DNA from: a virus | Virus record (IMG/VR): IMGVR_UViG_3300027971_000115 | Location: 1-36,749 of that record | DNA: 36,749 nt | Strand: one strand, 5' to 3' | Part shown: positions 1 to 36,749 of the stretch, piece after piece | Position numbering within the stretch: the stretch's first letter is position 1 | Layout: each line of letters opens with the position of its first letter | Position numbers and translations under genes: made by a program | The notes under the pieces: generated by a model | What the model was told of the DNA's origin: nothing | What the model saw: only the letters and a program-made list of their open reading frames with translations | Databases searched by the model: none

Positions 1-144
1 ACCTGTCGAAACCCTAAGCCGAGTTTAGGCGGCTAATGCGAAACGTGAGTCGTTTGCGTTTACTTTTTTTGCTTGATTAACGGTCATCGCCTACCGTGCT
101 GTCCACTCTGTTACTTGTTGCCCTGTCAAATCTAGGTCAAGCCC
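1..144 (-). ncRNA. ssrA: tmRNA coding piece (5' half of a permuted tmRNA), cut by window edge
   Basis: On the minus strand the segment opens GGGCTTG, which pairs at all seven positions (one G-U) with CAAGTCC at the 3' end of the piece at 239-303. It continues with CTAGATTTGACAGGG, matching the conserved tmRNA 5' domain (E. coli CTGGATTCGACGGG). Positions 57-25 encode the tag A-N-D-S-R-F-A-L-A-A followed by TAA, preceded by GTAAAC as expected around a resume codon. The tag stop lies in a hairpin (CCTAA/TTAGG, about 29-13), as in helix P5. tmRNA rescues ribosomes stalled on broken mRNA and marks the product for proteolysis. The 5' half lies downstream of the 3' half, so the gene is circularly permuted as in alphaproteobacteria, cyanobacteria and one betaproteobacterial lineage. 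The 3' end of this piece is outside the window. Confidence 0.93.
25..57 (-). other. tmRNA tag reading frame ANDSRFALAA-stop
   Basis: GCA at 57-55 is the probable resume codon, and ten codons run to TAA at 27-25. The C-terminal ALAA is the usual degron recognised by ClpXP and related proteases. The ANDxRFALAA form is closest to betaproteobacterial tags as I remember them (for example ANDERFALAA), which hints at the host group. Confidence 0.9.
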
Positions 145-145
145 A

Positions 146-226
146 TCATAAAAAGAATATTAAAAAAACCAAAATAATAATACTCACTACCCCGCAGGTA
201 TATTGGTATTTCATTTCAGGATCCAT
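146..226 (-). CDS. 26-aa membrane peptide inside the tmRNA intervening segment
   Basis: ATG at 226 follows an AAGGAG Shine-Dalgarno (237-232) by five bases, and 26 codons end at TGA 148-146. The product starts M-D-P-E-M-K-Y-Q-Y, then turns into a run of about 14 hydrophobic residues (VVSIIILVFLIFFL), a likely single membrane segment. The frame fills the intervening segment almost exactly. The ribosome site begins one base after the encoded CCA of the tmRNA acceptor piece (239). The stop ends one base before the predicted RNase P site at G144. No family is recognised. It could be a chance ORF, but the strong ribosome site, the fit and the hydrophobic tail argue otherwise. Confidence 0.6.
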   Translation of the reverse strand: MDPEMKYQYTCGVVSIIILVFLIFFL

Positions 227-238
227 ATAGTCTCCTTA

Positions 239-303
239 TGGTGGACTTGGGGGGATTCGCACCCCCGTCCAGGTCACTTTTCTCTTTGCTTCATACAGCA
301 ATA
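239..303 (-). ncRNA. ssrA: tmRNA acceptor piece (3' half of a permuted tmRNA)
   Basis: On the minus strand this reads into a T-arm (GGGGG-TGCGAAT-CCCCC), then CAAGTCC-A-CCA ending at 239. This is the tRNA-like 3' end of tmRNA with an encoded CCA. The 3' strand CAAGTCC complements GGGCTTG at 144-138, and GTGACCT just before GGAC can pair with AGG-CAAC after GAC in the 5' piece (helix P2). The 5' end is set from the promoter at 310-338 and is approximate. The T-loop has G at position 55, where U is nearly universal. The 94-base spacer to the coding piece is 145-238. Confidence 0.9.
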
Positions 304-309
304 ACTAAC

Positions 310-338
310 ATTATAACGTTATTTATACAACTAGTCAA
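310..338 (-). promoter_or_regulatory. sigma70 promoter of the tmRNA
   Basis: TTGACT (338-333), a 17-bp spacer and TATAAT (315-310). Predicted start is near 303, just upstream of the acceptor piece. The -35 box overlaps the stop codon of the exonuclease gene (333-331). Confidence 0.85.
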
Positions 339-1005
339 GCAATACAGTATCATATGCTTCACGGTAAGATATAAAGTCTTTTATATAGTCATTGCGTTTT
401 TTAATAAAAACTTGTGGATGCTCAGAATCAACTGCAATCATAATTACGATTTGTGGCACTGGTATGCTAGTTCGTTCTTCATACATTACTGCATACGCAG
501 AACATTGCATGAAATATCCTTTAATCCAACCCTCTTCTTTTAACTTGCTTGAAGTCTTGAAGTCGATCACAGATAGTTTACCATCATATTCTGCAATACA
601 GTCAACTCTACCTGCAACTTTTAGATGATGAGAATATAAAGGAACCTCTAATGCATGAATGTTATTCACATGTTCATCCAATAGAGGTTGTATAGATTTA
701 AACATAGCAACAGAATCTGGCATCGTCTTACGTGCAAAGTCTTCTTCATTATTTAAATAGTTTTCGCAAATCTTGTGTACTCTAGTACCACGGCTGGATG
801 CTTTAGTTGAAATACGATTGGCTTCTTCTTCACCCACACGTTTTCTCCATTCAAGGATTTTATCTTTGCCGTGTTGTGAGGTAATAGTAGTCACAGAGGG
901 ATATAAAAATCCCTCTGGAGTTTTGTAAAATCTTTTGCCGTTTACTGTTTCAGTTTCAAGATCATAATCAATGTCACATCCAATATGTTTAAAGTTCACT
1001 TGCAT
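331..1005 (-). CDS. PD-(D/E)XK exonuclease, MGME1/Cas4-like
   Basis: A 224-aa protein with the core of the PD-(D/E)XK nuclease fold: E120 in ALEVPLY, GRVD with D135, and IDFKTS with D148 and K150. Phage relatives of this length are single-strand DNA exonucleases linked to replication and recombination. It is the last gene before the tmRNA, whose promoter starts inside its stop codon. The ATG at 1005 sits only one base from the AGGA of its ribosome site. The GTG two codons later (at 999) is better spaced, so the true start may be there. Confidence 0.85.
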   Translation of the reverse strand: MQVNFKHIGCDIDYDLETETVNGKRFYKTPEGFLYPSVTTITSQHGKDKILEWRKRVGEEEANRISTKASSRGTRVHKICENYLNNEEDFARKTMPDSVAMFKSIQPLLDEHVNNIHALEVPLYSHHLKVAGRVDCIAEYDGKLSVIDFKTSSKLKEEGWIKGYFMQCSAYAVMYEERTSIPVPQIVIMIAVDSEHPQVFIKKRNDYIKDFISYREAYDTVLLD

Positions 1006-1030
1006 TCCTAAGTATTTTATAGTATTTTAT

Positions 1031-1804
1031 TTAGCCTGAGTTTGTGTTATCTTCATATTGGAGTTTGGCAAGAATGTAATCTTTGACTAAGGACGAACGA
1101 ACAATATCATCTGCGGTAAACTCAATTTTAGTGAATGCCTTCATGTGATATGCAATGTCAAAAAATTTAAGAATTCCAGAAACGTCATTTTTCTTTTTAG
1201 TCAAATCTGTTTGGCGATAATCACCACACCAAATAATTTTAGAACGATATCCAACCCTTGTCATAACGGTGTCAATTTCTTCATACGTCATGTTTTGCAT
1301 TTCATCAACAATAATGATCGCATCATCAAATGACATACCACGAATGAATGATGTAGAAATAAACTCAATGTGTCCTTGTTCTTCTAATCTGTCCCATGCA
1401 TCTTTGCGACCAAATAATGTTTCGCAGATTTGACGATATGGCTGTTGATAGATTTCCATCTTCTCATTTACGTCACCTGGTAAATGACCGATTTCACGGG
1501 ATTGAACCGCAGAACGTACTACGATAATTTTATTGAATGGATTTGATTTGTCCATCACTTCTTCGATTGCTTTATACAAAGCACAGAATGTTTTACCTGT
1601 ACCTGCAACGCCATGTAGTGCTACAAAATAGTCACCACGTTTGTATGCATCGAAAAAGAGTTTTTGGTTTTCTGTTAAAGGATCAAAAGTTTTTAAATCA
1701 TCTAGTCTGAGTCTGAGTGTGTTATTAACTGCTTTGAGTTTTGGGATTGGTTGAAGGTCTGGTTCGGTGTTAGCAGTTCTTACTGCGGCAGATTTTCTTG
1801 CCAT
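1031..1804 (-). CDS. phoH: PhoH-like ATPase
   Basis: A 257-aa P-loop protein. The Walker A GVAGTGKT lies near residues 65-72 and the Walker B IIIVDEMQNM near 160-170, in the order seen in the ATPase domain of PhoH and the helicase-like NYN-PhoH family. PhoH is among the most common auxiliary genes of marine and freshwater phages, and its role in infection is unsettled. The chosen start (MARKSAAVR) has AAAAGGG upstream and begins just before the conserved domain. A start at 1840 is possible but lacks a ribosome site. It lies between an FmdB-like gene and the exonuclease, 25 bases apart from the latter. Confidence 0.93.
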   Translation of the reverse strand: MARKSAAVRTANTEPDLQPIPKLKAVNNTLRLRLDDLKTFDPLTENQKLFFDAYKRGDYFVALHGVAGTGKTFCALYKAIEEVMDKSNPFNKIIVVRSAVQSREIGHLPGDVNEKMEIYQQPYRQICETLFGRKDAWDRLEEQGHIEFISTSFIRGMSFDDAIIIVDEMQNMTYEEIDTVMTRVGYRSKIIWCGDYRQTDLTKKKNDVSGILKFFDIAYHMKAFTKIEFTADDIVRSSLVKDYILAKLQYEDNTNSG

Positions 1805-1841
1805 GGGTGCCCTTTTACTTGTAGTATGATGTAACCCCATA

Positions 1842-2078
1842 TTAGAAAGTATTAACAGTTCCTCTAGGATGAGCCTCTTTAGCCTTTGCAAGGACTTCTC
1901 TAAATCCGTTGTCTGGCTTTCGGATGCCCAATCTAATAGGATCACCTAATGATGGAGCGCCTAGCATAACAGATTCATATTGAGGATTCTGTTCAAGGAA
2001 TTCCTCTCTATCAGCAATTTTAAAAAGTTTCTCAATTATCTCGCCAGTCTCACGATGACGAAAGTTGTATGTTGGCAT
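1842..2078 (-). CDS. FmdB-like small protein without zinc-ribbon cysteines
   Basis: A 78-aa protein starting MPTYNFRHRETGEI, the opening of the FmdB/zinc-ribbon family (usually MPTYxFxCxxC) with the cysteine pair replaced by H-R-E-T. The start at 2078 follows GAAGGAAC with good spacing, and the first 29 bases overlap the preceding gene. T4-like phages carry similar cysteine-free versions of unknown function. The second half (GAPSLGDPIRLGIRKPDNGFREVL) matches the usual family tail. I am fairly sure of the family but not of any role. Confidence 0.7.
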   Translation of the reverse strand: MPTYNFRHRETGEIIEKLFKIADREEFLEQNPQYESVMLGAPSLGDPIRLGIRKPDNGFREVLAKAKEAHPRGTVNTF

Positions 2079-2625
2079 GTTTTGTTCCTTCTTCGAACCA
2101 AGAGGGCATTTGTCTTTTGGTCCATCTTGCAAATCTTACTTTATCATGTATATAGTAATTGTGATACGATGTGATTGAATCATTTTTTACTTTATACTCA
2201 TCAGGCATTGCTGGAGTGGGTTCAGTAAAGATTCCTTTAGGAATATTTATGGGGTCCAAGTAAAGTGCGCCCATCAATTTTTCACATGCGTGTTTCTTAC
2301 CATATCTATATGTATACTCTTGCAAAAGATAAAACCACATGCGATAAAGCCAACGATAATTTTCTTTTGATTGTCTTACCCAAATATTAGATGGATGATT
2401 AATGTGGCTTGCTTTATACAAAGTTTTTTCAGACAATTCATCTTTCATCCGCCAACGTTGAATGTTACGATTATTGGCAGTCTTATCGGTATATTGTTCG
2501 CCATCAAGCATACGATGTGCGGTTGACATGAGTTGTGCATACTCAATAATCATTTTGACAACGTGTTTATCTAAGTGCATTTTAGCGCACGTTGATGGAT
2601 CAGGATCAAGATAAAAAATATTCAT
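2050..2625 (-). CDS. Conserved viral protein, MNIFYLD...DKHVVKM type
   Basis: A 191-aa protein beginning MNIFYLDPDPSTCAKMHLDK, followed by HVVKM and a helical segment, then a conserved HPSNIWVRQSKENYRWLY block near residue 75. This architecture recurs in phages and giant viruses. Relatives are sometimes labelled pyrimidine-dimer glycosylase, but I see no DenV catalytic pattern and do not adopt that name. Its ATG overlaps the TGA of the upstream HAD gene (ATGA, 2625-2622), so the two are translationally coupled. Confidence 0.8.
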   Translation of the reverse strand: MNIFYLDPDPSTCAKMHLDKHVVKMIIEYAQLMSTAHRMLDGEQYTDKTANNRNIQRWRMKDELSEKTLYKASHINHPSNIWVRQSKENYRWLYRMWFYLLQEYTYRYGKKHACEKLMGALYLDPINIPKGIFTEPTPAMPDEYKVKNDSITSYHNYYIHDKVRFARWTKRQMPSWFEEGTKHANIQLSSS

Positions 2626-3116
2626 TTATTTGGACAGTAATAATTCAATTTACGAATTGTTTCATCTACGTCTTTATGTAGAATTGAAATACCGCCTGCT
2701 TTATAGAAGCCTGCAACAACATCTTCAGTATCATCAATTAAAATTGTAGATGCATTTGCGTATGCAGATTTCAACGCACGACCAGGAACAGTATTCACTT
2801 TATAAGGAATGCCACGTTCACATAGCCACATAGTCTTTTGCATTGTCACTTCAGCATGATACTTTTGCCCACCGCTAGAAGACAAAATTTCAATTGTGAC
2901 ATTTGGAATTGATTCTACAAATTGTAACAATTTATGTGCGCCTTCTTGCCAATCTAGATTTGCAAAGTTTTCGCCTTCAATAAATTGTGTCCAATTAGAA
3001 GAGAATTCTTTTCTATCTCTAGATGAACCTGGAGTTTCATTAAAGAGTTCAAGATATCGTTTCTCAAACGAACAGAGAACACCATCCATATCTAGATAAA
3101 TTGTTTTTATAGCCAT
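2622..3116 (-). CDS. HAD-superfamily phosphatase, 5'(3')-deoxyribonucleotidase-like
   Basis: A 164-aa HAD hydrolase. Motif I is DMDGV near residues 9-13 (the nucleophile and general acid aspartates), motif II is the ILSSSG segment near 78, a lysine follows in GRALKSAYA, and motif IV is LIDDTEDVV near 127. This order and size match 5' nucleotidase, deoxy C-type phosphatases in phages, which act on nucleotide pools. It sits in an operon with PhoH and the exonuclease and shares ATGA with the next gene. Confidence 0.8.
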   Translation of the reverse strand: MAIKTIYLDMDGVLCSFEKRYLELFNETPGSSRDRKEFSSNWTQFIEGENFANLDWQEGAHKLLQFVESIPNVTIEILSSSGGQKYHAEVTMQKTMWLCERGIPYKVNTVPGRALKSAYANASTILIDDTEDVVAGFYKAGGISILHKDVDETIRKLNYYCPNK

Positions 3117-3235
3117 GCCATCACCAATGCGATAATAACTACAATCATTACTGAATATTCCATTAGAGTGAAATTAGTTATCATTGTAACATACCAATCA
3201 TACTTAGTCAATCGTTCGTGCAATGATAATTTCAT
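3107..3235 (-). CDS. 42-aa single-pass membrane protein
   Basis: ATG at 3235 has CAAGGATGTCAG upstream. The product starts MKLSLHERLTKYDWYVTMI and ends with a hydrophobic stretch (MIVVIIALVMAWL). The start overlaps the stop of the 52-aa gene upstream (ATGA), and the end overlaps the HAD gene start by ten bases. Charged N-terminus and hydrophobic C-terminus suggest an inner-membrane peptide. No family recognised. Confidence 0.65.
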   Translation of the reverse strand: MKLSLHERLTKYDWYVTMITNFTLMEYSVMIVVIIALVMAWL

Positions 3236-3390
3236 TCTGACATCCTTGTGATTAATGCTTGCAGTACGGGTTCAATTTTAAATGCAGGAAGGCTTGTCAT
3301 GTATTGAACATATGGAACTACGTCAATATCAGTCAAGCCTTTATCCCATGCCTCTAATATATAAGATTCAATTAGAGTAGTTTCATCCAT
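3232..3390 (-). CDS. 52-aa conserved-looking phage protein
   Basis: The product starts MDETTLIESYILEAWDKGLT and continues with an acidic and amphipathic sequence ending ITRMSE. A GGTGA ribosome site lies four bases upstream. It follows the regulator gene at 3402 by 11 bases and is coupled to the next small gene by ATGA. No function recognised. Confidence 0.65.
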   Translation of the reverse strand: MDETTLIESYILEAWDKGLTDIDVVPYVQYMTSLPAFKIEPVLQALITRMSE

Positions 3391-3401
3391 AAGTCACCAT
3401 G

Positions 3402-3863
3402 TTACATTGCTCCGCTAACGTAGCCTTTAGCGTATTCACGATCTTCGAAATCTTCAATGTTAGTATCGATTTCGTCCAAAACATCAATTGGTTTACGCTT
3501 GACCATATTGGCCATTGCGTCTTCAATAGAATCCTGTTTAAGCACAGGTTTGGAAACCGCTTTTGCTTTAGCCTTAGGAGCCTTTGCAACTGGTGTTTTT
3601 GTAACAACAGGTTTTGTCACTTTAGCAACTGGTGCTTTAGCGACAGGTGCAGTACCATTGCCAACTAGTTCATAACTAACAACGGCACGACCATCACGAT
3701 TTGCACGGACAGCAAAGCCCGTATTTTTCTTGATTTCCCACAGATAAGTAGAAAGTCGAGTAGGAACGATTCCATCAATCGCCTTCACTTGGCTAACAGT
3801 CATCGGACCTTTAGCGGTTTGGAGGGCTTCGAAAACTTTCACATATTGCAAAGATTTAGTCAT
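3402..3863 (-). CDS. Winged-helix-like protein with Ala/Pro/Lys linker
   Basis: A 153-aa protein. Residues 1-65 resemble a winged helix-turn-helix (helices around VFEALQTAKG, TVSQVKAIDG and RLSTYLWEIKKNTG, then a basic wing RANRDGRAVVSYELV). Residues 70-110 are a low-complexity Ala-Pro-Val-Lys linker. An acidic tail (EIDTNIEDFEDREY) follows. This suggests a DNA-binding regulator with a flexible tail. It is preceded by AAAGGAAA and by its own promoter with a palindrome between the -35 and -10 boxes, so autoregulation is plausible. The DNA-binding role is inferred from fold pattern only. Confidence 0.65.
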   Translation of the reverse strand: MTKSLQYVKVFEALQTAKGPMTVSQVKAIDGIVPTRLSTYLWEIKKNTGFAVRANRDGRAVVSYELVGNGTAPVAKAPVAKVTKPVVTKTPVAKAPKAKAKAVSKPVLKQDSIEDAMANMVKRKPIDVLDEIDTNIEDFEDREYAKGYVSGAM

Positions 3864-3901
3864 AATAAATTTCCTTTAAAAAAGAGTTAACCAACAGATA
3901 C

Positions 3902-3930
3902 ATGGTAACACACCATGGGGTGTTTGTCAA
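3902..3930 (-). promoter_or_regulatory. sigma70 promoter with operator-like palindrome
   Basis: TTGACA (3930-3925), 17 bp, TACCAT (3907-3902). The spacer reads ACAC-C-CCATGG-T-GTGT, a 16-bp palindrome with one mismatched pair, placed where a repressor would block RNA polymerase. The -35 box contains the TGA stop of the gene at 3927. Confidence 0.75.
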
Positions 3931-4340
3931 GCAACAACGACAAAAGGTTTGTCCCATTTGCCAACGTTGATATGAGCATAGTAAGCGGTATCGAAATAAT
4001 CCGTTTGTGCATCACTATTGTCATAATAATCACCAGAATACATTGCAGTAACGATTTTGGTCATTAGTTCTTTTGCCTTACCAGAATAGTGGCTCTGATA
4101 ATGGTAGGGATTCACTTGGTCGTAACCAGTGTCATTGGGACGGAAACCACGGGATACTTGATAGAAGTCAGCACCGCAAGTTTCGTTAGAGTTTGCAATA
4201 AAATCAACAGGCGCAGATTTGATTGTGCATGTGATAGAAAGATTATCGCAACGCAAGGAATACTTAACACCAGTGCCTTTGAGTGCGGCATCAAGGTTTG
4301 CTTTGATTTTCGCTTTACGTTCTTGGTTCATGTAAGCCAT
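3927..4340 (-). CDS. Conserved phage protein, possibly LPD29-like
   Basis: A 137-aa protein starting MAYMNQERKAKIKANLDAAL. The pattern of an N-terminal basic helix, a K-YSLRCDNLSITCTI strand pair, then an NPYHYQ and Tyr/Asp-rich region recalls the LPD29 domain of phage and conjugative polyvalent proteins. I give that family tentatively. Initiation could also be at the second methionine (4331). The stop codon is part of the next promoter's -35 box. Confidence 0.7.
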   Translation of the reverse strand: MAYMNQERKAKIKANLDAALKGTGVKYSLRCDNLSITCTIKSAPVDFIANSNETCGADFYQVSRGFRPNDTGYDQVNPYHYQSHYSGKAKELMTKIVTAMYSGDYYDNSDAQTDYFDTAYYAHINVGKWDKPFVVVA

Positions 4341-4341
4341 T

Positions 4342-4539
4342 TCAGATCACTCCATAATAAAAAGCATCAAGATCATACGAATGAGATTCATACATCATCA
4401 TATCGTGGTAAGCATTCATTGTATCAAGGAATGCTTGGTAAGTCAAGTCAATTTCCTCTTGTTGTTGGGTTAATGCAACAACTTGAAGTTCAGCATTGAT
4501 CAGGGCAATTACTTTAGAGTCCAATTCAAAGAGATTCAT
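4342..4539 (-). CDS. Small protein of unknown function (65 aa)
   Basis: Starts MNLFELDSKVIALINAELQ with AAGGAC upstream. It is mostly helical and ends in an acidic-aromatic stretch (SYDLDAFYYGVI). First gene of the operon driven by the promoter at 4578-4606, and one base apart from the next gene. No family recognised. Confidence 0.75.
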   Translation of the reverse strand: MNLFELDSKVIALINAELQVVALTQQQEEIDLTYQAFLDTMNAYHDMMMYESHSYDLDAFYYGVI

Positions 4540-4577
4540 AATTTAAAGTCCTTAATATCTTCACAACCAACACCCTC

Positions 4578-4606
4578 AGTATATCGCAAGTTCCATCGAA
4601 TGTCAA
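4578..4606 (-). promoter_or_regulatory. sigma70 early promoter
   Basis: TTGACA (4606-4601), 17 bp, TATACT (4583-4578). It lies 32 bp upstream of the gene at 4539, with a TGTTG-N8-CAACA element 15 bp upstream of the -35. Confidence 0.85.
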
Positions 4607-4621
4607 GCACTTTTTCGGCAA

Positions 4622-4639
4622 TGTTGCATAAAAACAACA
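4622..4639. promoter_or_regulatory. TGTTG-N8-CAACA upstream element
   Basis: Inverted repeat TGTTG/CAACA around CATAAAAA, 15 bp upstream of the -35 at 4601. One of ten copies in the window. Confidence 0.75.
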
Positions 4640-4682
4640 CAAATTTAGGCGGTTTTGAGCCGTTTTTTGCTATGGGTTGATG

Positions 4683-5000
4683 CTAGAGTACGTCCGAACC
4701 CTCAGAGCCGCCCAAACGGCGGTCTAGGGCGTCAATATCAGCGCCTAAACGGCGGTGAAAAGAATCTTCCCCATCATCTCCCGAAACCAGCCAATCGATC
4801 CTTTGCACATAAATTTGTGCCAATAAAAGTGACATTCTAGCAATTCTAAATTTTGCAATAGTTTGTGGAGAGTAACCATACCCCTTTGTGCCTCCGTATT
4901 CGTTCAATTCCTCAGAATCATTATCTAAGATAAGTTGTTCGATTTCATCGGCAATTTGTCCGAGTTCATATTGTTTGTATTGAAAATGTCCACCGCTCAT
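4683..5000 (-). CDS. Conserved phage/bacterial protein, MSGGHFQY type
   Basis: A 105-aa protein beginning MSGGHFQYKQYELGQIADEI, a widespread phage and prophage family without known function. The middle carries a conserved YSPQTIAKF-RIARMSLLLAQIYVQRIDWLVSGDD block, and the tail (DALDRRLGG) overlaps the repeated GC-rich 3' module at 4686-4720. A GAGGTGAATT ribosome site supports the start. Confidence 0.85.
   Translation of the reverse strand: MSGGHFQYKQYELGQIADEIEQLILDNDSEELNEYGGTKGYGYSPQTIAKFRIARMSLLLAQIYVQRIDWLVSGDDGEDSFHRRLGADIDALDRRLGGSEGSDVL
4686..4720 (-). repeat. Dispersed 3'-end module, copy 1
   Basis: On the minus strand GCCGTTTGGGCGGC (hairpin-forming) is followed by CTCT, a short spacer and GGACGTACTCTA. 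Related copies lie at 8381-8416 and 21837-21872, each at the end of an operon. Here it lies inside the last codons of the gene at 4683. Confidence 0.6.
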
Positions 5001-5003
5001 AAT

Positions 5004-5204
5004 TCACCTCAAAAATGTTTTAGCAATTTTATCCGCACAGTAATGTCCATCTTTACCATTGTCGCCCATATCTTCGCATATGTTTAGGCATTCCTGAATA
5101 ATCAATTCAGCAAATTTATGAATGTCAATGTAACCGTGAAACAAACGGGGTGACGATATAGAAACTTCAGATTCTTGCAATAATTTATAAAGTTTTTCGT
5201 TCAT
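5004..5204 (-). CDS. Conserved small phage protein (66 aa)
   Basis: Starts MNEKLYKLLQESEV. The C-terminal half (FAELIIQECLNICEDMGDNG, then DGHYCADKI) is a signature common to many T4-like phage proteins of unknown function, sometimes fused to other modules. The ATG overlaps the upstream TGA (ATGA). Confidence 0.8.
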   Translation of the reverse strand: MNEKLYKLLQESEVSISSPRLFHGYIDIHKFAELIIQECLNICEDMGDNGKDGHYCADKIAKTFLR

Positions 5205-5458
5205 GCGAATTCCTCAATGTCGAATTTAGTCATAACTGTTTGCTTTACACCTTTAACTTTAATTGTCTTAGGATAAAAGTATTCGGGGAAACTTGTAGAA
5301 CCATCTTCGTTCACTTGAAGAATTTTGCCAATTGCAATCCATTCTTTGATTGACATTTCCTCACCAGTAAATTGTTCAAGATATTCTTTGCATTGGTCAA
5401 ATGTCTCAAATTCTTTTGAGAACATTAAATTCATAATTTTTGGTTTTGCGAGTAACAT
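5201..5458 (-). CDS. Protein of unknown function (85 aa)
   Basis: Starts MLLAKPKIMNLMFSKEFETF after AAGGAATAAATT. Contains a Ser-Ile-Lys-Glu-Trp-Ile helix and a phage-like VNEDGSTSFPEYFYP turn. Coupled to the next gene by ATGA. No family recognised. Confidence 0.75.
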   Translation of the reverse strand: MLLAKPKIMNLMFSKEFETFDQCKEYLEQFTGEEMSIKEWIAIGKILQVNEDGSTSFPEYFYPKTIKVKGVKQTVMTKFDIEEFA

Positions 5459-5461
5459 AAT

Positions 5462-5683
5462 TTATTCCTTATAAACAAGTGAGGAGGTACCATCGTAACG
5501 TGAAATGTCTTCGTTCCATGAAGGTGGTTGTCCGCATTCAAAATGCGCTACATCACGGCCTTCAATGTCTTCTTCAACATCTAGAATATCAACTTCATCG
5601 GTGTAATGCCAATCGTGGCACCATTCACAATAGACTTTGAATCTATCTTGTGCCATTAGTCGTTTGCTTTGAAAGCCTGTCAT
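5462..5683 (-). CDS. Possible zinc-binding small protein (73 aa)
   Basis: CEWC near residue 19, followed by a DWH and later HFECGQ, offers Cys/His ligands for one zinc site. The start at 5683 shares ATGA with the upstream gene. MAQDRF ten codons later is an alternative start. Acidic overall, no known family. The zinc site is inferred from residue spacing alone. Confidence 0.7.
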   Translation of the reverse strand: MTGFQSKRLMAQDRFKVYCEWCHDWHYTDEVDILDVEEDIEGRDVAHFECGQPPSWNEDISRYDGTSSLVYKE

Positions 5684-5865
5684 TGATCTACCACTCCAAA
5701 TAGTTCTTGAATGTTTTCAATACATGCACGAATATCTACGCCGATATTTGAACAAGCCATATTGTATCCTTTATCCCAATCATCTTTGGGTTTAGTCCTT
5801 TGATCGGCAACTCTATCTTCCAATTCGTATAAAAATTCCAATACTTTAGAATAGTTTTTCTTCAT
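5680..5865 (-). CDS. Small protein of unknown function (61 aa)
   Basis: Begins MKKNYSKVLEFLYELEDRVA. The start at 5865 follows CGGAGTGAAC, a good ribosome site. Contains a GYNMACSNIGVDIR helix seen in small phage proteins. It starts two bases before the upstream stop region. Function unknown. Confidence 0.75.
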   Translation of the reverse strand: MKKNYSKVLEFLYELEDRVADQRTKPKDDWDKGYNMACSNIGVDIRACIENIQELFGVVDQ

Positions 5866-5867
5866 GT

Positions 5868-6296
5868 TCACTCCGCAGAAATTGGATCTAAACAAAATTG
5901 TGCAAAGTCTTCCCATGTGCCATCAAATATAACTTGATTGTGTCCGCTATCATATACAGTATTGCAATTCTGCACAATCACTTTGTCATCATACACATGG
6001 TATTCATAGTCTTGGCTGTAGTCACGACCAAGCACAGGTGCGTAAATATAAATTCCGCCAACACCGTGTTTTAATTGAACGACCAATTGTGCGGCAAGAC
6101 AACTCATGCCATTTGCTTCAATTGAATTCTGTTCACCATAGCCATTGACAAGGGTTTTAGAATTCAAAAACTGAGCAAGTTCATGTCCGTGCCCTGAGGG
6201 ATATCCATCGTATTGACGATAGATGCACATGATTGGTTCAGATTCACCATTGTCACCACTAGAATCATAAACATAAGTTAAAGACCGAGTACCCAT
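5868..6296 (-). CDS. Conserved phage protein, MGTRSLTYVYD type
   Basis: A 142-aa member of a family very common in phages and prophages. It opens MGTRSLTYVYDSSG, then has IMCIYRQYDGYPSGHGHELA, and a C-terminal half with a DYEYHVYDDKVIV strand pair. Function unknown. AAAGGAGAATATGT precedes the start, which shares TAATG with the upstream gene. Confidence 0.88.
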   Translation of the reverse strand: MGTRSLTYVYDSSGDNGESEPIMCIYRQYDGYPSGHGHELAQFLNSKTLVNGYGEQNSIEANGMSCLAAQLVVQLKHGVGGIYIYAPVLGRDYSQDYEYHVYDDKVIVQNCNTVYDSGHNQVIFDGTWEDFAQFCLDPISAE

Positions 6297-6484
6297 TACA
6301 TATTCTCCTTTGCCATATCATAGCCATTCATAAAATCATCATTGGAAAACAACATGTCATTCCAACGTTTCTCAACAATTTTCTCAACCCATTCAACTGG
6401 ACAACCAACTTGCTCTGCAATTTCTTCGCAAAGCATAACTGTAGTGTCTAGTATCTCATTAATTTCAATTTCAATATCGCTCAT
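6296..6484 (-). CDS. Small helical protein of unknown function (62 aa)
   Basis: An acidic N-terminus (MSDIEIEINEILDT) and a helix-turn-helix-like core (CEEIAEQVGCPVEWVEKIV). The core resembles that of the protein at 19344, so the two may be distant paralogues. The start overlaps the stop of the 54-aa membrane gene upstream (TAATG). Confidence 0.72.
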   Translation of the reverse strand: MSDIEIEINEILDTTVMLCEEIAEQVGCPVEWVEKIVEKRWNDMLFSNDDFMNGYDMAKENM

Positions 6485-6648
6485 TATGCATCCTCACGCA
6501 TTACACTAACACCAATCAACATGCCGATTAGACCGCCAATCGCAATCATCATTAGAGTCAACAAGTCGGCGTCGGGATTCACTTCGATACCACCAACGGC
6601 ACCAAAGACAATTAGAAAACTAACAAGCATTATAATAGAACCACGCAT
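6484..6648 (-). CDS. 54-aa two-pass membrane protein
   Basis: Starts MRGSIIMLVSFLIVFGAVGG. Two hydrophobic segments (residues 4-20 and 30-50) flank a short acidic loop (VNPDADLL). Start and stop each overlap a neighbour by one base (TAATG at both ends), which strongly supports the frame. No family recognised. Confidence 0.75.
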   Translation of the reverse strand: MRGSIIMLVSFLIVFGAVGGIEVNPDADLLTLMMIAIGGLIGMLIGVSVMREDA

Positions 6649-6824
6649 TAATTCCAACTCCTAACATTAAGTACTTCAATTTCAACAAATTCATCTTCAA
6701 CACCATCAGGTATTTGCTTTTCAATGGTATTAGCAAAATACACAGCGGCATCATTATTATCAAATGCCTTCAAATTGACCCAACCATTCTCAGGACCAAA
6801 ACTCTTAACGATATAAACTTCCAT
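6648..6824 (-). CDS. 58-aa small protein of unknown function
   Basis: Starts MEVYIVKSFGPENGWVNLKA, with a beta-alpha-beta look ending VEIEVLNVRSWN. AAGAGATTAA precedes the start. It is the first gene after the promoter at 6854-6881 and is coupled to the membrane gene by TAATG. The FGPENGW...AFDNNDAAVYFA pattern resembles other phage small proteins of unknown role. Confidence 0.75.
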   Translation of the reverse strand: MEVYIVKSFGPENGWVNLKAFDNNDAAVYFANTIEKQIPDGVEDEFVEIEVLNVRSWN

Positions 6825-6853
6825 TTTAATCTCTTTTCAACTGAACAAATTCT

Positions 6854-6881
6854 AGTATAGCACAATGGGTAGGTAAGTCAA
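6854..6881 (-). promoter_or_regulatory. sigma70 early promoter
   Basis: TTGACT (6881-6876), 16 bp, TATACT (6859-6854), 30 bp upstream of the gene at 6824. An inverted-repeat element lies 16 bp upstream of the -35. Confidence 0.85.
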
Positions 6882-6890
6882 CAACTATTT

Positions 6891-7139
6891 TCAAGACTGT
6901 TGTTTTTTCGCAACACCATAAATTTGCCACAATTTTTCTTCGCCTTCATAATCGTTGGCATAAACAAAAAGTTTTTGTCCGTAGGCTTCGATAGTGCCCC
7001 AACAATCATAAACATTATGCGGATCTGGTTCTACAGTAACACTCCGCATAATTTCACAAAAACCATTTCGCCAAGTAGGCAATTTGCTTTTAAAATATTT
7101 GTAATTATCAGTTTGAATAATAAAGATTTTAGATTTCAT
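6891..7139 (-). CDS. Protein of unknown function (82 aa)
   Basis: Starts MKSKIFIIQTDNYKYFKSKL. It has a predicted beta-rich fold (VYDCWGTIEAYGQKLFVYAN) and ends GVAKKQQS. The last codons encode the inverted-repeat element at 6898-6915, so coding and regulatory constraints overlap here. One base separates it from the gp88-like gene. No family recognised. Confidence 0.72.
   Translation of the reverse strand: MKSKIFIIQTDNYKYFKSKLPTWRNGFCEIMRSVTVEPDPHNVYDCWGTIEAYGQKLFVYANDYEGEEKLWQIYGVAKKQQS
6898..6915. promoter_or_regulatory. TGTTG-N8-CAACA upstream element
   Basis: TGTTG-TTTTTTCG-CAACA, 16 bp upstream of the -35 at 6876. It overlaps the end of the gene at 6891. Confidence 0.75.
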
Positions 7140-7140
7140 T

Positions 7141-7890
7141 TTAAGCCGCCATTAATATAAGAGTAGGATATTTCACAAAACCAGTGGTGTCTTTTTTTGC
7201 TTTGCCTTTTGCATACAAACCAACGACAACACCTTTGGGATCAAGGAAACGCAAATCGGATTCATCGCCATTGAAAACTGGCATACCCATATAAGTCTCA
7301 GGCATCGGCAAAGTTTTTTTGATACCAAAAACAGTAGCAACATTATAACCTTGTGTGATAGCCTTTGCAACATCGGCATCATTGCCGTCAGCGGCAGAGA
7401 ATGTCAAATGGTAGTTGGCGATATCAACAACTTTACGTCCAAGAATCTTGGTGTAGTCATAAAATTGGACTTCAGGAAAAGCGGCAAAAATATTACGGAA
7501 GAATTTTCCGTTACGTACAACCTCATACTTTTCAAACGCAAGGTCGGAAGTACCATTCAAACGAAAAACAGGAATCAGGTTCAACCGTTTGCTTTGCTTA
7601 ATAGCCAATTCGATATCAGCGACAAGCAAAGTCATAAAATAGTTACGGGTTTCGAAAAACATTTTGGTTTTGCGAATACGTGCTTGTTGAATGACGTTAG
7701 TGGTTTCGCCACGCTTAAACATACCGCCACGACCAGCGAGGTTCAAACAAGCGGCAGTACAGCCAGCGGTACGCTTGGCGCAAGTTTCATAGCCACTCAA
7801 ATCTGCTGGCGCAAGGTGCAGAATATAGGTATTGTAACCTTGTGACATTCCTTTCAGAACCTTAGGATTTCCAGTGGACAATAGTTTCAT
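7141..7890 (-). CDS. gp88-family phage protein
   Basis: A 249-aa protein matching the phage GP88 family (PF17338) from end to end. It starts MKLLSTGNPKVLKGMSQGYN, has ILHLAPADLSGYETC, a cysteine set (TAGCTAACLNLAGRGG), an R-R/K segment (QQARIRKTKMFFETRNYF), and a C-terminal FDPKG-like block. The conserved cysteines may bind a metal or cluster. Function unknown. It is the first gene after the promoter at 7925-7952, with only a weak ribosome site. Confidence 0.88.
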   Translation of the reverse strand: MKLLSTGNPKVLKGMSQGYNTYILHLAPADLSGYETCAKRTAGCTAACLNLAGRGGMFKRGETTNVIQQARIRKTKMFFETRNYFMTLLVADIELAIKQSKRLNLIPVFRLNGTSDLAFEKYEVVRNGKFFRNIFAAFPEVQFYDYTKILGRKVVDIANYHLTFSAADGNDADVAKAITQGYNVATVFGIKKTLPMPETYMGMPVFNGDESDLRFLDPKGVVVGLYAKGKAKKDTTGFVKYPTLILMAA

Positions 7891-7924
7891 AAAATTTTCG
7901 CTCTTTTCTTAATCTCTAGACTCT

Positions 7925-7952
7925 AGTATACCACAATGGGAACACATGTCAA
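7925..7952 (-). promoter_or_regulatory. sigma70 early promoter
   Basis: TTGACA (7952-7947), 16 bp, TATACT (7930-7925). The surrounding 55 bp are nearly identical to those at 8275-8302. Confidence 0.88.
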
Positions 7953-7968
7953 GAACTATTTTTGATTT

Positions 7969-7986
7969 TGTTGTTTCTTTACAACA
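7969..7986. promoter_or_regulatory. TGTTG-N8-CAACA upstream element
   Basis: TGTTG-TTTCTTTA-CAACA, 16 bp upstream of the -35 at 7947. It abuts the stop of the gene at 7987. Confidence 0.72.
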
Positions 7987-8244
7987 CTATGCAAATTCGT
8001 AAAACTTAACGGAAGGGTCAAGTTTTTGCAGTTCTTTAGCCGCCATTGTCAATTCCTTGTAGCGTTTCTGGACCAAACTACGGGGCAGTTCACCATCACA
8101 AGTCAAATTCTCGGGACTCAAATCTGAATCGATTGAATCGGCAATCTTTTGACGGTCAGTAGCACTATCTAATGTGAGTGCTTTGGCACCAAAGATTGTA
8201 GCGTATGCGTTCTTGCGTACCAGATATGTGTTTAATGCTGACAT
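7987..8244 (-). CDS. Conserved small phage protein (85 aa)
   Basis: Starts MSALNTYLVRKNAYATIFGA after AAAGGAAAC. The C-terminal part (LSPENLTCDGELPRS, then KELQKLDPSVKFYEF) is a recurrent phage signature without known function. It is transcribed alone from the promoter at 8275-8302, and the next promoter's upstream element follows its stop directly. Confidence 0.8.
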   Translation of the reverse strand: MSALNTYLVRKNAYATIFGAKALTLDSATDRQKIADSIDSDLSPENLTCDGELPRSLVQKRYKELTMAAKELQKLDPSVKFYEFA

Positions 8245-8274
8245 TTTGTTTCCTTTTCTTAATCTCTAGACTCT

Positions 8275-8302
8275 AGTATAGCACAGTAGGAACACATGTC
8301 AA
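8275..8302 (-). promoter_or_regulatory. sigma70 early promoter
   Basis: TTGACA (8302-8297), 16 bp, TATACT (8280-8275). Duplicate of the promoter at 7925-7952. Confidence 0.88.
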
Positions 8303-8318
8303 CAACTATTTTCAGAAA

Positions 8319-8336
8319 TGTTGCAGAAAAACAACG
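8319..8336. promoter_or_regulatory. TGTTG-N8-CAACG upstream element
   Basis: TGTTG-CAGAAAAA-CAACG, one base off the full repeat, 16 bp upstream of the -35 at 8297. Confidence 0.7.
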
Positions 8337-8337
8337 C

Positions 8338-8363
8338 AAAAAACCGCCTTGTGGGCGGTTTTT
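8338..8363 (-). terminator. Rho-independent terminator (possibly bidirectional)
   Basis: Stem AACCGCC/GGCGGTT around a five-base loop. On the minus strand it is followed by TTTTTT (8343-8338), ending the operon of genes 8420-12417. Confidence 0.85.
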
Positions 8364-8380
8364 CTAGTCTCGGAGGGGTA

Positions 8381-8416
8381 AGAGTACAGTCTATAGCGGA
8401 AAGCCGCCCAAAAGCC
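8381..8416 (-). repeat. Dispersed 3'-end module, copy 2
   Basis: On the minus strand GGCTTTTGGGCGGC, a spacer and GACTGTACTCT, lying between the stop codon at 8420 and the terminator. Compare 4686-4720 and 21837-21872. Confidence 0.6.
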
Positions 8417-8419
8417 TTC

Positions 8420-8842
8420 CTATACGGTCTTTTGATGCCAACTGCGGAGTGCTTTATCCAAGTTTCGGAATGCTTCTTCTTCCTCATCGGTCGCATTATC
8501 CATCGATGGAGATATTGTATAAGTCTGTGGAGGATATGCTGTATAAGTCTTTGGAGGATGATATGCTTCAGGATGCATTGTATTTGCATCAAATGCACTA
8601 ATACTAATTTTTGATTCAGGTTGTGATTCATTTCTAACTGCATCAAATACAGTTTGAAATTTTTCATACAATGTAGAATCGATATCATCAATCATACCTT
8701 CAAGTGTATAGATTGCAGATTGCACCACTTTCATATCCACATCATTCTCTGCGCCAGCAACAAGAAGTTTAAAGAGATTTTTAAACTCTCCAACTCGGAT
8801 GATTACAGATTCCAATTCAGTTAGTTCAGCCCAATGTTTCAT
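8420..8842 (-). CDS. Protein of unknown function with Pro/Tyr-rich linker (140 aa)
   Basis: Residues 1-75 are helical and acidic (IYTLEGMIDDIDSTLYEKFQ). Residues 90-115 form a repeated Pro-Pro-x-Thr-Tyr linker (YHPPKTYTAYPPQTYT). A short acidic helix ends the protein (EEEEAFRNLDKALRSWHQ). This resembles a small adaptor with two helical ends. Last gene before the terminator. Its ATG overlaps the upstream TGA (ATGA). No family recognised. Confidence 0.75.
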   Translation of the reverse strand: MKHWAELTELESVIIRVGEFKNLFKLLVAGAENDVDMKVVQSAIYTLEGMIDDIDSTLYEKFQTVFDAVRNESQPESKISISAFDANTMHPEAYHPPKTYTAYPPQTYTISPSMDNATDEEEEAFRNLDKALRSWHQKTV

Positions 8843-9006
8843 ATTGACTCCAGTTTAGTAGGTTTTGGTGCGGGTTGTTCTTGCACCGATTCTTTAATAA
8901 CGCCTTGAAAATTATTTACCGATCTATCAATCAATTTTGCAATGCCAGTTGTACCAGCAGTTGCAAGAAAGATTCCAAATGCAATACCAAATGCAAAATT
9001 TATCAT
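8839..9006 (-). CDS. 55-aa membrane-anchored protein
   Basis: Starts MINFAFGIAFGIFLATAGTT, a hydrophobic N-terminal segment without a clear cleavage site, then a polar helix and a Pro-rich tail (QEQPAPKPTKLESI). ATGA overlaps join it to both neighbours (9006-9003 and 8842-8839), which strongly supports the frame. Probably a small inner-membrane protein. No family recognised. Confidence 0.75.
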   Translation of the reverse strand: MINFAFGIAFGIFLATAGTTGIAKLIDRSVNNFQGVIKESVQEQPAPKPTKLESI

Positions 9007-9311
9007 GCTATAATCCAATCAATGTCATCACGAATTTCTACAGATTCAGCACCATCATATTCGTGAATACGAAAAGCAGTACCGACAGGCAACCATTGAA
9101 CTTTTAAATCACCTGCACCACCACAGTATGTGTCTGGATATTTGGCTTCGCAATATTGTGTAATTGTTTCAGAATTTGTTCCGTCTTCAATCATCTCTAC
9201 AATAGTTGGATCAAACAACAATTCTGAATCAGAATTCCATGTTGACCAGCCTGCACCAAAACCAGGAGAGTACAGTACTGCAACTAATCCATTACGAACA
9301 ACTTTTTTCAT
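9003..9311 (-). CDS. Conserved phage protein, SPGFGAGWSTWN type
   Basis: A 102-aa protein with the widespread phage signature AVLYSPGFGAGWSTWN, then LLFDPTIVEMIEDG, a cysteine pair region (YCEAKYPDTYCGGAGDL) and a C-terminal GTAFRIHEYDGAESV block. Found in many phages and some bacteria, function unknown. Both ends overlap neighbours by ATGA. Confidence 0.88.
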   Translation of the reverse strand: MKKVVRNGLVAVLYSPGFGAGWSTWNSDSELLFDPTIVEMIEDGTNSETITQYCEAKYPDTYCGGAGDLKVQWLPVGTAFRIHEYDGAESVEIRDDIDWIIA

Positions 9312-9532
9312 AACATAAATTTCCTAAGAACTTTTTTTGCATCTGAAAATTCATCAAGCATCGATTCATCAATCAATTCATGCAAGATCAATTTCATTAA
9401 CACATCACTCATTCGTCTATCGCTATCAGTCAAAGATTCATACCATTCGAGATATTCATCTTCTTTATCGATTGACCACATAGTATCTAGCAATTCAACT
9501 TGATGCTCTGTCAAATTTTCGATTTTAATCAT
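9308..9532 (-). CDS. Conserved small phage protein (74 aa)
   Basis: Starts MIKIENLTEHQVELLDTMWS. An acidic, aromatic-rich middle (EDEYLEWYESLTDSDRRM) typical of a common phage family with no known role. Overlaps the phosphatase stop by ATGA and the next gene likewise. Confidence 0.8.
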   Translation of the reverse strand: MIKIENLTEHQVELLDTMWSIDKEDEYLEWYESLTDSDRRMSDVLMKLILHELIDESMLDEFSDAKKVLRKFML

Positions 9533-10368
9533 ACTTCAATCACCTTTGCAAAATATGGTTCTTTATCATTGCTTGCACGTTCGTATTTAACATAGCCTCT
9601 TGGATTACAAACAATTCTAGTGCTACCAATCATATAGTCAAACACCTCATGCGTATGCCCGTGAGTCCACAATTTAATTTCGGGATGATCTAAAATAAAA
9701 TCACTCAAGTCACTAGAGTATGCACCATTCATCATAGTCTCATCTTTGTATCGTGGATGAGTAGATTGTTTGCTAGGTGCATGATGCCCAACAACAACAT
9801 ACTTGTTAGATTTACCCATCAAAGAAGTCATCAATCGAATATACTCAATCATCTTTCTATGATCTTCAACTGAATCTTCCGGCGTAAAACGTGGCGGTCT
9901 TGTTTTTGTATGAACACGATTGCTGTTTGTAACACAACGGAAGTCATTCATAACACTTTTGATATTATACAATGTAAGGCTATCTTCTTTGTTCATATCT
10001 GTCCAAAGTGTTCCGCCAATGAAAGTAACGTCATCAATAGTCACATGTGATTTGTCGAGAAACTTTACACCAATATCGTGACATGCGCTACCCAAGATAG
10101 TTGCACTTGTTGCAAAGTCGCCATGATAGTGTTCGTGGTTACCCATAATATAAAGAACATGTTTATATTCTTTAACGCAATTCTTCAAGAATTCAATGAA
10201 CATGTGCCCTTTGTATTCTATGGTTTGATTGGGATCACCAACTGCGTTTTCAACTTCATTGGCAGTCATAATATCACCACTTAGAATGAGAACGTCAGCA
10301 TTCTCAGGATTGACTGGATACCAGTCTCCAAATTCCAAGTGTATATCTGATGTAATTGCAACTTTCAT
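9529..10368 (-). CDS. Calcineurin-like metallophosphatase
   Basis: A 279-aa protein with the full dinuclear-metal signature: D8-x-H10 (SDIHLEFG), SGDIM near residue 31, GNHEHYHG near 76, VGHHAP near 194 and THGHTHE near 237. Such phage enzymes hydrolyse phosphodiesters or phosphomonoesters, and the substrate cannot be told from sequence. A second, different phosphatase of the same superfamily is at 15442. It ends the lipoprotein gene cluster by direct abutment (10368). Confidence 0.9.
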   Translation of the reverse strand: MKVAITSDIHLEFGDWYPVNPENADVLILSGDIMTANEVENAVGDPNQTIEYKGHMFIEFLKNCVKEYKHVLYIMGNHEHYHGDFATSATILGSACHDIGVKFLDKSHVTIDDVTFIGGTLWTDMNKEDSLTLYNIKSVMNDFRCVTNSNRVHTKTRPPRFTPEDSVEDHRKMIEYIRLMTSLMGKSNKYVVVGHHAPSKQSTHPRYKDETMMNGAYSSDLSDFILDHPEIKLWTHGHTHEVFDYMIGSTRIVCNPRGYVKYERASNDKEPYFAKVIEV

Positions 10369-10979
10369 TAGTCTACCTTCATTGCATTTAATTCGCTAAT
10401 CTTTTGTGTTTCAATCTTATCTGTTTGTTTATCTAACTCACGAAAAGATTTAGATGCACGTAACTGAGCATAGAGTGCGGCATTACGTTGTACTTCAGCA
10501 AGCATGATCTTGTTTGATTCGTCAGCAGAGAAACGCAAACGAACGAACGTACGGAATCCACTACCTTCTTTTACTGTCATAAAGTTGATGCGTTGTACAC
10601 CAACTAGATTTACTTTAGCGACAATCAAACGTGTAGTACGTTCAATGTCAGCATTAGCAACACCTTTACCTAGTACACCAGATTCAACTGCAAAGTCTTT
10701 CATCATAGCACTAGTGTATGACGAATAGTTAGATGCTAATTCACGTTTAGCAGACAACATTGCTTTGTCTACAGAGAACTGAAAATCGTTTGAGTATTCA
10801 GTACCAACACCATAGATAGCAGAATCATCTTTCTTTGGTGCATCTGCATACCACTTAGGGTAGTCAACTTCGTTACTAAACATTTTCGTTTCACTCACAC
10901 TCGGACCATCTTTGATAGTGCTACATGCGCTTATTGAAATTACAAACGGCAATACTGCATAACATAAAAACTTTTCCAT
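10368..10979 (-). CDS. LPP20-like lipoprotein
   Basis: A 203-aa exported lipoprotein. The lipobox ISAC places the lipidated cysteine at residue 19. After it come YPKWYADAPKKDDSAIYGVG and a helical region (AMLSAKRELASNYSSY), the order seen in LPP20/FlgP-type proteins (PF02169), ending in a coiled-coil-like tail. Family members sit in the outer membrane. Together with the entericidin-like and DUF4384-like genes next door it forms a phage-borne envelope cassette. The family assignment is moderately certain and the role unknown. Confidence 0.75.
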   Translation of the reverse strand: MEKFLCYAVLPFVISISACSTIKDGPSVSETKMFSNEVDYPKWYADAPKKDDSAIYGVGTEYSNDFQFSVDKAMLSAKRELASNYSSYTSAMMKDFAVESGVLGKGVANADIERTTRLIVAKVNLVGVQRINFMTVKEGSGFRTFVRLRFSADESNKIMLAEVQRNAALYAQLRASKSFRELDKQTDKIETQKISELNAMKVD

Positions 10980-10981
10980 GA

Positions 10982-11110
10982 TTATTTTCCCACATTCTTA
11001 ATGTATTGACCTGCTTGATTCAAGTCTTGTCCAGCACCTTGCAGAGTGCCACCCACAGTACCACAGCCAGTTAAGACTACCAGTACACTCATAATAAAAA
11101 GAGACTTCAT
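10982..11110 (-). CDS. Entericidin EcnA/B-like small lipoprotein (42 aa)
   Basis: Starts MKSLFIMSVLVVLTGCGTVG. The lipobox LTGC gives a lipidated Cys16. The remainder, GTLQGAGQDLNQAGQYIKNV, matches the entericidin pattern (GC-TV-G-G-D-x-x-x-AG). A GAGGTAAGT ribosome site supports the start. Entericidins are small cell-envelope lipoproteins that form a toxin-antidote pair in enterics. Only one member is visible here. It sits two bases from each neighbour, so is part of one operon. Confidence 0.78.
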   Translation of the reverse strand: MKSLFIMSVLVVLTGCGTVGGTLQGAGQDLNQAGQYIKNVGK

Positions 11111-11112
11111 AC

Positions 11113-11841
11113 TTACCTCATAATGTTAATTTGATGATTTACAAGTTTTCTTCCTAAGAAAGGAAGACTCATTACCAACTGATCAAACTCAAGTGTACTA
11201 TACTTCGGTTGAAATGTCAAGTTATCCTCGGTAAACAAAAACACTAGAATTTCTTTTGATTGTTGTTTTGTTGTTGGCAATAGTGCTTCAAACTTTTGAT
11301 TTGCCGATGGCAAAGTAAATTCTTTGTTTGGCAATTTAACAGAGTACTGATGTATCAATCTGTATTCATTGCCTGTCATGTTGAATACCGCAAGTTTACC
11401 AGCACGATTGATAACAGCATTGAATGCAAATCTATCGCCATGCTTATAGTCTGTTTTGCCGTTTACTGTAAATTGAATTTGATTTGTGATCTTTTCTACG
11501 TTTGCAACAATGTCAACATAACAAACGTTTTGCTTATGCTGTGGTGCTAGATATCGATCTTTGCTAATGACGTTTTTAATTTCACCGCTTGTCTCTGAAA
11601 AGTATTTTCTGTATGATGTACAATACTCATCTTTGCAAATTTCGTTCGTTGAATGTTCAATTAGTTCACCAACAAATTTCTCAATAGCATCTTTCTTAGC
11701 ACGTTCTTCTGCTAGACTACATGCAATGTTTTCTGCCGTATCTGGACCGAAACGATACTCACCATTTCCTATGACTGCCGCATTGACCGAGAGTCCTCCG
11801 AGTATTGCAAGTATTGCGAGGAAAAGTTTTGCCTTAACCAT
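11113..11841 (-). CDS. Exported protein with DUF4384-like domain
   Basis: A 242-aa protein with a signal peptide (MVKAKLFLAILAILGGLSVNA, cut before A22). Residues 22-110 (GNGEYRFGPDTAENIACSLA and a Cys-rich segment) resemble the N-terminal part of FlgT-type proteins. From about 125 on, a beta-rich segment with YKHGDRFAFNAVINRAGKLA and an LLPTTKQ turn matches DUF4384. Four cysteines in 38-107 could form disulfides in the periplasm. The start follows AGGATGCTATATC. Envelope location is well supported; function is not known. Confidence 0.75.
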   Translation of the reverse strand: MVKAKLFLAILAILGGLSVNAAVIGNGEYRFGPDTAENIACSLAEERAKKDAIEKFVGELIEHSTNEICKDEYCTSYRKYFSETSGEIKNVISKDRYLAPQHKQNVCYVDIVANVEKITNQIQFTVNGKTDYKHGDRFAFNAVINRAGKLAVFNMTGNEYRLIHQYSVKLPNKEFTLPSANQKFEALLPTTKQQSKEILVFLFTEDNLTFQPKYSTLEFDQLVMSLPFLGRKLVNHQINIMR

Positions 11842-11921
11842 GATATAGCATCCTGTTCATTATCAAAATATGGACCAATAATTCGAGTATTTTGCATCCA
11901 AAAATAAGTATAGGTACTCAT
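11769..11921 (-). CDS. 50-aa protein overlapping the exported gene
   Basis: Starts MSTYTYFWMQNTRIIGPYFD and continues NEQDAISWLRQNF, a compact beta-beta-alpha pattern as seen in small phage proteins. Its last 24 codons overlap the signal-peptide region of the next gene in another frame. AGGG lies nine bases upstream. The N-terminal half looks like a genuine protein. The overlapping tail is unconstrained-looking, so the true stop context is odd. Confidence 0.55.
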   Translation of the reverse strand: MSTYTYFWMQNTRIIGPYFDNEQDAISWLRQNFSSQYLQYSEDSRSMRQS

Positions 11922-11946
11922 CTGTGCGTCCCTATACTTTATCAAC

Positions 11947-12417
11947 TCAAGCAATTTTTAATCCCTTAAGTCTATCTGCGGCATATGATGCGGCAAACGC
12001 TTTTGGTTTCACCATAGGAATTACGTTACACGTTCCACGAATGTAACCAATTGCTTCTTGAAGAACACATGAAGAACCAAACATTTCATTCGGATTAATA
12101 TCCAAATGAACTTCAACTTCTCTATCTTCTAATACGTCAAAAAGTTTCAAGTATAACTCCGAAAGTTTATATGCTTCGTTCATTAAACGATAGCGTGGTC
12201 GATTAACTTTTTTATCAAAATCTTTTTCACGTATCACTTCACCGAAAAGTTTACAGCCATGTTTACCATCGATATGAACAACGATTGCAAGTATGTAGTC
12301 TGCATACCAAACTCCATCAACACGTAATCTTTCAGAATCGCATCCCAAATAGATTTTAGTCTCAGGCGTTTGTTTTTCAATGAACTCTTTTACTTCTTCC
12401 AAATTTAATTTTGCCAC
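11947..12417 (-). CDS. YkuK/DUF458-like RNase H-fold protein
   Basis: A 156-aa protein with the YkuK-type RNase H-like fold (PF04308): IYLGCDSERLR near residue 22 with the first Asp, ILAIVVHIDGKHGC strand pair, LMNEAYKLSELYLKL helix, HLDINPNEMFGSS near 104, and a C-terminal KPKAFAASYAADRLK helix. The family is predicted to be nuclease-like, but no reaction is established. Driven by the promoter at 12441-12469, directly downstream of the tRNA array. Confidence 0.8.
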   Translation of the reverse strand: MAKLNLEEVKEFIEKQTPETKIYLGCDSERLRVDGVWYADYILAIVVHIDGKHGCKLFGEVIREKDFDKKVNRPRYRLMNEAYKLSELYLKLFDVLEDREVEVHLDINPNEMFGSSCVLQEAIGYIRGTCNVIPMVKPKAFAASYAADRLKGLKIA

Positions 12418-12440
12418 AATATTTCCTAATTCATGACTAC

Positions 12441-12469
12441 ATTATTGCACAATTACAATTGCCTGTCAA
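12441..12469 (-). promoter_or_regulatory. sigma70 promoter downstream of the tRNA array
   Basis: TTGACA (12469-12464), 17 bp, AATAAT (12446-12441). A CATAAATA box (12479-12472), a possible T4-type late promoter, overlaps just upstream. Confidence 0.7.
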
Positions 12470-12477
12470 GTTATTTA

Positions 12478-12551
12478 TGGCATCCCGCCAGGGATTCGAA
12501 CCCCGATCAACGGTTTTGGAGACCGCTATGTTGCCTTTACACTAGCGAGAT
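12478..12551 (-). tRNA. tRNA-Trp(CCA)
   Basis: Acceptor ATCTCGC/GCGGGAT with discriminator G and encoded CCA. Anticodon loop TCTCCAA and T-loop TTCGAAT. Last tRNA of the array. Confidence 0.95.
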
Positions 12552-12554
12552 ATT

Positions 12555-12629
12555 TGGTGGGCTTAAGTGGATTCGAACCACTACTTTATCAATTATGAGT
12601 TGACGGCACTACCTTTATGCTATAAGCCC
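12555..12629 (-). tRNA. tRNA with CAT anticodon (Met or Ile2)
   Basis: Acceptor GGGCTTA/TAAGCCC, discriminator A, CCA encoded, anticodon loop CTCATAA on stem GTCAA/TTGAT. The anticodon arm recalls tRNA-Ile2(CAU), whose C34 becomes lysidine, but elongator Met cannot be excluded. Confidence 0.93.
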
Positions 12630-12632
12630 AAT

Positions 12633-12717
12633 TGGTGTGAGTAGCCGGAATCGAACCGGCATGCCTTGCGGCGAGAGATTTTAAGTCTCTTGCGTCTACC
12701 TATTTCGCCATACTCAC
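12633..12717 (-). tRNA. tRNA-Leu(TAA)
   Basis: Acceptor GTGAGTA/TACTCAC, anticodon loop CTTAAAA, a long variable arm and encoded CCA. Its first 18 bases also encode the last codons and stop of the gene at 12700. Confidence 0.95.
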
Positions 12718-13272
12718 AATATTAAACGTTATTGATAATTTTGGTTCGATAATTCTGTCAACTCTGTGCGTAACGTTTGGACCAAAAAACAATGCATGTT
12801 GGTCGTTCATTATGAATTCTTCATTGTTCAAAACCCAAACTGATTTGCCTTGAACATTCTTAACAAGAACTGAATATGGATGTGTATGGTCTTTGAATGA
12901 TACTGCTGACGTTCCTTTTCCAACATAGATGTTTGCTGTAGCATTACCATATTCATTCATAAGAATATCTGTTATCTTAGATATGTCATTGAACAAATAT
13001 TGAACTCTGCTTAGAACTAACGTGTATCCATTATTGTACATGTCATGTACTTTGTTTGCATCTACGTATCCATCATCCAAATAAAAATCAAAAAACTCTT
13101 CATCATTCTGTAGAATTGTTTTTATGCTTGGAACATTATCATAGTTCCAACCACTCACATGTTTAAGATAATGTCTAGGCCAACGATACCTATCTGAGAT
13201 TCGTTCCATTAAATCATCTATCGTAAATGATAGATTGATATTTTCTATTTGATCAAAAATTTTATTGTTCAT
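12700..13272 (-). CDS. JmjC/cupin_4-like 2OG-Fe(II) oxygenase
   Basis: A 190-aa protein with a JmjC/cupin_4-like core. NIYVGKGTSAVSFKDHTHPY gives metal-ligand candidates H129 and H131, followed by SVLVKNVQGKSVWVL as in ribosomal oxygenases. FFGPNVTHRVDRI gives H169 and the basic residue. The family hydroxylates ribosomal proteins or other proteins. Here the gene lies within the tRNA array, and its final codons and TAG stop form the 5' 18 bases of tRNA-Leu. Substrate unknown. The acidic second ligand is not obvious, so activity is uncertain. Confidence 0.72.
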   Translation of the reverse strand: MNNKIFDQIENINLSFTIDDLMERISDRYRWPRHYLKHVSGWNYDNVPSIKTILQNDEEFFDFYLDDGYVDANKVHDMYNNGYTLVLSRVQYLFNDISKITDILMNEYGNATANIYVGKGTSAVSFKDHTHPYSVLVKNVQGKSVWVLNNEEFIMNDQHALFFGPNVTHRVDRIIEPKLSITFNIVSMAK

Positions 13273-13873
13273 ATTCTGTATTGAAACTTAAAACAATTCT
13301 CTCTTTAGATTGATTTTTTTTATCCGATCCATGTTCTAACCAACTAGGAAACAAAATTAAATCTCCAACAGTTGGCATGAATTTTACATTTTGTGATGAA
13401 TACTCAGTTACATTTTCATTCATAATGAATTCCGGAATAAATGATGCAAACGAATTTGGATTTAAAAAACATATATCACTACTATCATCATCAACATTTA
13501 AATATAAAGCACCTGAGATAACACTTCCACCATGCCAATGATATTTTAATTTGCTATCTGGATATTGTACATTCATCCAAGAATTTGATAATTTAAGTTT
13601 TTTAGATCCATAATCTTTTGCATAGTGATTAACTGCTAATTGAAGTTTATCTTTTATATTGAAATGTTTTTCGATGTTATCCAGAGTAAAACTTTTTTGT
13701 CCTATATGTGCATGTGCAAGAAATGACGTTTTTACATTACCATTAAACACACCATAATCGCTCAAAGATTCTTCAATGAGTTGATTTAAAACTTCAATGC
13801 ATTCGTTAGGTGTCAAAAAATTTTCAAATCTTTTCAATAGAACTGGAAAGATATTGTAATTATGCTCAATCAT
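13262..13873 (-). CDS. 2OG-Fe(II) oxygenase (2OG-FeII_Oxy_5-like)
   Basis: A 203-aa protein. NSWMNVQYPDSKLKYHWHGG contains H112 and H114, followed by SVISGALYLN, the hallmark of the TIGR02466/PF13759 group. FPSWLEHGSDKKNQ gives the distal H181, and ERIVLSFN gives R192 for 2-oxoglutarate. The start at 13873 follows AAAGG with good spacing. A longer frame would run into tRNA-Arg. Stop and the next start overlap by 11 bases. Common in cyanophages and other T4-like phages; substrate unknown. Confidence 0.85.
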   Translation of the reverse strand: MIEHNYNIFPVLLKRFENFLTPNECIEVLNQLIEESLSDYGVFNGNVKTSFLAHAHIGQKSFTLDNIEKHFNIKDKLQLAVNHYAKDYGSKKLKLSNSWMNVQYPDSKLKYHWHGGSVISGALYLNVDDDSSDICFLNPNSFASFIPEFIMNENVTEYSSQNVKFMPTVGDLILFPSWLEHGSDKKNQSKERIVLSFNTEYEQ

Positions 13874-13888
13874 ATACGCCTTTAAATC

Positions 13889-13963
13889 TGGCCCGACCTG
13901 AGGGAATCGAACCCCCATAATGACTTTAGAAGAATCATGTCCTATCCGTTGAACGAAGGTCGG
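13889..13963 (-). tRNA. tRNA-Arg(TCT)
   Basis: Acceptor CCGACCT/AGGTCGG, discriminator G, CCA encoded, anticodon loop CTTCTAA, T-loop TTCGATT. Confidence 0.95.
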
Positions 13964-13970
13964 AATAAAC

Positions 13971-14044
13971 TGGAGCGGGATATGAGAATCGAACTCATAA
14001 CTGAAGTTTGGAAGACTGCCGTTTTACCACTAAACTAATCCCGC
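13971..14044 (-). tRNA. tRNA-Gly(TCC)
   Basis: Acceptor GCGGGAT/ATCCCGC, discriminator T, CCA encoded, anticodon loop CTTCCAA. One C-T mismatch lies in the anticodon stem. Confidence 0.93.
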
Positions 14045-14052
14045 ATAAAAAT

Positions 14053-14127
14053 TGGTGGAGATGGAGAGAATCGAACTCTCAATTTCTGGTTGCAAACCAG
14101 ATGTGTTCCCATTAGCACTACACCCCC
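14053..14127 (-). tRNA. tRNA-Ala(TGC)
   Basis: Acceptor GGGGGTG/CATCTCC (two G-U pairs), discriminator A, CCA encoded, anticodon loop TTTGCAA on stem TCTGG/CCAGA. A C-A mismatch closes the D-stem. Confidence 0.9.
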
Positions 14128-14136
14128 CATTATATA

Positions 14137-14213
<77 letters not shown>

Positions 14214-14222
14214 TTTTATTCT

Positions 14223-14297
14223 TGGTACCTTGTGACAGGATCGAACTGCCGACCTTCTCCGTGTAAAGGAGTTACTCTACCGCTGAGTTAACAAGGC
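14223..14297 (-). tRNA. tRNA-Val(TAC)
   Basis: Acceptor GCCTTGT/ACAAGGT, discriminator A, CCA encoded, anticodon loop TTTACAC. An A-A mismatch opens the base of the anticodon stem. Confidence 0.93.
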
Positions 14298-14302
14298 GTT
14301 AT

Positions 14303-14376
14303 TGGTGCCCCTTGACAGAATCGAACTGCCGTAACCTGATTACAAAACAGGCGTAATACCATTATACTAAAAGGGC
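14303..14376 (-). tRNA. tRNA-Thr(TGT)
   Basis: Acceptor GCCCTTT/AAGGGGC, discriminator A, CCA encoded, anticodon loop TTTGTAA. Its first ten bases also carry the stop of the gene at 14367. Confidence 0.94.
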
Positions 14377-14921
14377 AAAACTTTTACTTCTTTAATGAAA
14401 AATGTTAGAGTCAATCTAGCATTATTCACATCATCACCAAAACATTGTTCTGGTCGATGCAACAAATTTGCATTATACAAAGCAAGTCTGTTAAAAACAT
14501 TATCGATTACAATTGGTTTATTGTCAACTAAAACTATTGTTCCGGAATTCTTCGGAGGATTTTTATTCAGATAAATCACTCCAGACAAAACAGAACCATC
14601 ATCTTTATGCCACCAACTGTTTTGGGGTTGCCCAACAAACGCTGGCGCAAAATGCAAATATGATTCTATTTTGCATTGCACATTGTATGATGTAATCTTT
14701 TTAAAAATTTCATTGAACAATTTATTACACAAACTGTAATCGATAACTTCTAACAAATCTGATCTGAGCCCCTGCCAATACCCACCAATCGGTTCACTAC
14801 TTTTTAGTAACGCACCATTGATTGTATTCGTTCGTTTATAATACTCTATTCTCTTAGAGAAGTCAACAAGCAAATCTGGATCATCTAAAATATTATCTAC
14901 TACAAGGTAATCATTAATCAT
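14367..14921 (-). CDS. 2OG-Fe(II) oxygenase
   Basis: A 184-aa protein with complete iron and 2-oxoglutarate ligands: H105-K-D107 in NSWWHKDDGSVLSGVIYLN, the distal H155 in ALYNANLLHRPEQC, and R169 in NNARLTLTFF. The opening MINDYLVVDNILDDPDLLVD is typical of phage prolyl-hydroxylase-like enzymes. Substrate unknown. No clear ribosome site is visible upstream. The TAG stop lies within the 5' end of tRNA-Thr. Confidence 0.85.
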   Translation of the reverse strand: MINDYLVVDNILDDPDLLVDFSKRIEYYKRTNTINGALLKSSEPIGGYWQGLRSDLLEVIDYSLCNKLFNEIFKKITSYNVQCKIESYLHFAPAFVGQPQNSWWHKDDGSVLSGVIYLNKNPPKNSGTIVLVDNKPIVIDNVFNRLALYNANLLHRPEQCFGDDVNNARLTLTFFIKEVKVLPF

Positions 14922-14954
14922 AATTTCATTTTAAGTTGTCATACTTTATATAGT

Positions 14955-15028
14955 TGGCAGAGGGTACAAGAATCGAACTTGTGACAACGGAATCAAAATC
15001 CGTGGTTATACCATTTAACTAACCCCCA
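14955..15028 (-). tRNA. tRNA-Gln(TTG)
   Basis: Acceptor TGGGGGT/ACCCTCT with a T1-T72 mismatch, discriminator G, CCA encoded, anticodon loop TTTTGAT. Confidence 0.94.
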
Positions 15029-15034
15029 ACAACT

Positions 15035-15122
15035 TGGCGGAAGCGGTGAGATTCGAACTCACGGACCGTTTCCGATCTCTAGTTTTCAAGACTAGCGCCA
15101 TAGACCACTCGACCACACTTCC
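15035..15122 (-). tRNA. tRNA-Ser(TGA)
   Basis: Acceptor GGAAGTG/CGCTTCC, discriminator G, CCA encoded, anticodon loop CTTGAAA, long variable arm. Confidence 0.95.
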
Positions 15123-15126
15123 TAAT

Positions 15127-15201
15127 TGGCACCCAATGAAGGAATCAAACCTCCAACTCCTCGTTCGTAGCAAGGTGTGATATTCATTTCACTAATCGGG
15201 T
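15127..15201 (-). tRNA. tRNA-Arg(ACG) with A19-U56 pair
   Basis: Acceptor ACCCGAT/ATTGGGT, discriminator G, CCA encoded, anticodon loop CTACGAA (A34 needs TadA deamination to inosine). The T-loop is TTTGATT, so position 56 is U instead of C, and the D-loop AATGAATA has A19 instead of G. The usual G19-C56 pair thus appears replaced by A19-U56. Confidence 0.9.
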
Positions 15202-15204
15202 AAT

Positions 15205-15287
15205 TGGTGCCCCAAGAGAGACTCGAACTCTCACGCACTAGGCACTGGCTTCTAAGACCAGCGTGTCTACCATTCCACCATCGGGGC
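15205..15287 (-). tRNA. tRNA-Leu(TAG)
   Basis: Acceptor GCCCCGA/TTGGGGC, discriminator A, CCA encoded, anticodon loop CTTAGAA, long variable arm. Confidence 0.94.
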
Positions 15288-15295
15288 GATATACT

Positions 15296-15369
15296 TGGTA
15301 CCCAGTAGAGGTATCGATCCTCTGATTAACGCTTATCAAGCGTTTGTTATACCATTTAACTAACCGGGC
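15296..15369 (-). tRNA. tRNA-Ile(GAT)
   Basis: Acceptor GCCCGGT/ACTGGGT, discriminator A, CCA encoded, anticodon loop TTGATAA. The T-loop ATCGATA has A at position 54. Confidence 0.92.
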
Positions 15370-15374
15370 ATATT

Positions 15375-15450
15375 TGGTACCGACTTCAGGTTACGATCCT
15401 GATTCTCTGGTTTTTCAAACCAGCGCAATGACCACACTTGCTCAATCGGC
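15375..15450 (-). tRNA. tRNA-Phe(GAA), divergent core
   Basis: Acceptor GCCGATT/AGTCGGT, discriminator A, CCA encoded, anticodon loop TTGAAAA. Position 8 is G rather than U, the T-loop ATCGTAA has A54 and U58, and positions 15 and 48 read T and A. The first nine bases overlap the stop of the gene at 15442. Confidence 0.87.
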
Positions 15451-16026
15451 AGAACCATTTCCGTTCTTAAATCCTACTACACCACCTTCTTCTTTGATGC
15501 GTTTGATAACGTCTTCAAAAAGAATTGGCGTGTAATCTGTTTGCTCTACACATACACAATAGTATCTTGGATCGGGAACTGGAACACCATACTTACCTAC
15601 TGGTTGCATCATCACTCTGTTAGAATGTAGATGCCCATGAATGTTCACACCGAATCTTCCAAGACTGTCTACGTGAATAGGAATGTGAGAAAGAATCATT
15701 CCGTTCATTACATGATATGCACGTAACTCTCTGAAATGTTTTCTATACTCATCATCACGAAAAATATCGTGATTACCACGAATTAAAACTTTGTCACCAT
15801 TCAACCTACGCATAATTCCCAATGCTTTGCGGTTGATAACAACATCGCCTAGATGATAAACTTTATCGTTAGGGCGAACTCTATCGTTCCAACGCCTAAC
15901 CATTTCTTCATCCATCTCATCTGCATTATCCCATGGACGTAGTTTTGTCACACCATCATTACGCATGAATGTACATACACCATGGTGACCAAAGTGTGTG
16001 TCACTAACTAAAAATACTGACGGCAT
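15442..16026 (-). CDS. Calcineurin-like metallophosphatase (second copy)
   Basis: A 194-aa metallophosphoesterase: D9-T-H11 in VSDTHFGHH, YHLGDVV near residue 58, RGNHD near 84, SHIPIH near 113 and HGHLHSN near 130. Compact phage enzymes of this type are phosphodiesterases with unproven substrates. Sequence and length differ from the enzyme at 9529, so not a recent duplicate. It is flanked by tRNA-His and tRNA-Phe, and its stop codon is part of the tRNA-Phe gene, so RNase P would trim its transcript. Confidence 0.9.
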   Translation of the reverse strand: MPSVFLVSDTHFGHHGVCTFMRNDGVTKLRPWDNADEMDEEMVRRWNDRVRPNDKVYHLGDVVINRKALGIMRRLNGDKVLIRGNHDIFRDDEYRKHFRELRAYHVMNGMILSHIPIHVDSLGRFGVNIHGHLHSNRVMMQPVGKYGVPVPDPRYYCVCVEQTDYTPILFEDVIKRIKEEGGVVGFKNGNGSAD

Positions 16027-16040
16027 ATATTACTCCTTTG

Positions 16041-16115
16041 TGGGGTGTCTAATGAGGATCGAACTCATACGGAGGGAATCACAATCCCTAATGCTACCAC
16101 TACATCATAGACACC
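16041..16115 (-). tRNA. tRNA-His(GTG)
   Basis: Acceptor GTGTCTA/TAGACAC with encoded G-1 paired to C73, then CCA. Anticodon loop TTGTGAT. Confidence 0.95.
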
Positions 16116-16207
16116 ATATAGAAACACTCTTATTCTCCATACCTTCTTGAGGATCAATTCAAGGTCTTACTTCATAGAACCTGCGTCCAGTTTAGAGTGT
16201 TTTTATA
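16116..16207 (-). ncRNA. Structured spacer RNA A between tRNA-Lys and tRNA-His
   Basis: No ORF of note. The ends form an 18-bp stem (16113-16130 with 16194-16211, one G-U) reaching into both tRNAs. Inside is a hairpin ACCTTGA/TCAAGAAGGT with a two-base bulge. Candidate stable RNA released when the tRNAs are processed, similar in position to T4 RNA C and RNA D. Confidence 0.55.
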
Positions 16208-16282
16208 TGGTAGGGGCACCGAGAATCGAACTCGGATTAATAGGTTAAAAGCCTACTACTTTAGCCGTTAAGTTATGCCCCC
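16208..16282 (-). tRNA. tRNA-Lys(TTT)
   Basis: Acceptor GGGGGCA/TGCCCCT, discriminator A, CCA encoded, anticodon loop CTTTTAA. Confidence 0.94.
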
Positions 16283-16286
16283 ATAT

Positions 16287-16361
16287 TGGTGGTTCAGGTT
16301 GGATTCGAGCCAACGACCTACTCCGTATGAAGGAGTTGCACTACCGCTGTGCTACTGAACC
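16287..16361 (-). tRNA. tRNA-Met(CAT), elongator-like
   Basis: Acceptor GGTTCAG/CTGAACC, discriminator A, CCA encoded, anticodon loop TTCATAC on ACTCC/GGAGT. The loop matches organellar elongator Met. The T-loop CTCGAAT has C54. First pair G1-C72 rules out a normal initiator. Confidence 0.93.
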
Positions 16362-16364
16362 GAT

Positions 16365-16450
16365 TGGTGGAGAATCAGGGATTCGAACCCCGTATACCTT
16401 AAGGTGACAGATTTACAGTCTGCTGAAGTCGCCAATGCTTCTCATTCTCC
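16365..16450 (-). tRNA. tRNA-Tyr(GTA)
   Basis: Acceptor GGAGAAT/ATTCTCC, discriminator A, CCA encoded, anticodon loop CTGTAAA, long variable arm. Confidence 0.95.
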
Positions 16451-16456
16451 GTTGTT

Positions 16457-16531
16457 TGGCTCCAGAGGCAGGGATCGAACCTACGACCAATTGATTAACA
16501 GTCAACTGCACTACCGCTGTGCTACTCTGGA
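16457..16531 (-). tRNA. tRNA-Asn(GTT)
   Basis: Acceptor TCCAGAG/CTCTGGA, discriminator G, CCA encoded, anticodon loop CTGTTAA. Confidence 0.95.
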
Positions 16532-16738
16532 ATAAATGCTTTCTCTCTGCGGCGGTAATTATAGTACAGAAAGATATGACGCTATCATATCCCTCACACG
16601 TACCCTCCACCCGCTCCCCGACCAAAGAGAATTCTCGTATTGCCAACGCTACTTCGGTAAAAGTAGTACCACCCTTGAGTCACGAACTCACTTCTCCTTC
16701 CTGCGGGTCACAGTAGCCAGACGTTACTCCGGCGGGTT
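16532..16738 (-). ncRNA. GC-rich structured spacer RNA B
   Basis: About 207 bases between the divergent CAU tRNA and tRNA-Asn, visibly richer in G+C than the coding regions. Hairpins on the minus strand: GCCGGA/TCTGGC, CTACTT/AAGTAG, GATATGA/TCATATC (7 bp perfect), and a possible long-range ACCCGC/GCGGGT pair. No convincing ORF. Possibly a stable RNA of unknown role. Confidence 0.5.
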
Positions 16739-16811
16739 TGGTTGCAGGTAGTGGTAACGCTCCACTCTCACTATGGCTTATGAGACCATGCGGGTCCTTG
16801 ACCTACCTGCG
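16739..16811 (-). tRNA. Highly divergent CAU tRNA or tRNA-like RNA, initiator-like
   Basis: A 73-base cloverleaf: six acceptor pairs GCAGGT/ACCTGC with C1-A72 unpaired as in tRNA-fMet, discriminator A and encoded CCA. Anticodon arm ATGGT-CTCATAA-GCCAT. T-arm AGTGG-AGCGTTA-CCACT. The D-arm is tiny (GGTC-AAG-GACC) and lacks GG, and the T-loop lacks T54, T55 and A58. The C1-A72 mismatch and CAT suggest an initiator, but the three G-C pairs of initiator anticodon stems are absent. It may be a mimic or a decaying gene. Confidence 0.5.
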
Positions 16812-16814
16812 ATA

Positions 16815-17270
16815 TTACTTTATAACTTGTAGATACTCGTAGTTAACAGTATCTTCGTTTTCTCTAAACACTATAGCACCATTACGTGTATGAAATCTTT
16901 TTGCTAAATCAGTCTTTGGAGATAGTGTTACGAATCGTTTAATGTCTGGATTGTTTTCTTTGATAGATTTTACTGCATCAAAGATTAACGTGCGACCTGC
17001 TCCTGGTGCGTAACTCCATATCGTATAGAATACAGCAACATCTGGCGTATCACAAATCTCAAACAACTCAGATTCTTTTGTTGGAATCATGTTTTGATAA
17101 CTAACACATGTCATTGCTTTCACTTCATCTTGTTCATTGCGGAACACAAAGATATCTCTGTTCTTTCCGATTCTATCAACGTGAGGAATGTTTGGGCGAA
17201 CTGGATCGTCAATCAAAAATTCAAAAAACTTATCAGTCAATTCTTTTATAGTACGTATCATATTATTCAT
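16815..17270 (-). CDS. GNAT-like acetyltransferase family protein
   Basis: A 151-aa protein. AVFYTIWSYAPGAGRTLIFD carries the PGxGR-like acetyl-CoA loop, followed by a helix (AVKSIKENNPDIKRF), a VTLSPKTDLAKRFHTRNGA segment and a final beta strand, the order of a GNAT fold. Target unknown. A location among tRNAs makes tRNA or a translation protein conceivable, but nothing in the sequence shows it. A TATAAATA box lies 25 bases upstream; the ribosome site is weak. The gene ends three bases before the divergent CAU tRNA. Confidence 0.65.
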   Translation of the reverse strand: MNNMIRTIKELTDKFFEFLIDDPVRPNIPHVDRIGKNRDIFVFRNEQDEVKAMTCVSYQNMIPTKESELFEICDTPDVAVFYTIWSYAPGAGRTLIFDAVKSIKENNPDIKRFVTLSPKTDLAKRFHTRNGAIVFRENEDTVNYEYLQVIK

Positions 17271-17294
17271 TTCTTAAAATTATAAATCGTCATA

Positions 17295-17302
17295 TATTTA
17301 TA
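17295..17302 (-). promoter_or_regulatory. T4-type late promoter box TATAAATA
   Basis: Exact TATAAATA on the minus strand, 25 bp upstream of the ATG at 17270, the usual spacing for a T4-type late promoter. Confidence 0.5.
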
Positions 17303-17309
17303 TAAAATC

Positions 17310-17385
17310 TGGCGGTCTTAGGGGGTAACGATCCCCACTCTTATGGCGTGACAAGCCATCGTGCGTCCATGAACACTTTAAGACC
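17310..17385 (-). tRNA. tRNA-Asp(GTC) with swapped tertiary pairs
   Basis: Acceptor GGTCTTA/TAAGACC, discriminator G, CCA encoded, anticodon loop TTGTCAC on ATGGC/GCCAT. Position 8 is A and 14 is T (normally U8-A14), 15 is C and 48 is G (normally G15-C48), 54 is A and 58 is T (normally U54-A58). G18, G19, T55 and C56 are kept. Confidence 0.9.
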
Positions 17386-17642
17386 AAATACATATAGGTA
17401 TATACAATAACCTTATTATTGTGCATATCTATATTGTGTATTAGGATAGGCTACTTGCTTCCAAACAAGCCCCTAATTGAGCAGTTACTCTGTCCATCTC
17501 ATTTATTCAAAGTCTGTGTGCAGTTGAGATTCTGCCTATCAGAGCCTGCGAGGGTATTTTTAATCCTCACGCTAACGGTTTTCTGCCACCGGATCTCTAT
17601 CGCTAATCAAACGCTATTTTAACGAAAATAGTAACGGGATTC
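17386..17642 (-). ncRNA. Structured spacer RNA C
   Basis: 257 bases between tRNA-Ser(GCT) and tRNA-Asp, without a convincing ORF. Minus-strand hairpins: CTATTTT/AAAATAG (7 bp, loop CGTT), CGGT/ACCG, GCGTGAGG/CCCTCGC (one bulge), and CTCTG/CAGAG enclosing ATCTCA/TGAGAT. On the side near tRNA-Asp is CAATAA/TTATTG. Looks like a folded RNA of unknown role. Confidence 0.5.
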
Positions 17643-17730
17643 TGGCGGAGAGTATCAGATTCGAACTGATGCACCCATTTCTGGATGACGGTTTAGCAAA
17701 CCGCTGGTTTAACCACTCACCCAACTCTCC
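17643..17730 (-). tRNA. tRNA-Ser(GCT)
   Basis: Acceptor GGAGAGT/ACTCTCC, discriminator G, CCA encoded, anticodon loop TTGCTAA, long variable arm. Confidence 0.95.
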
Positions 17731-17736
17731 ATTGTT

Positions 17737-17812
17737 TGGAGTAGGTGACAGGATTCGAACCTGCATTATACGGACTTGCAAACCGTTGCCTAGCCTTTCA
17801 GCGCACACCTAC
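17737..17812 (-). tRNA. tRNA-Cys(GCA)
   Basis: Acceptor GTAGGTG/CACCTAC, discriminator T, CCA encoded, anticodon loop TTGCAAG closed by a T-T mismatch. Confidence 0.92.
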
Positions 17813-17991
17813 GTATCTACCATATTGAAACATTCTGTTTACTACCTGCTTTCGCATACTCAATGTTTTCGTTGGTTGCGGCCAACATTATTCATTGAAC
17901 TCATCCGCTTTGAGAATCTACCGGCCGGATATCTCTATTTCACTGGATGGCAAGGGCGTTCATATCAACTACCGAGCAAAATGTTTCAATA
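17813..17991 (-). ncRNA. Structured spacer RNA D between tRNA-Glu and tRNA-Cys
   Basis: Closed by a perfect 17-bp inverted repeat (17818-17834 with 17980-17996) that extends into the CCA end of tRNA-Glu. Inside on the minus strand: TCAATG/CATTGA enclosing GTTGG/CCAAC, and TGC-GAAA-GCA with a GNRA tetraloop. No convincing ORF. The outer stem shares ACCATATxGAAACA with spacer A, so the two may be related. Confidence 0.6.
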
Positions 17992-18066
17992 TGGTACACC
18001 GTAGGAGAATCGAACTCCTCTTCCAGCCGTGAAAGGGCTGTGTCCTAACCGATAGACGAACGGTGC
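17992..18066 (-). tRNA. tRNA-Glu(TTC)
   Basis: Acceptor GCACCGT/ACGGTGT, discriminator A, CCA encoded, anticodon loop CTTTCAC. First tRNA of the array. Confidence 0.95.
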
Positions 18067-18122
18067 AAATTGACAGGCAAATTGTTAAAGAGCATTTGAT
18101 TGATTTCTCAATCTATGAATAG

Positions 18123-18151
18123 AGTATAACACGATACGCTATCCATGTCAA
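18123..18151 (-). promoter_or_regulatory. sigma70 promoter of the tRNA array
   Basis: TTGACA (18151-18146), 17 bp, TATACT (18128-18123). Predicted start near 18116, about 50 bases before tRNA-Glu. Confidence 0.88.
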
Positions 18152-18167
18152 CAATATTTTTTGGTAC

Positions 18168-18185
18168 TGTTGTTTTTTGTAAACA
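18168..18185. promoter_or_regulatory. Degenerate TGTTG-N8-AAACA upstream element
   Basis: TGTTG-TTTTTTGT-AAACA, one base off, 16 bp upstream of the -35 at 18146. Confidence 0.55.
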
Positions 18186-18190
18186 CAAAT

Positions 18191-18219
18191 AAAAATCCCC
18201 TAGTTTTTTAGGCTAGGGG
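18191..18219 (-). terminator. Rho-independent terminator before the tRNA promoter
   Basis: Stem CCCCTAG/CTAGGGG (7 bp, 18197-18219). On the minus strand it is followed by ATTTTT (18196-18191). It isolates the tRNA array from the upstream operon. Confidence 0.88.
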
Positions 18220-18249
18220 GCTTTTGTTTGCATTTAAGGTTTTTGGTCC

Positions 18250-18363
18250 TCAGGTGCAAGCCCCCATTCCAGGTGTGTGGCAATCGGCAATCTCAAAGCG
18301 AGAATTACCCTGCCAACTTGATGGCATATAATTCGTCTTTGACTGTACCGATAATAGTTTCAT
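18250..18363 (-). CDS. 37-aa small protein
   Basis: Starts MKLLSVQSKTNYMPSSWQGN and ends ADCHTPGMGACT with two cysteines. The start overlaps the stop of the MazG-like gene (TAATG), and the frame ends before the terminator. No family recognised. Coupling and position are the main support. Confidence 0.5.
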   Translation of the reverse strand: MKLLSVQSKTNYMPSSWQGNSRFEIADCHTPGMGACT

Positions 18364-18641
18364 TAAATTTTCTCTTTAGTAAAAATGTCTGACCACATTT
18401 GCAATTTCTTGCGTTTGTTTTGTGAAGCCTGTTCCACTTCATCAATGTTGATGATTTTATTTTCAATCATCAATTGAATCATGCAAAACAAATCTCCAAC
18501 TTCCTCTGTTAACCTTTGTCGATTGGTGCGTTCCAAATGAACTGCATCAATGCCAAATCGAAAAACTTTGCTAATCGCTTGTGTCACTTCTGCACACTCT
18601 TCTTGTGCAATCAGCAATACTTCTTTTTCGACCTCATTCAT
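18363..18641 (-). CDS. MazG-like nucleotide pyrophosphohydrolase
   Basis: A 92-aa all-alpha NTP-PPase-like protein. EECAEVTQAISKVFRFG near residue 17 and LTEEVGDLFCMIQLM near 52 carry the paired ExxE and ExxD metal-binding helices. Phage MazG proteins are thought to act on (d)NTPs or ppGpp. The start at 18641 follows AAAGGATATATA. A consensus promoter lies just upstream at 18662-18690, inside the preceding gene's end. Confidence 0.82.
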   Translation of the reverse strand: MNEVEKEVLLIAQEECAEVTQAISKVFRFGIDAVHLERTNRQRLTEEVGDLFCMIQLMIENKIINIDEVEQASQNKRKKLQMWSDIFTKEKI

Positions 18642-18658
18642 TATATATCCTTTTTCTT

Positions 18659-18946
18659 TCAATTATACACTTGTTCGAGCAAATTGTCAAGAACTTTTTT
18701 TGTTTCTTTGCTTGTCGCACCATAAATCTTAAATTGATCTGCTAGTGACATTACGCCTTGAACTAACATTTCTTTCGGCTCGCCTTTATTGTATTCATAC
18801 ATCACTCGCTTATTCAAGAATGACGCAACCTTTTCAATTACGATTCTTGGAAACTCATCTGTTTTTAAATTCCATTGATTAGCACTCAAATCAACACTAA
18901 TGTTTGTTCGAATCGCAATATTTGGATGCGGTTTATTGATATTCAT
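18659..18946 (-). CDS. Protein of unknown function (95 aa)
   Basis: Starts MNINKPHPNIAIRTNISVDL. Helical C-terminal half (LADQFKIYGATSKETKKVLD). Its last 30 bases contain the promoter of the MazG-like gene. ATGA overlap with the gene upstream. No family recognised. Confidence 0.75.
   Translation of the reverse strand: MNINKPHPNIAIRTNISVDLSANQWNLKTDEFPRIVIEKVASFLNKRVMYEYNKGEPKEMLVQGVMSLADQFKIYGATSKETKKVLDNLLEQVYN
18662..18690 (-). promoter_or_regulatory. Consensus sigma70 promoter inside a gene end
   Basis: TTGACA (18690-18685), 17 bp, TATAAT (18667-18662), 21 bp upstream of the ATG at 18641. Confidence 0.85.
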
Positions 18947-19239
18947 TCTACAAATTTCCTTACAAGAAAACGTTTTACATCATAACACTTTTTAAAATAT
19001 ACTGAAGATCGTTTGTTATTAATTGACAACTTCACTTCAATATTCTTCGGTGATTTCACAACAACTGCACCATAACAATTTTTGTTCAACCCAAATGGTA
19101 TCACATAACCATCACCTCTGTCAAGTTTTTTCTTTGCATATCCGTTTGCGCCTTTGATCTTATCTAATGCACCAAACCGAATTGTGTCCAAAACTTCTAC
19201 GGCAATAGATTGTCTCGGACCCATGCCTTCAATATACAT
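18943..19239 (-). CDS. Basic protein of unknown function (98 aa)
   Basis: The start at 19239 (MYIEGMGPRQSIAVEVLDTI) follows AAGGAACAAT. A longer frame begins with GTG at 19287 but has no ribosome site. Lysine- and arginine-rich with repeated beta strands (GYVIPFGLNKNCYGAVVVKS), so nucleic-acid binding is conceivable. No family recognised. Confidence 0.7.
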   Translation of the reverse strand: MYIEGMGPRQSIAVEVLDTIRFGALDKIKGANGYAKKKLDRGDGYVIPFGLNKNCYGAVVVKSPKNIEVKLSINNKRSSVYFKKCYDVKRFLVRKFVE

Positions 19240-19327
19240 ATTGTTCCTTGTGCTTTGGTTCTTTTTTGCGTTTATCTTCAACCACACGCATACGATACTT
19301 AGGACTACGCAAGTCCTTTGCCACCAT
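19229..19327 (-). CDS. 32-aa basic peptide
   Basis: MVAKDLRSPKYRMRVVEDKR then a Lys-rich tail. The LRSPKYRxRVVxDK pattern recurs in small proteins of T4-like phages. No good ribosome site is visible, and it overlaps the next start by 11 bases. Confidence 0.5.
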   Translation of the reverse strand: MVAKDLRSPKYRMRVVEDKRKKEPKHKEQYVY

Positions 19328-19343
19328 ATTACGTGGTTTTGAT

Positions 19344-19577
19344 CTACAAACTTTCACCGTAATCACCATAGTCCTCATTTGTTCCCATTCCTGCTGAAGT
19401 CATAGCGGAATCAAAGTCTCCGTCCATGCTTTCATTATACTCTACATCCATAAAACTTGCAACAAAATCATCTACCAATTCTACTGGTACACTAAGCATT
19501 GTTGCAATCGTGAATTCATTGTAACCTTGTAGGTACAACTCTTCAATCTCCATTGCCAATTCGGCCATCTTACTCAT
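19344..19577 (-). CDS. Small helix-turn-helix-like acidic protein (77 aa)
   Basis: Residues 8-40 form a helix-turn-helix-like unit (LYLQGYNEFTIATMLSVPVE), followed by an acidic, glycine-rich tail (NEDYGDYGESL). The core resembles that of the protein at 6296. The start overlaps the upstream stop (ATGA). DNA binding is only a possibility given the acidic charge. Confidence 0.7.
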   Translation of the reverse strand: MSKMAELAMEIEELYLQGYNEFTIATMLSVPVELVDDFVASFMDVEYNESMDGDFDSAMTSAGMGTNEDYGDYGESL

Positions 19578-19918
19578 GCTAGTTCCTTTTGTTTAGCCAA
19601 AACTTCTTGATACGTCATTGTCGGTTCTTTGCTGGTGATAACACCATCAAACTCCAACTGGGATTTTTCGAACCATGAAAGATAATCATCACTTTCAATG
19701 GACCAATCGATCATAGTCTCACGATTATACTCATTGTCCGTTTCGATACCAGTCAACGCAAATTTGACTAACTCATTATAGTCTACATTAAGCGGAACGT
19801 CAAGTATCTTATACTCGCAACCGCCTTTTGCTTTCCAATATTGAGGACACTCACCTTCACCATCCCAATCATGTGCGCCATAATTTTCGTGGTATTGGGT
19901 AGAGATAACTAGCATCAT
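19574..19918 (-). CDS. Conserved phage protein, QYHENYGAHDWDG type
   Basis: A 114-aa protein opening MMLVISTQYHENYGAHDWDG and then ECPQYWKAKGG, a signature seen in many phages without known function. The C-terminal half is acidic and variable. Six bases separate it from the upstream gene. Confidence 0.83.
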   Translation of the reverse strand: MMLVISTQYHENYGAHDWDGEGECPQYWKAKGGCEYKILDVPLNVDYNELVKFALTGIETDNEYNRETMIDWSIESDDYLSWFEKSQLEFDGVITSKEPTMTYQEVLAKQKELA

Positions 19919-19923
19919 CTTAT

Positions 19924-20166
19924 TTATTCCTTAAAACCTAAATTGAATTCCATCATCAACATTTTGGCAATATTGATATACTGCCGTGCATCATTCGAAC
20001 TACCACATGCAATCATTTCCTGTGCATCGGAAAGATAACTTGCAATCACCATACCAGGACCAGAAAATTTGAAACTGATTGAATCCGTAACGGACTCAAG
20101 GATTTCAGATTTCTTAGCACCGTATGCTTGGATTTCCCAGAGGGTTTGTTCATTCGCTGTTCGCAT
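19924..20166 (-). CDS. Conserved phage protein, YLSDAQEMI type
   Basis: An 80-aa protein; the start at 20166 (MRTANEQTLWEIQAYGAKKS) follows AAAGGACATTGA. The stretch GPGMVIASYLSDAQEMIACG is widespread among phage proteins of unknown function. First gene after the promoter at 20198-20225. Confidence 0.82.
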   Translation of the reverse strand: MRTANEQTLWEIQAYGAKKSEILESVTDSISFKFSGPGMVIASYLSDAQEMIACGSSNDARQYINIAKMLMMEFNLGFKE

Positions 20167-20197
20167 TTCAATGTCCTTTATCAACTCAACAGACTCT

Positions 20198-20225
20198 AGT
20201 TTAACAGGTTGGGTGGGTAAGTCAA
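20198..20225 (-). promoter_or_regulatory. sigma70 early promoter
   Basis: TTGACT (20225-20220), 16 bp, TAAACT (20203-20198). Confidence 0.8.
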
Positions 20226-20241
20226 CAACTATTTTTGGTAG

Positions 20242-20259
20242 TGTTGTTATTCTGCAACA
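20242..20259. promoter_or_regulatory. TGTTG-N8-CAACA upstream element
   Basis: TGTTG-TTATTCTG-CAACA, 16 bp upstream of the -35 at 20220. It overlaps the end of the gene at 20247. Confidence 0.75.
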
Positions 20260-20429
20260 GGGGCAAACATCTTGCGACCATCGACCATGAACCGTTCAAA
20301 GGCTTCCATCACTCGTTCGGAGTAAATCATCTTACCTTCTTTTTGGATATCTTGCAACAACTCCAAGAAACCCAAACCCAAAAATTCACGTTCTTTATTC
20401 AGAATACCAATTGCTGTTTCGATTTTCAT
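20247..20429 (-). CDS. Small phage protein (60 aa)
   Basis: Starts MKIETAIGILNKEREFLGLG. A helical protein ending RFMVDGRKMFAPVAE. Its last codons lie in the inverted-repeat element at 20242-20259. AAGGAAAC precedes the start. The EFLGLGFLELLQDI motif is typical of a phage family with no known function. Confidence 0.75.
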   Translation of the reverse strand: MKIETAIGILNKEREFLGLGFLELLQDIQKEGKMIYSERVMEAFERFMVDGRKMFAPVAE

Positions 20430-20438
20430 TTTGTTTCC

Positions 20439-20618
20439 TTAATCAAAAAAGTTGCCAGACTGACACGAAAATGCATTTTGACCAGCATCAAACCAAGCCA
20501 TAGGATGCAAATCCAACTTATCAATCACTTGACGATTACACATTTCCATCGCATTCAGTTTAGATTCTGCGGTGAATTCGTAAACATCTTTACCAACATA
20601 AAATTTGTATGTAATCAT
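20439..20618 (-). CDS. Small phage protein (59 aa)
   Basis: Starts MITYKFYVGKDVYEFTAESK and contains WFDAGQNAFSCQSG near the end. One base after the upstream stop. Function unknown; the fold looks like a small alpha-beta unit. Confidence 0.72.
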   Translation of the reverse strand: MITYKFYVGKDVYEFTAESKLNAMEMCNRQVIDKLDLHPMAWFDAGQNAFSCQSGNFFD

Positions 20619-20619
20619 A

Positions 20620-20856
20620 TTAAGCACCATAAAAGTCAGAAGTAAAACCACATGCACGATAAACACACTCACGAACTTCGGTATCCATCACTTCGCCAAA
20701 TTTACTGTAGTCAGATTTCGCTAACATGTTGAGACACTTGTAAGTCTGTGGCCATGTCAGGTTCATTGTAATTGCAGTAACGACAACGCCATGAACTGCT
20801 AAGTTACCAACTTCGCTAAACATTCCGTAGGAGATATCGGTTGTCAATGTAGTCAT
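20620..20856 (-). CDS. Small phage protein (78 aa)
   Basis: Starts MTTLTTDISYGMFSEVGNLA. Middle part hydrophobic but probably soluble (VHGVVVTAITMNLTW), ending in a cysteine-containing VRECVYRACGF segment. No family recognised. Confidence 0.72.
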   Translation of the reverse strand: MTTLTTDISYGMFSEVGNLAVHGVVVTAITMNLTWPQTYKCLNMLAKSDYSKFGEVMDTEVRECVYRACGFTSDFYGA

Positions 20857-20865
20857 TCTATTTCC

Positions 20866-21120
20866 TTAAATCAAATCAATCTGAACTTGCATACCACGGG
20901 TTGTATAACCCAAACCAGTTGGAACCAACTCGTTATCTTTTTTAGCCATGTAACGCATATAAGACAATTTCAACAATGCATCACAAGCGGCGGCGCTATG
21001 GCTAGCAGTAGCAAACGTACCACACACACCGCCTACAGTAGTGTAGACACCAAATCCATCAAACATCACACGGATTTTTTGTGAATTTTTAAAGCCGTCA
21101 ATAAAAGTCTTAGTACGCAT
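20866..21120 (-). CDS. Small phage protein (84 aa)
   Basis: The start at 21120 (MRTKTFIDGFKNSQKIRVMF) follows AGGAAATTTGAA. A glycine-rich stretch (GFGVYTTVGGVCGTFATASH) and an amphipathic helix follow. First gene after the promoter at 21156-21183. No family recognised. Confidence 0.75.
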   Translation of the reverse strand: MRTKTFIDGFKNSQKIRVMFDGFGVYTTVGGVCGTFATASHSAAACDALLKLSYMRYMAKKDNELVPTGLGYTTRGMQVQIDLI

Positions 21121-21155
21121 TTCAAATTTCCTATTTCTCAATCACTACAGAATCT

Positions 21156-21183
21156 ATTCTACTCTATTGGGCAGAAAAGTCAA
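21156..21183 (-). promoter_or_regulatory. sigma70 early promoter
   Basis: TTGACT (21183-21178), 16 bp, TAGAAT (21161-21156). Confidence 0.78.
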
Positions 21184-21199
21184 CAACTATTTTTCAAGT

Positions 21200-21217
21200 T
21201 GTTGCTTTTTTGCAACA
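21200..21217. promoter_or_regulatory. TGTTG-N8-CAACA upstream element
   Basis: TGTTG-CTTTTTTG-CAACA, 16 bp upstream of the -35 at 21178, one base before the stop of the gene at 21219. Confidence 0.75.
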
Positions 21218-21218
21218 A

Positions 21219-21554
21219 TCACAGATAGTGAGGACCCATCCACTGGATTGTGTATCCACCGTCCAGAATGTTACCACGGGCGGCGTTACGTGCGGGAGCC
21301 GACCAACCAGCCGCTTTCAGAATGTCACCTTTGCGGAATTTCTTGTCGGTATCAGTTTTTACAATGAAACCCCAAACCGAGGAACCAGTAACAATCTTGA
21401 TGTACTTGCTACCTTCGTCAATACGAATTCCGTTGATGAATTCATCAAGCATCCGTGCTTGGATTTCGGTGCGGGGTTTACCGCCAACGTTTTGCCAACC
21501 TTCGTAATCGGCAACAATGTCATTCTTCAAGGTTTCTAGTGCTTCGTACATCAT
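21219..21554 (-). CDS. Conserved phage protein (111 aa)
   Basis: Start at 21554 (MMYEALETLKNDIVADYEGW), seven bases after AAAGGA. Contains GGKPRTEIQARMLDEFINGI, YIKIVTGSSVWGFIVK and a final WSAPARNAARGNILDGGYT block. This whole pattern recurs in phages across Proteobacteria with no known function. Confidence 0.85.
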   Translation of the reverse strand: MMYEALETLKNDIVADYEGWQNVGGKPRTEIQARMLDEFINGIRIDEGSKYIKIVTGSSVWGFIVKTDTDKKFRKGDILKAAGWSAPARNAARGNILDGGYTIQWMGPHYL

Positions 21555-21572
21555 TTTCATTTCCTTTATCAA

Positions 21573-21665
21573 TTAACCGAGGGTTTTAACAGAACCGCCA
21601 ACAGCGGCACCAAACAGAACCATCGCAACAAACAAACCCATCAAAATCGCTAAAATCGTAATCAT
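21573..21665 (-). CDS. 30-aa single-pass membrane peptide
   Basis: MITILAILMGLFVAMVLFGA then AVGGSVKTLG. GGAGATTGAA is a strong ribosome site. First gene after the promoter at 21702-21729, eight bases or fewer from the next gene's ribosome site. No family recognised. Confidence 0.7.
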   Translation of the reverse strand: MITILAILMGLFVAMVLFGAAVGGSVKTLG

Positions 21666-21701
21666 TTCAATCTCCAATCAATCTCACTCACTACAGATAC
21701 A

Positions 21702-21729
21702 AGTATACTCGCTTCGGAGGGTAAGTCAA
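21702..21729 (-). promoter_or_regulatory. sigma70 early promoter
   Basis: TTGACT (21729-21724), 16 bp, TATACT (21707-21702). Confidence 0.87.
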
Positions 21730-21752
21730 GGGTTTTTTTGAGTTTTTTTCAT

Positions 21753-21770
21753 TGTTGTGCAAAAACAACA
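21753..21770. promoter_or_regulatory. TGTTG-N8-CAACA upstream element
   Basis: TGTTG-TGCAAAAA-CAACA, 23 bp upstream of the -35 at 21724, farther than most copies. Confidence 0.7.
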
Positions 21771-21781
21771 TGTTTGTGGGG

Positions 21782-21826
21782 AAAAAACAACGCCCTAGAA
21801 CCGGTTTTAGGCGGTTTCTAGGGCGT
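21782..21826 (-). terminator. Strong rho-independent terminator
   Basis: Stem ACGCCCTAGAA/TTCTAGGGCGT (11 bp, 21790-21826), extended inside by ACCG/CGGT. On the minus strand it is followed by TGTTTTTT (21789-21782). It ends the halogenase operon. Confidence 0.88.
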
Positions 21827-21836
21827 GAATAGTGTC

Positions 21837-21872
21837 AGAGTACAGTCCGTCCTGTAGAGCCGCCTAAACGGC
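21837..21872 (-). repeat. Dispersed 3'-end module, copy 3
   Basis: On the minus strand GCCGTTTAGGCGGC, CTCTACAGGAC and GGACTGTACTCT, between the halogenase stop and the terminator. Compare 4686-4720 and 8381-8416. Confidence 0.6.
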
Positions 21873-21885
21873 TGGTTTTGACGGT

Positions 21886-23418
21886 TTACAAACGAACTTT
21901 TTCAATCAATTCATAGTGATCCGTGCATTCTTCCGATGCTAATTCTACATGCTTTGTGAATTCCAAGAATGCAGGAATTGCTTTGTCGATATTGTTATCT
22001 TCTAAGTATGTGCGAATCAAATCTTGGTTCATCAAACCGATACCATTAAAGATTGTCAACCAACTTTGCAATTCAAACGAACTATCTTTAAAGTCATCGT
22101 AATGCAAAATTCTTTTTTCTGCTTTCTTTAAAATAGAATTCAGTCTATCAGAATTTTTAATTTGCTTACAATGCTTCCAGAAATCGGTATCATCTCTGTC
22201 TGTAATGTAATGCAAACGTAAAAAGTCTACAGTATCTTCAAAACGTTTTCTAAACTTTTCATTGTATTCATTGATAATGAATTGATCTTGCTTTTGCATT
22301 TGGTCAAACGATTCAAGTGCGTATTGAACCATGTGAGTTGTAATCCAAATTGATGTTGCTTCAAGTGGTTCTAAGAATCCAGATGAGAGTCCAACTGCAA
22401 TACAATTTTTAATCCAAAATTCTTCATAGTAGCCTGCATCAAATGTAAATTTAGTTGGGAATCTTACATCGCCAAATTTATTTACGACTTCTTGCTTTGC
22501 GTTTTCTTCAGTTGTGAAACGTGAATCATAAACGTATCCACAGCCATATCGTCCTTGTACTGGAATTTTCCAAACCCAACCAGCATTCATTGCAGTTGCA
22601 CTAGTGTATGGTGGCAACTCTTTTGTTTTGTTTTCAATAAAGAATGGTATAGCAGAATCACATGGTAAAATATCTCTTACGCTTTTCCATGTTGCACCAA
22701 AGTGCTTGCCGATGACAAGTCTTCTAAATCCAGAACAGTCAAAGATAAAATCTGATTTGATTGATTGTCCATCTTTCAATTTGATTGCTGTTATTCCATT
22801 CTCATCACTATCGAAATCGGATACAATTCCCTCAACTCTAACGATGTGTCTACTTAGTGCAACATCCTTTAATGTATCTGCTAACTCCCTTGCATCAAAA
22901 TGTAATGCAAATTCTGTCAATTGATGATACTTTGCAAATTCATCAGGATTATCTTCGTATAGTGAATCCATACGAATGGAACCAACTTTGTTTTGTAGTG
23001 AAGTTTTTTCTGAAATGTTAATTGTCTCTGTAGATTCATCTGCCGCTAGTGCAAGCAGAAACGAATTGAGAGAAAGATTTCTTGAGAAATTTAAATTTGC
23101 TAAATCAAAGCGTTCATTACAACCAAACGAATGAAAATACTTATCGTCATTTCCATTCCAATTCTCAAATAGAATTCCTTGTTTGATTGTTGCTTTGCAT
23201 CTCTTAATAAGATATCTAACTGGTATGTTTAATTGTGCAAGTAGAGTAGGAAACCAAGGAACTGTTCCTTCACCTGCGCCTAGAATGCCAAACTCTTGGC
23301 TTTCAATGAGTACAACATTTTTATTTGGTTGAAATTGTTTAGCAAGTAATGCAGTCAACCATCCTGCTGTGCCGCCGCCAATGACAACAATGTTATCAAC
23401 TCTCTTCGTATTCATCAA
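21886..23418 (-). CDS. FAD-dependent halogenase, tryptophan-halogenase family
   Basis: A 510-aa enzyme of the usual family length. GGGTAGW (14-20) is the FAD-binding loop. K79 in ATIKQGI is the catalytic lysine, with the same number as in PrnA and RebH. WVWKIP (281-286) is the WxWxIP halogenase signature. SGFLEPLEATSIW carries the catalytic glutamate (E353), followed by Ala where PrnA has Ser347. The enzyme should oxidise halide with FADH2 and O2 and halogenate an aromatic substrate. No flavin reductase is visible, so host FADH2 would be needed. Relatives occur in cyanophages. It overlaps the next upstream gene by 23 bases. Confidence 0.93.
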   Translation of the reverse strand: MMNTKRVDNIVVIGGGTAGWLTALLAKQFQPNKNVVLIESQEFGILGAGEGTVPWFPTLLAQLNIPVRYLIKRCKATIKQGILFENWNGNDDKYFHSFGCNERFDLANLNFSRNLSLNSFLLALAADESTETINISEKTSLQNKVGSIRMDSLYEDNPDEFAKYHQLTEFALHFDARELADTLKDVALSRHIVRVEGIVSDFDSDENGITAIKLKDGQSIKSDFIFDCSGFRRLVIGKHFGATWKSVRDILPCDSAIPFFIENKTKELPPYTSATAMNAGWVWKIPVQGRYGCGYVYDSRFTTEENAKQEVVNKFGDVRFPTKFTFDAGYYEEFWIKNCIAVGLSSGFLEPLEATSIWITTHMVQYALESFDQMQKQDQFIINEYNEKFRKRFEDTVDFLRLHYITDRDDTDFWKHCKQIKNSDRLNSILKKAEKRILHYDDFKDSSFELQSWLTIFNGIGLMNQDLIRTYLEDNNIDKAIPAFLEFTKHVELASEECTDHYELIEKVRL

Positions 23419-23581
23419 AGTCTTCGTCCTTTATATTTTTTGGATCCATAAATCTCAACTGTGACCTAAATTTGTCTTTTTGTTTTTGTGACTCTTTAAC
23501 TACTTTAGGCTTTTTACGTGGGCGATCATCGTCTTCGTAGAATTCACGAAAGGTATTATACTTCTTACTTTTGCTTGTCAT
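23396..23581 (-). CDS. Charged small phage protein (61 aa)
   Basis: Starts MTSKSKKYNTFREFYEDDDR. Alternating basic and acidic stretches, predicted disordered, ending DEDFDEYEES. The NTFREFYEDDD pattern recurs in T4-like phages next to RNase H. Overlaps the halogenase start. Function unknown. Confidence 0.75.
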   Translation of the reverse strand: MTSKSKKYNTFREFYEDDDRPRKKPKVVKESQKQKDKFRSQLRFMDPKNIKDEDFDEYEES

Positions 23582-23586
23582 GGAAA

Positions 23587-24027
23587 TTATTTTTCCCCTA
23601 GAAAAACTTCTGGTAATGCTTCTTCAACAAGTTTGCGTGAGAAGCCTTTATACGACAATTTCTTGTCTTTAATTTGAAGGATGAGTTTTGCCTCTTCTGG
23701 CGAAACTGATTCTAAAATTTCAATAAAGATTTTTTCACGTTTAATTGAATTAGTGTTATAAGTTGCAAGCAAATATTCAAATTTACGCATCTCTTTTGGC
23801 AATCTATTGTGTCCCCAATTGTCAGGTGTTTCCATAGGTTTGTATGGAGGTGAACCCTCAGGTAATTCAAATTTTACATCATTGCGATAAACGTACCACA
23901 AAAGAACTTTTACATCTTTTCGTAGATTGCCAATTTGTTTCAACGCATCAACTCTTTTACCTGCCGATAATTCGGATACGTGTTTAAGTATCTCGGGCAA
24001 AGTCATTCTACTAACATCAATAGCCAT
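23587..24027 (-). CDS. DUF6433-like T4-type conserved protein
   Basis: A 146-aa protein: an N-terminal helical pair (EILKHVSELSAGKRVDALKQ), VKFELPEGSPPYKPMETPDN, then IKREKIFIEILESVSPEEAK and LSYKGFSRKLVEEALPEVF. This architecture and its position directly after RNase H are conserved in T4-like phages of cyanobacteria and other hosts. No function is established. Confidence 0.82.
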   Translation of the reverse strand: MAIDVSRMTLPEILKHVSELSAGKRVDALKQIGNLRKDVKVLLWYVYRNDVKFELPEGSPPYKPMETPDNWGHNRLPKEMRKFEYLLATYNTNSIKREKIFIEILESVSPEEAKLILQIKDKKLSYKGFSRKLVEEALPEVFLGEK

Positions 24028-24028
24028 G

Positions 24029-24895
24029 TTAAAATTCCTGTATGTGTTCCATCAGCATCTTCAAACGATACTTGATAAAGTAATTAAAAATCTTGTCTCT
24101 GCTATTTTCATTAGCCGAGTCATAATGTTCTAGAATTTTAGACTGAATTTCTTGTGGGATTTTAGAGAGATCAATAAGCATTTCATTGCGTTTATAGTTT
24201 CTCAACATAATTTCATCACAAAAAGTCTCAGGTTCTTGTTCTAGCCAACTATTTAGTTTTTTCTCAGTTACAGGTTTCTGACGGCTTTCAGCAACAAAAG
24301 TATCATCGGAAGACAAGAAGTTTGGAATGCCATCACTTCGATCACCTTTAAGAATGTGTTCTTTTAGGAATTTATCTGCGCTATTTGTGCGTAGGAATTT
24401 TTTGCCCATCGGGCTGTATTGTTCCACGTTGACAAATTTTTGCAATTGCATAAAGTCTTTATCACTAGAGAGAATAAGAATTTTTTCAGTTGCGTCATTA
24501 TTGAGTTGTGTGCCGAATTTGTAACATAGTGTACCGATAATGTCATCGGCTTCTGTTTTATCAACTTGGATAACTTTATATGGTAAGTGTTCCTTGATTT
24601 CATCACGTACTCTGTTTAGAGTTTCGAAAATTAGATTCCAATCGAACGGAGATGCTTCTCTGTCTTTCTTACGACCTGCTTTGTAGTAGGGAAAGAAGTC
24701 TCTGCGCCAATACTTCTTGTCATCGCTACAGATAACGATATCACCATATTGTTCTTTGAATTTCGTATTGTACATGCGAATGCTGTTTAGTACCATGTGA
24801 CGAATTAAATTTTCATCTAACGGTGTCGATGCGTTAGAACCAATCTGCATCATCAAATTGGAAATCATCACTTGATTCAAATCAATTAAAATCAT
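24029..24895 (-). CDS. rnh: RNase H / 5'-3' flap exonuclease (T4 rnh type)
   Basis: A 288-aa FEN-family nuclease: IDLNQVM with D5, YYKAGRKKDR near residue 70, TEADDIIG near 111, SSDKDFMQL near 142 and GDRSDGIPNF near 184, supplying the acidic metal-site residues. It removes RNA primers and flaps from lagging-strand fragments at the phage fork. The start overlaps the upstream gene by ATGA. Length is close to T4 RNase H (305 aa). Confidence 0.93.
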   Translation of the reverse strand: MILIDLNQVMISNLMMQIGSNASTPLDENLIRHMVLNSIRMYNTKFKEQYGDIVICSDDKKYWRRDFFPYYKAGRKKDREASPFDWNLIFETLNRVRDEIKEHLPYKVIQVDKTEADDIIGTLCYKFGTQLNNDATEKILILSSDKDFMQLQKFVNVEQYSPMGKKFLRTNSADKFLKEHILKGDRSDGIPNFLSSDDTFVAESRQKPVTEKKLNSWLEQEPETFCDEIMLRNYKRNEMLIDLSKIPQEIQSKILEHYDSANENSRDKIFNYFIKYRLKMLMEHIQEF

Positions 24896-25632
24896 TTTTT
24901 ACTCTCAAGGGCTTTTTTGAAATTGTTGTATGTGTGTGTGAACCAGAAATCACGTTTCTGTTCATCCCATATTTTTTTATGTTCTTGTTCAGTTACGGCA
25001 TGACATTTAACTTTAACTTTTTTTTCAGTCATCGGTATAATGCGACTGAGAGGATTGCCAGCCTCGAACATAAGATTAGCATTTGTCTTATTAATAAATG
25101 CATTGACATGTGTAGCACATTGATATTTAAAATCCATCATTCCTTCAGCGATAAAAAAATGATTCATCAATTCTGGATTGTTCCACATAGGATCAGTAAA
25201 ATAAAACTTAACGCCAGTTTTTTCTTTAAGTAGCCATGGCGATAAAATTTTCAAATGTATGAAGTTGTCAAACGTTGGACCATACTGATGCCTATCGTGT
25301 GATTCTATTTTAAAATCATTCCATGAAGATTTGTATCCAAATTCTCCTTGATCATTAGATGATATTACAACGTCAGCCCAAAGCGGTAATGTGAAACTCT
25401 TTTTATATAAGTCGGTAAATCCAGTACACCTTTTCATTGTTGCTACAGGATACGGAACTTGAATTTTATCACTTGGCTGAACTACAATATTTTCTTTTGG
25501 TAGAGTTTTCCACCATAAAGGCATGTAATGAATTGATTCCTTGATAGGAAAGAATTCACAAATGTTGTGTTCGTATGTAAATGCGTCAACAGTTACAGTA
25601 CTGAACAAATCTTTTAAAATCATTATAGACAT
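24892..25632 (-). CDS. Conserved T4-like phage protein (246 aa)
   Basis: Contains WWKTLPKEN near residue 41, a MKRCTGFTDLYKKSFTLPLW block near 66 with a cysteine, and FTDPMWNNPELM near 146. The pattern of a short peptide-like opening followed by CPGFxD...PxW resembles DUF6065-type proteins, a tentative match. Function unknown. The start could be the second methionine (24892 frame, 25623). Upstream and downstream genes abut or overlap, so one operon. Confidence 0.75.
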   Translation of the reverse strand: MSIMILKDLFSTVTVDAFTYEHNICEFFPIKESIHYMPLWWKTLPKENIVVQPSDKIQVPYPVATMKRCTGFTDLYKKSFTLPLWADVVISSNDQGEFGYKSSWNDFKIESHDRHQYGPTFDNFIHLKILSPWLLKEKTGVKFYFTDPMWNNPELMNHFFIAEGMMDFKYQCATHVNAFINKTNANLMFEAGNPLSRIIPMTEKKVKVKCHAVTEQEHKKIWDEQKRDFWFTHTYNNFKKALESKK

Positions 25633-26757
25633 TTAATTTACCACTCTGACAACAATTGTATCAGAATTAATGCGTCCTGTCAACTCACTAGGTTTGGTAG
25701 ACAAACCATCTAGAAGTTTCTTCAGTACAATCTTACCACCATCAAGTAGTTGCTTAACAGTCACTTCAGGCTTACGCAAACGTTTGCCAATGGATGTTTC
25801 AACATTAAAGTTTTGAATTGTCGTACCTTTGATTGTCAAACCTTTTGCATTATCTGCATTGTACATACCCAACAATTTAGTTTTGGTATTGTACAACCAC
25901 ACTTGATTCGCACCGATGATCTTCTCTGGTAGAATACTCTTCAATTGCAAATCAGCAAACTCTTTCATGTATTGCACTTTAGCGGCAACGACACTTGGGG
26001 GTTTTTCTTTTACCTTGCGTGTTTTACGTGTGGGTTTTGATTCTGCGCCACGATTTGTTTCTGCAACAATTGCATCATAGAACTCTTTAACCTTACGCAA
26101 TTGAACTTTACTGAAATTAGAATAACCCTCTTTGATATCAGCATCGGACGTATTCATCGCATCTTCAAACTCTTTAGAACGTTTGATGAAAACTTCACAC
26201 ATGCGTTTCTGCACGATAGCAGATAACTCTCTGCTCTTTAGATACGATTGCATGTCTGGTGCAGACTTACATCCGCCAGCAATAAAGTCATCCACAAGCC
26301 CTTCAATTTCACCAACTTCTTCAAGTGCCTTCTCACGTATACGCTCTTGAATGTTAACAGTTATTACTGCAATGTGTTGTTCGGTTTTAGAGACATGTTT
26401 TGCTTTTGTTTTCTTTGCAGTTTCAAGAACTTTTTTAAACTCTTTGACAAAGAATTTCTTGAATGATTCGGAGGGTTCGTAGCCCATACACATCATACGT
26501 GCTACCCAACCAAGTTGTACTGGAATAGATGCGTCACTTGATGCGACTAGTGCAATTTCTTCTTTTGATCTATCAATGCTATCCATGTATTCAACAACAA
26601 ACGTTTTTGCTTGCTTGTTATCACAAAAATAGTTATACCAATTCAATGCACGAATTTCTTCGCTTCTAAGATTTTTCATCTCGGCTTGATTGGTCCAAGA
26701 AGGTTCCATGCCATATGCTTTTGCATCGGCACCAGGATTAATCTTGGAAAATTTCAT
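25633..26757 (-). CDS. Conserved T4-like phage protein (374 aa)
   Basis: Starts MKFSKINPGADAKAYGMEPS. Residues 1-110 are helical (WYNYFCDNKQAKTFVVEYMD). The middle has a Lys-rich linker (KPTRKTRKVKEKPPS), and the last 120 residues form a beta-rich basic domain (NQVWLYNTKTKLLGMYNADN). This order is conserved in T4-like phages near RNase H. A DNA-related role is plausible from charge and context, not proven. Confidence 0.8.
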   Translation of the reverse strand: MKFSKINPGADAKAYGMEPSWTNQAEMKNLRSEEIRALNWYNYFCDNKQAKTFVVEYMDSIDRSKEEIALVASSDASIPVQLGWVARMMCMGYEPSESFKKFFVKEFKKVLETAKKTKAKHVSKTEQHIAVITVNIQERIREKALEEVGEIEGLVDDFIAGGCKSAPDMQSYLKSRELSAIVQKRMCEVFIKRSKEFEDAMNTSDADIKEGYSNFSKVQLRKVKEFYDAIVAETNRGAESKPTRKTRKVKEKPPSVVAAKVQYMKEFADLQLKSILPEKIIGANQVWLYNTKTKLLGMYNADNAKGLTIKGTTIQNFNVETSIGKRLRKPEVTVKQLLDGGKIVLKKLLDGLSTKPSELTGRINSDTIVVRVVN

Positions 26758-26760
26758 AGT

Positions 26761-27060
26761 TTATTCACCCAATGTAAATGATACAGATTTAATAGAATCG
26801 TAACGGAATGAACGCCATTCGTTTTTTTCTAAGTCAACTACAGAGATAGATTCATCACTTGTTTTAGTACGTGCAATTTCTGTTTTCTTTTCGTATACTG
26901 GAATTGCAGATTCTTCTAGTGTACACTTCATGGTACGCATTGTACCATCTTTCTTTTGAAAGTTAACAGTCACGGGACCAAATTTGAGGTGGCTAACAAG
27001 CCACTTCCGAAATGCTTTTTGTTCACTTGTATTAGCACTCGCATAATAAAAATTCGTCAT
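26761..27060 (-). CDS. WYL_2/DUF2693-like SH3-fold protein
   Basis: A 99-aa protein; the start at 27060 (MTNFYYASANTSEQKAFRKW) follows GGAGAACTTTGAT. GPVTVNFQKKDGTMRTMKCT, a long linker, then SISVVDLEKNEWRSFRYDSI-KS form the small SH3-like barrel of DUF2693 (WYL_2). Many T4-like phages carry it; ligand unknown. It has its own promoter at 27104-27132. Confidence 0.85.
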   Translation of the reverse strand: MTNFYYASANTSEQKAFRKWLVSHLKFGPVTVNFQKKDGTMRTMKCTLEESAIPVYEKKTEIARTKTSDESISVVDLEKNEWRSFRYDSIKSVSFTLGE

Positions 27061-27103
27061 ATCAAAGTTCTCCATGTTAAAAATAACGTTTGTCAATGTT
27101 TCT

Positions 27104-27132
27104 AGTATACTCACAACTCGGCGGATTGTCAA
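27104..27132 (-). promoter_or_regulatory. sigma70 promoter built on a stop codon
   Basis: TTGACA (27132-27127), 17 bp, TATACT (27109-27104). The TGA inside the -35 box is the stop codon of the gene at 27129. Confidence 0.87.
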
Positions 27133-27383
27133 GTATCATCTTGGTCATTATCTAATTTTGTTAATTCATATAGATGGTCATACAACTCTTTCAGTCCGCC
27201 AATATAATTAAGCCCATGATATACGTGAGGTATTTGCTTCGTTTCTGGATGCAATCTTAACAATTGGTTTACAGTATAGTGTTTGCCGATAAGAAAAATT
27301 TTATATTGTTGGTGAGATGCCAGCAATAAATTTTCTGCTTTATCTGTAGCCCTACTATTTTCTGCTCCGTATATGTAGAACAT
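27129..27383 (-). CDS. Glutaredoxin-fold protein without the CxxC motif
   Basis: An 84-aa protein with a glutaredoxin layout: strand MFYIYGAEN, helix from TDKAENLLLASHQ, strand KIFLIGKHY, the cis-proline loop KQIPHVYHG, and a final helix after GGLKELYDHL. The active-site position reads N-S10-R-A-T13 instead of C-x-x-C, and there is no cysteine anywhere in the protein. It therefore cannot perform dithiol or monothiol redox chemistry and may bind a partner instead. ATG is one base from the upstream stop. Confidence 0.75.
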   Translation of the reverse strand: MFYIYGAENSRATDKAENLLLASHQQYKIFLIGKHYTVNQLLRLHPETKQIPHVYHGLNYIGGLKELYDHLYELTKLDNDQDDT

Positions 27384-27763
27384 TATTGACCTTGTTGAAT
27401 TTTGATAAACTCACCAGGGTCATAATTTAATTTTGTTGACATAATTTTTCCTTTATAGTCGTAAGTAACGTAATATCCACTCAATACATTTTGAGTTTCA
27501 TTTTCGTATACGATTCTACAAGAAATTTGATTCGGAGTCACTATGGTAATTGAATTATCGAATCTATCATAATGAGTCCGCTGTTGGATTTTATTGCACA
27601 CTTGCCGTGATACAAGTCTATCCTGTTTATCAAACACAAGTTCCTTAGTTAGAATTTTTGCTTGATACGTTCCATTCTCAGCAGAATCGGATACGACATT
27701 CACTTCTGCATGTACTGCATTAGTGAATGCTATCAGTAATACTGCTTTTATATATGCTTTCAT
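27383..27763 (-). CDS. Exported protein, envelope-type beta domain
   Basis: A 126-aa protein with a signal peptide (MKAYIKAVLLIAFTNAVHA, cut before E20). The C-terminal VLSGYYVTYDYKGKIMSTKL and NYDPGEFIKI follow the GYxVxYxYxGxxxxxxxxxDPG pattern of proteobacterial periplasmic proteins that often carry a glycine zipper. The zipper itself is absent. Overlaps the upstream gene by ATGA. Probably periplasmic; function unknown. Confidence 0.72.
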   Translation of the reverse strand: MKAYIKAVLLIAFTNAVHAEVNVVSDSAENGTYQAKILTKELVFDKQDRLVSRQVCNKIQQRTHYDRFDNSITIVTPNQISCRIVYENETQNVLSGYYVTYDYKGKIMSTKLNYDPGEFIKIQQGQ

Positions 27764-28107
27764 TCTATTACATAAATTCGTTTAACAACTTTAATCGGCA
27801 CTCTCATTGCAGGTTCTTTAGCAAGTTTTACTGTACGCAATTCGCCATCATATTCAATTGTCACATTGTATCCGATTGGTGTAGTATAATACATTTTATC
27901 GTGATATGTGGTGCATTTTTGTTGTTCCTGATTGGTACCAACTTGCATGATTGTGGTGCATGATTGTCGTGGTACAGTATTGAAACCAGTCTTTAGAATT
28001 GGATCAACATTGACAACCCTAGCATAGTCATACTGAACAACTTCCTGTGCGGATGCAATAGTTGCAAATGATGCAATCAAAGCAAACGCTAAAGTTTTGT
28101 ATTTCAC
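27760..28107 (-). CDS. Exported protein, paralogue-like envelope protein
   Basis: A 115-aa protein with GTG start at 28107, six bases after AAAGGA. The signal peptide MKYKTLAFALIASFATIASA is cut before Q21. EVVQYDYARVVNVDPILKTG matches the start of proteobacterial 17-kDa-antigen and SlyB-like proteins, followed by PIGYNVTIEYDGELRTVKLA. It shares the C-terminal pattern with the protein at 27383. Phage use of host-like envelope proteins is unusual. Confidence 0.75.
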   Translation of the reverse strand: MKYKTLAFALIASFATIASAQEVVQYDYARVVNVDPILKTGFNTVPRQSCTTIMQVGTNQEQQKCTTYHDKMYYTTPIGYNVTIEYDGELRTVKLAKEPAMRVPIKVVKRIYVIE

Positions 28108-28117
28108 GATTTTTCCT

Positions 28118-28270
28118 TTAAAAAAGTTTATCTGCAATTACCGCCGCATTCCATGCTGAAAAAAATATATTCAGCCATCCCATTTTATTGTTACCATTCT
28201 TAAAGTCAATGGTTGCAAACTTCCAACACATTACCATGAACAATACATTGAGTACGATAAACATATTCAT
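28118..28270 (-). CDS. 50-aa two-pass membrane protein
   Basis: Starts MNMFIVLNVLFMVMCWKFAT. Two hydrophobic segments (residues 1-16 and 31-47) flank IDFKNGNNK. The start overlaps the stop of the gene upstream (ATGA), and AAAGGAATGAAATC lies upstream. Fits a small inner-membrane protein. Confidence 0.7.
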   Translation of the reverse strand: MNMFIVLNVLFMVMCWKFATIDFKNGNNKMGWLNIFFSAWNAAVIADKLF

Positions 28271-28470
28271 GATTTCATTCCTTTAATCATAGAACCGACT
28301 AGGAATTGTAAATACGCTAATGCTAAAATAGTTTCCAAGTCAAAGGAAATTGAAGTTAAAAATACAGTATTGATTGCCCATATCGTAATCGCAGAGGATA
28401 TAATAACGGCAACAAACATGCCTGCTAAAAATACCAAAATGGCAGTTAGTGTCATTTCTTTAGTGTTCAT
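28267..28470 (-). CDS. 67-aa two-pass membrane protein
   Basis: The start at 28470 (MNTKEMTLTAILVFLAGMFV) follows GGAGATTTT. Two long hydrophobic segments with a short loop, ending LVGSMIKGMKS. First gene after the promoter at 28493-28521. No family recognised. Confidence 0.75.
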   Translation of the reverse strand: MNTKEMTLTAILVFLAGMFVAVIISSAITIWAINTVFLTSISFDLETILALAYLQFLVGSMIKGMKS

Positions 28471-28492
28471 AAAATCTCCATTCATGTTTAAC

Positions 28493-28521
28493 ATCTTAAC
28501 ATACTTGAATTGGCATGTCAA
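28493..28521 (-). promoter_or_regulatory. sigma70 promoter
   Basis: TTGACA (28521-28516), 17 bp, TAAGAT (28498-28493), directly after the stop of the gene at 28523. Confidence 0.78.
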
Positions 28522-28522
28522 G

Positions 28523-28840
28523 TCAGAATGTATTTAATGTTGGTTCGCATTCTGATATCAACTCACGTTCCCGTTGGTGGGCTGGTTTGCGACCACGTAT
28601 GATTTCCATCACTTCATACTGCCACTTTGCGCCAGACAATTCACGCAATGCATTACACATTGCCCAATCTTTGTCTTCGCACTTTGCACGGCTCACATGC
28701 TTTTGCCACCGAACTTTCACGGAACGCAAGTAGGCTTGACCCTGTGCAACAGTCAAACCGATGTATGTATCACCTGTATCCACGCAAGTAACTTTGTACA
28801 GAACGTGGTTTCTATCAGAACGTTTTTTTCTCATTACCAT
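28523..28840 (-). CDS. GIY-YIG-like endonuclease
   Basis: A 105-aa protein. LYKVTCVDTGDTYIGLT near residues 14-30 replaces the GIY...YIG pair with LYK...YIG. KVRWQKHVSRA supplies the arginine helix, and REL / EVMEII lie where the catalytic glutamate is expected. Homing endonucleases and repair nucleases of phages have this fold. ATG 28840 coincides with the predicted transcript start, so the mRNA may be leaderless; the second ATG (28834) would give a six-base leader. Confidence 0.7.
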   Translation of the reverse strand: MVMRKKRSDRNHVLYKVTCVDTGDTYIGLTVAQGQAYLRSVKVRWQKHVSRAKCEDKDWAMCNALRELSGAKWQYEVMEIIRGRKPAHQRERELISECEPTLNTF

Positions 28841-28846
28841 ACTTAC

Positions 28847-28874
28847 AGTATAGCATAGTGAGGATGTAAGTCAA
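28847..28874 (-). promoter_or_regulatory. sigma70 early promoter of the GIY-YIG-like gene
   Basis: TTGACT (28874-28869), 16 bp, TATACT (28852-28847). The -10 ends only seven bases from the ATG. Confidence 0.87.
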
Positions 28875-28887
28875 GTACTTTCCACAT

Positions 28888-28905
28888 TGTTGCACAAAAA
28901 CAACA
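28888..28905. promoter_or_regulatory. TGTTG-N8-CAACA upstream element
   Basis: TGTTG-CACAAAAA-CAACA, 13 bp upstream of the -35 at 28869. Confidence 0.72.
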
Positions 28906-28923
28906 AAATCCCCCTACAGAAAG

Positions 28924-28941
28924 TGTTGTTTTTACGCAACG
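28924..28941. promoter_or_regulatory. TGTTG-N8-CAACG element, second copy in the divergent region
   Basis: TGTTG-TTTTTACG-CAACG, 18 bp from the neighbouring copy and upstream of the plus-strand late promoter. Confidence 0.65.
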
Positions 28942-28959
28942 TCCTAAGACTTGGTTTAC

Positions 28960-28967
28960 CATAAATA
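28960..28967 (+). promoter_or_regulatory. T4-type late promoter box CATAAATA
   Basis: CATAAATA followed by ATAATG, 32 bp upstream of the ATG at 29000. It is the only visible promoter for the plus-strand set. Confidence 0.6.
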
Positions 28968-28999
28968 ATAATGCTATTAATCCTAGGGAGGGAATAGTT

Positions 29000-29149
29000 A
29001 TGGACATGGTAGAAATACTTTTAAAAGCATGGCCAGTTTTTTTAGCGTTTATTACTCTCGTTATTGTTTTAGCAAAAATGGATGTGCGAATTGGTGTCTT
29101 AGAAGACAAAGTAAAATCGCTTTTCGATTTATATAACAAAGGAAAGTAA
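29000..29149 (+). CDS. 49-aa membrane protein, possible holin component
   Basis: Starts MDMVEILLKAWPVFLAFITL after a strong GGGAGGGAATAGTT site. One membrane segment (residues 10-26), then a heptad-like helix (VRIGVLEDKVKSLFDLY). The layout mirrors the next gene on a smaller scale. It opens the plus-strand operon facing the endolysin, so a lysis role is inferred from position and topology. Confidence 0.72.
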   Translation: MDMVEILLKAWPVFLAFITLVIVLAKMDVRIGVLEDKVKSLFDLYNKGK

Positions 29150-29150
29150 A

Positions 29151-29495
29151 ATGGCAGAAGAAAATAAAGAAAGTGCTAAAGGCGCATTTATAGAGAAACT
29201 ATTGTTCGCTCTATTACCACTACTCATTGGTTCAACGGGATACTTAATTCAAGCATTGGGTTCTATTCAACACGATGTAACTATTTTGAATCAAAAAGTT
29301 AGTTTAGTTGTTACAACAGATAATAAACAAGCAAGTAACAGCGGTGCTGAATTAGCCCGTGAAAAACTACGTCAAGACTTAGAAAAAGAAATTCAAAAGA
29401 ACCGTGATGCTATCATGGAAAATCGCCAACATATTGCCGTCTTGGAAGATAGATTAGGTTTTGGTTCAAAGAAAATTGGCTCAATGAAAGATTAA
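29151..29495 (+). CDS. Membrane protein with coiled coil, possible holin
   Basis: A 114-aa protein. A polar N-terminus (MAEENKESAKGAFIEK) is followed by one hydrophobic segment (LLFALLPLLIGSTGYLI, residues 17-33), then a long helix with heptads (LAREKLRQDLEKEIQKNRDA) and a basic tail. Small phage proteins of this form are often holins or antiholins. It begins one base after the previous stop, behind AGGAAAG. Assignment is tentative. Confidence 0.7.
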   Translation: MAEENKESAKGAFIEKLLFALLPLLIGSTGYLIQALGSIQHDVTILNQKVSLVVTTDNKQASNSGAELAREKLRQDLEKEIQKNRDAIMENRQHIAVLEDRLGFGSKKIGSMKD

Positions 29496-29513
29496 AGAAA
29501 GTAAAATACTATA

Positions 29514-30254
29514 ATGGTAACAAAAAAAGTTATAGCGAAACCAACTACAAAAAAAGCAACACCTGTTAAAAAGGCAACAGTAAAAAGAACAGTTAAAAAA
29601 GTATCACCTGCACCAACATCAGTAATTAGTGTTGATGTGAGTGGTGCTACAAAATCTGCATCTTCTATGGTAGATAAGGCTATTGATTTAATTAAGTGGG
29701 TTGACACGCCGTTCAAATTGTTTGAAGTTATTCTTCTCGCTAGTATATTCTTTTTTGGATACTTTGCATGGGATAGTAGAGTTGTAATTCTAAATGCAAT
29801 TACACAATCAAGTCATGTGACAAATCTTAAAGAAGTGAACCATCTTGTTCCAGTTGCAGGGAGTTTACAAAAAGATTTAGAAGCAACAACTGTAATTGTA
29901 CACAAAGCATCTCTTAATGTGAATACAAGAAAAACAATGTTAGCGTTTGGTCCAAAAGGAAGAGATAATTCATTAGATGGATTAAATTCTAGTTTGTTTA
30001 GTAAAGATCAATCTAGAAATGCTGGCATCATTGGTATGTTAAATGGTGAAGTTGTTTGCGATAAAATAAGTGTGCTTGATAAATCTTCTGAATGGGAATC
30101 TAAACAAGGCGTGACATTTGTTTGCCGTGGTGGTATTCCTCCTGAGATTGGAGACTTTGACGGATATGTTGCTGTGGGATGGAAAAAGGAACCTACTGAT
30201 CTAACAATAGTGAAAACTAGAATTAACCTAGCATCGTCTGAAATGTCGCAATGA
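29514..30254 (+). CDS. Single-pass protein with periplasmic domain, possible T4 holin-T-like
   Basis: A 246-aa protein. Residues 1-35 are Lys/Thr/Pro-rich repeats. A membrane segment lies near 69-86 (LFEVILLASIFFFGYFAW). About 155 soluble residues follow, presumably outside the inner membrane, with two cysteines (VVCDK, FVCRG). Topology and size recall T4 holin T (218 aa, one segment near the N-terminus, periplasmic C-terminal domain), but no sequence motif is shared. Overlaps the next gene by ATGA. Confidence 0.65.
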   Translation: MVTKKVIAKPTTKKATPVKKATVKRTVKKVSPAPTSVISVDVSGATKSASSMVDKAIDLIKWVDTPFKLFEVILLASIFFFGYFAWDSRVVILNAITQSSHVTNLKEVNHLVPVAGSLQKDLEATTVIVHKASLNVNTRKTMLAFGPKGRDNSLDGLNSSLFSKDQSRNAGIIGMLNGEVVCDKISVLDKSSEWESKQGVTFVCRGGIPPEIGDFDGYVAVGWKKEPTDLTIVKTRINLASSEMSQ

Positions 30255-30529
30255 AATGGATTATTCTATTCATAGGAATGTCTGCGTTGATTGTTGGGTC
30301 AACAGCGCAGGTACCATGTGATCTAGGCGAGTTTAAAACTATTGCGTTAACTACGCATCATCCATATGAACGTAAGGTAAAAGTAATAGAGTGGTTGAAA
30401 TCAAAGGGATCACAATGCGATAAAGAACAAGTATCAAAGATATATAATAGTTTAGCGCATTTGTTGGGAACTTCGGATGATTCAGAAGTTCGTGCTGTGA
30501 CATATGAAATGTACCGGAATGCAAAATAA
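30251..30529 (+). CDS. Small exported protein with two cysteines
   Basis: A 92-aa protein with a signal peptide (MKWIILFIGMSALIVGSTA, cut before Q20). C23 and C56 could form one disulfide. The rest is helical (YERKVKVIEWLKSKGSQC). A small exported partner next to a holin-like gene suggests an antiholin such as T4 RI, an inference from context only. Confidence 0.7.
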   Translation: MKWIILFIGMSALIVGSTAQVPCDLGEFKTIALTTHHPYERKVKVIEWLKSKGSQCDKEQVSKIYNSLAHLLGTSDDSEVRAVTYEMYRNAK

Positions 30530-30763
30530 ATGGACGCCGTTCGATGGTTTCCAATCGTTGCGCCAAGTTATGCAAATGTAGATGGCATACTAGCCGATGT
30601 TCATGCGAGAAAAAATGAAGAACGTTGGGACGAATATAACAAACAACTAATTGAAAAAATACAACTTAGAGACTATCTGTATGATTTGTATTCGAAAAGA
30701 TCACACGAAAAGCAAATACGCATGGAAATATTCAATGTCAGCACTATAGATTTTCTCGTTTAA
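30530..30763 (+). CDS. Small phage protein (77 aa)
   Basis: Starts MDAVRWFPIVAPSYANVDGI at the base after the upstream stop. Charged helical middle (RKNEERWDEYNKQLIEKIQL) and a beta-like end (RMEIFNVSTIDFLV). Last gene of the plus-strand set. It converges on the gene at 30769 with five bases between and no visible terminator. Confidence 0.7.
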   Translation: MDAVRWFPIVAPSYANVDGILADVHARKNEERWDEYNKQLIEKIQLRDYLYDLYSKRSHEKQIRMEIFNVSTIDFLV

Positions 30764-30768
30764 TAATA

Positions 30769-30972
30769 TTACTTTACAGGCTTCTTTTTTGAATAATTTC
30801 TAGCCGCAGGTTTTTTGACAGGACTTGCTGGAACTGGTTTGGGTTCTTCAATCTTTGCAACAACTGGCTCTGGAGCCTTCGGCACTTCAACAACTGGCTC
30901 TGGATGTGGCCAATTTGTTGATTGTTCAACAGGTTTAGTTCCTAGAACCCAATCTTTAATTTTTTTAAACAT
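30769..30972 (-). CDS. Pro/Lys-rich small protein (67 aa)
   Basis: Starts MFKKIKDWVLGTKPVEQSTN after AAGGAAAG. Most of it is Pro-Glu-Val-Lys low complexity (PEPVVEVPKAPEPVVAKIEE), ending in a basic KKKPVK. Directly downstream of the endolysin. Disordered; function unknown. Confidence 0.7.
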   Translation of the reverse strand: MFKKIKDWVLGTKPVEQSTNWPHPEPVVEVPKAPEPVVAKIEEPKPVPASPVKKPAARNYSKKKPVK

Positions 30973-30982
30973 AAACTTTCCT

Positions 30983-31603
30983 TCAAGTTAAAATTTCAAT
31001 CGCATGATTGTAATGATGAATACGATCTTCAAGTCCTATATAACCGCCATTAATGCGTTTAGTCATCAACTTCAAATCTCCGATATCTGCTAAATCATTT
31101 AACTTAGCGGCAGTCCAAAACCATCCTGCTGAGTGAATTGCATATTCTGGATCAAGTAACATGTCTGGATTCTGTACTAAAGAATCGTCTTCAAACATAT
31201 TCTGTGACACTTTTATATAGTTATTTTTTCCTGTGATTTGAACAATTCCTCGACCACGATAAGTCCATCCATCGTTACTACTCTCATCACCATTGCCCAT
31301 ACGATTTGCATAAACTCTATTTGCAATCTTTTGAGGTTGTCTTTCGTATTGTTTTGCAATCTCATCTGTTGAAAAATATTTACCAAACGTTCCTCTGAGT
31401 CCCTTTGCACTATAGTTCAGGTTCTCTTGCAATAGGGTGAATCCGCCTGATTCGTGTCCACATTGTGCCATGAATGCGGCAACTCTATGTGGTGTGTCGA
31501 TATCGTAATCAGGTAAAATTGTATTTAATAATTCATACCATTGATTAAAATTTTTCACTTTCGGCATCAATTGTTTTGCCGCTTGCGGTGTAAAAAAATC
31601 CAT
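30983..31603 (-). CDS. GH19 endolysin (chitinase-like muramidase)
   Basis: A 206-aa glycoside hydrolase 19 enzyme. E51 in AQCGHESGGF and E60 in LLQENLNYSAKGL are the expected acid-base pair. DGWTYRGRGIVQITGKNNY (111-129) is the family signature, and NGGYIGLEDR closes the fold. GH19 endolysins cleave the peptidoglycan glycan chain. No signal peptide, so a holin is needed for release. An exact TATAAATA late box precedes it. Confidence 0.93.
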   Translation of the reverse strand: MDFFTPQAAKQLMPKVKNFNQWYELLNTILPDYDIDTPHRVAAFMAQCGHESGGFTLLQENLNYSAKGLRGTFGKYFSTDEIAKQYERQPQKIANRVYANRMGNGDESSNDGWTYRGRGIVQITGKNNYIKVSQNMFEDDSLVQNPDMLLDPEYAIHSAGWFWTAAKLNDLADIGDLKLMTKRINGGYIGLEDRIHHYNHAIEILT

Positions 31604-31632
31604 TTGGTTCTCCTATTTTATAATCATAGGAG

Positions 31633-31640
31633 TATTTATA
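31633..31640 (-). promoter_or_regulatory. T4-type late promoter TATAAATA before the endolysin
   Basis: Exact TATAAATA on the minus strand, 30 bp upstream of the endolysin ATG, with AGGAGAACC as ribosome site between. Confidence 0.8.
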
Positions 31641-31641
31641 T

Positions 31642-32313
31642 TCAGTCCCAAAGATTCTGGTAATATTTACCAAACAAACGAAATCCGTTCTTGATTCGTT
31701 CCTCAACAATTGCCATGCCTTCGTAGTCACATTTGTATGTGTGATTCGGACCTTCTTCCAGTTTAAACAGTTTGGCTTTGCCATTTTCATCCCACTCACA
31801 AGCAACTGACTTATGGTCAAATTCGCCCGAACGATATGCTTCTTCCCATTCTTTATTAATGTGATTTTCAAACGCAAAAATCATTTCATTCATGACCCAA
31901 TCCCAACGCTTGAAATGATTGTCATCTGTATCCCATTCATTTTCTTTTGCTGGCGCTGAAGTAGACTTCAATTCTTCTGGCACATCTTCATCATCAACCC
32001 AAGGTGCGCCATGTTTTTTTATCTGCAATTGTTTTAACATGGGCAATGCAATCTGCCCAAGGGTGTGATCCATAGACCAAGTGTCCCAATAGTCAATCTT
32101 CACATAGTCAACTTTAGGATGAATTACATCCAAGACTTTTGCAATCACTTTGCAGATAGGGTCTAAAAAATTAACCCACTTCTCGTAAGGTGCGTTAGGT
32201 TTATCTTCAAGATTGTAAAATATGTCATCACTTTTTTCCCAAAAGCAAACAAACTTTAGGATGTGATATGGGCTTAGCCAATGATTGCGATAATTGTTTA
32301 TGTAAATTTTCAT
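31642..32313 (-). CDS. Conserved phage protein, YRNHWLSPYHI type
   Basis: A 223-aa protein. It opens MKIYINNYRNHWLSPYHILK, then WVNFLDPICKVIAKVLDVIH, VKIDYWDTWSMDHTLGQIAL and a C-terminal WDENGKAKLFKLEEGP. This pattern recurs in phage proteins found in viromes and in cultured myoviruses. Function unknown. The start shares TAATG with the upstream gene. Confidence 0.85.
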   Translation of the reverse strand: MKIYINNYRNHWLSPYHILKFVCFWEKSDDIFYNLEDKPNAPYEKWVNFLDPICKVIAKVLDVIHPKVDYVKIDYWDTWSMDHTLGQIALPMLKQLQIKKHGAPWVDDEDVPEELKSTSAPAKENEWDTDDNHFKRWDWVMNEMIFAFENHINKEWEEAYRSGEFDHKSVACEWDENGKAKLFKLEEGPNHTYKCDYEGMAIVEERIKNGFRLFGKYYQNLWD

Positions 32314-32780
32314 TAGAAGTACTCAAATTTTAATAATATACGAACTTTTTGATCCGCACAATTTGTATTTATTGTTTGCCTTGATCCATCGTAAAACAGC
32401 ACACTATTCTCAACAGATTCAATTTTAGTCTCATCATCTAACATAGTGTATCCATCATTACTGTTAACAAAAAAGATTGCTGTAGTGTGTGGATCAGACA
32501 CTTCAACAGGAATCAAATGTTGTGACAATGCACCAGTATTACAGAATAGTTTTCCACTAATAGAGATTGGAATTTTAACATTTAATTTTTCTGTAATAGG
32601 AAAGAGTTTATCAAAAAATGGACTTTCATCGACATTAGAATAAAATTGATGATTGAAATAACCCCAAGGACCAATCATATTAAACCATGGAATATTATCT
32701 GACATTAGATACGTCTTCAATGATTCAAAGACTTCTTTGTCTAAGAAGTCATTTACAATTTCGTAGTTTTTTACTGTCAT
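32313..32780 (-). CDS. Oxygenase-fold protein lacking the distal iron histidine (copy 1)
   Basis: A 155-aa phage 2OG-oxygenase-fold protein. TTAIFFVNSNDGYTMLDDET is the hallmark of T4-like phage family members. The position after it that normally reads T-x-H-x-G reads QTINTNCADQ, so the distal iron histidine is missing, while R147 (VRILLKF) for 2-oxoglutarate is kept. H88 is present but the HxD/E pair is not obvious. Likely inactive or metal-free. A tandem paralogue follows at 32782. Confidence 0.72.
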   Translation of the reverse strand: MTVKNYEIVNDFLDKEVFESLKTYLMSDNIPWFNMIGPWGYFNHQFYSNVDESPFFDKLFPITEKLNVKIPISISGKLFCNTGALSQHLIPVEVSDPHTTAIFFVNSNDGYTMLDDETKIESVENSVLFYDGSRQTINTNCADQKVRILLKFEYF

Positions 32781-32781
32781 A

Positions 32782-33246
32782 TTAGAAATAATTAAAGTTA
32801 ATTAGAACACGACAATTTTCATCTGTGCAACTTGTATTCCAATAAGGATGATACGTATTAAAAAACGACATTCTATTTTCAACTGATTCAATTGACTTGC
32901 TAGTGTCAAGCATTGTACGACCATCATTACTGTTTACAAAAAAGATTGCACCCTTAGTTTTAAAGGGCTGATCAAACTGCATTGAATATGTAATAACATT
33001 CTTTGTCATCGGAAACAAATATGCTTTAATCTCTACAATTGCTTTGGGTTTAAGCAAAGCAATGAATGGCGTAATAATCTCAAAATGAGATGTTGCAACT
33101 TGATGATTTTTATAAAAAGAATGCGTGAAAGAATATTCGCTAGGGAGTTCATTGTAGTACCAAGGAACTGATCCACCTAGCAAAGTGTTTTTTAGTTTTT
33201 CAAAATCATCTTGCTTAAGATAATTCTCTAACGTCTTCTCTTTCAT
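32782..33246 (-). CDS. Oxygenase-fold protein lacking the distal iron histidine (copy 2)
   Basis: A 154-aa paralogue of the protein at 32313. GAIFFVNSNDGRTMLDTSKS and CRVLINFNYF align with copy 1, and YHPYWNTSCTDEN again replaces the distal histidine motif. The two copies share the VENxxxFF strand and the C-terminal NYF/EYF. One base separates the genes. Divergence between the copies suggests an old duplication kept for a non-catalytic role. Confidence 0.72.
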   Translation of the reverse strand: MKEKTLENYLKQDDFEKLKNTLLGGSVPWYYNELPSEYSFTHSFYKNHQVATSHFEIITPFIALLKPKAIVEIKAYLFPMTKNVITYSMQFDQPFKTKGAIFFVNSNDGRTMLDTSKSIESVENRMSFFNTYHPYWNTSCTDENCRVLINFNYF

Positions 33247-33373
33247 GTTCTATAATACTCAATAGTCTTTTTGCTTCTCTATGAACTTCACTAGTAACTG
33301 CCCAACCAAATCCTTCTGGATGCAATAAGTTTTCTAAAAACTGTACAACCTCATCATACACTTTTTGATTCAT
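33215..33373 (-). CDS. Small protein of unknown function (52 aa)
   Basis: The start at 33373 (MNQKVYDEVVQFLENLLHPE) is six bases from AAGGA. Helical, with a GFGWAVTSEVHREAKRLLSI segment. The last 32 bases overlap the next gene. No family recognised. Confidence 0.62.
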   Translation of the reverse strand: MNQKVYDEVVQFLENLLHPEGFGWAVTSEVHREAKRLLSIIEHEREDVRELS

Positions 33374-33590
33374 CATATATCCTTGTAAATGGACTGTTAA
33401 CAACAAAATCTTCAGGCAATGCTTCTACAATCTTTGTGAAATGATATGGATCGGGATAGTGCCTTAGAATACTTCTTGCACGTTCACGCACGTATTTAGG
33501 CACTTTTGGTGTTACTTTAGGATTCAATAAATCTAAAAGTAATTGTTGTCCGCATCTCAACGAACGATATCTTTCATCAGGCAAAGTCAT
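33354..33590 (-). CDS. BPSL0761-like protein
   Basis: A 78-aa protein starting MTLPDERYRSLRCGQQLLLD, then VPKYVRERARSILRHYPDPY. The MTMPxERxRAL...VRxxAxxxLRHYP pattern is that of BPSL0761-family proteins, found mostly in Burkholderiales and their mobile elements. Function unknown. It supports a betaproteobacterial host. Confidence 0.78.
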   Translation of the reverse strand: MTLPDERYRSLRCGQQLLLDLLNPKVTPKVPKYVRERARSILRHYPDPYHFTKIVEALPEDFVVNSPFTRIYDESKSV

Positions 33591-33592
33591 AA

Positions 33593-34060
33593 TCAGTCTT
33601 TCAAATGTTCATCTATACTTGTGAAAAATGTTTTCTTTTTTAATTGATCATTCCACGCTTTTGCATAGTCATTATCAATATCACACAATGCAAGTGCTTC
33701 TTCTTCAGTCACAATACGATGTGACACAATAGTTTCACCCAAATGTTCTTGTGAAAATTCTTTTGCTTCACTTAGAGTAACAGTATCAAGTGCCCACTCC
33801 GATTTATCTTTACCATAGCGATCTGTGCCAATAGGAACTTCTACCATGTATCGCTCACGGAACGTAGAAACGGCTTCAACAAGAACCCATTGCGTTTCTT
33901 TCTTTCTCATAGTCCAACTCCCATCACCATTGTCAATCCAATCTAAAGTGTCGCCAGTTTGCCAACCAGTTTCTGCAAGTATTTCATCGTTCAAAGGAAG
34001 AATTAAGTCACCAGTTTCGGCATCTTTTTCCAACGTTATAATCCAAGATTTGTTTTCCAT
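33593..34060 (-). CDS. Two-part phage protein with AbrB-like N-terminus
   Basis: A 155-aa protein. Residues 1-55 (GDLILPLNDEILAETGWQTG and GDGSWTMRKK) resemble a swapped-hairpin AbrB-type barrel common in phage proteins. Residues 57-120 (WVLVEAVSTFRERYMVEVP and KSEWALDTVTLSEAKEFSQE) match a separate phage module of unknown role. AAGGAGTACTT precedes the start. Own promoter at 34086-34114. Confidence 0.75.
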   Translation of the reverse strand: MENKSWIITLEKDAETGDLILPLNDEILAETGWQTGDTLDWIDNGDGSWTMRKKETQWVLVEAVSTFRERYMVEVPIGTDRYGKDKSEWALDTVTLSEAKEFSQEHLGETIVSHRIVTEEEALALCDIDNDYAKAWNDQLKKKTFFTSIDEHLKD

Positions 34061-34085
34061 AAGTACTCCTTAAGCGAATACATTC

Positions 34086-34114
34086 ATTATAACTCATCAA
34101 TCATGGAATGTCAA
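34086..34114 (-). promoter_or_regulatory. Consensus sigma70 promoter on a stop codon
   Basis: TTGACA (34114-34109), 17 bp, TATAAT (34091-34086). The -35 contains the TGA stop of the gene at 34111. Confidence 0.88.
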
Positions 34115-34461
34115 GTCAAGTGCTGTGCGAGTACCATACAAGATATCCATGCCCATATGGTATTGAATCCCACCAATGTTGGCAATAGTTTCTTTTCGCT
34201 TGCCCATATGAGTGTTAGGCTTGTCGCAAGTGTGAAGAAATACAACCACCAAATTTGTATACCAAAAATCAAACCTGGTACAATGATGAATGCTTTGGCC
34301 GCCCAACTTAAAAATTCTACAGTATTATAGTCAGTCCAGTATTCTTTTCTGAACCACATGCTGTAGCATTCTTTAATCTTAGCGAATGTAATATGATGAT
34401 ATACTAATGCTAATAGAATTCCCCATACTGTTGTCGCAATTAAAATTTGATTTAGTTCCAT
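34111..34461 (-). CDS. Multi-pass membrane protein (116 aa)
   Basis: Starts MELNQILIATTVWGILLALV. Three or four hydrophobic segments (near 5-22, 53-70, 72-88 and 95-113) with a charged loop after the first. Overlaps the next gene upstream by ten bases. Small multi-pass phage proteins like this and its neighbour are common in T4-like phages, with no known function. Confidence 0.75.
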   Translation of the reverse strand: MELNQILIATTVWGILLALVYHHITFAKIKECYSMWFRKEYWTDYNTVEFLSWAAKAFIIVPGLIFGIQIWWLYFFTLATSLTLIWASEKKLLPTLVGFNTIWAWISCMVLAQHLT

Positions 34462-34745
34462 AACATTCTCGCAAGTCCAATTGAATCGATTGTTGTTAGC
34501 AATATGTAATTAGCAAGCATCCCAAATGATTTCCGAGTATAACTAGCCCAAGCATAGATAGCACAACCGATGATCCAAATAGGGTACAAAGTAAGTAAGG
34601 GCGGATTGGGAACTGTGACAGCCATGGTAATTGAACAGCCAATAGAAATAGCCCAAGCAAGACACTCAGCAACAAAACGAATACGATTACTATACCAGTC
34701 ATCTTTAATCCAATCTACAGTAGGTCTAAACAAATCAATAATCAT
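34452..34745 (-). CDS. Conserved phage membrane protein (97 aa)
   Basis: Starts MIIDLFRPTVDWIKDDWYSN. The stretch AISIGCSITMAVTVPNPPLL, then YPIWIIGCAIYAWASYTRKS, is conserved in membrane proteins of many freshwater and marine phages. About three membrane segments. Function unknown. Confidence 0.8.
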   Translation of the reverse strand: MIIDLFRPTVDWIKDDWYSNRIRFVAECLAWAISIGCSITMAVTVPNPPLLTLYPIWIIGCAIYAWASYTRKSFGMLANYILLTTIDSIGLARMLWN

Positions 34746-34746
34746 A

Positions 34747-35562
34747 TCAATCTAAATGAAAGAGTTGTGGATGATGTTTCATAAAGTGTTCACGCAATAC
34801 TGCCCAATACTGATACATCTGCGGTGAATCCATTTTGAGTGAAAGTTCTTTAATCTCATTCAATACGACAAGTGGCTTCTCAAACTCACCAACATTATAA
34901 ACACTAAAATCAATTGGTTGACTATAGACTTTGTATTCAGGATGTAAATGTAAGAAAGTAGAAAACAGTCTTTCAACAATGAATGGAAACATGCTGAGAT
35001 TTTTATCTCTACTGTAGTTTGCACTACCATGATAAATCTCTGCATTCTCTCCCGTCAATGATTCTAGTCTATCATAAATGTCTCTAACAAAATCTAAGTA
35101 ATCACGCCAAAAGACTTTTGTTGCAACAAAATAACTTGAATAGCATATGTTCTTTGTCATAATAACATCTAGAACTTTGTCATTGTATCCTGCGGCTTTC
35201 AATGCGGCCGCAGTTACTTGTTTAATTCCTTTGTGGAATATTTCACCATGTTCCCAAACGTTGTACGTGAACGCACTCACAACTCTTGCATGATTGAATA
35301 CGTAAACATCATGTCCAGGATTATCATCAATTGAATTCATAATCACTTCAGATGAATATCTAAGTTTTTGTTGCCAACGTGGACCGAAAACACCCCATGC
35401 ATCTAAACCCTTTGCAAATTCTTCTTTCTCAATTCTATCGAAAGAATGAAATTCACGCAACTCAGGTCTTTCATTTGACGTATTATCAAATGGTTTAAAT
35501 AGAGGATCAACTTTAGAGATTTGATCTTTGTCGAAACAAATTTGAAAGATTTCGTATTTCAC
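34747..35562 (-). CDS. Phage protein, possibly glycan-related (271 aa)
   Basis: GTG start at 35562 overlapping the TGA upstream (GTGA). MKYEIFQICFDKDQISKVDP, then PFDNTSNERPELREFHSF, the opening of a family of phage proteins usually found beside glycosyltransferases. VYVFNHARVVSAFTYNVWEH and KGIKQVTAAALKAAG lie mid-protein. No catalytic DxD motif is evident. The association with glycan synthesis is context and memory of similar proteins, not proof. Confidence 0.65.
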   Translation of the reverse strand: MKYEIFQICFDKDQISKVDPLFKPFDNTSNERPELREFHSFDRIEKEEFAKGLDAWGVFGPRWQQKLRYSSEVIMNSIDDNPGHDVYVFNHARVVSAFTYNVWEHGEIFHKGIKQVTAAALKAAGYNDKVLDVIMTKNICYSSYFVATKVFWRDYLDFVRDIYDRLESLTGENAEIYHGSANYSRDKNLSMFPFIVERLFSTFLHLHPEYKVYSQPIDFSVYNVGEFEKPLVVLNEIKELSLKMDSPQMYQYWAVLREHFMKHHPQLFHLD

Positions 35563-36329
35563 TCTGACACCTGTGTACCGTTAGGAGCAATACCACCTTC
35601 AATTCCAATTTTATCTGGAACACGAATGTTTGATGGATTTAAATAATTAAATAACAAATGTTCAATGTCAATGTAACCACCATTGTTAACTCTCGTAATC
35701 ATGTGTGCATACATCCTCTGATAACATTCTGCAATGTATCGAATAAGACTTGCATCAAAACTCCACAAGCGACTCATGTACTGTCTTGTAATTCCTCCAG
35801 TTGTATCTGGCGGAAATTGACTTGTATATGGACCACGGATTACGATACCATGCTTAGTTTTTTCGTGAAAGTCAGGATCAAAGTTATCATTCAAAATGTA
35901 TCTACCACTTATCTTGAATACTCTTGAATATTCTTTTTTGATCTGTTCTGTGTTTTCGGAAAAGAATGTTCCATACATTAAAATCTCAATTGCATTTTTT
36001 ACAATGTCATGGCTAGGTACTGCTTGAATACCTTTAACTTCGGCATCATCTGTATATGAAATAAAACGATTCATACTACCTCTGAGAATTTCTTTTTCCT
36101 CATCGGTTAGATGTTCATGTCCACCATCTAGAATAATAATGTCTGCATTTGGAACCTTTGCTTTAATTGATGCACAGGTTGCAATTGTTTGATCTAATCG
36201 TTCTTTTGTGTTATAAACACCATGTTTAGCATGTATTGCTGATGACACAAGAAACAACCATTTATTATTTTGTTGATCGTTTTGCTGGAGTTCGTTTTGC
36301 GGGAGGTTTTGTGGGTTTTGATTTTGCAT
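35559..36329 (-). CDS. Phage protein, glycosyltransferase-like (256 aa)
   Basis: A Gln/Asn-rich opening (MQNQNPQNLPQNELQQNDQQ) precedes a Rossmann-like domain: WLFLVSSAIHAKHGVYN, PNADIIILDGGHEHLTDEEK, then RVFKISGRYILNDNFDPDF, a segment seen in LPS-related transferases such as WavE. GGYIDIEHLLFNYL follows. Likely acts on glycans, tentative. AAGGTG precedes the start. The first 65 bases overlap the ClpP-like gene in another frame. Confidence 0.62.
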   Translation of the reverse strand: MQNQNPQNLPQNELQQNDQQNNKWLFLVSSAIHAKHGVYNTKERLDQTIATCASIKAKVPNADIIILDGGHEHLTDEEKEILRGSMNRFISYTDDAEVKGIQAVPSHDIVKNAIEILMYGTFFSENTEQIKKEYSRVFKISGRYILNDNFDPDFHEKTKHGIVIRGPYTSQFPPDTTGGITRQYMSRLWSFDASLIRYIAECYQRMYAHMITRVNNGGYIDIEHLLFNYLNPSNIRVPDKIGIEGGIAPNGTQVSE

Positions 36330-36749
36330 TTTTCACCTTATCAATTGCATCATTCTTTTTGCCAAGTCTTTTGACAACTTCGTCTGCACTCATCCAAATG
36401 TCTTTATTATCTAGTATAGCCTTAATTTCATCTTCAGTCAAGAAATCTGCATAAACATTACGCATCATTTTATCTGACCACTTACGTTCATACACTAATT
36501 CATCATACATTTCACCACCTTTACCGATGGTGCCACCAGAGTAATTGTGAAACATAAACATAGCATGTTCTGAGATTTCATATGCGCCAGCACACAAGAA
36601 AATCATTGTTGCGGCTGACATGCAAGCACCTTCAACCGATGCAACGATTGTAGCAGGAGTTTCTGCCATCACTCGCATAAACTGTACTGCTGTGAATAGA
36701 TCACCACCAGGAGAATTGATATGTAGTCTAACAACATCACTTTCTGATG
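36265..36749 (-). CDS. ClpP-like serine protease, N-terminus cut by window edge
   Basis: The frame stays open to the window edge, giving at least 161 residues. LHINSPGGDLFTA is the ClpP substrate-strand motif. EGACMSAATM carries the nucleophilic serine, and MFMFHNYSGG carries the histidine. After the ClpP domain comes a Lys/Pro/Ala-rich tail (KNAKSKPTKPPAKRTPAKRS). No head genes are nearby, so it may be an accessory protease rather than a prohead protease. The start is outside the window. Confidence 0.88.
   Translation of the reverse strand, partial: SESDVVRLHINSPGGDLFTAVQFMRVMAETPATIVASVEGACMSAATMIFLCAGAYEISEHAMFMFHNYSGGTIGKGGEMYDELVYERKWSDKMMRNVYADFLTEDEIKAILDNKDIWMSADEVVKRLGKKNDAIDKVKNAKSKPTKPPAKRTPAKRSTK

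What the first reader, a model, noticed from the sequence alone, without database searches (positions are those of the whole stretch)
146..237. A membrane-peptide ORF exactly fills the intervening segment of the permuted tmRNA
Seen: AAGGAG begins one base after the encoded CCA, ATG follows five bases later, and 26 codons with a hydrophobic tail end at a TGA one base before the predicted RNase P site. The discarded spacer of a permuted tmRNA precursor would thus be a tiny mRNA for a one-pass membrane peptide. Inference: processing of the rescue RNA and production of a toxin-, holin- or inhibitor-like peptide may be linked, with the precursor able to be either translated or processed.
Basis: partly seen in the sequence, partly recalled or inferred. 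Interest (0 to 1): 0.92.

Follow-up and report, generated by a model that had tools for sequence, protein, structure and literature searches.

The report
Membrane-peptide gene hidden inside tmRNA precursor
Uncultured aquatic phages that carry a permuted, ribosome-rescuing tmRNA often use the piece of RNA that is normally cut out and thrown away as a tiny gene, most often for a single-helix membrane peptide, so that one precursor transcript probably makes both a rescue RNA and a protein.

Summary
A permuted tmRNA (RF04321, 128 bits) has a 94-nt intervening sequence (IVS, 238-145) with AAGGAG, ATG and 26 codons (MDPEMKYQYTCGVVSIIILVFLIFFL), ending in TGA one base before the coding piece. Alone it is weak: 17% of shuffles keep the frame open. 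Comparison makes it strong. The same peptide sits at the same place in three further distinct viral tmRNAs (pN/pS 0.32 in frame; 0.59 and 3.5 out of frame). Thirty-one distinct IVSs are filled end to end by 21-26-codon membrane-peptide ORFs; in the largest family pN/pS is 0.19. Other IVSs encode an HNH homing endonuclease, a CxxCxxCC protein or a tRNA. In an unselected set, 24 of 93 IVSs carry SD-started spanning ORFs against 1.3 expected. The SD lies in the covarying helix that closes the IVS; G·U pairs let it fit, and the conserved UGAU supplies the stop. The ORF is facultative: close relatives carry an unrelated non-coding IVS. Translation and peptide function are inferred; no expression data exist. 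Papers read describe permuted phage tmRNAs but no IVS-encoded proteins. Toxin, holin or inhibitor roles remain untested.

The parts
25..300 (-). permuted tmRNA core (acceptor piece, IVS, coding piece through the tag stop)
   Evidence: RF04321 128.4 bits E 5e-25; RF01850 104 bits, 3' truncated by contig end
239..262 (-). end of the acceptor piece: acceptor 3' strand CAAGTCC, discriminator A and encoded CCA (241-239), with part of the T-arm
   Evidence: sequence; pairs with 144-138 with G3·U70; the seven-base partners co-vary across the IVS among relatives
145..238 (-). intervening sequence (IVS) expected to be removed from the mature two-piece tmRNA; here a mini-gene
   Evidence: boundaries from RF04321 alignment and acceptor-stem pairing
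232..237 (-). Shine-Dalgarno AAGGAG, IVS +2 to +7, paired in the closing helix
   Evidence: sequence; unpaired probability 0.003 in the precursor fold
146..226 (-). ORF: MDPEMKYQYTCGVVSIIILVFLIFFL*, 26 codons, TGA at 148-146
   Evidence: homologous ORFs in L215/L218, L393/L394, L238 at the same place; pN/pS 0.32 in frame
228..238 (-). 5' strand of the IVS closing helix (continues the acceptor stem)
   Evidence: IVS +1..+11 pairs with IVS -5..-15; 92% of first ten positions paired in 116 IVSs versus 49-61% when slid
145..159 (-). 3' strand of the closing helix plus conserved UGAU, which supplies the UGA stop
   Evidence: TGAT ends 104 of 116 IVSs, coding or not
25..57 (-). tag reading frame ANDSRFALAA* of the coding piece
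   Evidence: read directly from sequence; same tag called by ARAGORN in L238
331..1005 (-). upstream exonuclease-like gene, same strand, possibly co-transcribed
   Evidence: ORF; matches annotated phage exonucleases

Best explanation
The IVS of this phage's permuted tmRNA is a real nested gene for a 26-residue, single-span membrane peptide (likelihood that it is translated for its protein product: about 0.9). One precursor transcript therefore serves as mRNA and as pre-tmRNA. The IVS ends pair to extend the acceptor stem. That helix holds the SD, and its conserved 3' UGAU gives the stop codon. While the RNA is being made, the SD and AUG emerge before their 3' partner strand and can be translated; once the helix closes, the SD is hidden and RNase P and a 3' processing enzyme should release the two tmRNA pieces (competition between translation and folding/processing: inferred, about 0.5). 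The peptide is expected to insert in the inner membrane by its C-terminal hydrophobic segment with a short acidic N-terminus. More generally, the IVS is a tolerated insertion slot in phage permuted tmRNAs that is repeatedly filled with small genes. Shown by sequence: anatomy, homologs, codon-level selection, helix covariation, wobble accommodation of the SD. Inferred: translation, membrane insertion, timing, function.
For: Same peptide in three other distinct tmRNAs, pN/pS 0.32 in frame versus 0.59 and 3.5 in the other sense frames. Thirty-one distinct end-to-end SD-ATG...TGA-U ORFs of 21-26 codons, all strongly hydrophobic at the C-terminus. Largest family (12 distinct): pN/pS 0.19 versus 0.70 and 6.05 out of frame, variable columns 13/4/20 by codon position. 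Unselected set: 24 of 93 IVSs with spanning ORFs versus 1.3 expected. Larger IVS ORFs are also under coding selection: pN/pS 0.27, 0.19 and 0.32 in frame versus 0.95-1.7 out of frame. 41 of 58 ORF-bearing IVSs end exactly at the UGA one base before the coding piece. Closing helix 92% paired, covarying; ORF-bearing and non-ORF IVSs are equally paired (9.25 versus 9.19 of 10), but G·U at IVS+4 is 44/57 versus 11/57 and at IVS+5 30/57 versus 0/57, i.e. the SD was fitted into the helix by wobble. SD unpaired probability about 0.35 in a nascent window transcript to IVS+90, 0.02 at IVS+94. tmRNA integrity: acceptor strands co-vary across the IVS.
Against: No expression, ribosome profiling or mass spectrometry data. 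The window's own clade has only four distinct sequences, so its own pN/pS rests on few changes. L238 has a 2-nt deletion that changes the end of the frame. Close relatives L002-L009 do without the ORF. Isolate phages examined have non-coding or very short IVSs. Within SD-ATG IVSs the helix pairs only slightly more often than shuffled partners, because their ends are nearly invariant (407 versus mean 397, maximum 403, of 450), so the covariation argument rests mainly on the whole set. Part of the set was fetched with a pattern that requires the SD, so G·U and SD counts in it are partly selected. U-rich sequence biases any open frame toward hydrophobic residues. Folding is thermodynamic only; ribosomes and RNase P were not modelled.
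Confidence: 0.75

Rival explanations
1. Structural by-product: the purine-rich 5' strand of the closing helix looks like an SD, the conserved UGAU looks like a stop, and a U-rich loop looks like a membrane peptide; nothing is translated.
For: UGAU and the helix are also present in non-coding IVSs; 17% of shuffles keep the window frame open.
Against: Frame-specific codon selection in the peptide family and in larger IVS ORFs; SD-started spanning ORFs about 18 times above shuffles; recognisable protein domains in other IVSs.
Confidence: 0.06
2. Cargo slot without linkage: the IVS is simply a tolerated insertion site in a well-transcribed phage gene; the small genes are expressed from the precursor but their function and timing have nothing to do with tmRNA. 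(Compatible with the coding part of the best explanation, not with its regulatory part.)
For: Great variety of cargo, including an HNH homing endonuclease, a CxxCxxCC protein, an Oxidored-like domain and a tRNA-Arg; wholesale IVS replacement among close relatives; the window peptide occurs in different phage backgrounds.
Against: The membrane-peptide type is common and keeps one architecture to the base; the SD is kept inside the processing helix rather than moved downstream of it.
Confidence: 0.45
3. The act of translation is the regulator: a ribosome in the IVS opens the closing helix and delays RNase P cleavage, so tmRNA maturation responds to translation status; the peptide sequence is secondary. 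In the minority whose frame runs past the cleavage site, processing would create a non-stop message that tmRNA itself would rescue, as with arfA.
For: SD in the helix; a minority of frames end beyond the cleavage site (+12 to +122 in 9 of 58); arfA precedent of a non-stop mRNA repressed by trans-translation (PMC10107115).
Against: Amino-acid conservation and conserved membrane character imply that the product matters; 49 of 58 frames, the window's included, stop before the cleavage site.
Confidence: 0.15
4. The peptide is a membrane-acting toxin, lysis-timing (pinholin-like) or exclusion factor.
For: Size, hydrophobicity and single span; restricted expression would suit a harmful product.
Against: No family match; not next to a lysis gene: the lysozyme/chitinase-like ORF at 30983-31603 (identified by eye only) is about 31 kb away; no antisense RNA was identified.
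Confidence: 0.2

Closest known systems
Permuted two-piece tmRNA (Rfam RF04321/RF01850), including phage-encoded ones such as methylophage Melnitz (PMC9004378)
   Same: Gene order, IVS, acceptor pairing, tag frame; occurrence in aquatic phages
   Different: The passages read in PMC9004378 and PMC11915505 treat the IVS as sequence absent from the mature RNA; a tRNA-Ala and a repeat element in IVSs are mentioned (PMC11915505), no protein genes
Intron-form tmRNA with a group I intron carrying a homing endonuclease gene (PMC11915505)
   Same: A removable segment of a tmRNA gene houses a protein gene; the L028 IVS encodes an HNH homing endonuclease
   Different: Here the segment is the permutation IVS, removed by tRNA-type processing rather than self-splicing, and a common cargo is a tiny membrane peptide whose SD and stop are built from the processing helix
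Dual-function bacterial RNAs such as RyhB/RyhP (PMC5331693, title only) or SgrS/SgrT (own knowledge)
   Same: One transcript is a functional RNA and an mRNA for a small protein
   Different: The coding segment is the part removed from the mature RNA
Type I toxin mRNAs (hok, tisB; own knowledge)
   Same: Tiny hydrophobic single-span peptide; start region hidden in structure and accessible only in some forms
   Different: No antisense antitoxin found; the structure is a tRNA-type precursor helix; toxicity untested
arfA non-stop mRNA (PMC10107115)
   Same: RNA cleavage near or inside a small frame links its expression to trans-translation
   Different: Only IVS frames that overrun the cleavage site could behave so; the window's frame stops before it

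Membership tests
Permuted tmRNA | Covariance-model match over the tRNA-like domain in permuted order | tested here: met
   128.4 bits against a cutoff of 47
Permuted tmRNA | Acceptor stem formed across the IVS with G3·U70 and CCA | tested here: met
   GGGCTTG/CAAGTCC, co-varying among relatives
Permuted tmRNA | Tag frame ending in ALAA-like sequence | tested here: met
   ANDSRFALAA* at 57-25; complete gene with tag called by ARAGORN in L238
Permuted tmRNA | Precursor is processed to two pieces and works in trans-translation | not testable with these tools
   needs RNA work; processing shown for a bacterial member (PMC7335160)
Protein-coding gene (IVS ORF) | Frame retention and synonymous excess among homologs | tested here: met
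   pN/pS 0.32 window clade, 0.19 main family, lower than in other sense frames; one 2-nt deletion in L238
Protein-coding gene (IVS ORF) | Ribosome occupancy or detected product | not testable with these tools
   no data
Type I toxin-antitoxin | Antisense RNA antitoxin | not tested
   no expression data for the opposite strand; the Rfam scan of the window named no antitoxin
Type I toxin-antitoxin | Toxic small hydrophobic peptide | not testable with these tools
   hydrophobic yes (KD15 3.28); toxicity unknown
Holin/pinholin | Match to a holin family | tested here: not met
   no PHROG family at E 0.1 for the window peptide; profile searches have little power on 26 residues
Holin/pinholin | Neighbouring endolysin gene | tested here: not met
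   neighbour is an exonuclease-like gene; the other side is cut by the contig end

The most novel reading that the evidence does not exclude
Phages have turned the disposable segment of a ribosome-rescue RNA precursor into a regulated gene: the processing helix doubles as a translation switch (SD and stop built into it), so a membrane microprotein is made only from precursors that have not yet matured, coupling a phage membrane function to the state of trans-translation in the infected cell.
Probability: 0.35. Interest if true: 0.93.

Novelty: new variant of a known kind. Interest (0 to 1): 0.82.

Why it matters
It indicates that the discarded part of a permuted tmRNA can be a gene, with one RNA sequence obeying two codes at once: a base-paired processing helix and an SD plus stop codon. 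It adds a family of microproteins that ordinary annotation overlooks because they lie inside an RNA gene, and it gives a testable case of competition between translation and RNA maturation. It also shows a modular insertion slot in phage genomes.

Tried and rejected
Chance ORF: rejected on codon-level selection and on the shuffle test. Coding on the opposite strand: one antisense frame is closed by stops in every member; two are mostly open, as expected opposite hydrophobic codons, and were not tested for selection. Bacterial origin: the CCA-SD pattern in 84,980 genomes gave three hits, none a permuted tmRNA by inspection; the number of bacterial permuted tmRNAs that the pattern could have matched was not measured. 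Isolate phages: no match covering the window tmRNA as a whole, no tblastn match to the peptide; seven isolate IVSs inspected, none coding. Degenerate back-translation with the window residue M5 found nothing; a wider pattern then found L393/L394, and its hit L392 is an unrelated chance match. Structure prediction of a 26-residue helix was judged uninformative and not run. Literature: searches for IVS-encoded ORFs in tmRNA found none; the library holds open-access papers only, so prior mention elsewhere cannot be excluded.

Full report
What is there. The window is a 36.7-kb fragment of an uncultured phage with 24 tRNA genes. At its left end, minus strand, lies a permuted tmRNA (RF04321 128.4 bits, RF01850 104 bits, cut at the 3' end by the contig). 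The acceptor piece ends in CAAGTCC-A-CCA (CCA 241-239), the coding piece starts GGGCTTG (144-138), and these pair with the G3·U70 wobble. Between them is a 94-nt IVS (238-145). One base after CCA is AAGGAG (237-232), five bases further ATG (226), 26 codons, TGA (148-146), one U, then the coding piece.

Is it more than chance? Alone, hardly: 17% of shuffles of the IVS interior keep the frame open, though none of 5000 was both open and as hydrophobic. The answer comes from relatives. A neighbouring-gene search and tmRNA patterns in the viral collection gave 163 distinct IVS candidates after boundary finding. One of these, L234, appears by inspection to be a tRNA-like end followed by an unrelated gene rather than a tmRNA. 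In a set not selected for an SD (93 distinct IVSs), 24 carry an SD-started ORF spanning the IVS, against 1.3 on average and 5 at most in 100 shuffled sets. In a second set chosen by a different T-arm, 2 of 27 do so by the same test, so frequency depends on phage group.

Homologs of the window's peptide. L393/L394 (contigs of 524 and 170 kb), L215/L218 and L238 encode MDPEVKYQY[TV]CG[IV][LV]S[VI]IILVF... at the same place, each in an Rfam-supported permuted tmRNA (L218). In the three with identical frame length pN/pS is 0.32 in frame, 0.59 and 3.5 in the other frames; variable columns are 5/1/8 by codon position. L238, from the same phage lineage as the window (94-98% amino-acid identity over several flanking genes), has a 2-nt deletion close to the end; its frame runs past the cleavage site to a TAG in the coding piece and keeps the hydrophobic stretch.

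A larger family. Thirty-one distinct IVSs are filled end to end by ORFs of 21-26 codons with the same plan: SD just after CCA, ATG 11-14 nt into the IVS, short and usually acidic N-terminus, hydrophobic stretch to the C-terminus, UGA one base before the coding piece. The main family (M[ND]D[DN]L..LxIGVVVVLVVFALVLL-like, 12 distinct) has pN/pS 0.19 versus 0.70 and 6.05 out of frame, and 0.24 versus 0.68 and 4.61 in a 14-member set. IVS lengths within this superfamily mostly step by three (80, 83, 86, 89). Other IVSs carry unrelated genes, also under coding selection: L110/L235 (pN/pS 0.27), L090/L113 (0.19; CxxCxxCC domain PF03692, E 1.3e-6), L010/L272 (0.32), L139/L186 (0.22). L028 holds an HNH homing endonuclease (phrog_655, E 2.6e-15), L168/L177 an Oxidored-like domain (PF09791, E 2.7e-12), L004 a tRNA-Arg. 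Many IVSs are non-coding.

The RNA side. The two ends of the IVS pair (IVS+1..+11 with IVS-5..-15) and continue the acceptor stem. Over 116 IVSs the first ten positions are 92% paired, against 49-61% when slid, with many pair types; in 151 IVSs 1379 of 1510 positions pair versus 1034 at most in shuffles. TGAT closes 104 of 116 IVSs whether coding or not. ORF-bearing IVSs keep the helix as complete as the others, but at the two SD guanines they use G·U (44/57 and 30/57 versus 11/57 and 0/57) and the helix is weaker on average (-10.3 versus -12.4 kcal/mol; -11.0 in the ORF-bearing IVSs not selected for an SD, p 0.04). So the processing helix was kept while an SD was written into it, and the conserved UGA was used as stop. 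In the folded window precursor the SD is almost never free (0.003); in a nascent transcript that lacks the last bases of the IVS it is free about a third of the time.

How it probably works. Inference from this anatomy: ribosomes can start on the nascent precursor before the IVS 3' end is made; once the helix closes, translation is shut and tRNA-type enzymes release the two tmRNA pieces, as seen for a bacterial permuted tmRNA by Northern blot (PMC7335160). Whether this competition is regulatory, or whether the IVS is simply a convenient slot, is open. The variety of cargo and the exchange of whole IVSs between close relatives (L002-L009 against the window) speak for a slot; the constancy of the membrane-peptide design speaks for something more.

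Known or new. The papers read describe permuted tmRNA in bacteria and aquatic phages (PMC9004378, PMC11915505), a tRNA or a repeat in an IVS, and homing endonuclease genes in intron-form tmRNA, but no protein genes in the permutation IVS. Isolate phages inspected have non-coding or very short IVSs, which may be why it went unseen. I file it as a new variant of the permuted tmRNA and of the dual-function RNA, not as a toxin or holin.

Limits.

Noticed in passing
L028, IVS of 531 nt (tmRNA near 4228): The IVS of this permuted tmRNA encodes an HNH homing endonuclease (phrog_655), a permutation-IVS counterpart of endonuclease genes in intron-form tmRNA.
   Followed up: partly
L110, L235, L225, L191, L183 (IVSs of 342-491 nt): Larger IVS proteins share an MRI-type N-terminus (MRIKELTES, MRINEILTES, MRIKDIVTES, MRINEIASS) that recalls T4-type capsid-targeting sequences (from memory, untested); in L225, L235 and L191 the ATG directly follows a TTG-AAT-AAA-TAC/TAT-TAG mini-frame, and AATAAATA resembles a late promoter.
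   Followed up: no
L168, L177 (IVSs of 115 nt) and L093: IVS encodes an Oxidored-like domain (PF09791) with conserved residues but no ATG, GTG or TTG start seen in the IVS; the frame is open back into the acceptor piece.
   Followed up: partly
L087, L096, L127, L103, L209, L211, L082, L238: IVS frames run past the cleavage site into the coding piece, so processing would leave a non-stop message that the tmRNA itself could rescue.
   Followed up: partly
L004 3887-3960: A tRNA-Arg(CCG) lies inside the IVS of a permuted tmRNA.
   Followed up: partly
window 12478-18066: 24 tRNA genes covering nearly all amino acids, interleaved with small ORFs.
   Followed up: no
window 144-110, minus strand: The window has GATTTGACAGG where L238 and most relatives have the conserved TTCGACAGG of the tmRNA D-loop analogue; effect unknown.
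   Followed up: no
L203 and L207: Phage tmRNAs with unusually long tag frames (30 and 24 residues) as called by ARAGORN.
   Followed up: no
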